Source of the DNA: a virus | Strand: one strand, 5' to 3' | DNA length: 34,653 nucleotides | IMG/VR virus record: IMGVR_UViG_3300046012_000424 | Location: 1-34,653 of that record | Part shown: positions 1-34,653 of the stretch, piece by piece | How positions within the stretch are numbered: the stretch's first letter is position 1 | How the letters are laid out: each line of letters opens with the position of its first letter | Notes under the pieces: model-generated | Seen by the model: only the letters and a program-made list of their open reading frames with translations | Databases searched by the model: none | What the model was told of the DNA's origin: nothing | Position numbers and translations under genes: made by a program

Positions 1-2
1 TT

Positions 3-200
3 GAAATCTGGGATGAGACCGATCCGGCCGAAGACATAAAGGTTCCGAAGGTAATCCTAGGCCAGACCTTTCGTGTGGTCGGATTCCTGAAAGACGGGTT
101 CTTACGCGCCCGCGTAGAATCTGCGGGGGTGAAATACGACAGGGGGGTCATTCTTCGGGTCGACCCTGATTGGGTGTACCGCGTGCATTATGCCCCGTAA
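3..200 (+). CDS. Hypothetical protein, C-terminal part
   Basis: The reading frame is open from the window edge and stops at TAA 198-200, giving 65 residues of a protein whose start lies outside the window. The tail is rich in Val, Arg and Asp and ends RVHYAP. It resembles the beta-rich ends of small phage early proteins, but I recognise no family. A promoter for the next unit follows about 30 bases after the stop, so this gene probably ends a preceding rightward unit. Confidence 0.6.
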   Translation, partial: EIWDETDPAEDIKVPKVILGQTFRVVGFLKDGFLRARVESAGVKYDRGVILRVDPDWVYRVHYAP

Positions 201-228
201 ATGAGGAATGAGGGGCATTCCTCCCGCC

Positions 229-257
229 TTGACAACTGCATACTCAATTGGTATTGT
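229..257 (+). promoter_or_regulatory. Sigma70-like promoter P1
   Basis: TTGACA (229-234) is a perfect -35 box, followed by a 17-base spacer and TATTGT (252-257) as the -10 box. The predicted start is near 264. It lies in a gap between genes and points into the 332 gene. It is the first of several TTGACN promoters in this window. Confidence 0.75.
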
Positions 258-276
258 AATTGAGCAGCACTACCCA

Positions 277-286
277 TTGACCGAGG
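277..286 (+). repeat. Leader motif TTGACCGAGG, copy 1
   Basis: The 10-mer TTGACCGAGG lies 19 bases after the P1 -10 box and is shared with the leaders of three other rightward units. In this copy it is about 45 bases upstream of the start codon and does not contain the ribosome-binding site. Its last bases start a short hairpin in which GGGGC (285-289) pairs with GCCCC (306-310). The exact reverse complement lies in the hairpin loop at 13121-13131. Confidence 0.8.
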
Positions 287-331
287 GGCTCGACAATCAG
301 GTTTGGCCCCACACAGATGAGAGGGATTCTC

Positions 332-871
332 ATGGCACCAACCAAGTCTCGCGCCAAGAAGTCCACGAAGCCGGCAGCGCCGGTGGTCGAGGACGACATC
401 GAGGACGACGACGAGCTCGAGGAGCTCGAGGAGGACGAGGTCGAAGAGGCCGCTCCGAAGAAGTCCACTCGCCCGGAGGTCACCTTCGGGGTCAGCGACC
501 TCTCCAAGTACCTGGTCAGCCAGGGGCACAAGGTCGACGCTCGAGGTCTTCGCACCCTGATCCGCAAGATGGCTCGTGACGGCAGCAACCGGGTCGACCG
601 GGAGATCGTCGCCGGCAACCGCACCCGGTACGACTGGCCGAAGGGGACCAAGGACCCGGAGGTCAAGGCCATCATCAAGGCTTTCTTGGGCGGCGAGCTC
701 GAGGAGGACAAGAAGGAGAAGCTGCAGGCACTGAAGGACCGCAAGGCCACCGCGGACAAGGCGGCGGGCAAGGTCAAGGGGAAGAAGACCAAGGCCGGCA
801 AGAAGGCCAAGCCCGCCCCAGTCGTCGAAGATGACGACGAGGATCTCGAGCTCGAGGACGACGACGAGTAG
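332..871 (+). CDS. Acidic and Lys/Ala-rich basic protein, possible DNA-binding or nucleoid-like protein
   Basis: The protein has 179 residues. The start at 332 is chosen over the in-frame ATG at 317 because GAGAGGG sits 7 bases upstream of it. Residues about 18-43 are an almost pure Asp/Glu tract. Residues about 50-120 form a compact domain (FGVSDLSKYL, then ARGLRTLIRKMARDG and a KDPEVKAIIKAF helix) of a type seen in actinophage proteins. Residues about 125-160 are Lys/Ala-rich like a histone tail, and the C-terminus is acidic again. Codons are strongly C/G-ending, which suggests high expression. It has its own promoter and terminator, so it is monocistronic. A role in DNA organisation is inferred from charge only. 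Confidence 0.8.
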   Translation: MAPTKSRAKKSTKPAAPVVEDDIEDDDELEELEEDEVEEAAPKKSTRPEVTFGVSDLSKYLVSQGHKVDARGLRTLIRKMARDGSNRVDREIVAGNRTRYDWPKGTKDPEVKAIIKAFLGGELEEDKKEKLQALKDRKATADKAAGKVKGKKTKAGKKAKPAPVVEDDDEDLELEDDDE

Positions 872-910
872 TCGCCATCTCTTGCGGGTTCTCGAGCCCG
901 TGAATGCAGG

Positions 911-945
911 GCCCCTGGGGCATCTCCTCGCCTCAGGGGCTTTGC
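911..945 (+). terminator. Rho-independent terminator
   Basis: GCCCCTGGGG (911-920) pairs with CCTCAGGGGC (931-940) through ten positions with one G-T wobble, around a 10-base loop. TTTGCTTTGT follows. It lies 40 bases after the stop of the 332 gene. Confidence 0.85.
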
Positions 946-1141
946 TTTGTGTGTGTATGTTATCGAAGGCGTCCCATTCAATCCGTATCGTTTGAGATAT
1001 GCCCATCGATATGATGCCCCTCGCGAGCCCTGCTTAGTCGATAGGGATTGATTCTGGGCTCTCGTAATCGGCATCCCCTCGCACTGATTAGGGCGATTGG
1101 GCGTTACCGGAATGATGTATCACTAACCCCCAAAATATAGT

Positions 1142-1170
1142 TTGACAAAATTGACGGGATATGATTGAAT
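1142..1170 (+). promoter_or_regulatory. Probable promoter P2
   Basis: TTGACA (1142-1147) is followed at 17 bases by TTGAAT (1165-1170). The -10 box is weak. The overlapping TATGAT (1160-1165) is a better match but only 12 bases away. The string GGATATGAT occurs at exactly the same offset from the -35 box in P3. It lies upstream of the 1224 gene. The TTGACCGAGG leader motif is absent here. Confidence 0.5.
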
Positions 1171-1223
1171 GATTACCTCGCCTCAAAAGGGGGCGGGGCA
1201 CAACTCAACAGAGGAGAGACCTC

Positions 1224-1613
1224 ATGAAGGTTGGCGCAACACAGGCCAATAGGGTCCTGGATCAACTCCTAGGCATGGGCGAAGGGGATCGGGTCAATGT
1301 TCTCTCTGTTGCCAGAGAGTACGCTGATAGCCCATCCGTTCGGGGCATGAGTATGCCCGCGGGAACGAAGTTGATTCGACAGCTCGAGTTCGCACTGGCC
1401 GAGCTGAAACTTGCACCACTCCCTACGATACCCACACAAGAGGGAACCATGCAGGTCCAACATGAGTTTGAGGACGCTGATTCCGGTGATGAAATCAAAC
1501 TCGAGTATGGGATGACCTACACGGTAGTCTCAACCTTCGCCGAGATGATGGGTGATCAAGATAAGCCAGAACTGGTTTTCACCCACCGGGTTCGCTTCGG
1601 AGTCCATCCCTGA
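1224..1613 (+). CDS. Hypothetical protein
   Basis: The protein has 129 residues. The start is supported by GAGGAGAG just upstream. That ribosome-binding site sits in a tiny GAGG-AGAGA-CCTC hairpin ending at the start codon. The N-terminal half is mostly helical (residues 1-70). The C-terminal half (about 75-129) looks like a small beta domain. No family is recognised. It is a monocistronic unit between P2 and a strong terminator, typical of small early phage genes whose products act on the host. Confidence 0.7.
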   Translation: MKVGATQANRVLDQLLGMGEGDRVNVLSVAREYADSPSVRGMSMPAGTKLIRQLEFALAELKLAPLPTIPTQEGTMQVQHEFEDADSGDEIKLEYGMTYTVVSTFAEMMGDQDKPELVFTHRVRFGVHP

Positions 1614-1622
1614 TCCTCAACC

Positions 1623-1646
1623 CTTCGGCCGCTCAGGCGGCCGGAG
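1623..1646 (+). terminator. Terminator hairpin
   Basis: Bases 1623-1632 pair with 1637-1646 through ten positions (one wobble) around the tetraloop TCAG. The core is CGGCCGC / GCGGCCG. The following GTGGTGTTTG is only weakly T-rich. It starts ten bases after the stop of the 1224 gene and directly precedes promoter P3, so it insulates the two units. Confidence 0.75.
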
Positions 1647-1655
1647 TGGTGTTTG

Positions 1656-1684
1656 TTGACCTTTATGCGCGGATATGATAAACT
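1656..1684 (+). promoter_or_regulatory. Promoter P3
   Basis: TTGACC (1656-1661) is followed after 17 bases by TAAACT (1679-1684). GGATATGAT inside the spacer is shared with P2. The predicted start is near 1690. The sequence GGCAATC right after it also follows the -10 box of P5. Confidence 0.65.
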
Positions 1685-1701
1685 ACTAGGGCAATCAATT
1701 C

Positions 1702-1711
1702 TTGACCGAGG
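1702..1711 (+). repeat. Leader motif TTGACCGAGG, copy 2, overlapping the ribosome-binding site
   Basis: TTGACCGAGG is preceded by C, making the full 11-mer CTTGACCGAGG. Its GAGG is the start of the GAGGAG Shine-Dalgarno of the 1719 gene. Pairing with the loop at 13121-13131 would extend one base further on the A side and resume after single mismatches up to the start codon. This makes it the most complementary of the four sites. Confidence 0.85.
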
Positions 1712-1718
1712 AGAAACA

Positions 1719-1988
1719 ATGACAACAAAACGCGATGAGTTCATGGACATCTTCCATGCTTATTTTCCCGCAGGAGGTCATGATGCAGAACACTGCGAGA
1801 AGTTCGCCGACCTGGTGATGCAGCTGTTCGGGTACTCCACTGGGAGCGCAACTCTTGCTCGCCAGTGTATCTCAGACACTGGCAAGAAGATCGAAGCTGT
1901 CAAGTTGTACAGGGCCCTAACTAAGGCTACCCTGCAAAAGGCAGTCGTTATGGTCAACTCGGTGTGGGAAAGTACCCCTCATGTCTAG
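1719..1988 (+). CDS. Small protein with ribosomal protein L7/L12 C-terminal-like motif
   Basis: The protein has 89 residues. The ATG at 1719 is chosen because GAGGAG lies 5 bases upstream. Residues 55-75 (GKKIEAVKLYRALTK, then LQKA) match the pattern of the L7/L12 C-terminal domain, which reads roughly NKIxVIKxVRExTGLGLKEAK: Lys-Ile, Val-Lys, Arg, Thr, Leu and Ala-x(3)-Val fall in register. That domain recruits translation factors to the ribosome, so a role in contacting the translation machinery is possible but inferred. It is the first gene of a unit with P3 and overlaps the next gene by 8 bases. Confidence 0.7.
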   Translation: MTTKRDEFMDIFHAYFPAGGHDAEHCEKFADLVMQLFGYSTGSATLARQCISDTGKKIEAVKLYRALTKATLQKAVVMVNSVWESTPHV

Positions 1989-2379
1989 ATATGTACTGGT
2001 CGAGTTCGAGTCCAACGAGGCTGCTGACCAGTTTGTAGCCAAGACCATCGCGAAAACCGCACGGGGCGCTCATTACCGGGTGATCGGGTTCTTCGCCAAG
2101 CCCCGTAACTTCTGCGAGTGCGGCCCCCTGACTGAGCGCCAGCAAGGATCGGAAGTTACTAGAGGGGCTAAGTACGGATGGATGGTTCATCGCCGCTGCG
2201 GTCGCCCTCGCCGGCAGGCATCTCACTCACCAAGGAACCTGATGGATCCAGTTGGTACTTACCCTCGAGACACAACCTCTTACCTGCACCTCGTGGGTGA
2301 ATGGGCTGGCACCAATCGAGTGGGTACATTACTCGAGAACTTCCCCATCGCGGTCAAAACCAGAGAGGATGACAAATGA
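1981..2379 (+). CDS. Small cysteine-containing (zinc-ribbon-like) protein
   Basis: The protein has 132 residues. Residues 1-40 look like a small alpha/beta domain that handles a residue-by-residue score (MSRYVLVEFES, then AADQFVAK). In the middle, FCECG is followed about 30 residues later by KYGWMVHRRCGRPRR. This Cys-x-Cys ... Gly-Trp ... Cys pattern is common in small actinophage proteins that look like incomplete zinc ribbons. It overlaps its upstream neighbour by 8 bases and the next gene by ATGA, so they are cotranscribed. Function is unknown. Confidence 0.7.
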   Translation: MSRYVLVEFESNEAADQFVAKTIAKTARGAHYRVIGFFAKPRNFCECGPLTERQQGSEVTRGAKYGWMVHRRCGRPRRQASHSPRNLMDPVGTYPRDTTSYLHLVGEWAGTNRVGTLLENFPIAVKTREDDK

Positions 2380-2654
2380 CTACCTGGGAACGAGTCAAGG
2401 AGCGGAAACGCCTCAACACCCACGCTTCACCGAGGGACTGGAAATGTCTGAACGAGGAACACGTACTTGGTCCTGCGCGGTGCGTCAATCAACGCGAGTT
2501 GAGGTTTCACCTACGTATTGACCACGGCATAGGGATCCAAGATGTGACCACGCCCCTGGAGCTGGGCAGAGTGCATCTGCTAGCCCACACCCTGATCGTT
2601 TTTCCCGAACTTCGAGAACTCATCGGAGTCGGGGAGAAATGGGACTATCGGTGA
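2376..2654 (+). CDS. Small putative zinc-finger protein
   Basis: The protein has 92 residues and starts in an ATGA overlap with the preceding gene. WKCLNEEH at about residue 23, then ARCVN and FHLRIDH, gives a Cys-x(11)-Cys ... His-x(4)-His arrangement that could hold zinc and bind nucleic acid. The C-terminal half is helical and ends EKWDYR. It overlaps the helicase start by 16 bases. No named family is recognised. Confidence 0.7.
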   Translation: MTTWERVKERKRLNTHASPRDWKCLNEEHVLGPARCVNQRELRFHLRIDHGIGIQDVTTPLELGRVHLLAHTLIVFPELRELIGVGEKWDYR

Positions 2655-4210
2655 AGTATCGCTGGAAGAAACGCCCCTACCGCCATCAGGTAGAGGCCGT
2701 CAAAAAACTCATCAGTACTGGATGGGGCGGCGCATTGTTGATGGAACCCCGGACCGGCAAAACCAAGGTGGTGATTGACTATGCTTCTATTCTTCATCTT
2801 GCTGGTAGGGTCAACAGGATTCTCATCTTCTGTCCTGTATCTGGGCTTGGTGTGTGGGAAGAGCAGATTGCAGATAACTGCCCAGTCCCCTACCGCATCA
2901 CCATCTGGGACAGAAAAACCCGGCGAGGGCGAGTTCGTAGAGGGAGTCGCATAAGACCAGAACTTCCCCGGTTCGGTGACGATATGCTCGACTTCGTCAT
3001 TATGAACTATGATGCTTTGTCCACCCCCGGCAGGGTGATCAAGAAAGATCCTGAGAATGGTGAGATTAGGCGCTCCAGGTCAAGGGGCGGCCGATTCGAC
3101 ATCAAACGCCAGGTTCAATCCTGGCAACCACAGATGATGGTCCTAGACGAATCGCATCGCATCAAGTCACCCAGCGCGCGCAAGACCACCATGCTGCTAT
3201 CCTTGCGTGAGATACCAGATTATCGGATTATCATGACCGGTACTGTTGTGACCAAGAAGAAGCGAATCTTTGACATCTATGCCCAGTGGAAATTCCTCAA
3301 CCCTGATCGCTTTGGTGAGATGACTTTCTCCGAGTTCAAGTCTCAGTACGGAAGGTGGATCAACCGAGATGGGTGGCAAAAGTGGTTACGGAATATCAAC
3401 GAACGCGATCTCCATCGAAAAATACACCTCGATTCTTTCTCGATCACGCGTGAGGAGTGCTACGACCTACCCAAAGAAACCCTCGTCCACATCCCTATTG
3501 AGCTCGAGGAATCCGCCAACATCTATGACCAGATGGCGGCGGACATGGTTGCGAGAATTCAATCAGGTGAGATTACCGAAGCCTCTATCAAACTTGTGCA
3601 GGGACTCAGACTTCGGCAAATTACTAGTGGACTGGCTCGCACAACGCCATCAGCAGATTATCCTAATGGACGACTCGTTCAGATTGGAACTGAGAAACTT
3701 CGAGCCTGGCGAGATAGACTCGAGGATCTCATGGAGATGGACGAGAAGGTCGTCGTCGGGGCGCTCTGGAAAGCCGACATTACTAGGCTCAAGGCCGTAT
3801 GCCTCAAGATGAAAATCCCTACCTTCGTAATCCGCGGAGGGATGAGGAAAGCAGAGCATGTAGCAGCATGGCGAGGTTTTGCTCAGGTATCGGGACATGC
3901 AGTCTTCATCGGTCAACCAGCGGCAGCAGGTGAGGCGATCGACCTATCGACTGCTTCTATCATGCAATGGTTCAGCCTCACGCCTTCCTGGGTCAATTAT
4001 CGGCAATTCAGTGATCGCATCGCCCTCAGCGAGAAACCCACGTTCCATGAGTTCTTCCTAGCGCGCGGCACGGTCGATGAGCTACTCTATGATACTCTGC
4101 AGCAAGATGGTGATCTTGGTAAGGCAATGATAACCTCCCCAGAAAGATTACTCAGGGTTTCAGGAATGTCGGCATTGACTCGTCATAATCTACGTTATAT
4201 GATCGACTAA
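2639..4210 (+). CDS. SF2 (SNF2-like) DNA helicase
   Basis: This 523-residue superfamily 2 ATPase probably unwinds or remodels DNA in phage replication. Motifs visible in order are a Q-type YRHQ (residues 14-17), Walker A EPRTGKT (36-42), DESH box (170-173), TGT of motif III (200-202), a GEAIDLS motif V region near 435, and RQFSDRI resembling motif VI near 455. The length suits a compact phage helicase with no accessory domains. The start is ATG 2639 after GGGGAGA. Its last 40 bases contain promoter P4, which drives the nucleotide operon, so coding and promoter sequence overlap. Confidence 0.9.
   Translation: MGLSVKYRWKKRPYRHQVEAVKKLISTGWGGALLMEPRTGKTKVVIDYASILHLAGRVNRILIFCPVSGLGVWEEQIADNCPVPYRITIWDRKTRRGRVRRGSRIRPELPRFGDDMLDFVIMNYDALSTPGRVIKKDPENGEIRRSRSRGGRFDIKRQVQSWQPQMMVLDESHRIKSPSARKTTMLLSLREIPDYRIIMTGTVVTKKKRIFDIYAQWKFLNPDRFGEMTFSEFKSQYGRWINRDGWQKWLRNINERDLHRKIHLDSFSITREECYDLPKETLVHIPIELEESANIYDQMAADMVARIQSGEITEASIKLVQGLRLRQITSGLARTTPSADYPNGRLVQIGTEKLRAWRDRLEDLMEMDEKVVVGALWKADITRLKAVCLKMKIPTFVIRGGMRKAEHVAAWRGFAQVSGHAVFIGQPAAAGEAIDLSTASIMQWFSLTPSWVNYRQFSDRIALSEKPTFHEFFLARGTVDELLYDTLQQDGDLGKAMITSPERLLRVSGMSALTRHNLRYMID
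4175..4203 (+). promoter_or_regulatory. Promoter P4, inside the end of the helicase gene
   Basis: TTGACT (4175-4180) is followed after 17 bases by TATGAT (4198-4203), a strong sigma70-type match. The 11-mer TCGGCATTGAC (4169-4179) that carries the -35 box is identical to 10311-10321 in P5, although the two are read in different reading frames of unrelated genes. This implies selection on the DNA. The predicted start is near 4210. Confidence 0.8.
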
Positions 4211-4214
4211 TATC

Positions 4215-4224
4215 CTGACCGAGG
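4215..4224 (+). repeat. Leader motif CTGACCGAGG, copy 3 (one mismatch), overlapping the ribosome-binding site
   Basis: This copy differs from the consensus in the first base (C for T). TGACCGAGGA is retained and leads into AGGAGG, the Shine-Dalgarno of the kinase gene, 8 bases before its ATG. It lies 11 bases after the P4 -10 box. Confidence 0.8.
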
Positions 4225-4235
4225 AGGTAACAAGA

Positions 4236-4757
4236 ATGATCGTCGTAGAAGGTCCAGATGGGGGCGGAAAGACAACGCTGATCAAAGAAATCCAGGCCAA
4301 CTTCCCGGTGACCATCGCACCAAAGATCGTCGGCACACAGGGTGAAGCTTTGACCAATATCCGGGCAGCGACTGAAGAGCGAGTACGCAGTCTCAATCAG
4401 GGTGTGGTATTCGATCGTCATCCGGTGATCTCGGGGCCGATCTACCATGTTGTACTAGGCGGACCAACCAACGCCTTCATGTTCGAGAACCCTGGTTGGC
4501 TCTGGGCCATGATCGAATTATTCTATCGCGCCCAGCCAACGATCATCTACTGTATTCCTCCTCGGAAGATCTGTCTCGAAGACAACGCAAACTCTTGGCC
4601 CGATGGTACAAACCATGACGACCGAGAAGCCATCTACGATCTATACCTTGCTCACCGAGGGAGGGATTTCAAAAACTCAGCTCACTACGACTACACAGAA
4701 GGATCGGGACATATGCGCTCGATCATGGGTTACATTAGCCGAGGAGAATTCTTCTAA
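4236..4757 (+). CDS. Deoxynucleoside monophosphate kinase (thymidylate-kinase-like)
   Basis: The 173-residue P-loop kinase has Walker A GPDGGGKTT (residues 6-14) and the DRH motif at 60-62 (FDRHPVISGP), typical of thymidylate and deoxynucleoside kinases, where Asp-Arg-Tyr/His binds the nucleobase and acceptor. It likely converts dNMPs, perhaps modified ones, towards triphosphates in the cytoplasm. It opens the nucleotide operon under P4 with a strong AGGAGG ribosome-binding site. The stop overlaps the next start (TAATG). Substrate specificity cannot be told from the sequence. Confidence 0.85.
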   Translation: MIVVEGPDGGGKTTLIKEIQANFPVTIAPKIVGTQGEALTNIRAATEERVRSLNQGVVFDRHPVISGPIYHVVLGGPTNAFMFENPGWLWAMIELFYRAQPTIIYCIPPRKICLEDNANSWPDGTNHDDREAIYDLYLAHRGRDFKNSAHYDYTEGSGHMRSIMGYISRGEFF

Positions 4758-5239
4758 TGGGAAGAGCTTATCACTTCCACGATGTAGGCATGTTTCATCA
4801 CAAGTTCGGGCTGGAGAATACAACCAATTCTCATCCTGGACCCCGAGAGGTACCTGAAGATCTGATGAGGTTTCGGATCAAGTTCATCTTTGAGGAGTTA
4901 CAGGAACTGCTCGAGGGTATGGGATTCGACTTCCACATGACACTCTATGATGCTGCCATGGGCATGGCTGATGTTCTTATGGTCGACGATCAACCGATCT
5001 CAGATGAAGCTAAGCAGTTCGATGCCCTGATCGACCTTGTCTATGTGATCTACGGTCTTGCTCACCTCAAGGGTTACCCCTGGGAAGAAGGTTGGAATCG
5101 AGTACAGGCGGCTAACATGAAGAAAGTGAGGGCAGAACGCGCAGATCAATCTGAACGAGGTGGGACCTGGGACGTAGTCAAACCTGAGGGTTGGACACCT
5201 CCGGACATTGACGGATTGCTCAAGGAGTATGGCTGGTGA
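4757..5239 (+). CDS. MazG-like nucleotide pyrophosphohydrolase
   Basis: The 160-residue all-alpha NTP pyrophosphatase-like protein shows EELQE (46-50) followed by the FDALIDLVY helix with D89 and D93, the paired acidic helices that bind Mg in the MazG/PRA-PH fold. The helix AHLKGYPWEEGWNRVQAANM is characteristic of the phage members. It may hydrolyse non-canonical or host-signal nucleotides such as dUTP or ppGpp-related compounds; the substrate is inferred. It overlaps its neighbours on both sides, so it is translationally coupled within the nucleotide operon. Confidence 0.8.
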   Translation: MGRAYHFHDVGMFHHKFGLENTTNSHPGPREVPEDLMRFRIKFIFEELQELLEGMGFDFHMTLYDAAMGMADVLMVDDQPISDEAKQFDALIDLVYVIYGLAHLKGYPWEEGWNRVQAANMKKVRAERADQSERGGTWDVVKPEGWTPPDIDGLLKEYGW

Positions 5240-5406
5240 AACAAATCCATGAAGGTCAGATAGTAAACTCGAGTACTGCGATGGGAAGGGTTATAAAGGT
5301 AGTTATCCGTCCGGCAGAAGTTGGCCGAGGGCAGACTGAAGAAATCTACGTAGATTGGATGCTGGGTGCATACCTACCACGCAAGTACCCTAACTGGCCT
5401 TCATAA
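5236..5406 (+). CDS. Small hypothetical protein (56 aa)
   Basis: This small gene starts with GTG in a GTGA overlap with the MazG-like stop, with AAGGAG 8 bases upstream, and ends at TAA 5404-5406. The product begins VKQIHEGQIV and ends YLPRKYPNWPS; it looks like a small beta-barrel-type protein (EIYVDWMLGAYL). The overlap of 41 bases with the next gene is long but both frames look coding. No function is known. Confidence 0.7.
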   Translation: MKQIHEGQIVNSSTAMGRVIKVVIRPAEVGRGQTEEIYVDWMLGAYLPRKYPNWPS

Positions 5407-6394
5407 CCAGATGTGCTCATCGCTCATCATGGCTGAAGCCAAAGACCTCGATCTGATCACCTCAGTCGATGTGCAGAAACACAACGTAATTGCCGAGGCA
5501 GACTCCCTGGAGTGGGAGTTTGACCTGAAGTCCATGTGGCTCACCCCCTCCCGGTGGACCATGATGGTTCGGCAGTATATAGACCCGGAGGAGTTCCAGG
5601 CATGGATGGACACAGTCACAACCAAGATCGGACTGCGGGGTCGCGGTATAGCCGTGATGAGAACCAAGATAGTAAAACCTCGTGGTGGAGCAGCAACTGG
5701 CCACACCAACAAAGAGACCAGGCGATGGGGCTCATGTATGCTCGCCATAAGTTACAAAGCAAAACCGGCACCGCAGATTACTTTGTATTCCAGGACCTCC
5801 TATCTCGGCTATATTGGAGCTCTCGATCTATCTGTCGCTTGGATGGTAGGGCGATACCTGGCTACTGCGATGGGGATCGATGTCTCGACATTCAAGTTCG
5901 TATGGATGAACGAGGCAATACAGTGGCACAATTTCAAGTCTCTTGCTTTCATGCTCAACAACGACGATCCTGATCTTCGCAAGGCTTACCGTCGATTGCT
6001 GATCAAGCCGAAGAGCAAGTTGAATCATGCCGAGAGGGAGGAACTTGAGATAGCCCCAGCAATTCGTCTCTCGAGGCAATGGCTCAGGAAGATGATGAAA
6101 GCTGACGCTGAAGGTGAGACCTACGGGGACATGACTTACAACACCTACCGACGAATTCGCCGGCGGTGGCATACCGAGGTGTTAGGGTACGACCGAGCGC
6201 AAGAGTTTGAGGGGTGGAGTTACTACAAGACTGGGGATAAAGTAGGGGAGCAAAAAGAGTTCTTCAAGGCATATCTGCCTCTGCCCAACTGCCGCATCGA
6301 GACACTGGATTTCCGAGGTATTGGGATGCCTCTTGCCGGTGTACAAGCAGTGGAGTACGAAGGCGGATTCGACGATGGAGAGGATGACGAATGA
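5366..6394 (+). CDS. Thymidylate-synthase-superfamily-like protein, predicted dCMP-type
   Basis: The 342-residue protein starts at GTG 5366, with ATG 5411 as the weaker alternative because the intervening residues look native. RRWGSC (C124), SRTSYLGYIGALDL (R143, D154) and AIQWHNF (H178) line up with the thymidylate synthase catalytic Cys, phosphate-binding Arg, pyrimidine-recognising Asn and His. Cys-to-Arg spacing is 19 and Arg to the Asn position is exactly 11, as in E. coli ThyA (R166, N177). The Asn position is Asp, as in dCMP hydroxymethylase. It is longer than the 6549 paralogue, with a divergent helical C-terminus. The remote homology is my inference; a plain hypothetical protein is the conservative call. 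Confidence 0.6.
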   Translation: MHTYHASTLTGLHNQMCSSLIMAEAKDLDLITSVDVQKHNVIAEADSLEWEFDLKSMWLTPSRWTMMVRQYIDPEEFQAWMDTVTTKIGLRGRGIAVMRTKIVKPRGGAATGHTNKETRRWGSCMLAISYKAKPAPQITLYSRTSYLGYIGALDLSVAWMVGRYLATAMGIDVSTFKFVWMNEAIQWHNFKSLAFMLNNDDPDLRKAYRRLLIKPKSKLNHAEREELEIAPAIRLSRQWLRKMMKADAEGETYGDMTYNTYRRIRRRWHTEVLGYDRAQEFEGWSYYKTGDKVGEQKEFFKAYLPLPNCRIETLDFRGIGMPLAGVQAVEYEGGFDDGEDDE

Positions 6395-6552
6395 TCGAAG
6401 ATAAACTTACCCATGATGAACGACTGCGGTTGGAGTGTATTGCTCAAGCTGTAGCCCTCAACTCAACACGGTCAATGAATGCCGGTCGACCAGTCGACGG
6501 GGTAGTAAAGGATGCTCAGGCAATAGAAGAATATGTACGAGGACAATCATGA
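6391..6552 (+). CDS. Small hypothetical protein (53 aa)
   Basis: It starts in an ATGA overlap with the preceding stop, with GAGAGG 7 bases upstream, and ends in another ATGA overlap with the next gene. The product is a short charged helical peptide (MIEDKLTHDERLRLECIAQA ... EEYVRGQS). It sits between the two thymidylate-synthase-like genes and may be a partner subunit, but nothing in the sequence shows a function. Confidence 0.7.
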   Translation: MIEDKLTHDERLRLECIAQAVALNSTRSMNAGRPVDGVVKDAQAIEEYVRGQS

Positions 6553-7415
6553 ACGTTTGGGAAATAAGCGATCTAGAGCATTTCGATTCGCTCGTGTGCG
6601 AGGTTGGTCAAGCACTTCTGCAAGCGCCTCAGGTTGATGTGGGAAGCTGGCAGTCGCAAGACGTGAGGGATCGCCCAGAAATGATATCCTACGAACTTCA
6701 GCATGTCCGTATGGAGATCATAATTGGCACAACTTTCCAACCCAAACTTGCCATCTGCACCAAGGCAAACCTGCCCTGGGCTGAAGATCACTTCTGGGAA
6801 CGAGTGAGTGGAGAACCCCTCAACCCACCGCCTAGCGAGGAGTGGTGGCCGTACGCTCAGCAAAACAATGCAGACCACAAAACCGATGAGAAGTTCTCCC
6901 ATACTTACCCAGAACGATTCTGGCCGAAGTTCGCGGCTGTAGGTGAGAAAGCCCCCAACGGTCGATTAGAAGGAGTACCTCACCAGGGTATCCGGTATGC
7001 TTATGGAGACCTTGACGACGTAGTCAATCAGCTGATCAAGCAGCCGGCAACTCGACAGGCTTACCTGCCTGTGTGGTTCCCCGAGGACACAGGGGCAGTA
7101 GAGGGGCAGCGAGTCCCCTGTACGCTGGGATATCATTTTCTCCAGCGAAACGGCTACGTGGACATTGAGTACAACATTCGCTCATGTGACTTCATGAGAC
7201 ACTGGCGGGATGATATCTACTTGGCAGGGAGATTACTACAATGGGTCTGCGAAAGGCTGGATGGTTTCACTCACCCTCACCCCAAGAAACTGGTAATGAA
7301 CATCGGGTCACTTCACATCTTCGAGGGAGATCGAACAATGTTAACCAGTCAAGTCAAGGAGCTCAAGACCAAGCTAGACAACGCCAAATACTCGCGCATC
7401 GCGTCGGTCTTATGA
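6549..7415 (+). CDS. Thymidylate-synthase-family enzyme, predicted dCMP methylase or hydroxymethylase
   Basis: The 288-residue protein starts at ATG 6549 after CGAGGA. QRVPCTL holds the nucleophile C191; YNIRSCDF (211-214) is the phosphate-binding RSCD motif with the same 20-residue spacing from the Cys as in E. coli ThyA (C146, R166). SLHIF (H256) matches the late His motif. D222 falls 11 residues after the Arg, at the position of ThyA N177. In T4 dCMP hydroxymethylase this residue is Asp, and N-to-D mutants of TS use dCMP, so dCMP is the predicted substrate. Neighbours are a dNMP kinase and dCMP deaminase. Plain dUMP methylation cannot be excluded. Confidence 0.8.
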   Translation: MNVWEISDLEHFDSLVCEVGQALLQAPQVDVGSWQSQDVRDRPEMISYELQHVRMEIIIGTTFQPKLAICTKANLPWAEDHFWERVSGEPLNPPPSEEWWPYAQQNNADHKTDEKFSHTYPERFWPKFAAVGEKAPNGRLEGVPHQGIRYAYGDLDDVVNQLIKQPATRQAYLPVWFPEDTGAVEGQRVPCTLGYHFLQRNGYVDIEYNIRSCDFMRHWRDDIYLAGRLLQWVCERLDGFTHPHPKKLVMNIGSLHIFEGDRTMLTSQVKELKTKLDNAKYSRIASVL

Positions 7416-7828
7416 GGCCCACACGCGATGAGGTGCTCATGGAAACAGCTAGACTCTGGGCCCATCGTGGCACTTGTAATCGTCTCCGAGTGGGAGCTGT
7501 CTTTTCTCGAGGCGGCCGAATTCTGGTCCAGGGTTACAATGGAGCTCCCAGTGGGCTTATACACTGTGATCACCAGAACGGAGAACCCTGCACTCGCGCA
7601 GTACACGCTGAGGCTAATGGGATTGCCTGGGCAGCCAGAAATGGGGTTGGGTTAGAATACTCAGAAGTTCACATTACGAACTTGCCTTGTCCCAACTGCG
7701 CATTACTAATGATCAATGCCGGCATTGCCCGAGTTGTCTGGGATGAGGATTATCGGATACGAGACTCACTTACCTTATTCCACGAAGCATCGATTTTAGT
7801 CGAGAGATATGGTAGTATTGCTTCATGA
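7412..7828 (+). CDS. Deoxycytidylate (dCMP) deaminase
   Basis: The 138-residue zinc enzyme carries HAE at 65-67 (AVHAEANG) and PCPNC (C93, C96), the zinc-binding and proton-shuttling residues of cytidine-deaminase-fold dCMP deaminases. GYNGAPSG at 41-48 is the substrate loop typical of this family. It converts dCMP to dUMP, so it supplies dUMP and drains the unmodified dCMP pool. Start 7412 is in an ATGA overlap with the upstream gene; a longer upstream reading in the same frame overlaps real coding sequence and is rejected. Confidence 0.92.
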   Translation: MRPTRDEVLMETARLWAHRGTCNRLRVGAVFSRGGRILVQGYNGAPSGLIHCDHQNGEPCTRAVHAEANGIAWAARNGVGLEYSEVHITNLPCPNCALLMINAGIARVVWDEDYRIRDSLTLFHEASILVERYGSIAS

Positions 7829-10320
7829 TTCCCGGTAACCCTAACTGCCAACTATGCAAGCTCCATCGCCAAGCTGATGATGTTTGTATCATGGGCGAGG
7901 GTCCATTGACCGCTTCTGTCATGGTAGTCAGCCGGATGTCTAACAGCGCATCGTTTCAATCCACTCTCGAGACTCAGCTCAGGGAGGTTGGACTAGAACC
8001 TGAGGACATGTACTTCACTCAGGCAATCAAGTGCCGAAACTTCGAGCAGAACTCAAGTAATACTGACGTCAAGACCTGCAAGACCTACCTTGACCTCGAG
8101 ATAGAAACAATCAAGCCTAAGTATATCCTTGCCCTCGGTAATGAAGCCTTACTCGCGACTACAGGACACTCAGGAATCATGAAGTATCGAGGGCGGGTGA
8201 TTGATCGCGAAGGCCATCTTGTCATTCCCACAATATCCCCAAGCGCCGTAAATCGCAACCCTGGCCAACGCCCAGGCTATATGGCCGACCTGCGACTCTT
8301 CAGTAATACCGTGCGCGGGATCGATATGCGCGGAGCTACGATCAAACCCCTGATCGTGGATGACATGGACAAGCTAAAGAAACTCAAGCGAATCCTCGAG
8401 AAATCAGTTTTGATCTCATATGACGTAGAAACACATAGTGAGGAATGGCGATCTGACGGTCGCATTGTCTCAGTATCCGGGACCTGCGAAGTTGAGCTGA
8501 AAGGTAAAATCCATATCTTTGGGTTTGCATTGCCTTTGTATCACCCTGAGAGCCCATGGAAAAAGACATGGCGAGCAGTACTTAGATTCTTAGCTCCGGC
8601 ATGGACTAAGATCAAGAAGATCATTGCTCAGAACGGTAAATACGACGACAAGTGGATGAACACCTTCGGGTGTCCCCTGATCACAACGTTTGACACTATG
8701 CTCGCCATACATCTCCTCAACGAGAATGTACAAAAAGGACTCAAACCACAAGCACAGGCTAGACTTGGTGTGGCTCCTTGGGGTATCGATACTAAACAAC
8801 TATTGACTACACCAATAGCTGAAGTATTAGAATATAACTTTCTAGACACCTACTATACCTACAAAATCTATCTTCAGCTCCGTGAAGAACTGATAGCACA
8901 ACCTCGACTGCTTCGGTTGTTCAAGTTGCTAATGATGCCTGCCCATAAGGAGTTAGTATACTCCGAGATGCGAGGTATCTGGATAGATGTCGAACGACTC
9001 AAAGAACGTAAGCCAATTGCCCAAGCCAAACTGAAGGAGATAGAGAATGGAATTTCTCAGTTTCTTCCGAAGCCTGAGGATGAAGCTTGGCCAAAAGATA
9101 GACGAGGCAGACCATCACCAGTCAACTACAACGCATCCAACTTCGCTCGATGGTTCCTCTTCGAACATCTTCAGTTACCTGTTCTTGCTCGAGGCAAGGA
9201 GAAGGCCGATGGCTCCCCAGGAAGTCCAAGTATGGCTGAAGGAGTTCTTCTCGAACTAGAAACTGAACACCCAGCAGTACGGTTCATGCTAGATCGAGTA
9301 CAGTGGCAAAAAGCCCTGAGTAGTTTCTTCAACGCATATGAGGAGATATACGATGAGGATCATCGAATCCACACGAACTTCAAACTCGCGGGTACTGTCA
9401 CTGGCCGGCTTTCTAGTGGTAAGGCGGATGAAGATAAGATATCCGGAACGCGGGGTAAGGTACGAGGTATCAATCTGCAACAAGTTCCTCGTGATCCATT
9501 CATACGAGGCTTGTTCGGAGCGCCTCCAGGATGGTCTTTTGTGGAAGCGGATTATAGCCAGATTGAGCTTCGGATCGCGGCATTCCTTGCCCGGGAACGA
9601 CACATGCTTCAACTATATTCCCAGGGGGCAGATATTCATCTTACGACAGCCGCTAGAATTGCGGGTATTCCTGAGTCGAGAGTCACTAAGAAGGTACGAA
9701 AAGAGCTGGGTAAACCAGTAAACTTCGGGTTCCTGTATGGGATGAGCTGGGCTAAGTTCATCATCACCGCATTCGTAAACTATGGAGTACGCTATGATGA
9801 ATACGGAGCACGGGCTGCACGAGCCAAATACTTTGAACTCTATCCCGACTTACTTGCCTGGCACGCTCGTCAACGACGACTTGTGGAAGCTCACGGTCGA
9901 GTGCAATCCCCAATTGGACGTATACGACACCTACCTGACATTTACTCACCAGACCAGGGGGTACGAGCTGAAGCTGAGCGCCAAGCTATCAATAGCCCAG
10001 TGCAGGGATTTGCATCGGATCTGGCAGTCCTCTCCATGGTCCACATCACAGCCAAGTTACGCGACCTCGGTATGGCTGCGAACTGTCTTGGATTGGTTCA
10101 CGACGCTATAAACTTTGAGATCCGAAACGACCACCTAGCTCAGGTTTTACCAATCATCAAGGATACAATGGAAGACATGAGCATAGTACGAAAGAAGTTC
10201 GGGGTACACATCGATATCCCCATCATTGCTGACATCAAAGTAGGGCAACACTGGGGAGATGCTGAAGAAATACCAGTTGACGCAGTATACGACTGGGATT
10301 CTTATTCCGCTCGGCATTGA
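7825..10320 (+). CDS. DNA polymerase I with UDG-like N-terminal domain
   Basis: This 831-residue family A polymerase has an unusual front end. Residues 1-160 resemble a family 4 uracil-DNA glycosylase: C8, C11, C70 and C85 match the Fe-S cysteines, but the GEAPG-type motif (after VMVV, residue 35) reads SRMSN and the HPS-type motif reads SPSA (138-141), so it is probably catalytically inactive. Residues 195-345 hold a DEDDy exonuclease: D200 and E202, N270 with D274, and Y337 with D341. Polymerase motifs are EADYSQIELR (D576), K630 with NFGFLYG (633-639), and VHDA (H759, D760, where most enzymes have VHDE). It overlaps the deaminase stop by ATGA and its last bases carry promoter P5. Confidence 0.92.
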   Translation: MIPGNPNCQLCKLHRQADDVCIMGEGPLTASVMVVSRMSNSASFQSTLETQLREVGLEPEDMYFTQAIKCRNFEQNSSNTDVKTCKTYLDLEIETIKPKYILALGNEALLATTGHSGIMKYRGRVIDREGHLVIPTISPSAVNRNPGQRPGYMADLRLFSNTVRGIDMRGATIKPLIVDDMDKLKKLKRILEKSVLISYDVETHSEEWRSDGRIVSVSGTCEVELKGKIHIFGFALPLYHPESPWKKTWRAVLRFLAPAWTKIKKIIAQNGKYDDKWMNTFGCPLITTFDTMLAIHLLNENVQKGLKPQAQARLGVAPWGIDTKQLLTTPIAEVLEYNFLDTYYTYKIYLQLREELIAQPRLLRLFKLLMMPAHKELVYSEMRGIWIDVERLKERKPIAQAKLKEIENGISQFLPKPEDEAWPKDRRGRPSPVNYNASNFARWFLFEHLQLPVLARGKEKADGSPGSPSMAEGVLLELETEHPAVRFMLDRVQWQKALSSFFNAYEEIYDEDHRIHTNFKLAGTVTGRLSSGKADEDKISGTRGKVRGINLQQVPRDPFIRGLFGAPPGWSFVEADYSQIELRIAAFLARERHMLQLYSQGADIHLTTAARIAGIPESRVTKKVRKELGKPVNFGFLYGMSWAKFIITAFVNYGVRYDEYGARAARAKYFELYPDLLAWHARQRRLVEAHGRVQSPIGRIRHLPDIYSPDQGVRAEAERQAINSPVQGFASDLAVLSMVHITAKLRDLGMAANCLGLVHDAINFEIRNDHLAQVLPIIKDTMEDMSIVRKKFGVHIDIPIIADIKVGQHWGDAEEIPVDAVYDWDSYSARH

Positions 10321-10345
10321 CGAGCATGATCCAAATTGATATACT
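10317..10345 (+). promoter_or_regulatory. Promoter P5, overlapping the polymerase stop
   Basis: TTGACG (10317-10322) overlaps the polymerase stop codon, followed after 17 bases by TATACT (10340-10345). TCGGCATTGAC at 10311-10321 is identical to the sequence around P4. GGCAATC follows at the predicted start, as after P3. Confidence 0.85.
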
Positions 10346-10357
10346 GACATGGCAATC

Positions 10358-10367
10358 TTGACCGAGG
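10358..10367 (+). repeat. Leader motif TTGACCGAGG, copy 4, overlapping the ribosome-binding site
   Basis: C precedes the 10-mer, making the full 11-mer CTTGACCGAGG, twelve bases after the P5 -10 box. GAGGGGA is the likely Shine-Dalgarno of the gene starting at 10375, so pairing with the 13121-13131 loop would block its translation. Confidence 0.85.
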
Positions 10368-10374
10368 GGATGTA

Positions 10375-11439
10375 ATGGGGCTCTATACTGACGAGGCAAC
10401 TGGCAAGTTGATTTCGACACACAGTATGTTGAAAACATTCCGCCGTTGCCCTAAGCAAGCAGAGTTCAAGTACGCCATGCGGTTGAAGCCCCGCGTACTA
10501 GCTAAGCCCCTTCGCAGAGGTACCTGGATACATTTACTCCTCGAGGAGTTTCACCAGGGGCGAGATTGGGAGAAACTTCACAAACAACTAAGTCGCAAGT
10601 TCGACGAGTTGTTCGACGAGGAAAAAGATTTCTACGGAGATCTGCCTCAAGAGATCTTTGCCATCATGCAAGCATACATCTGGCACTACAAGTTCGACCC
10701 CTGGAAGGTACTTGAAACTGAGTTCGTTCTGGAGACCGAGTTACCCGATGGAAGTATTTTCCGATGCCGAGTCGACATGCTCATCGAGAATGAGTTCGGC
10801 CTCTGGCTTGTAGATCACAAGTCACACAAGAGTCTACCCGACCATAACTTCAGATTACTCGACGGTCAGTCTGCCCTTTATATCTGGTGCGCGCTACGCA
10901 ACAAGATCCCAGTAGAAGGTTTTATCTGGAACTACCTGCGATGGAAGCCCCCGGGAAAGCCCAAGCTTGCTTATGCAGGTACATCTCGGCAGCGGTTATC
11001 TCTACGCGAGATAGAAACTGACTACCCGACATACGTAAAAGAGCTGCAGCGCCTGAAGCGAGAGGAGGGCCTGAGGATCACCAGTGCTTACTTAGCCAAA
11101 GCTGAGGCTTTGAAACGACAACGGTACAAGCACGGTGAACCTCAGACCTCCCCTTTCTTCAGGCGCGATACCCTCGAGAAGTTGCCGGGCATGCTACGCC
11201 GTGTGGCTCTCGAGAATTACCACACCCACAAGAGAATGCACTCTTACGACTTCTCGAACACTGACTCAGTTGAGCGGGTGGTCGATAGAAGCTGCGGTTT
11301 CTCATGTTCCTACACTGACATCTGCACATCCCAACTCATGGGGGGGAACATCAACACCCTTATCAAACAAAACTACACTCTAGGTGATCCCATGGACTAC
11401 TACAAGGATGACAAGATGCCAGATCGGAATGAAACCTGA
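10375..11439 (+). CDS. Cas4/RecB-like PD-(D/E)xK exonuclease with predicted Fe-S cluster
   Basis: The 354-residue nuclease has H53 (GTWIHLLLE), D134 (RVDML), D147 with K149 in a DHK variant of the usual ExK, and Q165 (QSALYIW), the RecB-family catalytic and QhxxY residues. C25 (RRCPKQ) together with C307, C311 and C317 (CGFSCSYTDIC) gives the four Cys of a Cas4/AddB-type Fe-S cluster. It probably resects DNA ends for recombination with the ATPase and SSB-like protein downstream. Its stop overlaps the next start. It is the first gene of the P5 unit. Confidence 0.85.
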   Translation: MGLYTDEATGKLISTHSMLKTFRRCPKQAEFKYAMRLKPRVLAKPLRRGTWIHLLLEEFHQGRDWEKLHKQLSRKFDELFDEEKDFYGDLPQEIFAIMQAYIWHYKFDPWKVLETEFVLETELPDGSIFRCRVDMLIENEFGLWLVDHKSHKSLPDHNFRLLDGQSALYIWCALRNKIPVEGFIWNYLRWKPPGKPKLAYAGTSRQRLSLREIETDYPTYVKELQRLKREEGLRITSAYLAKAEALKRQRYKHGEPQTSPFFRRDTLEKLPGMLRRVALENYHTHKRMHSYDFSNTDSVERVVDRSCGFSCSYTDICTSQLMGGNINTLIKQNYTLGDPMDYYKDDKMPDRNET

Positions 11440-12221
11440 TGGCTAAGGATTACGCGGCGATTGCTAAGAAGAGGATCACCAAGCCGTCTAAGACCAATCG
11501 ACTGCCCAAGATACATATCTATGCTGGGCATAAGAAGGGGAAGACCAACTTCTGCATGAGCGCCGGTATCGACAACGTACTCATTCTCGACCCAGAGCAC
11601 GGTACCGATCCTTTCAAGAAGAAGGACCCAAACGTCTGGCACATCGATACCTGGGCTGACACCGATGATGTCTACAACTACCTGAGGTTGGGGGATCACC
11701 CGTTTGAGTGGGTATCAGTCGATGGGCTAACCCGGTTCTCCAATATGTCTCTCAGGTATATCATGGGTATCGCTGAAGAACGATCGCTCGAGCGCAAACC
11801 CGGTGTGGTTGACCGACGCGATTACTACAAGGCCGGCGAACTCATGAAGGAGTTTCTCACCAAGTTTCATAACTTGCCGATGGGAGTCATCTACACCTCG
11901 CAGGAACGTATGGTCGAGATTGAGGCCGACGAGGATGAGGATGAGGACGCAGAGTCGGCAGCTGCAATGTTTGTCCCAGATTTACCGAAGGGGGTGCGGG
12001 GCTCAGTCAACACGCTGGTCGATGTTATCGGCCGGCTCTACGTAGTGAATGTGGAGGTCAAGGGAGAACAGAAACGACAGAGAAGACTCTGGATCGGAGA
12101 GTCAGTCAAGTACGACACCGGTTATCGATCCGACTATGCACCGCTGCCGGATATGATGAAGTACCCCACCGTACCGAAGCTGGTCAAACTACTCGAGACC
12201 GGTTCAACCAAAGCCAAGTGA
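11439..12221 (+). CDS. Sak4-like RecA-fold ATPase (single-strand annealing / recombination)
   Basis: The 260-residue protein has Walker A GHKKGKT (residues 30-36) and a Walker B-like WVSVDG (D95), an arrangement typical of the phage AAA/RecA-fold Sak4 group. An Asp/Glu-rich insert (about 166-173) and a C-terminal basic stretch are visible. Sak4 proteins act with a cognate SSB and exonuclease in recombination; the neighbours here supply both. It overlaps the nuclease stop by one base. Confidence 0.8.
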   Translation: MAKDYAAIAKKRITKPSKTNRLPKIHIYAGHKKGKTNFCMSAGIDNVLILDPEHGTDPFKKKDPNVWHIDTWADTDDVYNYLRLGDHPFEWVSVDGLTRFSNMSLRYIMGIAEERSLERKPGVVDRRDYYKAGELMKEFLTKFHNLPMGVIYTSQERMVEIEADEDEDEDAESAAAMFVPDLPKGVRGSVNTLVDVIGRLYVVNVEVKGEQKRQRRLWIGESVKYDTGYRSDYAPLPDMMKYPTVPKLVKLLETGSTKAK

Positions 12222-12242
12222 TTTGGCTGAGAGGAAAAGCTA

Positions 12243-12911
12243 ATGCCAAAGGAAGTCAAGGCATCCGCCAAGGTCATTGACATGACCAACGTCAAGGAGG
12301 GTGGCGCTCGCTTCAACAAGAAGCGGGTGGAAGAGGGAGACTATCTCGCTCGAGTCACCCGGGTCGAAGACGCTGCAGTCAAGAAGGGAGAGAACAAGGG
12401 GCGATTCCAGTGGCTCTTCACCATCAGCCTCGAGAAGCACCCCAACGCGAAGTACCCCTACTACTGCCAGCTTGAAGAGAATCAGCTCTGGAAGGTTCGC
12501 AACCTGCTCATCGCTGCCGGCCTGAACGTCCCGAAGAAGAAACTCAAGCTGGACCCTGAGAAGGTCGTCAACAAGCTCATCGCCGTCACCATGGAGGACG
12601 ATGAGTACGAGGGCAAGATTCAGTCCACCATCGGCGCCATCTTCCCACCCTCCGAGCTCGAGGGTGGAACTGAGGACGAGGACGAGGACCAGGACGAGGA
12701 GGAAGAGGAGGAGGAAGAGGAAGAGCCGGCGCCGAAGGCTAAGAAGGGCAAGAAGAAGAAGCCCGAGCCTGAGCCCGAGGAAGACGAAGAAGATGAAGAA
12801 GAGGAGGAAGAGGAGGAAGAGGCTCCTCCGCCCTCCAAGAAGTCCAAGAAAGGCAAGAAGCGCAAGGTGACCGACGAAGAGCTCGAGGAGTTGGATATCG
12901 ACGATGTCTAA
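12243..12911 (+). CDS. DUF669-like / single-stranded DNA-binding protein with extreme acidic tail
   Basis: The 222-residue protein has an N-terminal beta-rich domain (residues 1-138) with FNKKRVEEGDYLARVTRVED, PYYCQLEENQLWKVRNLL and a VTMEDDEYEGK strand, similar to DUF669 proteins that accompany Sak4 ATPases and are considered SSB-like. The rest is low complexity: Glu/Asp blocks of ten or more alternating with KKGKKKK blocks, ending ELDIDDV. Acidic tails of SSBs recruit partner proteins. Codons are strongly C/G-ending, suggesting high expression. A strong terminator follows. Confidence 0.75.
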   Translation: MPKEVKASAKVIDMTNVKEGGARFNKKRVEEGDYLARVTRVEDAAVKKGENKGRFQWLFTISLEKHPNAKYPYYCQLEENQLWKVRNLLIAAGLNVPKKKLKLDPEKVVNKLIAVTMEDDEYEGKIQSTIGAIFPPSELEGGTEDEDEDQDEEEEEEEEEEPAPKAKKGKKKKPEPEPEEDEEDEEEEEEEEEAPPPSKKSKKGKKRKVTDEELEELDIDDV

Positions 12912-12993
12912 TCGGTAAGTCACCCGGTGGTCTCCTGATGGAGATAGTGATAAGAGGCGCAGTGAACGCTGGCTGGTCCGCCACCAATCAGGG

Positions 12994-13036
12994 CCCCCGG
13001 GCTGAGGTTCTATCGCCCCAGAATCTCGCCCGGGGG
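12994..13036 (+). terminator. Strong hairpin terminator
   Basis: CCCCCGGGC (12994-13002) pairs perfectly with GCCCGGGGG (13028-13036). After a one-base bulge the stem continues with GAGGTTC / GAATCTC (one wobble) around a ten-base loop. TTCCTTCT follows. It closes the P5 unit and separates it from promoter P6. Confidence 0.85.
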
Positions 13037-13054
13037 TTCCTTCTAGCAATTTCC

Positions 13055-13084
13055 TTGACATTGGGTTGTGGGAGAACTTATCAT
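13055..13084 (+). promoter_or_regulatory. Promoter P6
   Basis: TTGACA (13055-13060) is followed after 18 bases by TATCAT (13079-13084), or after 17 by TTATCA. The predicted start, about seven bases later, falls at 13091, exactly at the first base of the long inverted repeat described next. Confidence 0.75.
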
Positions 13085-13090
13085 AACGAT

Positions 13091-13158
13091 GTGAGAGGCG
13101 CGATGTCTCGGGTTCTTTATCCTCGGTCAAGGGTTTCCCCGGTTTCCGCGCCTCTCAC
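13091..13158 (+). ncRNA. Structured 5' leader or small RNA with antisense loop
   Basis: GTGAGAGGCGCG (13091-13102) and CGCGCCTCTCAC (13147-13158) form a perfect 12-bp stem. Inside it, TCGGG (13108-13112) can pair with CCCGG (13138-13142), leaving a 25-base apical loop. That loop contains CCTCGGTCAAG (13121-13131), the exact reverse complement of the leader motif found at three of the four rightward leaders, with one mismatch in the fourth. The RNA may therefore base-pair with those leaders. No T-run follows the hairpin, so it may be cut from or remain part of the nuclease mRNA. A 19-codon ORF (13103-13162) starts inside it after GAGAGG and could instead be a leader peptide. Confidence 0.6.
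13121..13131 (-). repeat. Inverted copy of the leader motif (CCTCGGTCAAG)
   Basis: The 11-mer reads CTTGACCGAGG on the minus strand and is identical to copies 2 and 4. It is the only inverted copy I found in the window and the only one lying in a hairpin loop. Confidence 0.85.
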
Positions 13159-13178
13159 CTAGTAGAAAGGTCCACACC

Positions 13179-13511
13179 ATGGGCAACCAGCGCGAGAGTC
13201 AGCTGAGTCGAAAGATCATGCAGGCAATCAGAGCTGAGGGTTACTTTTGTTTCAAAGTACATGGTGGACCTACGATGATGTCTGGGCTACCCGATATTAT
13301 CTGCTGCGCTGAGGGGCTCTTCATCGGCCTCGAGACTAAGTTACCTCAGACTCGCAACGAAACCTCGCCTCGCCAAGTCTATGTACATAGTAAAATCAGA
13401 GAAGCTGATGGCATAGCCATTGTAGTTTGTTCAGCTCGAGAAGCGCTTCAAGTGATCCGTGATGCGATTGAGTCACGCAATCAAGTCGATATGCGCGATG
13501 CATCATCCTGA
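13179..13511 (+). CDS. VRR-NUC-type endonuclease
   Basis: The 110-residue PD-(D/E)xK nuclease has E6 in the first helix, GLPDI (D39), ETK (E52, K54) and a following SPRQ (Q66), the order seen in VRR-NUC and Holliday-junction-resolvase-like phage nucleases. It probably cuts branched or flapped DNA during replication and recombination. Its start has AAAGG upstream, 9 bases away. It is the only gene after promoter P6 and the hairpin leader, so its translation or mRNA may be under the control of that structure. Confidence 0.85.
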   Translation: MGNQRESQLSRKIMQAIRAEGYFCFKVHGGPTMMSGLPDIICCAEGLFIGLETKLPQTRNETSPRQVYVHSKIREADGIAIVVCSAREALQVIRDAIESRNQVDMRDASS

Positions 13512-13602
13512 TCGATTAGGGATCAAATCGGATATCATCAATCGGCATCTCTTGCGCGCGAATCGCTGCATGATTGATTGACCCTCAACACACGACAAAT
13601 GA

Positions 13603-13620
13603 GGCGCCCCTAAGGACGCC
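13603..13620 (-). terminator. Convergent terminator between early and late units
   Basis: GGCGCCC (13603-13609) and GGACGCC (13614-13620) flank CTAA. On the minus strand this is a 7-bp stem with one U-G pair and a TTAG loop, followed by TCATTTGT; on the plus strand the same position is a C-A mismatch. It is therefore more likely to stop the leftward late transcript. It lies between the VRR-NUC and holin stops. Confidence 0.5.
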
Positions 13621-13662
13621 CCATCTATCGTTGCTGCTCTCTGCTCACCTCCGCGACAGAGA

Positions 13663-13977
13663 TTAGGCAGCTCGCTTCGCAGGTGTGGGTTTTGCTCGAG
13701 GGGATCTCAGTAATACTGCATCGGTAGTTGTAGCCTTCCAGAGACCGTACCTAGATGCGATGGCCACGAAGAAGGAAACTACTGAGTTCAGCACTGCCTG
13801 TTTCCAGTGGAAATTATCGCCGGCATTTGACCACTCGACGAAGAATCCATTGGCAGTACTCAATACCAGCGTGAGGATTCCCGTAACCTCAGATGGCCAA
13901 TGTGCTCGGCTCAGCAGTGAGGACAGCAGGGGAATAATCACACTCACGATCAGCAGTACTGTTGTAGCTGTGGTCAT
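13663..13977 (-). CDS. Holin
   Basis: The 104-residue membrane protein has an N-terminal hydrophobic helix (TTVLLIVSVIIPLLSSLL), a second hydrophobic segment (GILTLVLSTANGFFVEW) and a third weaker one (AVLNSVVSFFVAIASRYG), then a basic, Lys/Arg/Pro-rich tail. This is the layout of class I phage holins, which open the cytoplasmic membrane for the lysin. AGGAGG lies 4 bases upstream of ATG. It is the last gene of the late operon, directly after the lysin. Confidence 0.85.
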   Translation of the reverse strand: MTTATTVLLIVSVIIPLLSSLLSRAHWPSEVTGILTLVLSTANGFFVEWSNAGDNFHWKQAVLNSVVSFFVAIASRYGLWKATTTDAVLLRSPRAKPTPAKRAA

Positions 13978-13985
13978 ACAACCTC

Positions 13986-15098
13986 CTAGGGGTGGATGAT
14001 CTTATCCCGTGGGTAGATGTTGTCGAAGTTACCCGCGGGATGACCGGCCTTGGGGTTTGCGTGCTCGAGCTTAGGCAAGCTCACACCCCAGCGATTGGCG
14101 ATGCTGGACAAGGTATCTCCTTCCCTGACTATGTACACCGCCTTCTTGGGACTAGCCGGCTTGGGGTCGATCCCTCCCGGCCACCGAATAACATCACCAA
14201 CATGGATCACATAGTTGGGACCCTTGATGTTGTTCAGTCTCGCTACAGCCAGCCAGTTCGAGATTCCATGTCGATGGCAGACTGCGATTAGGCCGTCAGA
14301 ATCTGAGGGACGAATTCTGTAGGTACCTCCACTGGGGATAGGCTTCGGCTTTGGCTTGACCGGCTTGACCGGTGGCTTCACCGGAGGCTTTGCTCCAGCC
14401 TTGACTCGAAGATGACTGAGAACATTGTTGGTCAACATCACGTTCTCGTCAGCACCCTTGTTGAACCAATAGTTCCCAGTCTGCCACACATCGATGCCAG
14501 CCGGCCGGTTCTTCAAGACGATCGCGATGTCCTTGGCTTCTGGCTGATAGGGCAGATTGTTGTCGGACCACGATGTAGACATAGTCTGCCAGCCAGAAAC
14601 TATGACACCGCGCTTCTTCATCTCTCGGATGGCGGCAGATCCTGCGTAGAGTCCGACTTCGTAGTACCCCTGAAGCGCTTTGTCATACGCTTGGAGGTAG
14701 TCCTCGACGTCGTCGTAGCTAGCGTGATCGGGGGCCTTGTCCCAGGAGACGAAGATGACTCCGCCTTTGGCGTATCCCCTGGACTTCCAGAACTTGAGGT
14801 CTGCAGCACCATCAGCTTTACCTGCTGAGGCGCCTTCCTCGACCCGGTCTTCGTACCACTCTGAGTTCGCGATGAAGTCCCCGACCTGGGTAAGCCGAGC
14901 AATCTCATCAGGGCCGCAGAGTTTCCACTGGGTGTTGTCGTTTCCGTTACCTGCTCCTGCGCTGTACCGGAAGAAGAACTTTCCCTTTGCTTGCTGGAAG
15001 GCTTTCGTCTTGTCGGCATCGAGCTTTCCTCCGCTGTCGGTCATCCGGAAACTAGAGGAATCAATCCCTAGGTCTCCGGCCTTGGCAACTGCTACCAT
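13986..15098 (-). CDS. Endolysin: DUF1906-like glycoside-hydrolase-type domain with two LysM repeats
   Basis: The 370-residue protein starts at ATG 15098, with GAAGGGA upstream; the start lies one base past the protease stop, so a longer reading overlapping that gene is rejected. Residues 1-235 (AGDLGIDSSSF, FFRYS, VIFVSWDKA, GVIVSGWQT, DVWQTGNYWF) fit the DUF1906 / Rv2525c-like glycoside-hydrolase-type fold. A Pro/Lys-rich linker and a LysM domain (about 260-310) follow, then a second LysM (about 322-370, YIVREGDTLSSIANRWGVS). LysM binds peptidoglycan. It likely degrades the host wall at the end of infection. Confidence 0.85.
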   Translation of the reverse strand: MVAVAKAGDLGIDSSSFRMTDSGGKLDADKTKAFQQAKGKFFFRYSAGAGNGNDNTQWKLCGPDEIARLTQVGDFIANSEWYEDRVEEGASAGKADGAADLKFWKSRGYAKGGVIFVSWDKAPDHASYDDVEDYLQAYDKALQGYYEVGLYAGSAAIREMKKRGVIVSGWQTMSTSWSDNNLPYQPEAKDIAIVLKNRPAGIDVWQTGNYWFNKGADENVMLTNNVLSHLRVKAGAKPPVKPPVKPVKPKPKPIPSGGTYRIRPSDSDGLIAVCHRHGISNWLAVARLNNIKGPNYVIHVGDVIRWPGGIDPKPASPKKAVYIVREGDTLSSIANRWGVSLPKLEHANPKAGHPAGNFDNIYPRDKIIHP

Positions 15099-15099
15099 G

Positions 15100-15984
15100 T
15101 CAGTATCCCTTCGCAAGCTTCCAGGCATCATAGGCCACTTTGGCCTTACCTGCCCTAGTAATCCGGGAAACGATCGTACGCTCCCAGGGGTCCATTGCAC
15201 TCATGAGATGCTGATCCTCAGGAGGTACTGGCTTCGGCGAGGGCGGAGTTGGTGTGGGTGCTGGCTGGTTGAGAGGCGTGAAGAAGGTCGCGTCGCCGTT
15301 CTGCTTCAGCAACACCTCGAAGTTACTGATAGTCATGAACATAGCACCCTTACGACCCCAACTACTGCTCCAAGAATTGTAGAACCAGAATTGCTCCAAC
15401 TCCAGATCTACTTTCCACACCTCGAATTCGTGGCCACCTCGAACTGAGCCAGTGGGTTTGATCTCCGCCGTGATGCTGTTTATGTCGTCCATGCCGGTCA
15501 TCCAGTTGACCCCTACGATGCCGGGGCCCTTCTGCAAACCAGCGATCATGTCGTCAGGGGATAACGCATGGGTATACCCGGTGATCAGCCCGAACTTCTG
15601 AGCCGCCTTGGCAACGCTGAGGCCATCACTACCCGTGTCCGTGGGCAGATAAGTACCTGAGTATCCATCAAGCACCGTTGCCTCACTGTACAATTTTACT
15701 GCCTCTGGTTCATCCAGAGTAAGAGAGTTGTCATTGAGCTTGGAGACTAGAGTTGAATAGAAAGGCTCAGTACCAAGAGCGCCGGCCATCGCGTTGCCAG
15801 TACAGCTGCCCAGGTCTCCCTGATCCAGGATGGGGGTCTTTCTTTCCCAGGCCTTGGTCACTGGTGAGTCCACCTGAGCTACACGATACTGCAGTGATCG
15901 TGAGTCGTGGTTGACATGACGACCGAGTCGCCTGTTTGGAACCTTAGTTTCTGGGATGATTTCTCGAGTAAGGCTGAAGGTCAT
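15100..15984 (-). CDS. Papain-like cysteine protease, probable lysis endopeptidase
   Basis: The 294-residue protein carries the papain (C1) pattern: DQGDLGSCTGNAM with C61, GGHEFEVW with H185 and FYNSWSSSWG with N203. Residues 245-265 form a Pro/Thr linker and the last 45 residues a short helical domain of unknown type (DPWERTIVSRIT). It lies immediately before the lysin gene, so it may cut the peptide bridge while the lysin cuts the glycan. A start-of-infection or head-maturation protease role is less likely from the position. No signal peptide is visible. Confidence 0.85.
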   Translation of the reverse strand: MTFSLTREIIPETKVPNRRLGRHVNHDSRSLQYRVAQVDSPVTKAWERKTPILDQGDLGSCTGNAMAGALGTEPFYSTLVSKLNDNSLTLDEPEAVKLYSEATVLDGYSGTYLPTDTGSDGLSVAKAAQKFGLITGYTHALSPDDMIAGLQKGPGIVGVNWMTGMDDINSITAEIKPTGSVRGGHEFEVWKVDLELEQFWFYNSWSSSWGRKGAMFMTISNFEVLLKQNGDATFFTPLNQPAPTPTPPSPKPVPPEDQHLMSAMDPWERTIVSRITRAGKAKVAYDAWKLAKGY

Positions 15985-15993
15985 TCTTACCTC

Positions 15994-16572
15994 TCAACAG
16001 ATCAACGGGAATAGTTTGCAGATAGGGTCCAATACCCCTGGTGAACTAGGGGGTGGAGAGGGAGCAGGACGCGAAACCGTTCGGGTAGCTGTCCTTGACC
16101 TGGTCTTGGTGACAGTCCTCGTGCTACGACTGTGACTTACTCTAGTCTTGGTTTGAGTTTGAATCACCACCGGCGGTGTGGGTAATGCCTCATGAGTAGT
16201 GTGAGGTTTCGTGCGGGGGGTGCGCGAAGGTGATGCATGAGGCGAGGTTGATTTGGGAGAGCCTGGGGAAGTCGAGGGAGCAGTAGGAATTGGCGGTGGG
16301 GTATACGGACCGCACTTGAAGCTCGCCCGAACCTGATCAATCCTGAAGTTACCCGGAGGAATTGCTCGAATGATTGAGCAGATTGCACCGTTTACCTGAG
16401 CTCGTCGATCATTCTTCTCTTGCAGAATAGCCCAGTTTATATACAGGGATTCTAGAAAAACCAGAACTAATCCAATGATAACTATCCTCTTAGCTTGCCT
16501 TTCTATCCAACTGAGAGATTTGTCAGTTTTGGTTGGGTGGTGCTGGGGGGTCGGGGAAGGCCTGGGTCGCAT
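15994..16572 (-). CDS. Single-pass membrane protein with Ser/Thr/Pro-rich tail
   Basis: The 192-residue protein has one transmembrane helix (about 29-49, IVIIGLVLVFLESLYINWAI) after a basic N-terminus, then an exposed region and a long Ser/Thr/Pro/Arg-rich segment (about 90-180), ending in CKLFPLIC. GGAGGAGG lies 7 bases before ATG. It overlaps the preceding gene by about 50 bases in another frame. It lies in the lysis cluster; a role in lysis or wall attachment is inferred from position only. Confidence 0.7.
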   Translation of the reverse strand: MRPRPSPTPQHHPTKTDKSLSWIERQAKRIVIIGLVLVFLESLYINWAILQEKNDRRAQVNGAICSIIRAIPPGNFRIDQVRASFKCGPYTPPPIPTAPSTSPGSPKSTSPHASPSRTPRTKPHTTHEALPTPPVVIQTQTKTRVSHSRSTRTVTKTRSRTATRTVSRPAPSPPPSSPGVLDPICKLFPLIC

Positions 16573-16867
16573 TTGGTAACCTCCTCCCGGTACTAGGATC
16601 TATACGATAGATCATCATGATTCTCTCATAGTGATCGATCTTCTGGTCCTTCTCCTCGTTTTCTCTGCGTAATCTACGAGCCTCACCCCTCAAATCCTTC
16701 AGCCATTGTGGTTCAGAATCCCGATCGTTGTTACGATGAGATCTACTTCGGATAGCTGCAAAGTACCCTATCAAGGCAACCGTAACAGTTACCACCCCCG
16801 TGATCAACAACCCACCGTAGCTTTGCTCAGGCGTGGGCCCTTCAGCCAGGATCACGAGGTGGAGCAT
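16523..16867 (-). CDS. Single-pass membrane protein with coiled coil, possible second holin
   Basis: The 114-residue protein starts at ATG 16867, two bases past the preceding stop, with GAGGAGGGG upstream. An N-terminal transmembrane helix (about 17-39, GLLITGVVTVTVALIGYFAA) is followed by a charged helix with coiled-coil pattern (LRGEARRLRRENEEKDQKID). Actinophage lysis cassettes often carry a one-helix holin-like protein of this shape next to the main holin. This identity is inferred from architecture and location. Confidence 0.7.
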   Translation of the reverse strand: MLHLVILAEGPTPEQSYGGLLITGVVTVTVALIGYFAAIRSRSHRNNDRDSEPQWLKDLRGEARRLRRENEEKDQKIDHYERIMMIYRIDPSTGRRLPNATQAFPDPPAPPNQN

Positions 16868-16868
16868 C

Positions 16869-17300
16869 TCACCCCTCCTCGGCCTTGACAAACCGTCTTT
16901 CTTCAGTAAGGTAAAGCGAAAGAGCTATCCATGCTACGAGAAACCACTTGGTTATACTCCCGAAAGCAACTGTATTTACTTGGATCCAGCTAATGACTAC
17001 AGCCGCAGATATCCAGATGCTAACTACGAAAGTAGCAAATTGAACCCTCCTTGCTAGAAATCCACACCTTGCTGACGAGTAGAAAATGTATGCTCCGAGT
17101 ATCAGCAATATAACTCCATAGGTGTGAAGCCCCCAGGGCATACGTTTGAGGATATAGTAACTAGGACCGTGAGCTACGGTGTTACCCCGAGCAAAGAATA
17201 CGGCCCCGTCGAGGGTAGCTAACCCTGCCTCGCCCCAGGCCATCATACGCCAAAGTCCGTATGCATGTAACCTTAGGACTACTTCTTGAAACACCCTCAT
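16869..17300 (-). CDS. Multi-pass membrane protein of the lysis/tail junction
   Basis: The 143-residue protein has three predicted membrane helices (about 57-76, 84-104 and 110-130) after an amphipathic N-terminus. I prefer ATG 17300 with GGTGAGG upstream; GTG 17306 is the alternative. It follows the 1381-residue tail gene and precedes two other membrane proteins. It may be a holin-like or host-modifying membrane protein. No family is recognised. Confidence 0.65.
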   Translation of the reverse strand: MRVFQEVVLRLHAYGLWRMMAWGEAGLATLDGAVFFARGNTVAHGPSYYILKRMPWGLHTYGVILLILGAYIFYSSARCGFLARRVQFATFVVSIWISAAVVISWIQVNTVAFGSITKWFLVAWIALSLYLTEERRFVKAEEG

Positions 17301-17307
17301 TATCACC

Positions 17308-20300
17308 TCACCCTTGGTCCGCGATCAGACCGCTAAGGTTACCCTGAGGTAGTGTACGAGATATCCAGAGGGCAAGTCGCTTAGACTCTTCCTGGTTGAG
17401 AGAGTCAATTTCCGTGGTGTACACGGATTCCCCCGTATCCGGATCCTCGGCTATGGCCAGAGACATAACCCGTCGCTTGACATACTCCTCTCCATAGTCC
17501 CCGGGTCCGAGGATCCAATCACTAACACCAAAGTCAACCCAGGGGGTATAACTACTCCAGAAGTCAATCGTAGAACTGGTTTGAGCCGCCAGAGAAGATT
17601 CAATGGTAGAACTAGCGATACGTCTTGCGTTGCTGTAGTTCTTACCAGATCCATCGTAAAAACCCTCTACTCGTCCGAACTTATCGAGAGCACTTACGTT
17701 GCCGACTACTTCAGCCATGTTGGTGTCGGACTTTGTTAGCAGTACTGTCTTAGCACTGAAATCTATGGTTGAGTTGGACGTAAGCACATTCTTACCCTTG
17801 CGGAATATAACTGGTTCGATCTTGGTGAGATGCCCAGTTTGCATCCCATCATAGTGGCTGTAGATCTCATCCTCAGAAAGCAGTCGTTGATAGAAAGCAA
17901 AGTAACCAAATCCACCCAAGTCCTTAGGTGTACCACTGTTGTCAAACTGAATATTCAGGCTAAGCTGACCAACGGTAAAGGGTGTGGCTACTTGAGTATT
18001 GACTACCTCTACTCCATCCATGTAGATAATAACAACACTCTGACCCGAGACATTATAGAAGTTACAAACCCAGTGGTGAGATAGCTCATCATTTCTTATG
18101 TTACGATGAACGGTCTCCCCGTTCTGGTTGATTTCAACAAAGATTTGATCGGAGTCAAAGACATCAAAGCTGTTGTCCCGAAGACCGAAGTCAAAGAAGA
18201 AAGCATCGTCCACAGCTGTAGAATTGCTGACACTACTATCTTCTCCTGCGGGCCACATCTCAAGACCAAGATCCCACGACGCGTCGTTGATGATAAACTC
18301 AAGGCAGAATCCATCTTCACCGGTGATGTCGAACCCTAAGTTACCACCTGGGGATAAGGAGTCTACATTGATTATTGACAGAATGGCTGGGTATTCCGCG
18401 GCCGCAGAATTACTGAGACCTACTAAACTATCGGCAGGAGGCTCCATCAAAGCGCCTGCTCCTACTGAAGCAAAGTATCTCCAGTAAGGATCAAAAACGA
18501 AGTGGTTCAGATCTATAACTACCAGTTCACCGTTGAGACCTGGGAAGTACTTCACAGTACCCACCGTGTCAATGCTTCCAGTCTGTACTGCCCCACGGAA
18601 ATCAAAGAGTTCGTCAGGCTCAGAGTTCTGAACCAGAGTCAAGTAATCTCCCGGAGGGTTGAGCTCTCCTCTATCCACACCCCGGGTGCGCGCCGACTGC
18701 ATTCTGAGATTCTCGTCGAACCAGATATCACAAGCGGTGTCGGTTACCTTATCGATAACTTGGTCATAACCTAGTCCATGATCGAAAAACCATTGTGCAC
18801 CATCCCTCGACCAGACTCTACCGTAAGAGTCGAATGTCTCATCAAACCCTAGCTGGAATAGGTTGAACACCGTTGTCTGACCATTAGCTGCAGCCCGACT
18901 GACGATCTCGTTGTACAGCAGGGTTAGCATATCCCCCATAGTCCAAGAGGGTAGGACACCAGGATAGGGTAGCATGAGGTAGTTTATTGCATTAGACTGG
19001 GCAAAAGCTGTATGAGCAGCAGCCTCGCCGGCATCACTCAGGACATACAATCCACAAAGGATAGCCGCGGGGTTACTGTAATCAGGGGAGTCTTGTGGGT
19101 AGGCTGACTGAGCTGCGACGATCGTCACGCTGTGTGGCCCAGGAGCAACCCACGCGATGTCTGACTCGCTGGTAGTTTGCCAGCTGTTGGAGTAAACCCA
19201 AGGATCACCGTCTAGGTACGCCTGTGCCTCATCGTCTGCAGCTAAGTACATTTTGAGAGGCTGAGCGTAAGCTAGAGGATTGTTGATCACCGTTTTGAAT
19301 ACACAGATACCCTCACCTGAGGGGAAAGTATCTGGGGTAAAGGACCAGATCCAGAAAGCAGTGTTTAGGTCAGCAGGCCAATCGGATGGACTACCAGCCC
19401 AGGGGTTAGTAGCACCGCCAGTAGCAACATCTTGCCTGGCGATCTCGACCGGGATTGTCCAACTGGTTGTATCAAACCAGTGGCCTAAAGAAGCACTAGA
19501 AGCTACACCGAAGCTTCTCTTCTGTCTCACTACTGCTGGAGTAACCCTAAGATCTTGAGAACCTCGCTCCGGGTATACGATAGCTTGGGAGAGCCATGCC
19601 CCATACCCGCCTAGTCCCCGAACAATGATCCCCTCGGCAGAACCTTCGTCCGTTGCAACTATCGTAGGTGTATGACCACTGATAACCCAGAAGCCAATAT
19701 AACGCCCTCCATCTTTGACTCTTACAATGTTACCCGGGTCAATTAGTGTCGGGTTAGCTGTCCAGGTTGCATCATCTAGCAGTAAGGTAAAACTACCTGC
19801 CCCTGGACCCCGATGTTCTTCTAGGTATGTCGGAGAGATACGACTGGGTACATTACTGATGAATTCACCGGTATCGTGAGCGTACACCTCTAGTTCAATT
19901 TTGGGCTTACTTTTGAGGTAAGTAAAGTTGGGTTGAGCTGGAATATGTACACCAGTCTCAGCAAAGTCTGAAGCAATGCTGCCATTATGGATCCACAGCA
20001 GTAGGAGGCAATCAATCTCATAGTTACTGGGATCGATCAACGCTGCCCGGATCGAGGAATTACACCACCCTGTATCCCAGAGAGGCTCGTCCGGATTGCC
20101 GTTAGGCCAAGCTATCTGTGCTATCCGATATTTGACCTGAGAGACAGCAGTCCATGTTACTCGTATGGGTAAGTCATCCTCTTGAGTAAATACTGGATTG
20201 CCTGAACCATCTAAAGCCAGAGCAGGACTAGTCCACACCGGGGTGGCTGGTCTCGCCGGCGTGTTGAACTGGATGACAGCAGGAACTCCCCACTGCTCTG

Positions 20301-21453
20301 TCATTACGTTCATGTCTTGGATGCGCAGGTAATAAAGATGCCCGGACTCAAAGTTTCCTGCCGGTATAGTTACGGTTATCACTGAGAAAGCTGAAGCCGT
20401 ATAGATAGCTACCTCACTGTCCATGTTTTCCATGGGCAACCAGGTAACATTATCTGTACTGTAAGTCAACCTAGACTTCCAGTGATCAGCTCCGTTGGGC
20501 AGGTCTGACTCGTAGGTCCAAGAGATTTTGACCGGGTAATCTGGGTTGAGTAACCACCCACCGCCAGCAGGAGTTCGAAGAATTGCCTCTGGGTCTAGGG
20601 CAGTGAAGTTTCCGATGATAGGGGCTCGTGGTGTGGGTAAGTAAAGGAAACTTAGAGTTCCATTGTTCCCCTGAGCAGCGCCAGTACCACGAGTAGTAGT
20701 ACCGTCTGGAATCTTTACCGGGTCGAAGAAGTTAGAACCACCACCACCAGCACCAGAGGAGTGGTCACTCGAGGCGTTAGCAGCTGAACCGCCACCCCAG
20801 TATCCACCGCCACCAGCACCGCCACCCCTTACAACCGACGACGCCGATCCTCCGCCATTACCACCTTGGCCTAATGAACCAGCTTGTCCCAAGCTTGATG
20901 TAGTTCCATTCGGTGCTCCGGCTGCACCACCTGCAGTCTGAGTACCGCCGCCACCGCCGCCAGTCGATGGGTTACCACCTGTAGCACTGCCCCCCGCAGC
21001 TCCTGTTGCTGCACCCCCTGCACCACCAGAACCTTTGACACCCGTAGCACCGGTTCGGCCAGTAGCACCTGCACCAGCGGCAACGATTATCCGATTAGCT
21101 AAGGCATCACCGCCTAGCCGTACATCAGTTGCACCGGAACCACCATAACCCGGACTTCCTCCTCCGGTGTTATTACCGCCAGTACCGCCGCCGTTGAATC
21201 CCGCAGCCCCGCCAATAGTAGCGCTTGGAGAACCTCCGACGCCACCGATACGAATTCTGAGATTAGTGACACCCTTGTCAGCTTCGGTAATTGCAAGGTC
21301 ACCGATAACTTTACCGCCAGCACCATCTCCAGTAAAAGGACCACCCGCACCGTTGGCAACAATCGTTAGTTGATCACCGCAGTCGTTCGGGATGACAAAG
21401 TTGACAGCTGCGCCAGTGTAAACAAGATTGACAGTCTTCGGTACAAAAGCCAT
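17308..21453 (-). CDS. Large tail hub and fibre protein (minor tail protein)
   Basis: The 1381-residue mosaic protein starts at ATG 21453. Residues 1-250 are a Gly-rich shaft with many GGxG repeats. Residues about 270-520 look like Ig/Fn3-type beta domains. Residues about 520-660 and 830-960 fit the tail-hub family (Gp37-like: IELEVYAHDTGEFIS ... GNIVRVKDGGRYIGFWVISGH). Residues about 690-800 contain the galactose-binding-like MYLAADDEAQAYLDG, and about 1035-1205 a LamG/concanavalin-type lectin domain. It therefore combines the hub that plugs the tube with carbohydrate-binding parts that may recognise the host surface. The gene follows the distal tail protein with almost no gap. Confidence 0.85.
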   Translation of the reverse strand: MAFVPKTVNLVYTGAAVNFVIPNDCGDQLTIVANGAGGPFTGDGAGGKVIGDLAITEADKGVTNLRIRIGGVGGSPSATIGGAAGFNGGGTGGNNTGGGSPGYGGSGATDVRLGGDALANRIIVAAGAGATGRTGATGVKGSGGAGGAATGAAGGSATGGNPSTGGGGGGTQTAGGAAGAPNGTTSSLGQAGSLGQGGNGGGSASSVVRGGGAGGGGYWGGGSAANASSDHSSGAGGGGSNFFDPVKIPDGTTTRGTGAAQGNNGTLSFLYLPTPRAPIIGNFTALDPEAILRTPAGGGWLLNPDYPVKISWTYESDLPNGADHWKSRLTYSTDNVTWLPMENMDSEVAIYTASAFSVITVTIPAGNFESGHLYYLRIQDMNVMTEQWGVPAVIQFNTPARPATPVWTSPALALDGSGNPVFTQEDDLPIRVTWTAVSQVKYRIAQIAWPNGNPDEPLWDTGWCNSSIRAALIDPSNYEIDCLLLLWIHNGSIASDFAETGVHIPAQPNFTYLKSKPKIELEVYAHDTGEFISNVPSRISPTYLEEHRGPGAGSFTLLLDDATWTANPTLIDPGNIVRVKDGGRYIGFWVISGHTPTIVATDEGSAEGIIVRGLGGYGAWLSQAIVYPERGSQDLRVTPAVVRQKRSFGVASSASLGHWFDTTSWTIPVEIARQDVATGGATNPWAGSPSDWPADLNTAFWIWSFTPDTFPSGEGICVFKTVINNPLAYAQPLKMYLAADDEAQAYLDGDPWVYSNSWQTTSESDIAWVAPGPHSVTIVAAQSAYPQDSPDYSNPAAILCGLYVLSDAGEAAAHTAFAQSNAINYLMLPYPGVLPSWTMGDMLTLLYNEIVSRAAANGQTTVFNLFQLGFDETFDSYGRVWSRDGAQWFFDHGLGYDQVIDKVTDTACDIWFDENLRMQSARTRGVDRGELNPPGDYLTLVQNSEPDELFDFRGAVQTGSIDTVGTVKYFPGLNGELVVIDLNHFVFDPYWRYFASVGAGALMEPPADSLVGLSNSAAAEYPAILSIINVDSLSPGGNLGFDITGEDGFCLEFIINDASWDLGLEMWPAGEDSSVSNSTAVDDAFFFDFGLRDNSFDVFDSDQIFVEINQNGETVHRNIRNDELSHHWVCNFYNVSGQSVVIIYMDGVEVVNTQVATPFTVGQLSLNIQFDNSGTPKDLGGFGYFAFYQRLLSEDEIYSHYDGMQTGHLTKIEPVIFRKGKNVLTSNSTIDFSAKTVLLTKSDTNMAEVVGNVSALDKFGRVEGFYDGSGKNYSNARRIASSTIESSLAAQTSSTIDFWSSYTPWVDFGVSDWILGPGDYGEEYVKRRVMSLAIAEDPDTGESVYTTEIDSLNQEESKRLALWISRTLPQGNLSGLIADQG

Positions 21454-21454
21454 A

Positions 21455-22303
21455 TCAGTTCCAGGTGGGGTAGTAGGTTACAGTGCCACTCCAGTCACCA
21501 GTATCTGATGAGGGTGTTATACTGTTATCTCCAGGAGCCAACCTGAACCAGTCGTTAGAACCACTATGGCTGGTAAGACCTGCGTAGTTATCCCCGTTGA
21601 TCCTGGCAGATTGCCCTGAAAAGTCTATGAGGATGGGGTTAGTCACCAATCCAGACTTCAGTAAACTGAAGGTATGACCAGACTCAGTTGACTGTAGAGT
21701 TACATCACTGAACCCACCAACTGAACCAGTACCGGAGAAGCTAACTTTTCGACACTCAGCATCCCCAAGTACGGATTGAACTGCTGCACCAACTGCAGTA
21801 TCTATGTCGAAGGTATCACTGTCCCCGTAGAAATAGGGGTCAGCTAGTCTCAGATCAATGGTGAACTTCGCCCCAGTCATACCCAGCATCGCAGGCGACA
21901 AACCATCAGCATATCTCGCGCGAGCGTCGGCCGTGCGAAGGGTGCGAGATTCGTCATAGAAGCGTTTGCGGAGCGTGAAGACCTTCCCTTGGTTATGAAG
22001 TATGCGCTTCAATAGGTTCCAATTATAGTTGAACTCCTCACGAGCTGAGGAGCCAATGGGGACGTCGCCATCATCGGTGCAACCACGAACCCACATCCCC
22101 AGGCCCATAGTACGAGCGTCAGCTACCCGTTCTGTTTCTCGCTCACCTGGTATCCAAGGAATCCGAGTATCAGCTCCCCGTAACGGAACAGGAGTCTGTC
22201 GATCGCCACCCCATGTCTCGATGTTCTTCGCAAAAGTTGCTAACGAGTATTCCACACCATCGATGGGGATGACTGACCAGTACTCTGCGGTAGTCGTCGT
22301 CAT
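21455..22303 (-). CDS. Distal tail protein (Dit-like)
   Basis: The 282-residue protein lies between the tape measure and the hub, as Dit does in siphoviruses. Residues 1-150 (MTTTTAEYWSVIPIDGVEY ... MWVRGCTDDGDV) match the N-terminal ring-forming part of phage tail proteins, and the sequence LADPYFYGDSDTF followed by a beta-sandwich (about 165-282) fits the C-terminal domain. GATAGGAGA lies upstream of ATG. It would link the tail tube to the tip. Confidence 0.85.
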   Translation of the reverse strand: MTTTTAEYWSVIPIDGVEYSLATFAKNIETWGGDRQTPVPLRGADTRIPWIPGERETERVADARTMGLGMWVRGCTDDGDVPIGSSAREEFNYNWNLLKRILHNQGKVFTLRKRFYDESRTLRTADARARYADGLSPAMLGMTGAKFTIDLRLADPYFYGDSDTFDIDTAVGAAVQSVLGDAECRKVSFSGTGSVGGFSDVTLQSTESGHTFSLLKSGLVTNPILIDFSGQSARINGDNYAGLTSHSGSNDWFRLAPGDNSITPSSDTGDWSGTVTYYPTWN

Positions 22304-22312
22304 GGCGATCTC

Positions 22313-25156
22313 CTATCGAGTAGGACCGGCGGTTATGTAGTTGACCTTACGAATGGCTCGGGGCAAGGAGTCAGATGCAGTTTCCGGTGTGGGGTTGTTT
22401 ACATTCAGGTTCTCCACGTTGAAGCCAGCATTACCCTTGCCACCATAAGTTGCTGCGTTCATCAAAGCTGCTCGAGTCTGGGCGTTTGCCTGAGCAAAGA
22501 GTCCAGCCTGCTCAACCGAAACCCTGGTGTTGAGTGAAGCAGTGTGCGCCGCAAGCATAGCCTTGCTTAGGTTCTGTACAGACTTCACTGCGTTTCGCTT
22601 CTGGTTGTCTACGCCCTTGTTGATTCCTCGTACCAACATCTCACCTAAGAAAATACCCTTCGTCGAGGGTGAGTGAATACCGAAGAATCCCATGATGTTA
22701 TTCCAGATATGGGACACAAAGTGCTTTACCTTGTTCCATAACCAGGTAGCTAGGCTGGAAATCCCGTTCCAGATACCAATGGCGATATTCTTACCAACGG
22801 TAAGCATATCCTTGTAGAGGTCGTCAAAGGCGTTGAAAAGATTGGTAGCAATCCTCTTGAGTGTGTTGTAGACCTTGGAGATGATCGCCTGGATTCCGTT
22901 CCAGATTGCAGTAGCTGCATTCTTCAGTGGAACCCCGATATTACGCCAGATGGAGTTTAGGAAACTAGAGATGCCATTCCAAGCAGCTCTGAAGCCCTTC
23001 GAGATGGCAGTCCATAGAAGGGTGAAGAACTTTGCAATCCCGTTCCAGAATGCGGTGAGAGGGCCACCAATCACGTTCCAGGCAGACTGAAGAAGTTTGT
23101 CCATGAAGTCTACTGCAGCCTGGAAGATGTTACTAATGCCTCTCCAGATCATCTCGAAGAATGCCCGGATACCGTTCCAGGTTGCCTTCAAAGGACCAGA
23201 GATTGTATTCCACACAGCCCGCAGCGCTGAAGAGATGGCGTTCCAGGTTGTGGTAAAGATCAGTTTGATCGCGTTCAGTTGAACCTTGAAGAATATAACG
23301 ATGGCGTCCCAGATCGCTCGGGCAACTGCCAAGACGCCATTCCAGATTGTCTTCAAGAATGTGACGACAGCATTCCAAGCAACTTCTGTTTGAGTCTTGA
23401 TGAAGTCCCAGTGCGTAACTACCGCATCGATAATCAAACCTAAGCCAGGAAGTAGGATCGCGATGATAGCTTTCCAGTGTTCCTTGACAAACCCAATGAT
23501 CGACATGATCGCACCGGAGATGGCTTTGTATACAGACTGGAAAGCGTCTACTACTGCCTTGACTGCGCTAACGATGGGATGGACGAAGTAGTGCATGAAT
23601 CCGTCGGCGGTGGCCTTAGCAGCATCTACGATATAGCCGAGGACCTTGTTTAGAACATCCCAAGCACTCAGGAAGAAGCCCTTGATATCTGCCCAAGCTC
23701 CCTTGATGAAATCTCTAAACCCCTGGAAGTGCTTCCAGCAGTAGATGAGCACGATCACCAGTGCTGCTATAGCAGCTATCACCAAGAATACGGGGTTGGT
23801 CAGTAGAGCTGCAGCCGCAGACAGGAAGCCCTCACTCATTGCGATGGTTACAGCGCGAACCAGAATGAAGGCCGCGCGCAGATCTCGATACACCGCGATA
23901 GTTTTCAACACCAGGGCGATCATCAGAGATAGTGTACCCAGTATCAGTAGGAATGCTCCAAAGATACCCAGGCCATAGATAATGACCTTCTGCATAGTCG
24001 GAGATAGATTAGCAAACCAACGAACCATCCCCAGTAGTCCCTGAACTATCTTCCGGAACATATTCTGGAGTGGGCCACCAACCTGGATCAGCACCGTGTT
24101 GATGGTGTTCTTCAAGCGAGTCCAGTCACCCGCGAGGTTGTCCAGGCGTTTATGTGCGACATCAGATGCAGTTACCTTGTTGATCTGAGTCTGCATCTCG
24201 CCAAAACCCTTAGCGCCATCGCGCATAAGGATCTGAACCGCAGAAAGAGCTCGAGTGTTGAAGATCGTCTTGTTGATCCTCAGTTGTTCTGCCTCAGTAT
24301 AGCCCTTCTCAGCAGTTTGCAGGATCTGGAAAACTTCACTCAGGCTCTTGAGGTGACCTTGTGCGTTGACGAACTTGTTAGCACCGTCGTCCGTTATGAT
24401 ACCAAGTTCCTTGAGCTGAATAGTAGCTGCCTTGGTACTACCCAACAATGAGATCATGATCTGGCGCAGCGAGGTACCAGCCGTTGAACCCCTGATGCCT
24501 CGCTGTCCGAGCAGAGAGATAGCAGTTACAAGCTCATCGAAAGATATACCCGTAGTAGACGCAATACCACCTGCATACTTGAGGGAGTATGCCAGGTCCG
24601 ACACATCGATGATCGACGCATTCGCTGCACCTGCCAAGACATCTGCAACGTGAGCAGCACCCTTAGCACCCAACTGGAAGGTAGCAAGCTGCGAAGCCAT
24701 GATGTTAGAGGCGTCAGCTACAGAAATCCCAGCAGCCTGAGCTAAGTTAGCTGTAGCATCGGCTACACCGTTCAGGATATCTTGGGTAGATATACCAGCC
24801 TTGCCGAACTCGACAAATGCGTCAGCCATCTGAGATGCAGAGTAAACGGTTGTCTTACCCATTTCGATGGCTTTGTCAGCCACCGCCTGCATATCTTTCT
24901 CAGACGCTCCGGTAACTGCACCGAAGTAATCGATCTTTTTCTGGAAGTCTGCCGCAGCAGTAACAGCCTTCTTGAACAGCAGCACAATCGGGAGAGCTGC
25001 AGCTACTGCAGCCACACCCACCCTAGCAAAGGCTGCCGACGCGCCAAGTAAGGCTGTCTTGGTTGCGGCATTGGAAGCACGTAATGCTGCGTATTGAGCC
25101 AATGCCTGCTTAGCACTTATCCGGATCTCACCGGAAATCGAGCCTGCAGTTGTCAC
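22313..25156 (-). CDS. Tape measure protein
   Basis: The 947-residue protein sets tail length; at about 1.5 Angstrom per residue this predicts a tail near 140 nm. The N-terminal part (about 80-280, GKTTVYSASQMADAFVEFGKAGIS) is the TP901-type tape-measure core. Hydrophobic segments lie around 400-480 (IYGLGIFGAFLLILGTLSL). Residues 594-747 consist of 14 uninterrupted 11-residue repeats of the form W-N-x-I-x-x-x-hydrophobic, most starting with Trp. Translation starts at GTG 25156 with AGGAG upstream. It is the largest gene after the hub. Confidence 0.92.
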   Translation of the reverse strand: MTTAGSISGEIRISAKQALAQYAALRASNAATKTALLGASAAFARVGVAAVAAALPIVLLFKKAVTAAADFQKKIDYFGAVTGASEKDMQAVADKAIEMGKTTVYSASQMADAFVEFGKAGISTQDILNGVADATANLAQAAGISVADASNIMASQLATFQLGAKGAAHVADVLAGAANASIIDVSDLAYSLKYAGGIASTTGISFDELVTAISLLGQRGIRGSTAGTSLRQIMISLLGSTKAATIQLKELGIITDDGANKFVNAQGHLKSLSEVFQILQTAEKGYTEAEQLRINKTIFNTRALSAVQILMRDGAKGFGEMQTQINKVTASDVAHKRLDNLAGDWTRLKNTINTVLIQVGGPLQNMFRKIVQGLLGMVRWFANLSPTMQKVIIYGLGIFGAFLLILGTLSLMIALVLKTIAVYRDLRAAFILVRAVTIAMSEGFLSAAAALLTNPVFLVIAAIAALVIVLIYCWKHFQGFRDFIKGAWADIKGFFLSAWDVLNKVLGYIVDAAKATADGFMHYFVHPIVSAVKAVVDAFQSVYKAISGAIMSIIGFVKEHWKAIIAILLPGLGLIIDAVVTHWDFIKTQTEVAWNAVVTFLKTIWNGVLAVARAIWDAIVIFFKVQLNAIKLIFTTTWNAISSALRAVWNTISGPLKATWNGIRAFFEMIWRGISNIFQAAVDFMDKLLQSAWNVIGGPLTAFWNGIAKFFTLLWTAISKGFRAAWNGISSFLNSIWRNIGVPLKNAATAIWNGIQAIISKVYNTLKRIATNLFNAFDDLYKDMLTVGKNIAIGIWNGISSLATWLWNKVKHFVSHIWNNIMGFFGIHSPSTKGIFLGEMLVRGINKGVDNQKRNAVKSVQNLSKAMLAAHTASLNTRVSVEQAGLFAQANAQTRAALMNAATYGGKGNAGFNVENLNVNNPTPETASDSLPRAIRKVNYITAGPTR

Positions 25157-25164
25157 GGCAACTC

Positions 25165-25461
25165 CTAAGCGAACATCAATGCGGGATCAGCGAACTGACC
25201 CTTAGGCATCTCGCCCTCGGGAGACAGCAATACTTGCAGCCGCGCCTGTCGTTTAGCCTCTGTAGCTTTAGCTGTTTTTGCCTCTATCTTGTCTAACTCA
25301 CTACTTACGAAAGTGCCCCAGTAGTTGATTGCCTGGTCAAGGCAAAAAGCTGTATACCACTCAGAGACTCCTAGGAGCTTACTGGGTTGAGTGTTCCAGG
25401 ACTGAGCCTCATTGTAGAGCAGCCAAGCTGTTTGCCTGTTCGTTACGAAACTGCTCAACAT
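25165..25461 (-). CDS. Tail assembly chaperone, second frame
   Basis: The 98-residue ORF overlaps the end of the upstream chaperone by 53 bases and lies just before the tape measure, where siphoviruses express a chaperone fusion by frameshift. Its frame is +1 (or -2) to the upstream ORF and stays open back through the overlap. An AGGAGG (25470-25475) 8 bases before its own ATG could also allow independent translation. It is Gln/Lys/Ala-rich and mostly helical, like other T-type segments. Confidence 0.75.
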   Translation of the reverse strand: MLSSFVTNRQTAWLLYNEAQSWNTQPSKLLGVSEWYTAFCLDQAINYWGTFVSSELDKIEAKTAKATEAKRQARLQVLLSPEGEMPKGQFADPALMFA

Positions 25462-25900
25462 CGCGTGTGCCTCCTGTGCACACCCCGAAAATGAACATCT
25501 TATCCTCGTCGTCGATCTCGTCGACGTACAGGAGATCCTCGTCTCTGTCGGCTTCAGACTTGGGAGTTTTGTTAACAGGTGGATCCATGGCCACGAAGCA
25601 GATTACGTCGTCGACCATGTCCAGCATGTCTTGCATCTGCTTGGTGTCACTGGCGATAGCACTCAGGTCAAGCTGAGGCTCCACACCACGGTCAATGCTC
25701 GACTGAACCGTAGACAGCAGACTGTTAGGGATAAGACCGGCTTTCATGAAAGCCTGGAACCCCACCTTACGTACCTTCATGCTCTTGCCACTGGGGAGCT
25801 CGAGGGGCGGGTTCTGAACCTTCCAGCTGCTCACCGGAGTAACCTCGACGGGAGCTGCGGTCTTCTTTGGTGTGGCTGACTTACGAGGCTTGCTGGTCAT
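25409..25900 (-). CDS. Tail assembly chaperone, first frame
   Basis: The 163-residue protein begins MTSKPRKSATPKK after AGGAGG. A basic N-terminus is followed by a helical body (about 60-130) and an acidic stretch (YVDEIDDEDKMF). Position between the major tail protein and tape measure, and the overlapping ORF downstream, identify it as the G-type chaperone that keeps the tape measure soluble during tail assembly. Confidence 0.85.
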   Translation of the reverse strand: MTSKPRKSATPKKTAAPVEVTPVSSWKVQNPPLELPSGKSMKVRKVGFQAFMKAGLIPNSLLSTVQSSIDRGVEPQLDLSAIASDTKQMQDMLDMVDDVICFVAMDPPVNKTPKSEADRDEDLLYVDEIDDEDKMFIFGVCTGGTRDVEQFRNEQANSLAALQ

Positions 25901-25937
25901 CTGGTCCTCCTGGGGATCAATTGTGTGATACTACTAG

Positions 25938-26495
25938 CTACGGACCGACATCGATGGCGGTAACCGTTTCGTTCTGGGTGAACTCGTACAGCTTGAAGTC
26001 AGGAGCGTCCCCGACGTTGTTGCCATACCCCTTCCCCTTAGCCGCAGTGAGAGCGAAAGCCCCATTGGCGAAGGAACCCTCGAGGTCACCGTTGGCCTTG
26101 CACCGATAGACAACGGTGTGAACATCGCCGCCGCTGTCACTGATTGCTTGACCCTCGACCTCGAAGTACGGTCGCTGGTCTGTAGTCAACTTGCTGAACA
26201 CCTTCATCAGGGCCGGAGTAGTGCCGGAACTCGTAGTGGTGCCGCCGGCCATGATCTTGTATGCCTCGAAAGACATACCACCGGCCTCGAGTTCCCAGTC
26301 CACGGTTGGCCCCGCACCATGCGAAGCGACGGTAGTGTCATCACCGGCGAGATCTTCGAACGTCTCTGTGTCCGTGAAGGTGAACGTCCGAGCAACAGGC
26401 AAATCTACCCCTGTCCCTCGAGTACCGTCCGCATCCAGCGGAAACAGTTTGACGTCACGAAGCCCGAACGGCAGTGACGGGTTTGGTAGCGTCAT
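25938..26495 (-). CDS. Major tail tube protein
   Basis: The 185-residue protein starts at ATG 26495 (GAAAGG 8 bases upstream; ATG 26501 lies too close). It is beta-rich (ARTFTFTDTETFEDL, WELEAGGMSFEAY, YFEVEGQAISDSGGDVHTVV), which suits the tube fold. It sits between the tail terminator region and the chaperones, as expected. The last strand segment includes FALTAAKGKGYGNN. It polymerises to form the tail tube. Confidence 0.85.
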   Translation of the reverse strand: MTLPNPSLPFGLRDVKLFPLDADGTRGTGVDLPVARTFTFTDTETFEDLAGDDTTVASHGAGPTVDWELEAGGMSFEAYKIMAGGTTTSSGTTPALMKVFSKLTTDQRPYFEVEGQAISDSGGDVHTVVYRCKANGDLEGSFANGAFALTAAKGKGYGNNVGDAPDFKLYEFTQNETVTAIDVGP

Positions 26496-26688
26496 GTACA
26501 TTACCTTTCTTCGAGTTACGCGGGTCAGCGAACCTGCGTGTTACGTACTCGCTTGTCGTGAGATCGAAGGTGTGAAGAACTACCACACCAGGCCGAGCAC
26601 CACATGCCCTCCGGCCGCATTTCACCTCTAGGTGATTCTCGTCCAGAAGTTTACCGTGCATAGTGCCCTCACACCGCAGCTCATTCAT
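26455..26688 (-). CDS. Small zinc-ribbon-like protein
   Basis: The 77-residue protein starts at ATG 26688 (GGGAG upstream) and overlaps the major tail gene by 41 bases in another frame. It has RCEG ... KCGRRACGARPGVVVLHTFD, a Cys-rich pattern common in actinophage small proteins that may bind zinc, and ends with a basic tail. Function is unknown; its position between the 26758 gene and the tail tube gene appears conserved in related phages as far as I recall. Confidence 0.7.
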   Translation of the reverse strand: MNELRCEGTMHGKLLDENHLEVKCGRRACGARPGVVVLHTFDLTTSEYVTRRFADPRNSKKGNVHDATKPVTAVRAS

Positions 26689-26757
26689 AGTCGCTCCCAT
26701 TCAATCCCTAAGGCTGTGAAGTTCGCGAGTCGATGAATGACGCGCAATGATATATCC

Positions 26758-27183
26758 TTATCGACCTCGACCCGTTCCAGACTTCCCCGAGGTAGTGCGC
26801 GCCGCACCCGTCGGGGTCGATGCGCTGGCGGTTGCTCTACCACTGGTTGTTCCGCCACCACCGCCCTCAGTCTGCGGGTCATCCTGACCCTCACCGGTGC
26901 CTGGGTTGCTGTCGTCGCCGATGTTGGTGAGCAGACCAGAACTGTCCTGAGGCTGGGCATCACGCTGAGCCCTCTGAACAGCCTCGTCACCCTCCTGATA
27001 GGCCACGAACTGGCCAGCAACCAGCTCATGCCCGAGGAGCGCCTGACCGACCTCGTTGGAGACTTCCAGAGCCTGACCCTTCGGAAAACTGATCGTCTTC
27101 TTGTGGTCAGCCCCCATCTTCTTGAAGTCAGCCTCGCCGAGAACTCGGTAATCCGAGGTCCCAACGTAGACAACCTCCATCAT
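26758..27183 (-). CDS. Hypothetical head-tail region protein with Gly/Ser/Thr-rich tail
   Basis: The 141-residue protein has an N-terminal domain (1-75, VVYVGTSDYRVLGEADFKK) and a low-complexity C-terminal half rich in Gly, Ser, Thr and Gln. The start at 27183 has AGGAG 7 bases upstream. A competing ORF in another frame (26685-27173) is arginine-rich and lacks a plausible domain, so I reject it. It lies between the tail terminator and the tail tube gene; it could be a neck or tail component, but no family is recognised. Confidence 0.65.
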   Translation of the reverse strand: MMEVVYVGTSDYRVLGEADFKKMGADHKKTISFPKGQALEVSNEVGQALLGHELVAGQFVAYQEGDEAVQRAQRDAQPQDSSGLLTNIGDDSNPGTGEGQDDPQTEGGGGGTTSGRATASASTPTGAARTTSGKSGTGRGR

Positions 27184-27193
27184 GGTTGTACTC

Positions 27194-27589
27194 CTAACCC
27201 CCGAGAATCCACTGGAACCTCAGGTAATTGAAGATTGCCTTGAGCGTGTCGTCGTTGAGATCTTGAGACCGCTCAAGGTATCGTGTGGTCATGATTTTGT
27301 CCTCAGGACTACCCTGACCCATGAGCAACAACTTTACCTGATCACCTATGTCGTCAACTCGAGAGTAATCCCCTTCCTCGTCGTAGATGTACACCTGGAA
27401 GAAATAGCGAGATGCTGGGTGATCATCAGCAAGATTCTCCGAGGTGTTGTTCCCGATGTGATACACGAGGTACGGCTTCGTGACATTCGCGGAAGTCATC
27501 GATGAGCTCTGAAAGATTCTATCTCCAACCATATCCTGCAGGGTTGGATCGTTCTTCAAAAGTCCAAAGAGAAACGACCTTCTACTCAC
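27194..27589 (-). CDS. Tail terminator protein
   Basis: The 131-residue protein fits the tail terminator/tail-completion group in size and order: it follows the HK97-gp10-like gene and precedes the tail tube genes. The visible domain (PYLVYHIGNNTSENLADD ... YFFQVYIYDEEGDYSRVDDI) is the alternating strand-helix pattern of that family. It starts at GTG 27589 after GGGAGG. It would cap the tail tube. Confidence 0.8.
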   Translation of the reverse strand: MSRRSFLFGLLKNDPTLQDMVGDRIFQSSSMTSANVTKPYLVYHIGNNTSENLADDHPASRYFFQVYIYDEEGDYSRVDDIGDQVKLLLMGQGSPEDKIMTTRYLERSQDLNDDTLKAIFNYLRFQWILGG

Positions 27590-27956
27590 TTACACCTCCC
27601 TCATCAAACCCCGTCTCTACCGCATGACAACGCCTCATAGCCTCGCCGGAAAAGTGCTCCAGTGTAGGCATGATTATGGCAAATTTACCAGCCTGAATCG
27701 TCTCCAGCCATACCCCATAATCTACTATGTGGTACAGTTGTAAGACAATTGCGTCGCCGTCCGTAAAGACATCGGCAGTTAGCCCAGCCCTGGCGTCACC
27801 GGTGATGTCGCTCCAGGGAGCATTAGCCTTGGCGTAAGCCTCAATGTCACCACTCATGTCATTGAGGATTTCTTCAGCATTCTCCCTAACATCGGCTTGA
27901 GCCAGCATAGGGGTCAAGGTATCACCCAGGAAGAAGAATCCAGCCAGTGCGCTCAT
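27582..27956 (-). CDS. HK97 gp10-like head-tail joining protein
   Basis: The 124-residue protein has the short helix-loop-sheet pattern of gp10-like neck proteins, including NDMSGDIEAYAKANAPWSDITGDARAGL, where the APW...TGDAR motif is typical. It overlaps both flanking genes by a few bases (ATGA at its start), so it is translationally coupled in the connector block. It likely helps join capsid to tail. Confidence 0.8.
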   Translation of the reverse strand: MSALAGFFFLGDTLTPMLAQADVRENAEEILNDMSGDIEAYAKANAPWSDITGDARAGLTADVFTDGDAIVLQLYHIVDYGVWLETIQAGKFAIIMPTLEHFSGEAMRRCHAVETGFDEGGVSE

Positions 27957-28366
27957 ACCGGTACTGGAGGGGCTTTATCTCCAACCTCACTACGGAGAAT
28001 CCCGACCACACGATCGGTGTGGGTGCGATCATCCGTCTTGGGTTCTACCTCATCCACTATGTAGTGATTTCCCTGGTAGTCGAACTCATCATCTCGAAGA
28101 AGATCGACATCCCACCTGCCGATAATGATGTAACTTTGTACTGAGATGTAGCCCTCGGCTGTGTTATTCACTGACTTGGAAAGCCGCCGAGTAAACCACC
28201 CGATACGAAACTGCTGCGGAGCCAGGATGACGGGGGGACCTTTTACCCAACCACCCGCATCAGTCTGTATCTTCACCGATCGAGCTAGAGAGATCATGAG
28301 GGGGTCGGCTCGGATGAACGCATCCAGGTTCTTCCTAAGCATCGGAAGAGCCTTGAGATCTAGCAT
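27953..28366 (-). CDS. Head-tail stopper-like connector protein
   Basis: The 137-residue protein (MLDLKALPMLRKNL ... GPPVILAPQQFRIGW ... YISVQSYIIIGRWDVDL ... GNHYIVDEVEP) has the beta-barrel pattern of phage stopper/connector proteins, including a strand pair after IIGRWDVDL. It is coupled by a single-base overlap to the head-tail adaptor gene upstream. Its place between the adaptor and gp10-like genes matches the connector order. Confidence 0.75.
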   Translation of the reverse strand: MLDLKALPMLRKNLDAFIRADPLMISLARSVKIQTDAGGWVKGPPVILAPQQFRIGWFTRRLSKSVNNTAEGYISVQSYIIIGRWDVDLLRDDEFDYQGNHYIVDEVEPKTDDRTHTDRVVGILRSEVGDKAPPVPV

Positions 28367-28698
28367 TAGAACAACCTCCGGATCCGTCCAACCCGAGTCC
28401 GACCTGCTGTCAGGATTGACCCCGCACCGCCATACTGTTTGACCATGTCGAGCGCGTGCTTGTGCAGGTCAGACATTTGACGAAGAGCATTGCCCTCAGT
28501 GACAGTGACTAGGTCTGCGTAGTACGCTGCCTTGAGTTGCCATCCCTCATAGGCAGCACGCCGAATGTTCCCGTCAGTGTCGTCGAGAATGCTCTGGATC
28601 TCTGCATCGGAGAAGTAGGTGTCTAGGTCGGAACCCCCCTCGGGAATTCTTTCACCGAGGAGAGCCCTCAGTTTCTCGTTGGGGGATTGCCACGCCAT
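28366..28698 (-). CDS. Head-tail adaptor (gp6-like) connector protein
   Basis: The 110-residue, largely helical protein (NEKLRALLGERIPEGGSDLDTYFSDAEIQSIL ... AAYEGWQLKAAYYADLVTVTEGN) fits the head-tail adaptor group (gp6/gp15-like), which binds the portal. GAGGAG lies 5 bases before ATG. It lies after the capsid genes in the connector block. Confidence 0.8.
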   Translation of the reverse strand: MAWQSPNEKLRALLGERIPEGGSDLDTYFSDAEIQSILDDTDGNIRRAAYEGWQLKAAYYADLVTVTEGNALRQMSDLHKHALDMVKQYGGAGSILTAGRTRVGRIRRLF

Positions 28699-28700
28699 GA

Positions 28701-28958
28701 CTACTCCTCTTCCCCCTCTTCCTCAGGGTGAGCCTTGTCATCCTCCTCGAGAGCCTTGACCGCATCGGACTTCTTGCGGCCAGCGACCACGACTTGGTCG
28801 TCGTCTTCGCGATCCTGGTTGCGCCTGTCGATCTCCGACATGAGCTGCTTCGAGGTCCAACTGTCGTAGCCGACCTCTTCGTCACCTTCCCCGACCGGAC
28901 GACCCCAGGCGTCAACCTCCTGGCCATCCACAATGAAGGTAGAACTTTCGTTTACCAT
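28701..28958 (-). CDS. Small HeH/LEM-like (SAP-like) domain protein
   Basis: The 85-residue protein starts at ATG 28958; a longer reading to 29051 overlaps the capsid gene and is rejected. Residues about 30-70 (YDSWTSKQLMSEIDRR ... RKKSDAVKALEEDDK) match the helix-extended-helix fold that in phages precedes connector genes. A very acidic tail follows (HPEEEGEEE). Its role is unknown; it is often found next to the major capsid gene. Confidence 0.75.
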   Translation of the reverse strand: MVNESSTFIVDGQEVDAWGRPVGEGDEEVGYDSWTSKQLMSEIDRRNQDREDDDQVVVAGRKKSDAVKALEEDDKAHPEEEGEEE

Positions 28959-28986
28959 TGTATCTGTTCCCTTCTGAGGATGAGGG

Positions 28987-30147
28987 TTACGCGTACTGAG
29001 CCGGCGCGGCGTAGTTCGCATTGGCGGTGATCTGCATGACGTAGCCAGCACCGCGCTGACGGATACCGGTGCCGAAGCCCCGACGGTAGAACGAATCCAC
29101 CAACGGGTAGTCGGACCGCTGACCCGGGATGATCTTCAGTCCCTGGTAAGCAGCATTCCTGTGCTCCCGGATGCCGATGGGGTTGGAGAGTTGATCCGGG
29201 CCACCGGCAGCGACGCAGGCGATGTAGCCAGGCGGAATGTACTCCTCCTCGACGATGTGGAACGGCCCGTAGGTGCCCACCTCGCCGGGAATCGCCGGCC
29301 CGTTCGGAATCCCGACGAGACCACCATTGAACGGGAGGTAAGTCCCGCCGCCGATGTTCTCACTGGGAATGAAGTCGTAGCTGTCTCCGCTGACGACCCG
29401 GAAGGTTTGAATAATCTTCCGTTCCTGCCGATTGACCCACAGCACCAGGCGCGTCCCAGTCTGCTGACCGTAACCATGCGAGATCATGTCATCCTCGATG
29501 GCGTCCAGGTCGTCAGAAGCGATCGCAGCAGCACCTGATGTTGCATAGTGCGAGTGGGTGCCGTCGAAGGTGTTGGTCTTCCAGGGCGGAGGAACCTCAC
29601 CGTCGGCGTTGTAGAACTTGTAGACATTGACCGGAATGTTGCTGTCGGCCACACCCACCAGGTTGACCGGGTTGAACACCGTCTTCATGACCTTGTTGAA
29701 GAGCAGGCGGTTGTCCGCCTCCAGGGCCATGTTGTTCAGGTTGCGCAGCTGAGACTGGTTCGCCTCGGCGATGAACATCCAGGTGTACCGGACGGCCAGG
29801 TCGTAGAACTTGAAGTCGTAACCGCGGTTGAACGACTTTCCGCCGGTGATGCCGACCGGCTGGCCGTACTCGGAAGCCTCCTCGAAGTCCGCCTCTGATG
29901 GGACTGAGACGATGTCGATAACCTCACTCACCCGGAAGGTGAGGAAGTCGATGAGGCGGTTGCGCTGAGTGTTTCGCAGAGCAAGCGTCTGCTGAATCTC
30001 AGCCCACATCTGGTTCAGGTCGCTGCCATCAGCAGCAGCAACCAAGACATCGGATCGTTCGTTGAAGCCTTGCTCGGCGCCGGTGATCCTGTAGATCTCC
30101 TCGAACGTGGGCTCCACGAGAATGTCGTAGATGCTCCGATTACTCAT
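28987..30147 (-). CDS. Major capsid protein
   Basis: The 386-residue protein starts at ATG 30147 with AGGAG upstream; the longer in-frame reading from 30240 overlaps the decoration gene and is rejected. It follows the decoration protein and precedes the connectors. The sequence (YDFKFYDLAVRYTWMFIAEANQSQLRNLNNMALEADNRLL ... LVLWVNRQERKI) is typical of HK97-fold capsids with an E-loop and P-domain pattern. Codons are strongly C/G-ending, consistent with very high expression. There is no separate prohead protease visible. Confidence 0.9.
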   Translation of the reverse strand: MSNRSIYDILVEPTFEEIYRITGAEQGFNERSDVLVAAADGSDLNQMWAEIQQTLALRNTQRNRLIDFLTFRVSEVIDIVSVPSEADFEEASEYGQPVGITGGKSFNRGYDFKFYDLAVRYTWMFIAEANQSQLRNLNNMALEADNRLLFNKVMKTVFNPVNLVGVADSNIPVNVYKFYNADGEVPPPWKTNTFDGTHSHYATSGAAAIASDDLDAIEDDMISHGYGQQTGTRLVLWVNRQERKIIQTFRVVSGDSYDFIPSENIGGGTYLPFNGGLVGIPNGPAIPGEVGTYGPFHIVEEEYIPPGYIACVAAGGPDQLSNPIGIREHRNAAYQGLKIIPGQRSDYPLVDSFYRRGFGTGIRQRGAGYVMQITANANYAAPAQYA

Positions 30148-30179
30148 GTGAGTCTTTTCTCCTTTCTGGTTCGAGGTGA

Positions 30180-30623
30180 TCATGCCGAGACGAAGTCGCC
30201 GGCGCAACGAACGACGAGGCGTGTGGCCTCCACCGTCCACCCCACCTGGGGACCATCCGTGTCGACTGCGGACAGGGTTCCGTCGGCCTTCGCGTAGTAC
30301 TTGGTACCGGCAACGAGGCCGGTAAGGCCGACGATCTCACCGTTGGTCATGATGTCAACGATGTCCCCGGCCTTGCCACCGATGGCAACCCCAGCGTTGA
30401 CCTGACCTGCGATGTTGCCGAGATTCGGGGTCATGGGGACGTTCTTGACGCAAACGCCCACGAAACCCGACTGACCGGCTGTCCCGACCACTGCACGACC
30501 GTTAGCGTTCAACGACATCGCACGGGGACCGAAGTGACCGGTTCCGTCGAATACCAGGTCCGCAGCAAGCGGGGCCCGAAATCCGCCGGCAAGCGGTTCG
30601 TACTTGTCGTACTTCGGACTCAC
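30180..30623 (-). CDS. Capsid decoration / stabilisation protein
   Basis: The 147-residue protein begins at GTG 30623 and is rich in Gly, Val and Ala with short strands (GFVGVCVKNVPMTPNLGN, GVAIGGKAGDIVDIMTNGEIV). This pattern and its place between scaffold and capsid genes match DUF2190-like decoration proteins. Codons resemble those of the capsid gene. It would bind the outside of the expanded head. Confidence 0.8.
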   Translation of the reverse strand: MSPKYDKYEPLAGGFRAPLAADLVFDGTGHFGPRAMSLNANGRAVVGTAGQSGFVGVCVKNVPMTPNLGNIAGQVNAGVAIGGKAGDIVDIMTNGEIVGLTGLVAGTKYYAKADGTLSAVDTDGPQVGWTVEATRLVVRCAGDFVSA

Positions 30624-30652
30624 GATTTCACCGTCTTTCTAGGGTGAGTAGG

Positions 30653-31372
30653 TTACAGAGCTGGGTAAAGTTTCCGAAGATTCTCCTCAGTCTGCTTTTG
30701 CTTGTCGCCACCCTTGCCATTGAACTTCGAACCCGACTTCTCGTCTGCGCCCTCGGTGTCAATAAGGTGCTTCTTGCGATCTGCCAACGCCTTCACGGCT
30801 GCCTTGACAGTCTTGACATCGATCTCGATGTCGGAAGGATCATCGTCATCCTGCTCCACGGTGATATCCTTACGACTGACGCCAGTAATGGCATCATCGG
30901 TATCGATGAACTTCATCTCGCGTGCTACCTTCTCGATAGCCGCGTTCACTGCCTGCTTCTTCAGGCCCTCAGCCAACTTGGTAACTTTGGCGTCAGCCTT
31001 GGCCTGCGCAGCTTTTGCCTTCTCGACCTCGGACTTGTCCTTGTTGTCGAGTTCTTCCAGGCGCTTGTTGGCGTCACGAAGCTGCTTAGCTGCCTCCTTG
31101 GCAGCCTTGCGCTCCTTGGCTAGAGCTGACTTGAGACCCTTAGTATCACGCTGAGAGTCATCCTCTTCGTCAGCTTCTTCCCCTGCATCCCCTTCGCCCT
31201 CTCCAGAGGAGTCGCCACCCTGTCCGGAGTCGCCACCTTGACTAGCATCACCCCCTCCTGTGCCTCCCGTGTTTTCGGTACCCTGCCCGCCTTCCCCGGC
31301 ACCCTCACCCTCACCTTCGTTGCCGCAGATGAGTACGTTGTGAGCCCACCAGGGTGTGCTGTTGAGACGCAT
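30653..31372 (-). CDS. Scaffolding protein
   Basis: The 239-residue protein has an acidic Gly/Asp/Glu-rich N-terminal region (about 20-85), a long coiled-coil helix (about 95-160, ALAKERKAAKEAAKQLRDAN) and an acidic/basic C-terminus. This is the classical scaffold layout. The ATG at 31372 has AAGGAG 6 bases upstream; GTG 31387 overlapping the portal stop is the alternative. It guides capsid assembly and then leaves the head. Confidence 0.85.
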   Translation of the reverse strand: MRLNSTPWWAHNVLICGNEGEGEGAGEGGQGTENTGGTGGGDASQGGDSGQGGDSSGEGEGDAGEEADEEDDSQRDTKGLKSALAKERKAAKEAAKQLRDANKRLEELDNKDKSEVEKAKAAQAKADAKVTKLAEGLKKQAVNAAIEKVAREMKFIDTDDAITGVSRKDITVEQDDDDPSDIEIDVKTVKAAVKALADRKKHLIDTEGADEKSGSKFNGKGGDKQKQTEENLRKLYPAL

Positions 31373-31383
31373 CTCGCGCTCCT

Positions 31384-32979
31384 TCACTGGGACGTCCCGC
31401 CCCGCGCTTGTCGTTGGAGTGTTTGTCCAGCTTCTGTACCGGCACTCTCATTTGGACGACCTTGATTGTTGCTTTGATTCGGTGGCTTTCCATTGCCTCC
31501 CGAATCGCTCCCATTTGATCCCTGGGAATTTGCAGATATGAGCGCGACCTGTCGCTGCCGATCGATCGCTACCTGCTGCTCCTTATCGATCTGGGATTGA
31601 ATGTCGTCTGGGAACACCCAACCCAACTCGATCATCTTGGTCCGGTAGTATTGAATGGAGATAACTTTCCGGTCAAGCATGTTGTTCAGCTCGTTGAGAG
31701 TGGTTGTACGATCGTCAGGAAGTTTATCCCCGATGGTAGCAAGGATATCCCCGTCAAGCACCTGATTCTCATAGATGCTATGCCAGAGCTTCCAATCGAA
31801 AAACAACTGCTGAAGTCGATCTCGACCTGCCTGGTCTCTCTCAGCGATCTTCGCGAGCGTGGGCATAAACTTGATTGCCAACGCAATACCACTCTGGGCA
31901 GTTTGTACATCCACACGGCCAAGGGCAACGTCACTTAGGCCGCCGGCCTCACGGAACTTCGACTCGATGTAGTTGATGTGGTCCATCGATGGCTTGAGGC
32001 TGGAGAGACCCTCGACGCGGCGGAAATAAGACCCGGTAGGTACTTCCATCACCTTGCCTGGTGCAACCTCCCAGTCAACCTCATTGCCTTGCTCGTCGAC
32101 AGGGCGGCCACCGTCCGTCGCGTAGACCCCCAGGCCCTCGAGCGAGAGAGCTGCAGACTGGTCACTGGAAGCCTGTGAAATCCCCCGCATGAGCCCTTCA
32201 AATCCCCGTAACTCCGACGACCCATAGGGTTGACCTTCCCAAGCCATATTCTGGAACCAGTAGATCGGGATAGTGGTGATCGATGAGGGTAACAAAGCCT
32301 TCGGCAGAGTTGTGGTCTTCAACTCCGGCTTCTGCCCGTACCAGCTATCGTTCAGCTCGTAGATGCCCTCCTCACGCTGCACCCGACGCTGATTGCCTAC
32401 CTTGACGTACTCGTAGGTAAGTTTCTTGAGATACTGCTGGTTATCCTTCGGGTTTACCCAGCACTGGATCAGGTGTACCCGGATCAACTTCGTGATGTCG
32501 TCCTCGTCGTAGACAGGGATAACATCTGAAGGATCAACGGAGTTCAGTGACAGGCGAGACCCAGCAGGCTTAGTTGGGTCAGCGGTCATGTGGAAGACAA
32601 AGTCACCCCTAGCAACCCCCGCATGCTTAGCGGTGTGGAATCGAGAATAGAACATCTCTCGTTTCAGCAACACATCCAATGCCGAGGTTGTGGCAGAAAA
32701 CTTCTCAGGATCTTCTGACTTGATCTGGAGACCCTTGAGCAGGTAGTGAGAAGTGGTATCGACGATCGTACGCGCGTTAGGTATATAGATAGGATTCTCT
32801 CCCTCTAACACCCGTAGCGCAAACTGAGAATCGTCGTTCCAATACATCTCGTCGTACTTCAGGTAAGCAGCAACCCTCGCACGCTCTTCCTCAGGGTACC
32901 AAATTGGCCCCTGTGTAGAAGAGATAGTTCGAATTGTCGAGTAAGGGGTAAACCCCGTTTCCGGAGTTGCTAGTGTCAT
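31384..32979 (-). CDS. Portal protein
   Basis: The 531-residue protein matches siphovirus portals in size and in order after the large terminase. Visible features include a helical stem region (about 330-470, INYIESKFREAGGLSDVALG ... KFMPTLAKIAERDQ) and a Gln/Asn/Gly-rich disordered C-terminus. The start ATG 32979 overlaps the terminase stop by ATGA. It forms the DNA entry ring of the capsid. Confidence 0.9.
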   Translation of the reverse strand: MTLATPETGFTPYSTIRTISSTQGPIWYPEEERARVAAYLKYDEMYWNDDSQFALRVLEGENPIYIPNARTIVDTTSHYLLKGLQIKSEDPEKFSATTSALDVLLKREMFYSRFHTAKHAGVARGDFVFHMTADPTKPAGSRLSLNSVDPSDVIPVYDEDDITKLIRVHLIQCWVNPKDNQQYLKKLTYEYVKVGNQRRVQREEGIYELNDSWYGQKPELKTTTLPKALLPSSITTIPIYWFQNMAWEGQPYGSSELRGFEGLMRGISQASSDQSAALSLEGLGVYATDGGRPVDEQGNEVDWEVAPGKVMEVPTGSYFRRVEGLSSLKPSMDHINYIESKFREAGGLSDVALGRVDVQTAQSGIALAIKFMPTLAKIAERDQAGRDRLQQLFFDWKLWHSIYENQVLDGDILATIGDKLPDDRTTTLNELNNMLDRKVISIQYYRTKMIELGWVFPDDIQSQIDKEQQVAIDRQRQVALISANSQGSNGSDSGGNGKPPNQSNNQGRPNESAGTEAGQTLQRQARGGTSQ

Positions 32980-34358
32980 CGACGTGTCCTGACCTTCCCT
33001 TGTCGTGCGCGCCTAGTCTCTGAGGTGCGCTCCATGTGACCTTTGAAGAACCGTCCCAGTGCTTCAGGTCCATGGTTGTCTTTGTCCAGGGGCACTTCGC
33101 TGTCGTTCTGCACCTGAGATCGCTTCTCTGGCCACCTGTAACCAGTTCGCATTTCCCATGCGAGCTTTGTACATGACCTATCGACCTTCAGCTGTGGTTG
33201 CTTCTCCGGGTGCCCATCAGGAAGGTGAGCAGGACGAAGTTTGAGGGAGGATCGAATCAGAGCCAAGCGAGTCTTGATCTCACCCCCGGTGTTAGCCTTG
33301 GTATTCACCTTGAGAATACGACGAAGGATATTGGCGTCATCTGGGGATGATGGGTCAACGTAGATTGAGAGCAACTTTGGCAAGAGTACGTGGTCTTTGA
33401 ACTCAAGCCGAGCTATGTCTTCCGTGTCTCGCAGCGTAAACCGCTCCTCACCAATGACATAGACATTGTTCCACTCGTCCAGTTGTATCCAGAGCCACAC
33501 CCAGTCGTTGGTGTAGCCGAAGTCTACCGCGGCGTAGAGTGGCCACCGGCGGTTGTATTCGATGTCAGTAAGGTGGATGTCATCATCCCACTCTTTCATG
33601 ACACGGCCAATGTTGTCTACGAACTCTGCCCCGTATTGTCGTCGGAACTCGTCTTCCGTAAGGTCGTCTTCTGCGTCGAGAATCTCCTGATCCTGGCGAC
33701 CTCCAGGAAAGACGATCGGATTAGTCCAAGAAGGCGCCCGCATCGACCACCACGGGGTTTTCTTTGGGTCCTGTCCTCGCATGTAGAGAGAGTAGAGGAG
33801 TGAGTTCTCCGAAGCACCTTCAGGTACGCCAGATGCAAAGCTCCACCCCCGCTTGTCGGAGAGCGCAGGGCGAACGTAGTCACCCCACATCTTTCTACGA
33901 TGCCGGCCAGCCTCGACGATGATAACAAAGTCGAGACCCTCACCCACCAGGGAGTCCGGGTGACGAGCGGAACGACACTCAAGATCGAAGCCCCACCGAG
34001 TCTTGATGTGCATGTTGCCATTCTCGGTGTTATTCAAGAACTTGGTGGATATCTTATCCACACCGAGGGCCTTGAGTGAGTCGTGTACTACCCGAAACTC
34101 CTTCTCGGCATCGCTATACTCAGGCCCGATGATCCAACCTCGACAACTGTCACCGAGGAAGTTCTTGACGAAGGCCATAGCTTCCGCTTCATGACCACCA
34201 ACGAGAGTCTTGCCCCAGCGGCGCCCGTTGCACAGGACTCGATGCCGAGTAGAGTTGTAATGCACCAGTTGCTGCCCGGCGAAGGGGTGATACCCTATCT
34301 CTTTGAAGTACAGGTCCTTCCGAAAGATACGTCCCGTATCTGGAAGAGTTGATGTCAT
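32976..34358 (-). CDS. Terminase large subunit
   Basis: The 460-residue protein is the DNA-packaging motor. Walker A is GRRWGKT (residues 45-51). The Walker B region reads VIIVEA, so Glu149 is present but the usual Asp before it is Val. Nuclease residues D279 and D285 (AVDFGYTND) and D335 (VDPSS) fit the RNase-H-like C-terminal domain. The last 25 residues are basic. Its start overlaps the upstream gene by ATGA. Confidence 0.92.
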   Translation of the reverse strand: MTSTLPDTGRIFRKDLYFKEIGYHPFAGQQLVHYNSTRHRVLCNGRRWGKTLVGGHEAEAMAFVKNFLGDSCRGWIIGPEYSDAEKEFRVVHDSLKALGVDKISTKFLNNTENGNMHIKTRWGFDLECRSARHPDSLVGEGLDFVIIVEAGRHRRKMWGDYVRPALSDKRGWSFASGVPEGASENSLLYSLYMRGQDPKKTPWWSMRAPSWTNPIVFPGGRQDQEILDAEDDLTEDEFRRQYGAEFVDNIGRVMKEWDDDIHLTDIEYNRRWPLYAAVDFGYTNDWVWLWIQLDEWNNVYVIGEERFTLRDTEDIARLEFKDHVLLPKLLSIYVDPSSPDDANILRRILKVNTKANTGGEIKTRLALIRSSLKLRPAHLPDGHPEKQPQLKVDRSCTKLAWEMRTGYRWPEKRSQVQNDSEVPLDKDNHGPEALGRFFKGHMERTSETRRARQGKVRTRR

Positions 34359-34653
34359 TCGTTATCGTATCCCTGTCGCCGTGCTTCGCTCTCGAGGCGA
34401 AGGTCGTCGTCCTGGTTGACATTATCCAGCCACATTGGCCGCCCGCCCTCAGCCGGCCTCAACCCCAGCATCTGTCGACGGTCGTCCAGGTTCGGGTGCT
34501 GGAAGTCGGTGTGGACCTCATCGCCAGTGCTATAACCTAGCCGCAACTTCTCACCCGCAGTAAGGTCTTCCTCAGGCTTCGGCTGAACTCCCCCGGCCAG
34601 GGTGGGCTGAACACCGCCGTACTCAGATCCCTGTAGTTGTTTACGGATTGCTG
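34355..34653 (-). CDS. Partial ORF upstream of the large terminase
   Basis: This minus-strand frame is open to the right edge, giving the last 98 residues of a protein that ends EARRQGYDNE. Its stop overlaps the terminase start by ATGA, so it belongs to the late operon. Position suggests a small terminase or accessory protein, but the visible part (Asp/Arg-rich, RPMWLDNVNQDDD) shows no recognisable motif. Confidence 0.55.
   Translation of the reverse strand, partial: AIRKQLQGSEYGGVQPTLAGGVQPKPEEDLTAGEKLRLGYSTGDEVHTDFQHPNLDDRRQMLGLRPAEGGRPMWLDNVNQDDDLRLESEARRQGYDNE

Follow-up and report, generated by a model that had tools for sequence, protein, structure and literature searches.

What does the hairpin encoded at positions 13,091 to 13,158 of this viral DNA do, and does it act on genes that lie kilobases away from it? 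The question was raised by an earlier note on the window, by which we mean the whole stretch of 34,653 nucleotides analyzed here. In that note, an 11-nt element in the hairpin loop was described as the exact reverse complement of a motif in the leaders of early genes, and a phage RNA was proposed to silence the units that carry the motif. The rightward genes of the window serve early and replication functions (helicase, thymidylate kinase, MazG-like, ThyX, dCMP deaminase, DNA polymerase I, Cas4/RecB-like exonuclease, Sak4-like, SSB-like and VRR-NUC), and the structural genes are oriented leftward. The product of 5366-6394, a PHROG 13667 protein with no assigned function, is 57-69% identical in all close relatives and is better conserved there than thymidylate kinase or ThyX.

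The hairpin locus comprises the following elements:

13055-13084, + strand: promoter of the hairpin RNA, assigned by consensus (TTGACA-18-TATCAT)
13091-13158, + strand: predicted hairpin RNA with a perfect 12-bp outer stem (13091-13102 with 13147-13158); covariance model match at 13092-13157
13121-13131, + strand: loop element CCTCGGTCAAG, antisense to early leaders
13179-13511, + strand: VRR-NUC nuclease/Holliday junction resolvase-like gene (vrr), downstream of the hairpin; PHROG 93, E = 4.5e-20

The sequence confirms that CCTCGGTCAAG lies inside a hairpin with a perfect 12-bp stem directly behind a promoter. The stem arms, GTGAGAGGCGCG and CGCGCCTCTCAC, are fully complementary, and the near-consensus promoter (TTGACA at 13055-13060, an 18 bp spacer and TATCAT at 13079-13084) ends 6 nt upstream of the stem. 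The predicted RNA folds at −36.1 kcal/mol (z = −3.1). The hairpin had been described as two-tiered; the 12-bp stem and the placement of the loop stand, but the minimum-energy fold contains a third small apical helix, and the part of the loop that is fully exposed is CGGUCA. Within the loop element, CCTC forms an anti-Shine-Dalgarno (SD) part and GGTCAAG a specificity part. An Rfam search returned no family match at the gathering score in the window, and none in the hairpin region of contig L107 at E values up to 1.

A pattern search over the whole window located exact matches to CTTGACCGAGG, the reverse complement of the loop element, at 1701-1711 (+), 10357-10367 (+) and, in the hairpin itself, 13121-13131 (−). 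One-mismatch copies are found at 276-286 (before gene 332) and 4214-4224 (before gene 4236), confirming the exact motif reported before 1719 and 10375 and the near-copies before 4236 and 332; the remaining one-mismatch match, at 2425, is intragenic. The tagged leaders and their promoters, with predicted duplex energies against the loop, are:

229-257, + strand: promoter of the 332 leader, consensus match
276-286, + strand: leader tag ATTGACCGAGG in the 5' leader of gene 332-871, off its SD; duplex −20.5 kcal/mol
1656-1684, + strand: promoter of the 1719 leader, consensus match
1701-1711, + strand: leader tag CTTGACCGAGG over the SD of gene 1719-1988 (89 aa, function unassigned); duplex −23.3 kcal/mol
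4175-4203, + strand: promoter of the 4236 leader, consensus match
4214-4224, + strand: leader tag CCTGACCGAGG over the SD of the thymidylate-kinase-like gene 4236-4757; duplex −20.5 kcal/mol
10317-10345, + strand: promoter of the exonuclease leader, consensus match
10357-10367, + strand: leader tag CTTGACCGAGG over the SD of the Cas4/RecB-like exonuclease gene 10375-11439; duplex −22.2 kcal/mol

A promoter-like sequence of the form TTGAC...TAnnnT precedes all four tagged sites, and the tag common to the window and its relatives reads YTGACCGAGG. The tags before 1719, 10375 and 4236 cover the SD, as previously described; the tag at 276 does not, lying about 45 nt from the start of 332 and leaving the SD of that gene uncovered. 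The extended pairing claimed for the 1719 leader also holds, with 12 contiguous pairs followed, past single mismatches, by AAA and AA up to the first base of the ATG.

An RNA-RNA interaction prediction, suggested at the time for the four leaders, was run using the apical 17 nt of the loop. The tagged leaders pair at −20.5 to −23.3 kcal/mol versus −5 to −15 kcal/mol for eight other leaders of the window, and the vrr leader itself pairs poorly (−5.6 kcal/mol). The apical 17 nt were adopted instead of a 31-nt loop; scored against 475 putative starts, the longer loop was unspecific, with unrelated leaders also reaching about −25 kcal/mol. Another C-rich segment near an SD occurs at 1176-1200, in the leader of gene 1224, which can form CCTCGCCTC-AAAA-GGGGGCGGGG.

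A random 11-mer is expected 2 × 34,653/4^11 = 0.017 times in the window, in agreement with the 0.02 given before. Within one window, such odds carry little weight by themselves; the strong argument is the comparison with relatives. Megablast of the window against cultured phages gave no match, and the closest cultured polymerases are 57% identical. Scanning viral contigs for promoter plus tag yielded 59 stretches, several of them relatives with exonuclease, SSB and VRR-NUC genes. Because such a scan selects for the tag, relatives were resampled by protein alignment with the tag ignored (52 loci from exonuclease and 77 from polymerase alignments), and removal of duplicates left 67 contigs with a VRR-NUC gene. 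A scan of genome contigs returned one scaffold, L244 (QHXS01000048.1), in which no tag was found; it belongs to an Acidobacteria MAG, encodes an exonuclease at 55% identity and is probably a misbinned phage.

In the tag-bearing relatives, a hairpin is located between the SSB-like gene and vrr, mostly just upstream of the latter and in some phages separated from it by another gene. Its stem varies by phage, as illustrated by the arms GGGCAGCCCGG/CCGGGCTGCCC, GGGCGGTCCGACCAC/GTGGTCGGACCGCCC, GAGGGCCCGGCACC/GGTGCCGGGCTCTC and GGGGCCACCCAGC/GCTGGGTGGCCCC, and its loop keeps CCTCGGTC. Each of 18 contigs contains exactly one such hairpin. When eight hairpins were aligned, 95% of the cells were paired and 9 of the 15 pairs had changed on both sides; none of 500 shuffles was as good, and sliding the partner by one column reduced pairing to about 50%. 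With these covarying pairs and with fold z scores of −3.1 to −5.6 across the window and its relatives, the hairpin has the structure expected of a base-pairing phage RNA, with the pairing segment displayed in its loop. A covariance model built from the eight hairpins recovers more distant ones, including that of the window (25.9 bits, E = 0.004), and also points to two additional hairpins, in L157 and L154. A TTGAC-type promoter is found 6-75 nt upstream of most hairpins. No U-tract was found 3' of the hairpins of the window and its relatives, which gives no basis for predicting a free small RNA with a definite length.

The promoter region of some relatives has further features. In L166, L168, L170, L181, L109 and L167, the −35/−10 spacer of the hairpin promoter holds a slightly varied inverted repeat, TCTCAT...ATGAGA, likely an operator controlling the hairpin RNA; the repeat is absent in the window. 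Additionally, L166 and L181 carry a second long hairpin between the promoter and the antisense hairpin (e.g., TCAACCGCGGGG/CCCCGCGGTTGA).

In tag-bearing genomes GACCGAGG occurs 139 times versus about 27 expected and, with hairpins excluded, promoter-proximal tags directly before a start codon number 64 in sense versus 1 in antisense orientation (18 contigs). The genes tagged in this way are those for the exonuclease, SSB-like, thymidylate kinase and g1981-like proteins and several leftward early genes, and in nearly all cases the duplex would span an SD located 4-13 nt upstream of the start codon. For the leader variants CCGACCGAGG, TCGACCGAGG, GACCGAGGG and GAAAGGGGC, the loop is in each case the matching complement.

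The proposal had been staked on loop and leader motif changing together in related phages, and they do, as seen from stem-variable hairpins at the same locus, covarying flanks, a clade with a different word and cultured Streptomyces phages. In permutation tests, which are inflated by the relatedness of the phages since swapping loops does not remove kinship, the summed longest complement between the exonuclease leader and its own loop was 246 versus 193 ± 8 after swapping (maximum 227 in 20,000 permutations; 29 contigs, hairpins chosen on position and stem alone). Complementary stretches of 9 nt or more between exonuclease leader and loop numbered 14 in the same contigs, versus 4.9 with swapped loops (maximum 11). 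In the 17 contigs that have the core in common, the 2-3 bases on its 5' side covary with the phage's own loop, 0 of 20,000 swaps being as good, and the SD-side (3') flank showed no covariation beyond chance. Leaders with CCGACC go with GGTCGG loops in L132, L140 and L178, and the TCGACC leader of L143 with a GGTCGA loop. Taking all promoter-proximal leaders and one contig per lineage, with hand-picked hairpins among those used, 34 matches of 10 nt were obtained versus 9.6 ± 3.0 after swapping (maximum 24). In each of these tests, a phage's own loop and leader outscored swapped ones in all 20,000 permutations.

The different-word clade (L135, L138 and L186, with hand-picked hairpins among those considered) is nested among core-bearing phages in the exonuclease tree. 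L186 combines the exonuclease leader GAAAGGGGCGA with the loop TCGCCCCTTTC; in L138 the loop TGCCCCTTTC accompanies three GAAAGGGGCA leaders, including those of the exonuclease and a thymidylate-kinase-like gene; and in L135 AAAGGGCA is paired with TGCCCTTT. Among the cultured Streptomyces phages, Zuko (MN204493) has before gene 83 a hairpin with stem GCCCCGC/GCGGGGC and loop ACAGATTCCGTTCCCTCGGTTGCTGTC, to which the gene 91 leader, ACAGCAACCGAGGGA, is an exact 15-nt complement. KimJongPhill (MW822144) has a hairpin with stem GAGCCCCGCG/CGCGGGGCTC and a loop containing CCCTCGGTTACG, and carries ACCGAGGGA before genes 89, 93, 94 and 116. Whole-record searches located ACCGAGGGA on the leftward strand 9 times in Zuko and 7 times in KimJongPhill, the reversed hairpin copy counted, and not once on the opposite strand of either phage. 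Judged by sequence comparison, the predicted loop-leader pairing is strongly supported by coevolution, and complementarity of the loop to the ribosome-binding regions of its putative targets has been kept in evolution.

The pairing does not extend to every relative. No leader match was found in L148, L155, L147, L151, L175, L183, L185 and L002 despite a hairpin at the same place, and the Triscuit/Shrew clade has neither antisense loop nor tags. In Muddy, NoShow, Gibbous, Vine and SteamedHams the gene table has (almost) no gap before vrr, or no vrr, and these phages therefore provide no test of pairing. The hairpins of L183 and L185 lie about 100 nt upstream of vrr and have near-identical loops, TTCTCCT(T/A)GTCGAGGGCAGCGT, on differing stems. 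In L192 (minus strand, 2407) and L201 (minus strand, 1574 and 469), the sequence matched by the loop, ACTCCTTTGCCTGGGGTGCGTCA, is not an SD but the start and first codons (ATGACGCACCCC) of small early genes, and this clade possibly directs the same device at the start codon.

Could the 11-mer instead be a DNA operator for a phage repressor or activator near the early promoters, the copy at 13121 being the same operator reversed? Every site does lie no more than about 40 bp downstream of a −10 box, and L5-type stoperators are asymmetric and oriented, as mentioned in PMC3203893 and PMC4351075. However, the reverse copy always sits in the loop of a hairpin whose stem changes yet remains paired, a structure that an operator does not need and that sets it apart from a cluster A stoperator-type site, whose reversed copy would function as duplex DNA. 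Moreover, the spacing from the SD and start codon is preserved, unlike that from the −10 box, which varies, and with 64 sense sites to 1 antisense the hairpin copy alone is reversed; we consider an operator distinctly unlikely. Binding of the tag in the mRNA by a protein, either RegA-like or a ribosome-associated factor, would leave the hairpin unrelated or a by-product. It would account for tags over the SDs of several early mRNAs, reminiscent of the operators of T4 RegA (PMC3014915), but a sponge for such a protein would bear the sense sequence, whereas the hairpin bears the complement, and loop and tag flanks covary by base complementarity, making this reading very improbable.

The pairing might also be real with an outcome other than repression, such that the tagged mRNAs are stabilized or activated, or that their leaders titrate the hairpin RNA or the vrr mRNA. 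Base pairing is symmetric, repression is itself what we infer, and the tag at 276 is off the SD; on the other hand, nearly all other duplexes would cover an SD at 4-13 nt from the start codon, and the vrr leader itself pairs poorly with the loop. On balance, such an outcome is unlikely. As for coincidence, an 11-mer repeat landing in a hairpin by chance, matches of 12 nt are not rare when a single window is compared all against all, and a shuffle control gave 20 matches with up to 2 mismatches versus 11.5 expected. The arrangement returns in no fewer than 20 other genomes, whose stems are independent and whose loops change to match; this leaves coincidence with a negligible probability, and as far as the comparative data go it is already refuted.

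The hairpin at 13091-13158 is very probably a trans-acting regulatory phage RNA, the loop of which occludes the tagged SDs of replication and early genes. We infer its transcription, RNA-RNA pairing in the cell, the repressive outcome and the timing; with promoters assigned by consensus, production of the hairpin RNA during infection is predicted. Since the 332 leader is the only one of the four whose SD would lie outside the duplex, repression of initiation would be expected. The RNA may be a small RNA, a processed 5' end, or the VRR-NUC mRNA leader acting in trans, the last two forms being suggested by the missing U-tract together with the intervening gene in some relatives. In the proposed mechanism, early promoters would start short leaders whose SD is extended 5' by a matching tag (CUUGACC-GAGG), and the loop would join the anti-SD segment CCUC to the specificity segment GGUCAAG. 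The exposed CGGUCA would nucleate on the tag, pairing would then spread over the SD, and the resulting duplex would block 30S binding and perhaps also be a substrate for RNase III. As the hairpin RNA accumulates, exonuclease and thymidylate kinase would be turned down jointly, as would, among others, the SSB-like gene and leftward early genes of relatives.

Phage antisense regulation at ribosome-binding sites is of a known kind, of which the design of one hairpin directed at many tagged leaders, with visible coevolution, is a notable variant. Bacterial trans-acting sRNAs have C-rich SD-pairing loops that combine an anti-SD segment with specificity bases, and act on several mRNA targets. These are host-encoded, whereas the present hairpin is phage-encoded and comes with a coevolving multi-gene SD tag. 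The c4 RNA adjoins, and is co-transcribed with, a single target operon in a temperate phage; the putative targets here are scattered and lie kilobases away. Looped antisense segments of the c4 RNA of P1 and P7 block the ant ribosome-binding region (reviewed in PMC12197685). The present system resembles it as a phage RNA with looped segments pairing at a ribosome-binding region, with a presumed block of translation. Unlike c4, which has ant as its single target, one loop here matches several scattered early units, the tag system coevolves across many phages, and no immunity function is indicated. T4 has two comparable agents (PMC3014915): RegA, a competitor of ribosomes at about 30 translation initiation regions, and RegB, which cleaves early mRNAs at GGAG SD sites. 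The down-regulation proposed here would likewise be global and act on early mRNAs where translation initiates, but RegA and RegB are both proteins and the recognizing agent here would be RNA.

Among published features, the closest is the Start-Associated Sequence (SAS), which occurs in cluster K mycobacteriophages and in Microbacterium phages of cluster EF. It is described in PMC3203893 and PMC7302621 as a conserved SD-containing 13-mer, located 3-9 nt upstream of the start codon in 10-19 non-structural genes. It occurs in one orientation, often behind its own promoter, and is longer than 16S pairing requires; its function was left unexplained. The SAS section of PMC3203893 left open a phage RNA or protein as binder and noted, in 2011, a single reverse-oriented SAS in each of four K1 genomes; an antisense partner is not proposed in the SAS sections of either report. 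Like SAS, the tag of the window and its relatives contains the SD and is found immediately before the start codons of many non-structural genes, in one orientation; unlike SAS, it reads YTGACCGAGG and not the 13-mer GGGATAGGAGCCC, and the genomes are unrelated.

In Adephagia, Anaya, Guanica15, Niklas and LilPharaoh, the reverse-oriented K1 SAS makes up the apical loop of a hairpin that is itself conserved. It is located at 58,685-58,694 in Adephagia, within a hairpin at about 58,661-58,713 (L264:33662-33714), and at 59,873-59,882 in Anaya (L266). Across seven K phages, 112 of 112 cells of this hairpin are paired and two pairs have changed on both sides. The Adephagia hairpin lies in the gap between genes 92 and 93, in which late transcription begins according to RNA-seq (PMC11373665). 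The cluster K phages examined outside K1 do not fit: the hairpin is retained in Hammy and Ekdilam, along with 15 SAS copies, but their loop, CTCCTTCCCC, no longer matches SAS, and no antisense loop was found in Pixie and ZoeJ. None was found in 20000-56707 of the EF phage AnnaSerena either. We therefore regard the link to SAS as a promising lead and not yet as a result.

Early-to-late control in actinobacterial phages is, to our knowledge, mostly unexplained, and we know of no partner for the SD-containing repeats before early genes that have been catalogued since 2011. A matching, coevolving loop is a concrete and testable partner for such repeats. We tentatively consider a widespread class, in which one hairpin per genome is keyed to a phage-specific extended SD tag with a coevolving early regulon, K1 SAS included, as a serious possibility, although we lean slightly against it. 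If true, the position of the K1 hairpin in the gap where late transcription starts would mean that early translation is brought to an end by late transcription itself. The loop-tag rule predicts the switched genes of each phage from sequence alone, and the hairpin/tag pair offers a compact orthogonal translation switch. With Zuko, KimJongPhill and, in weaker form, Adephagia as cultured carriers, the system is directly testable.
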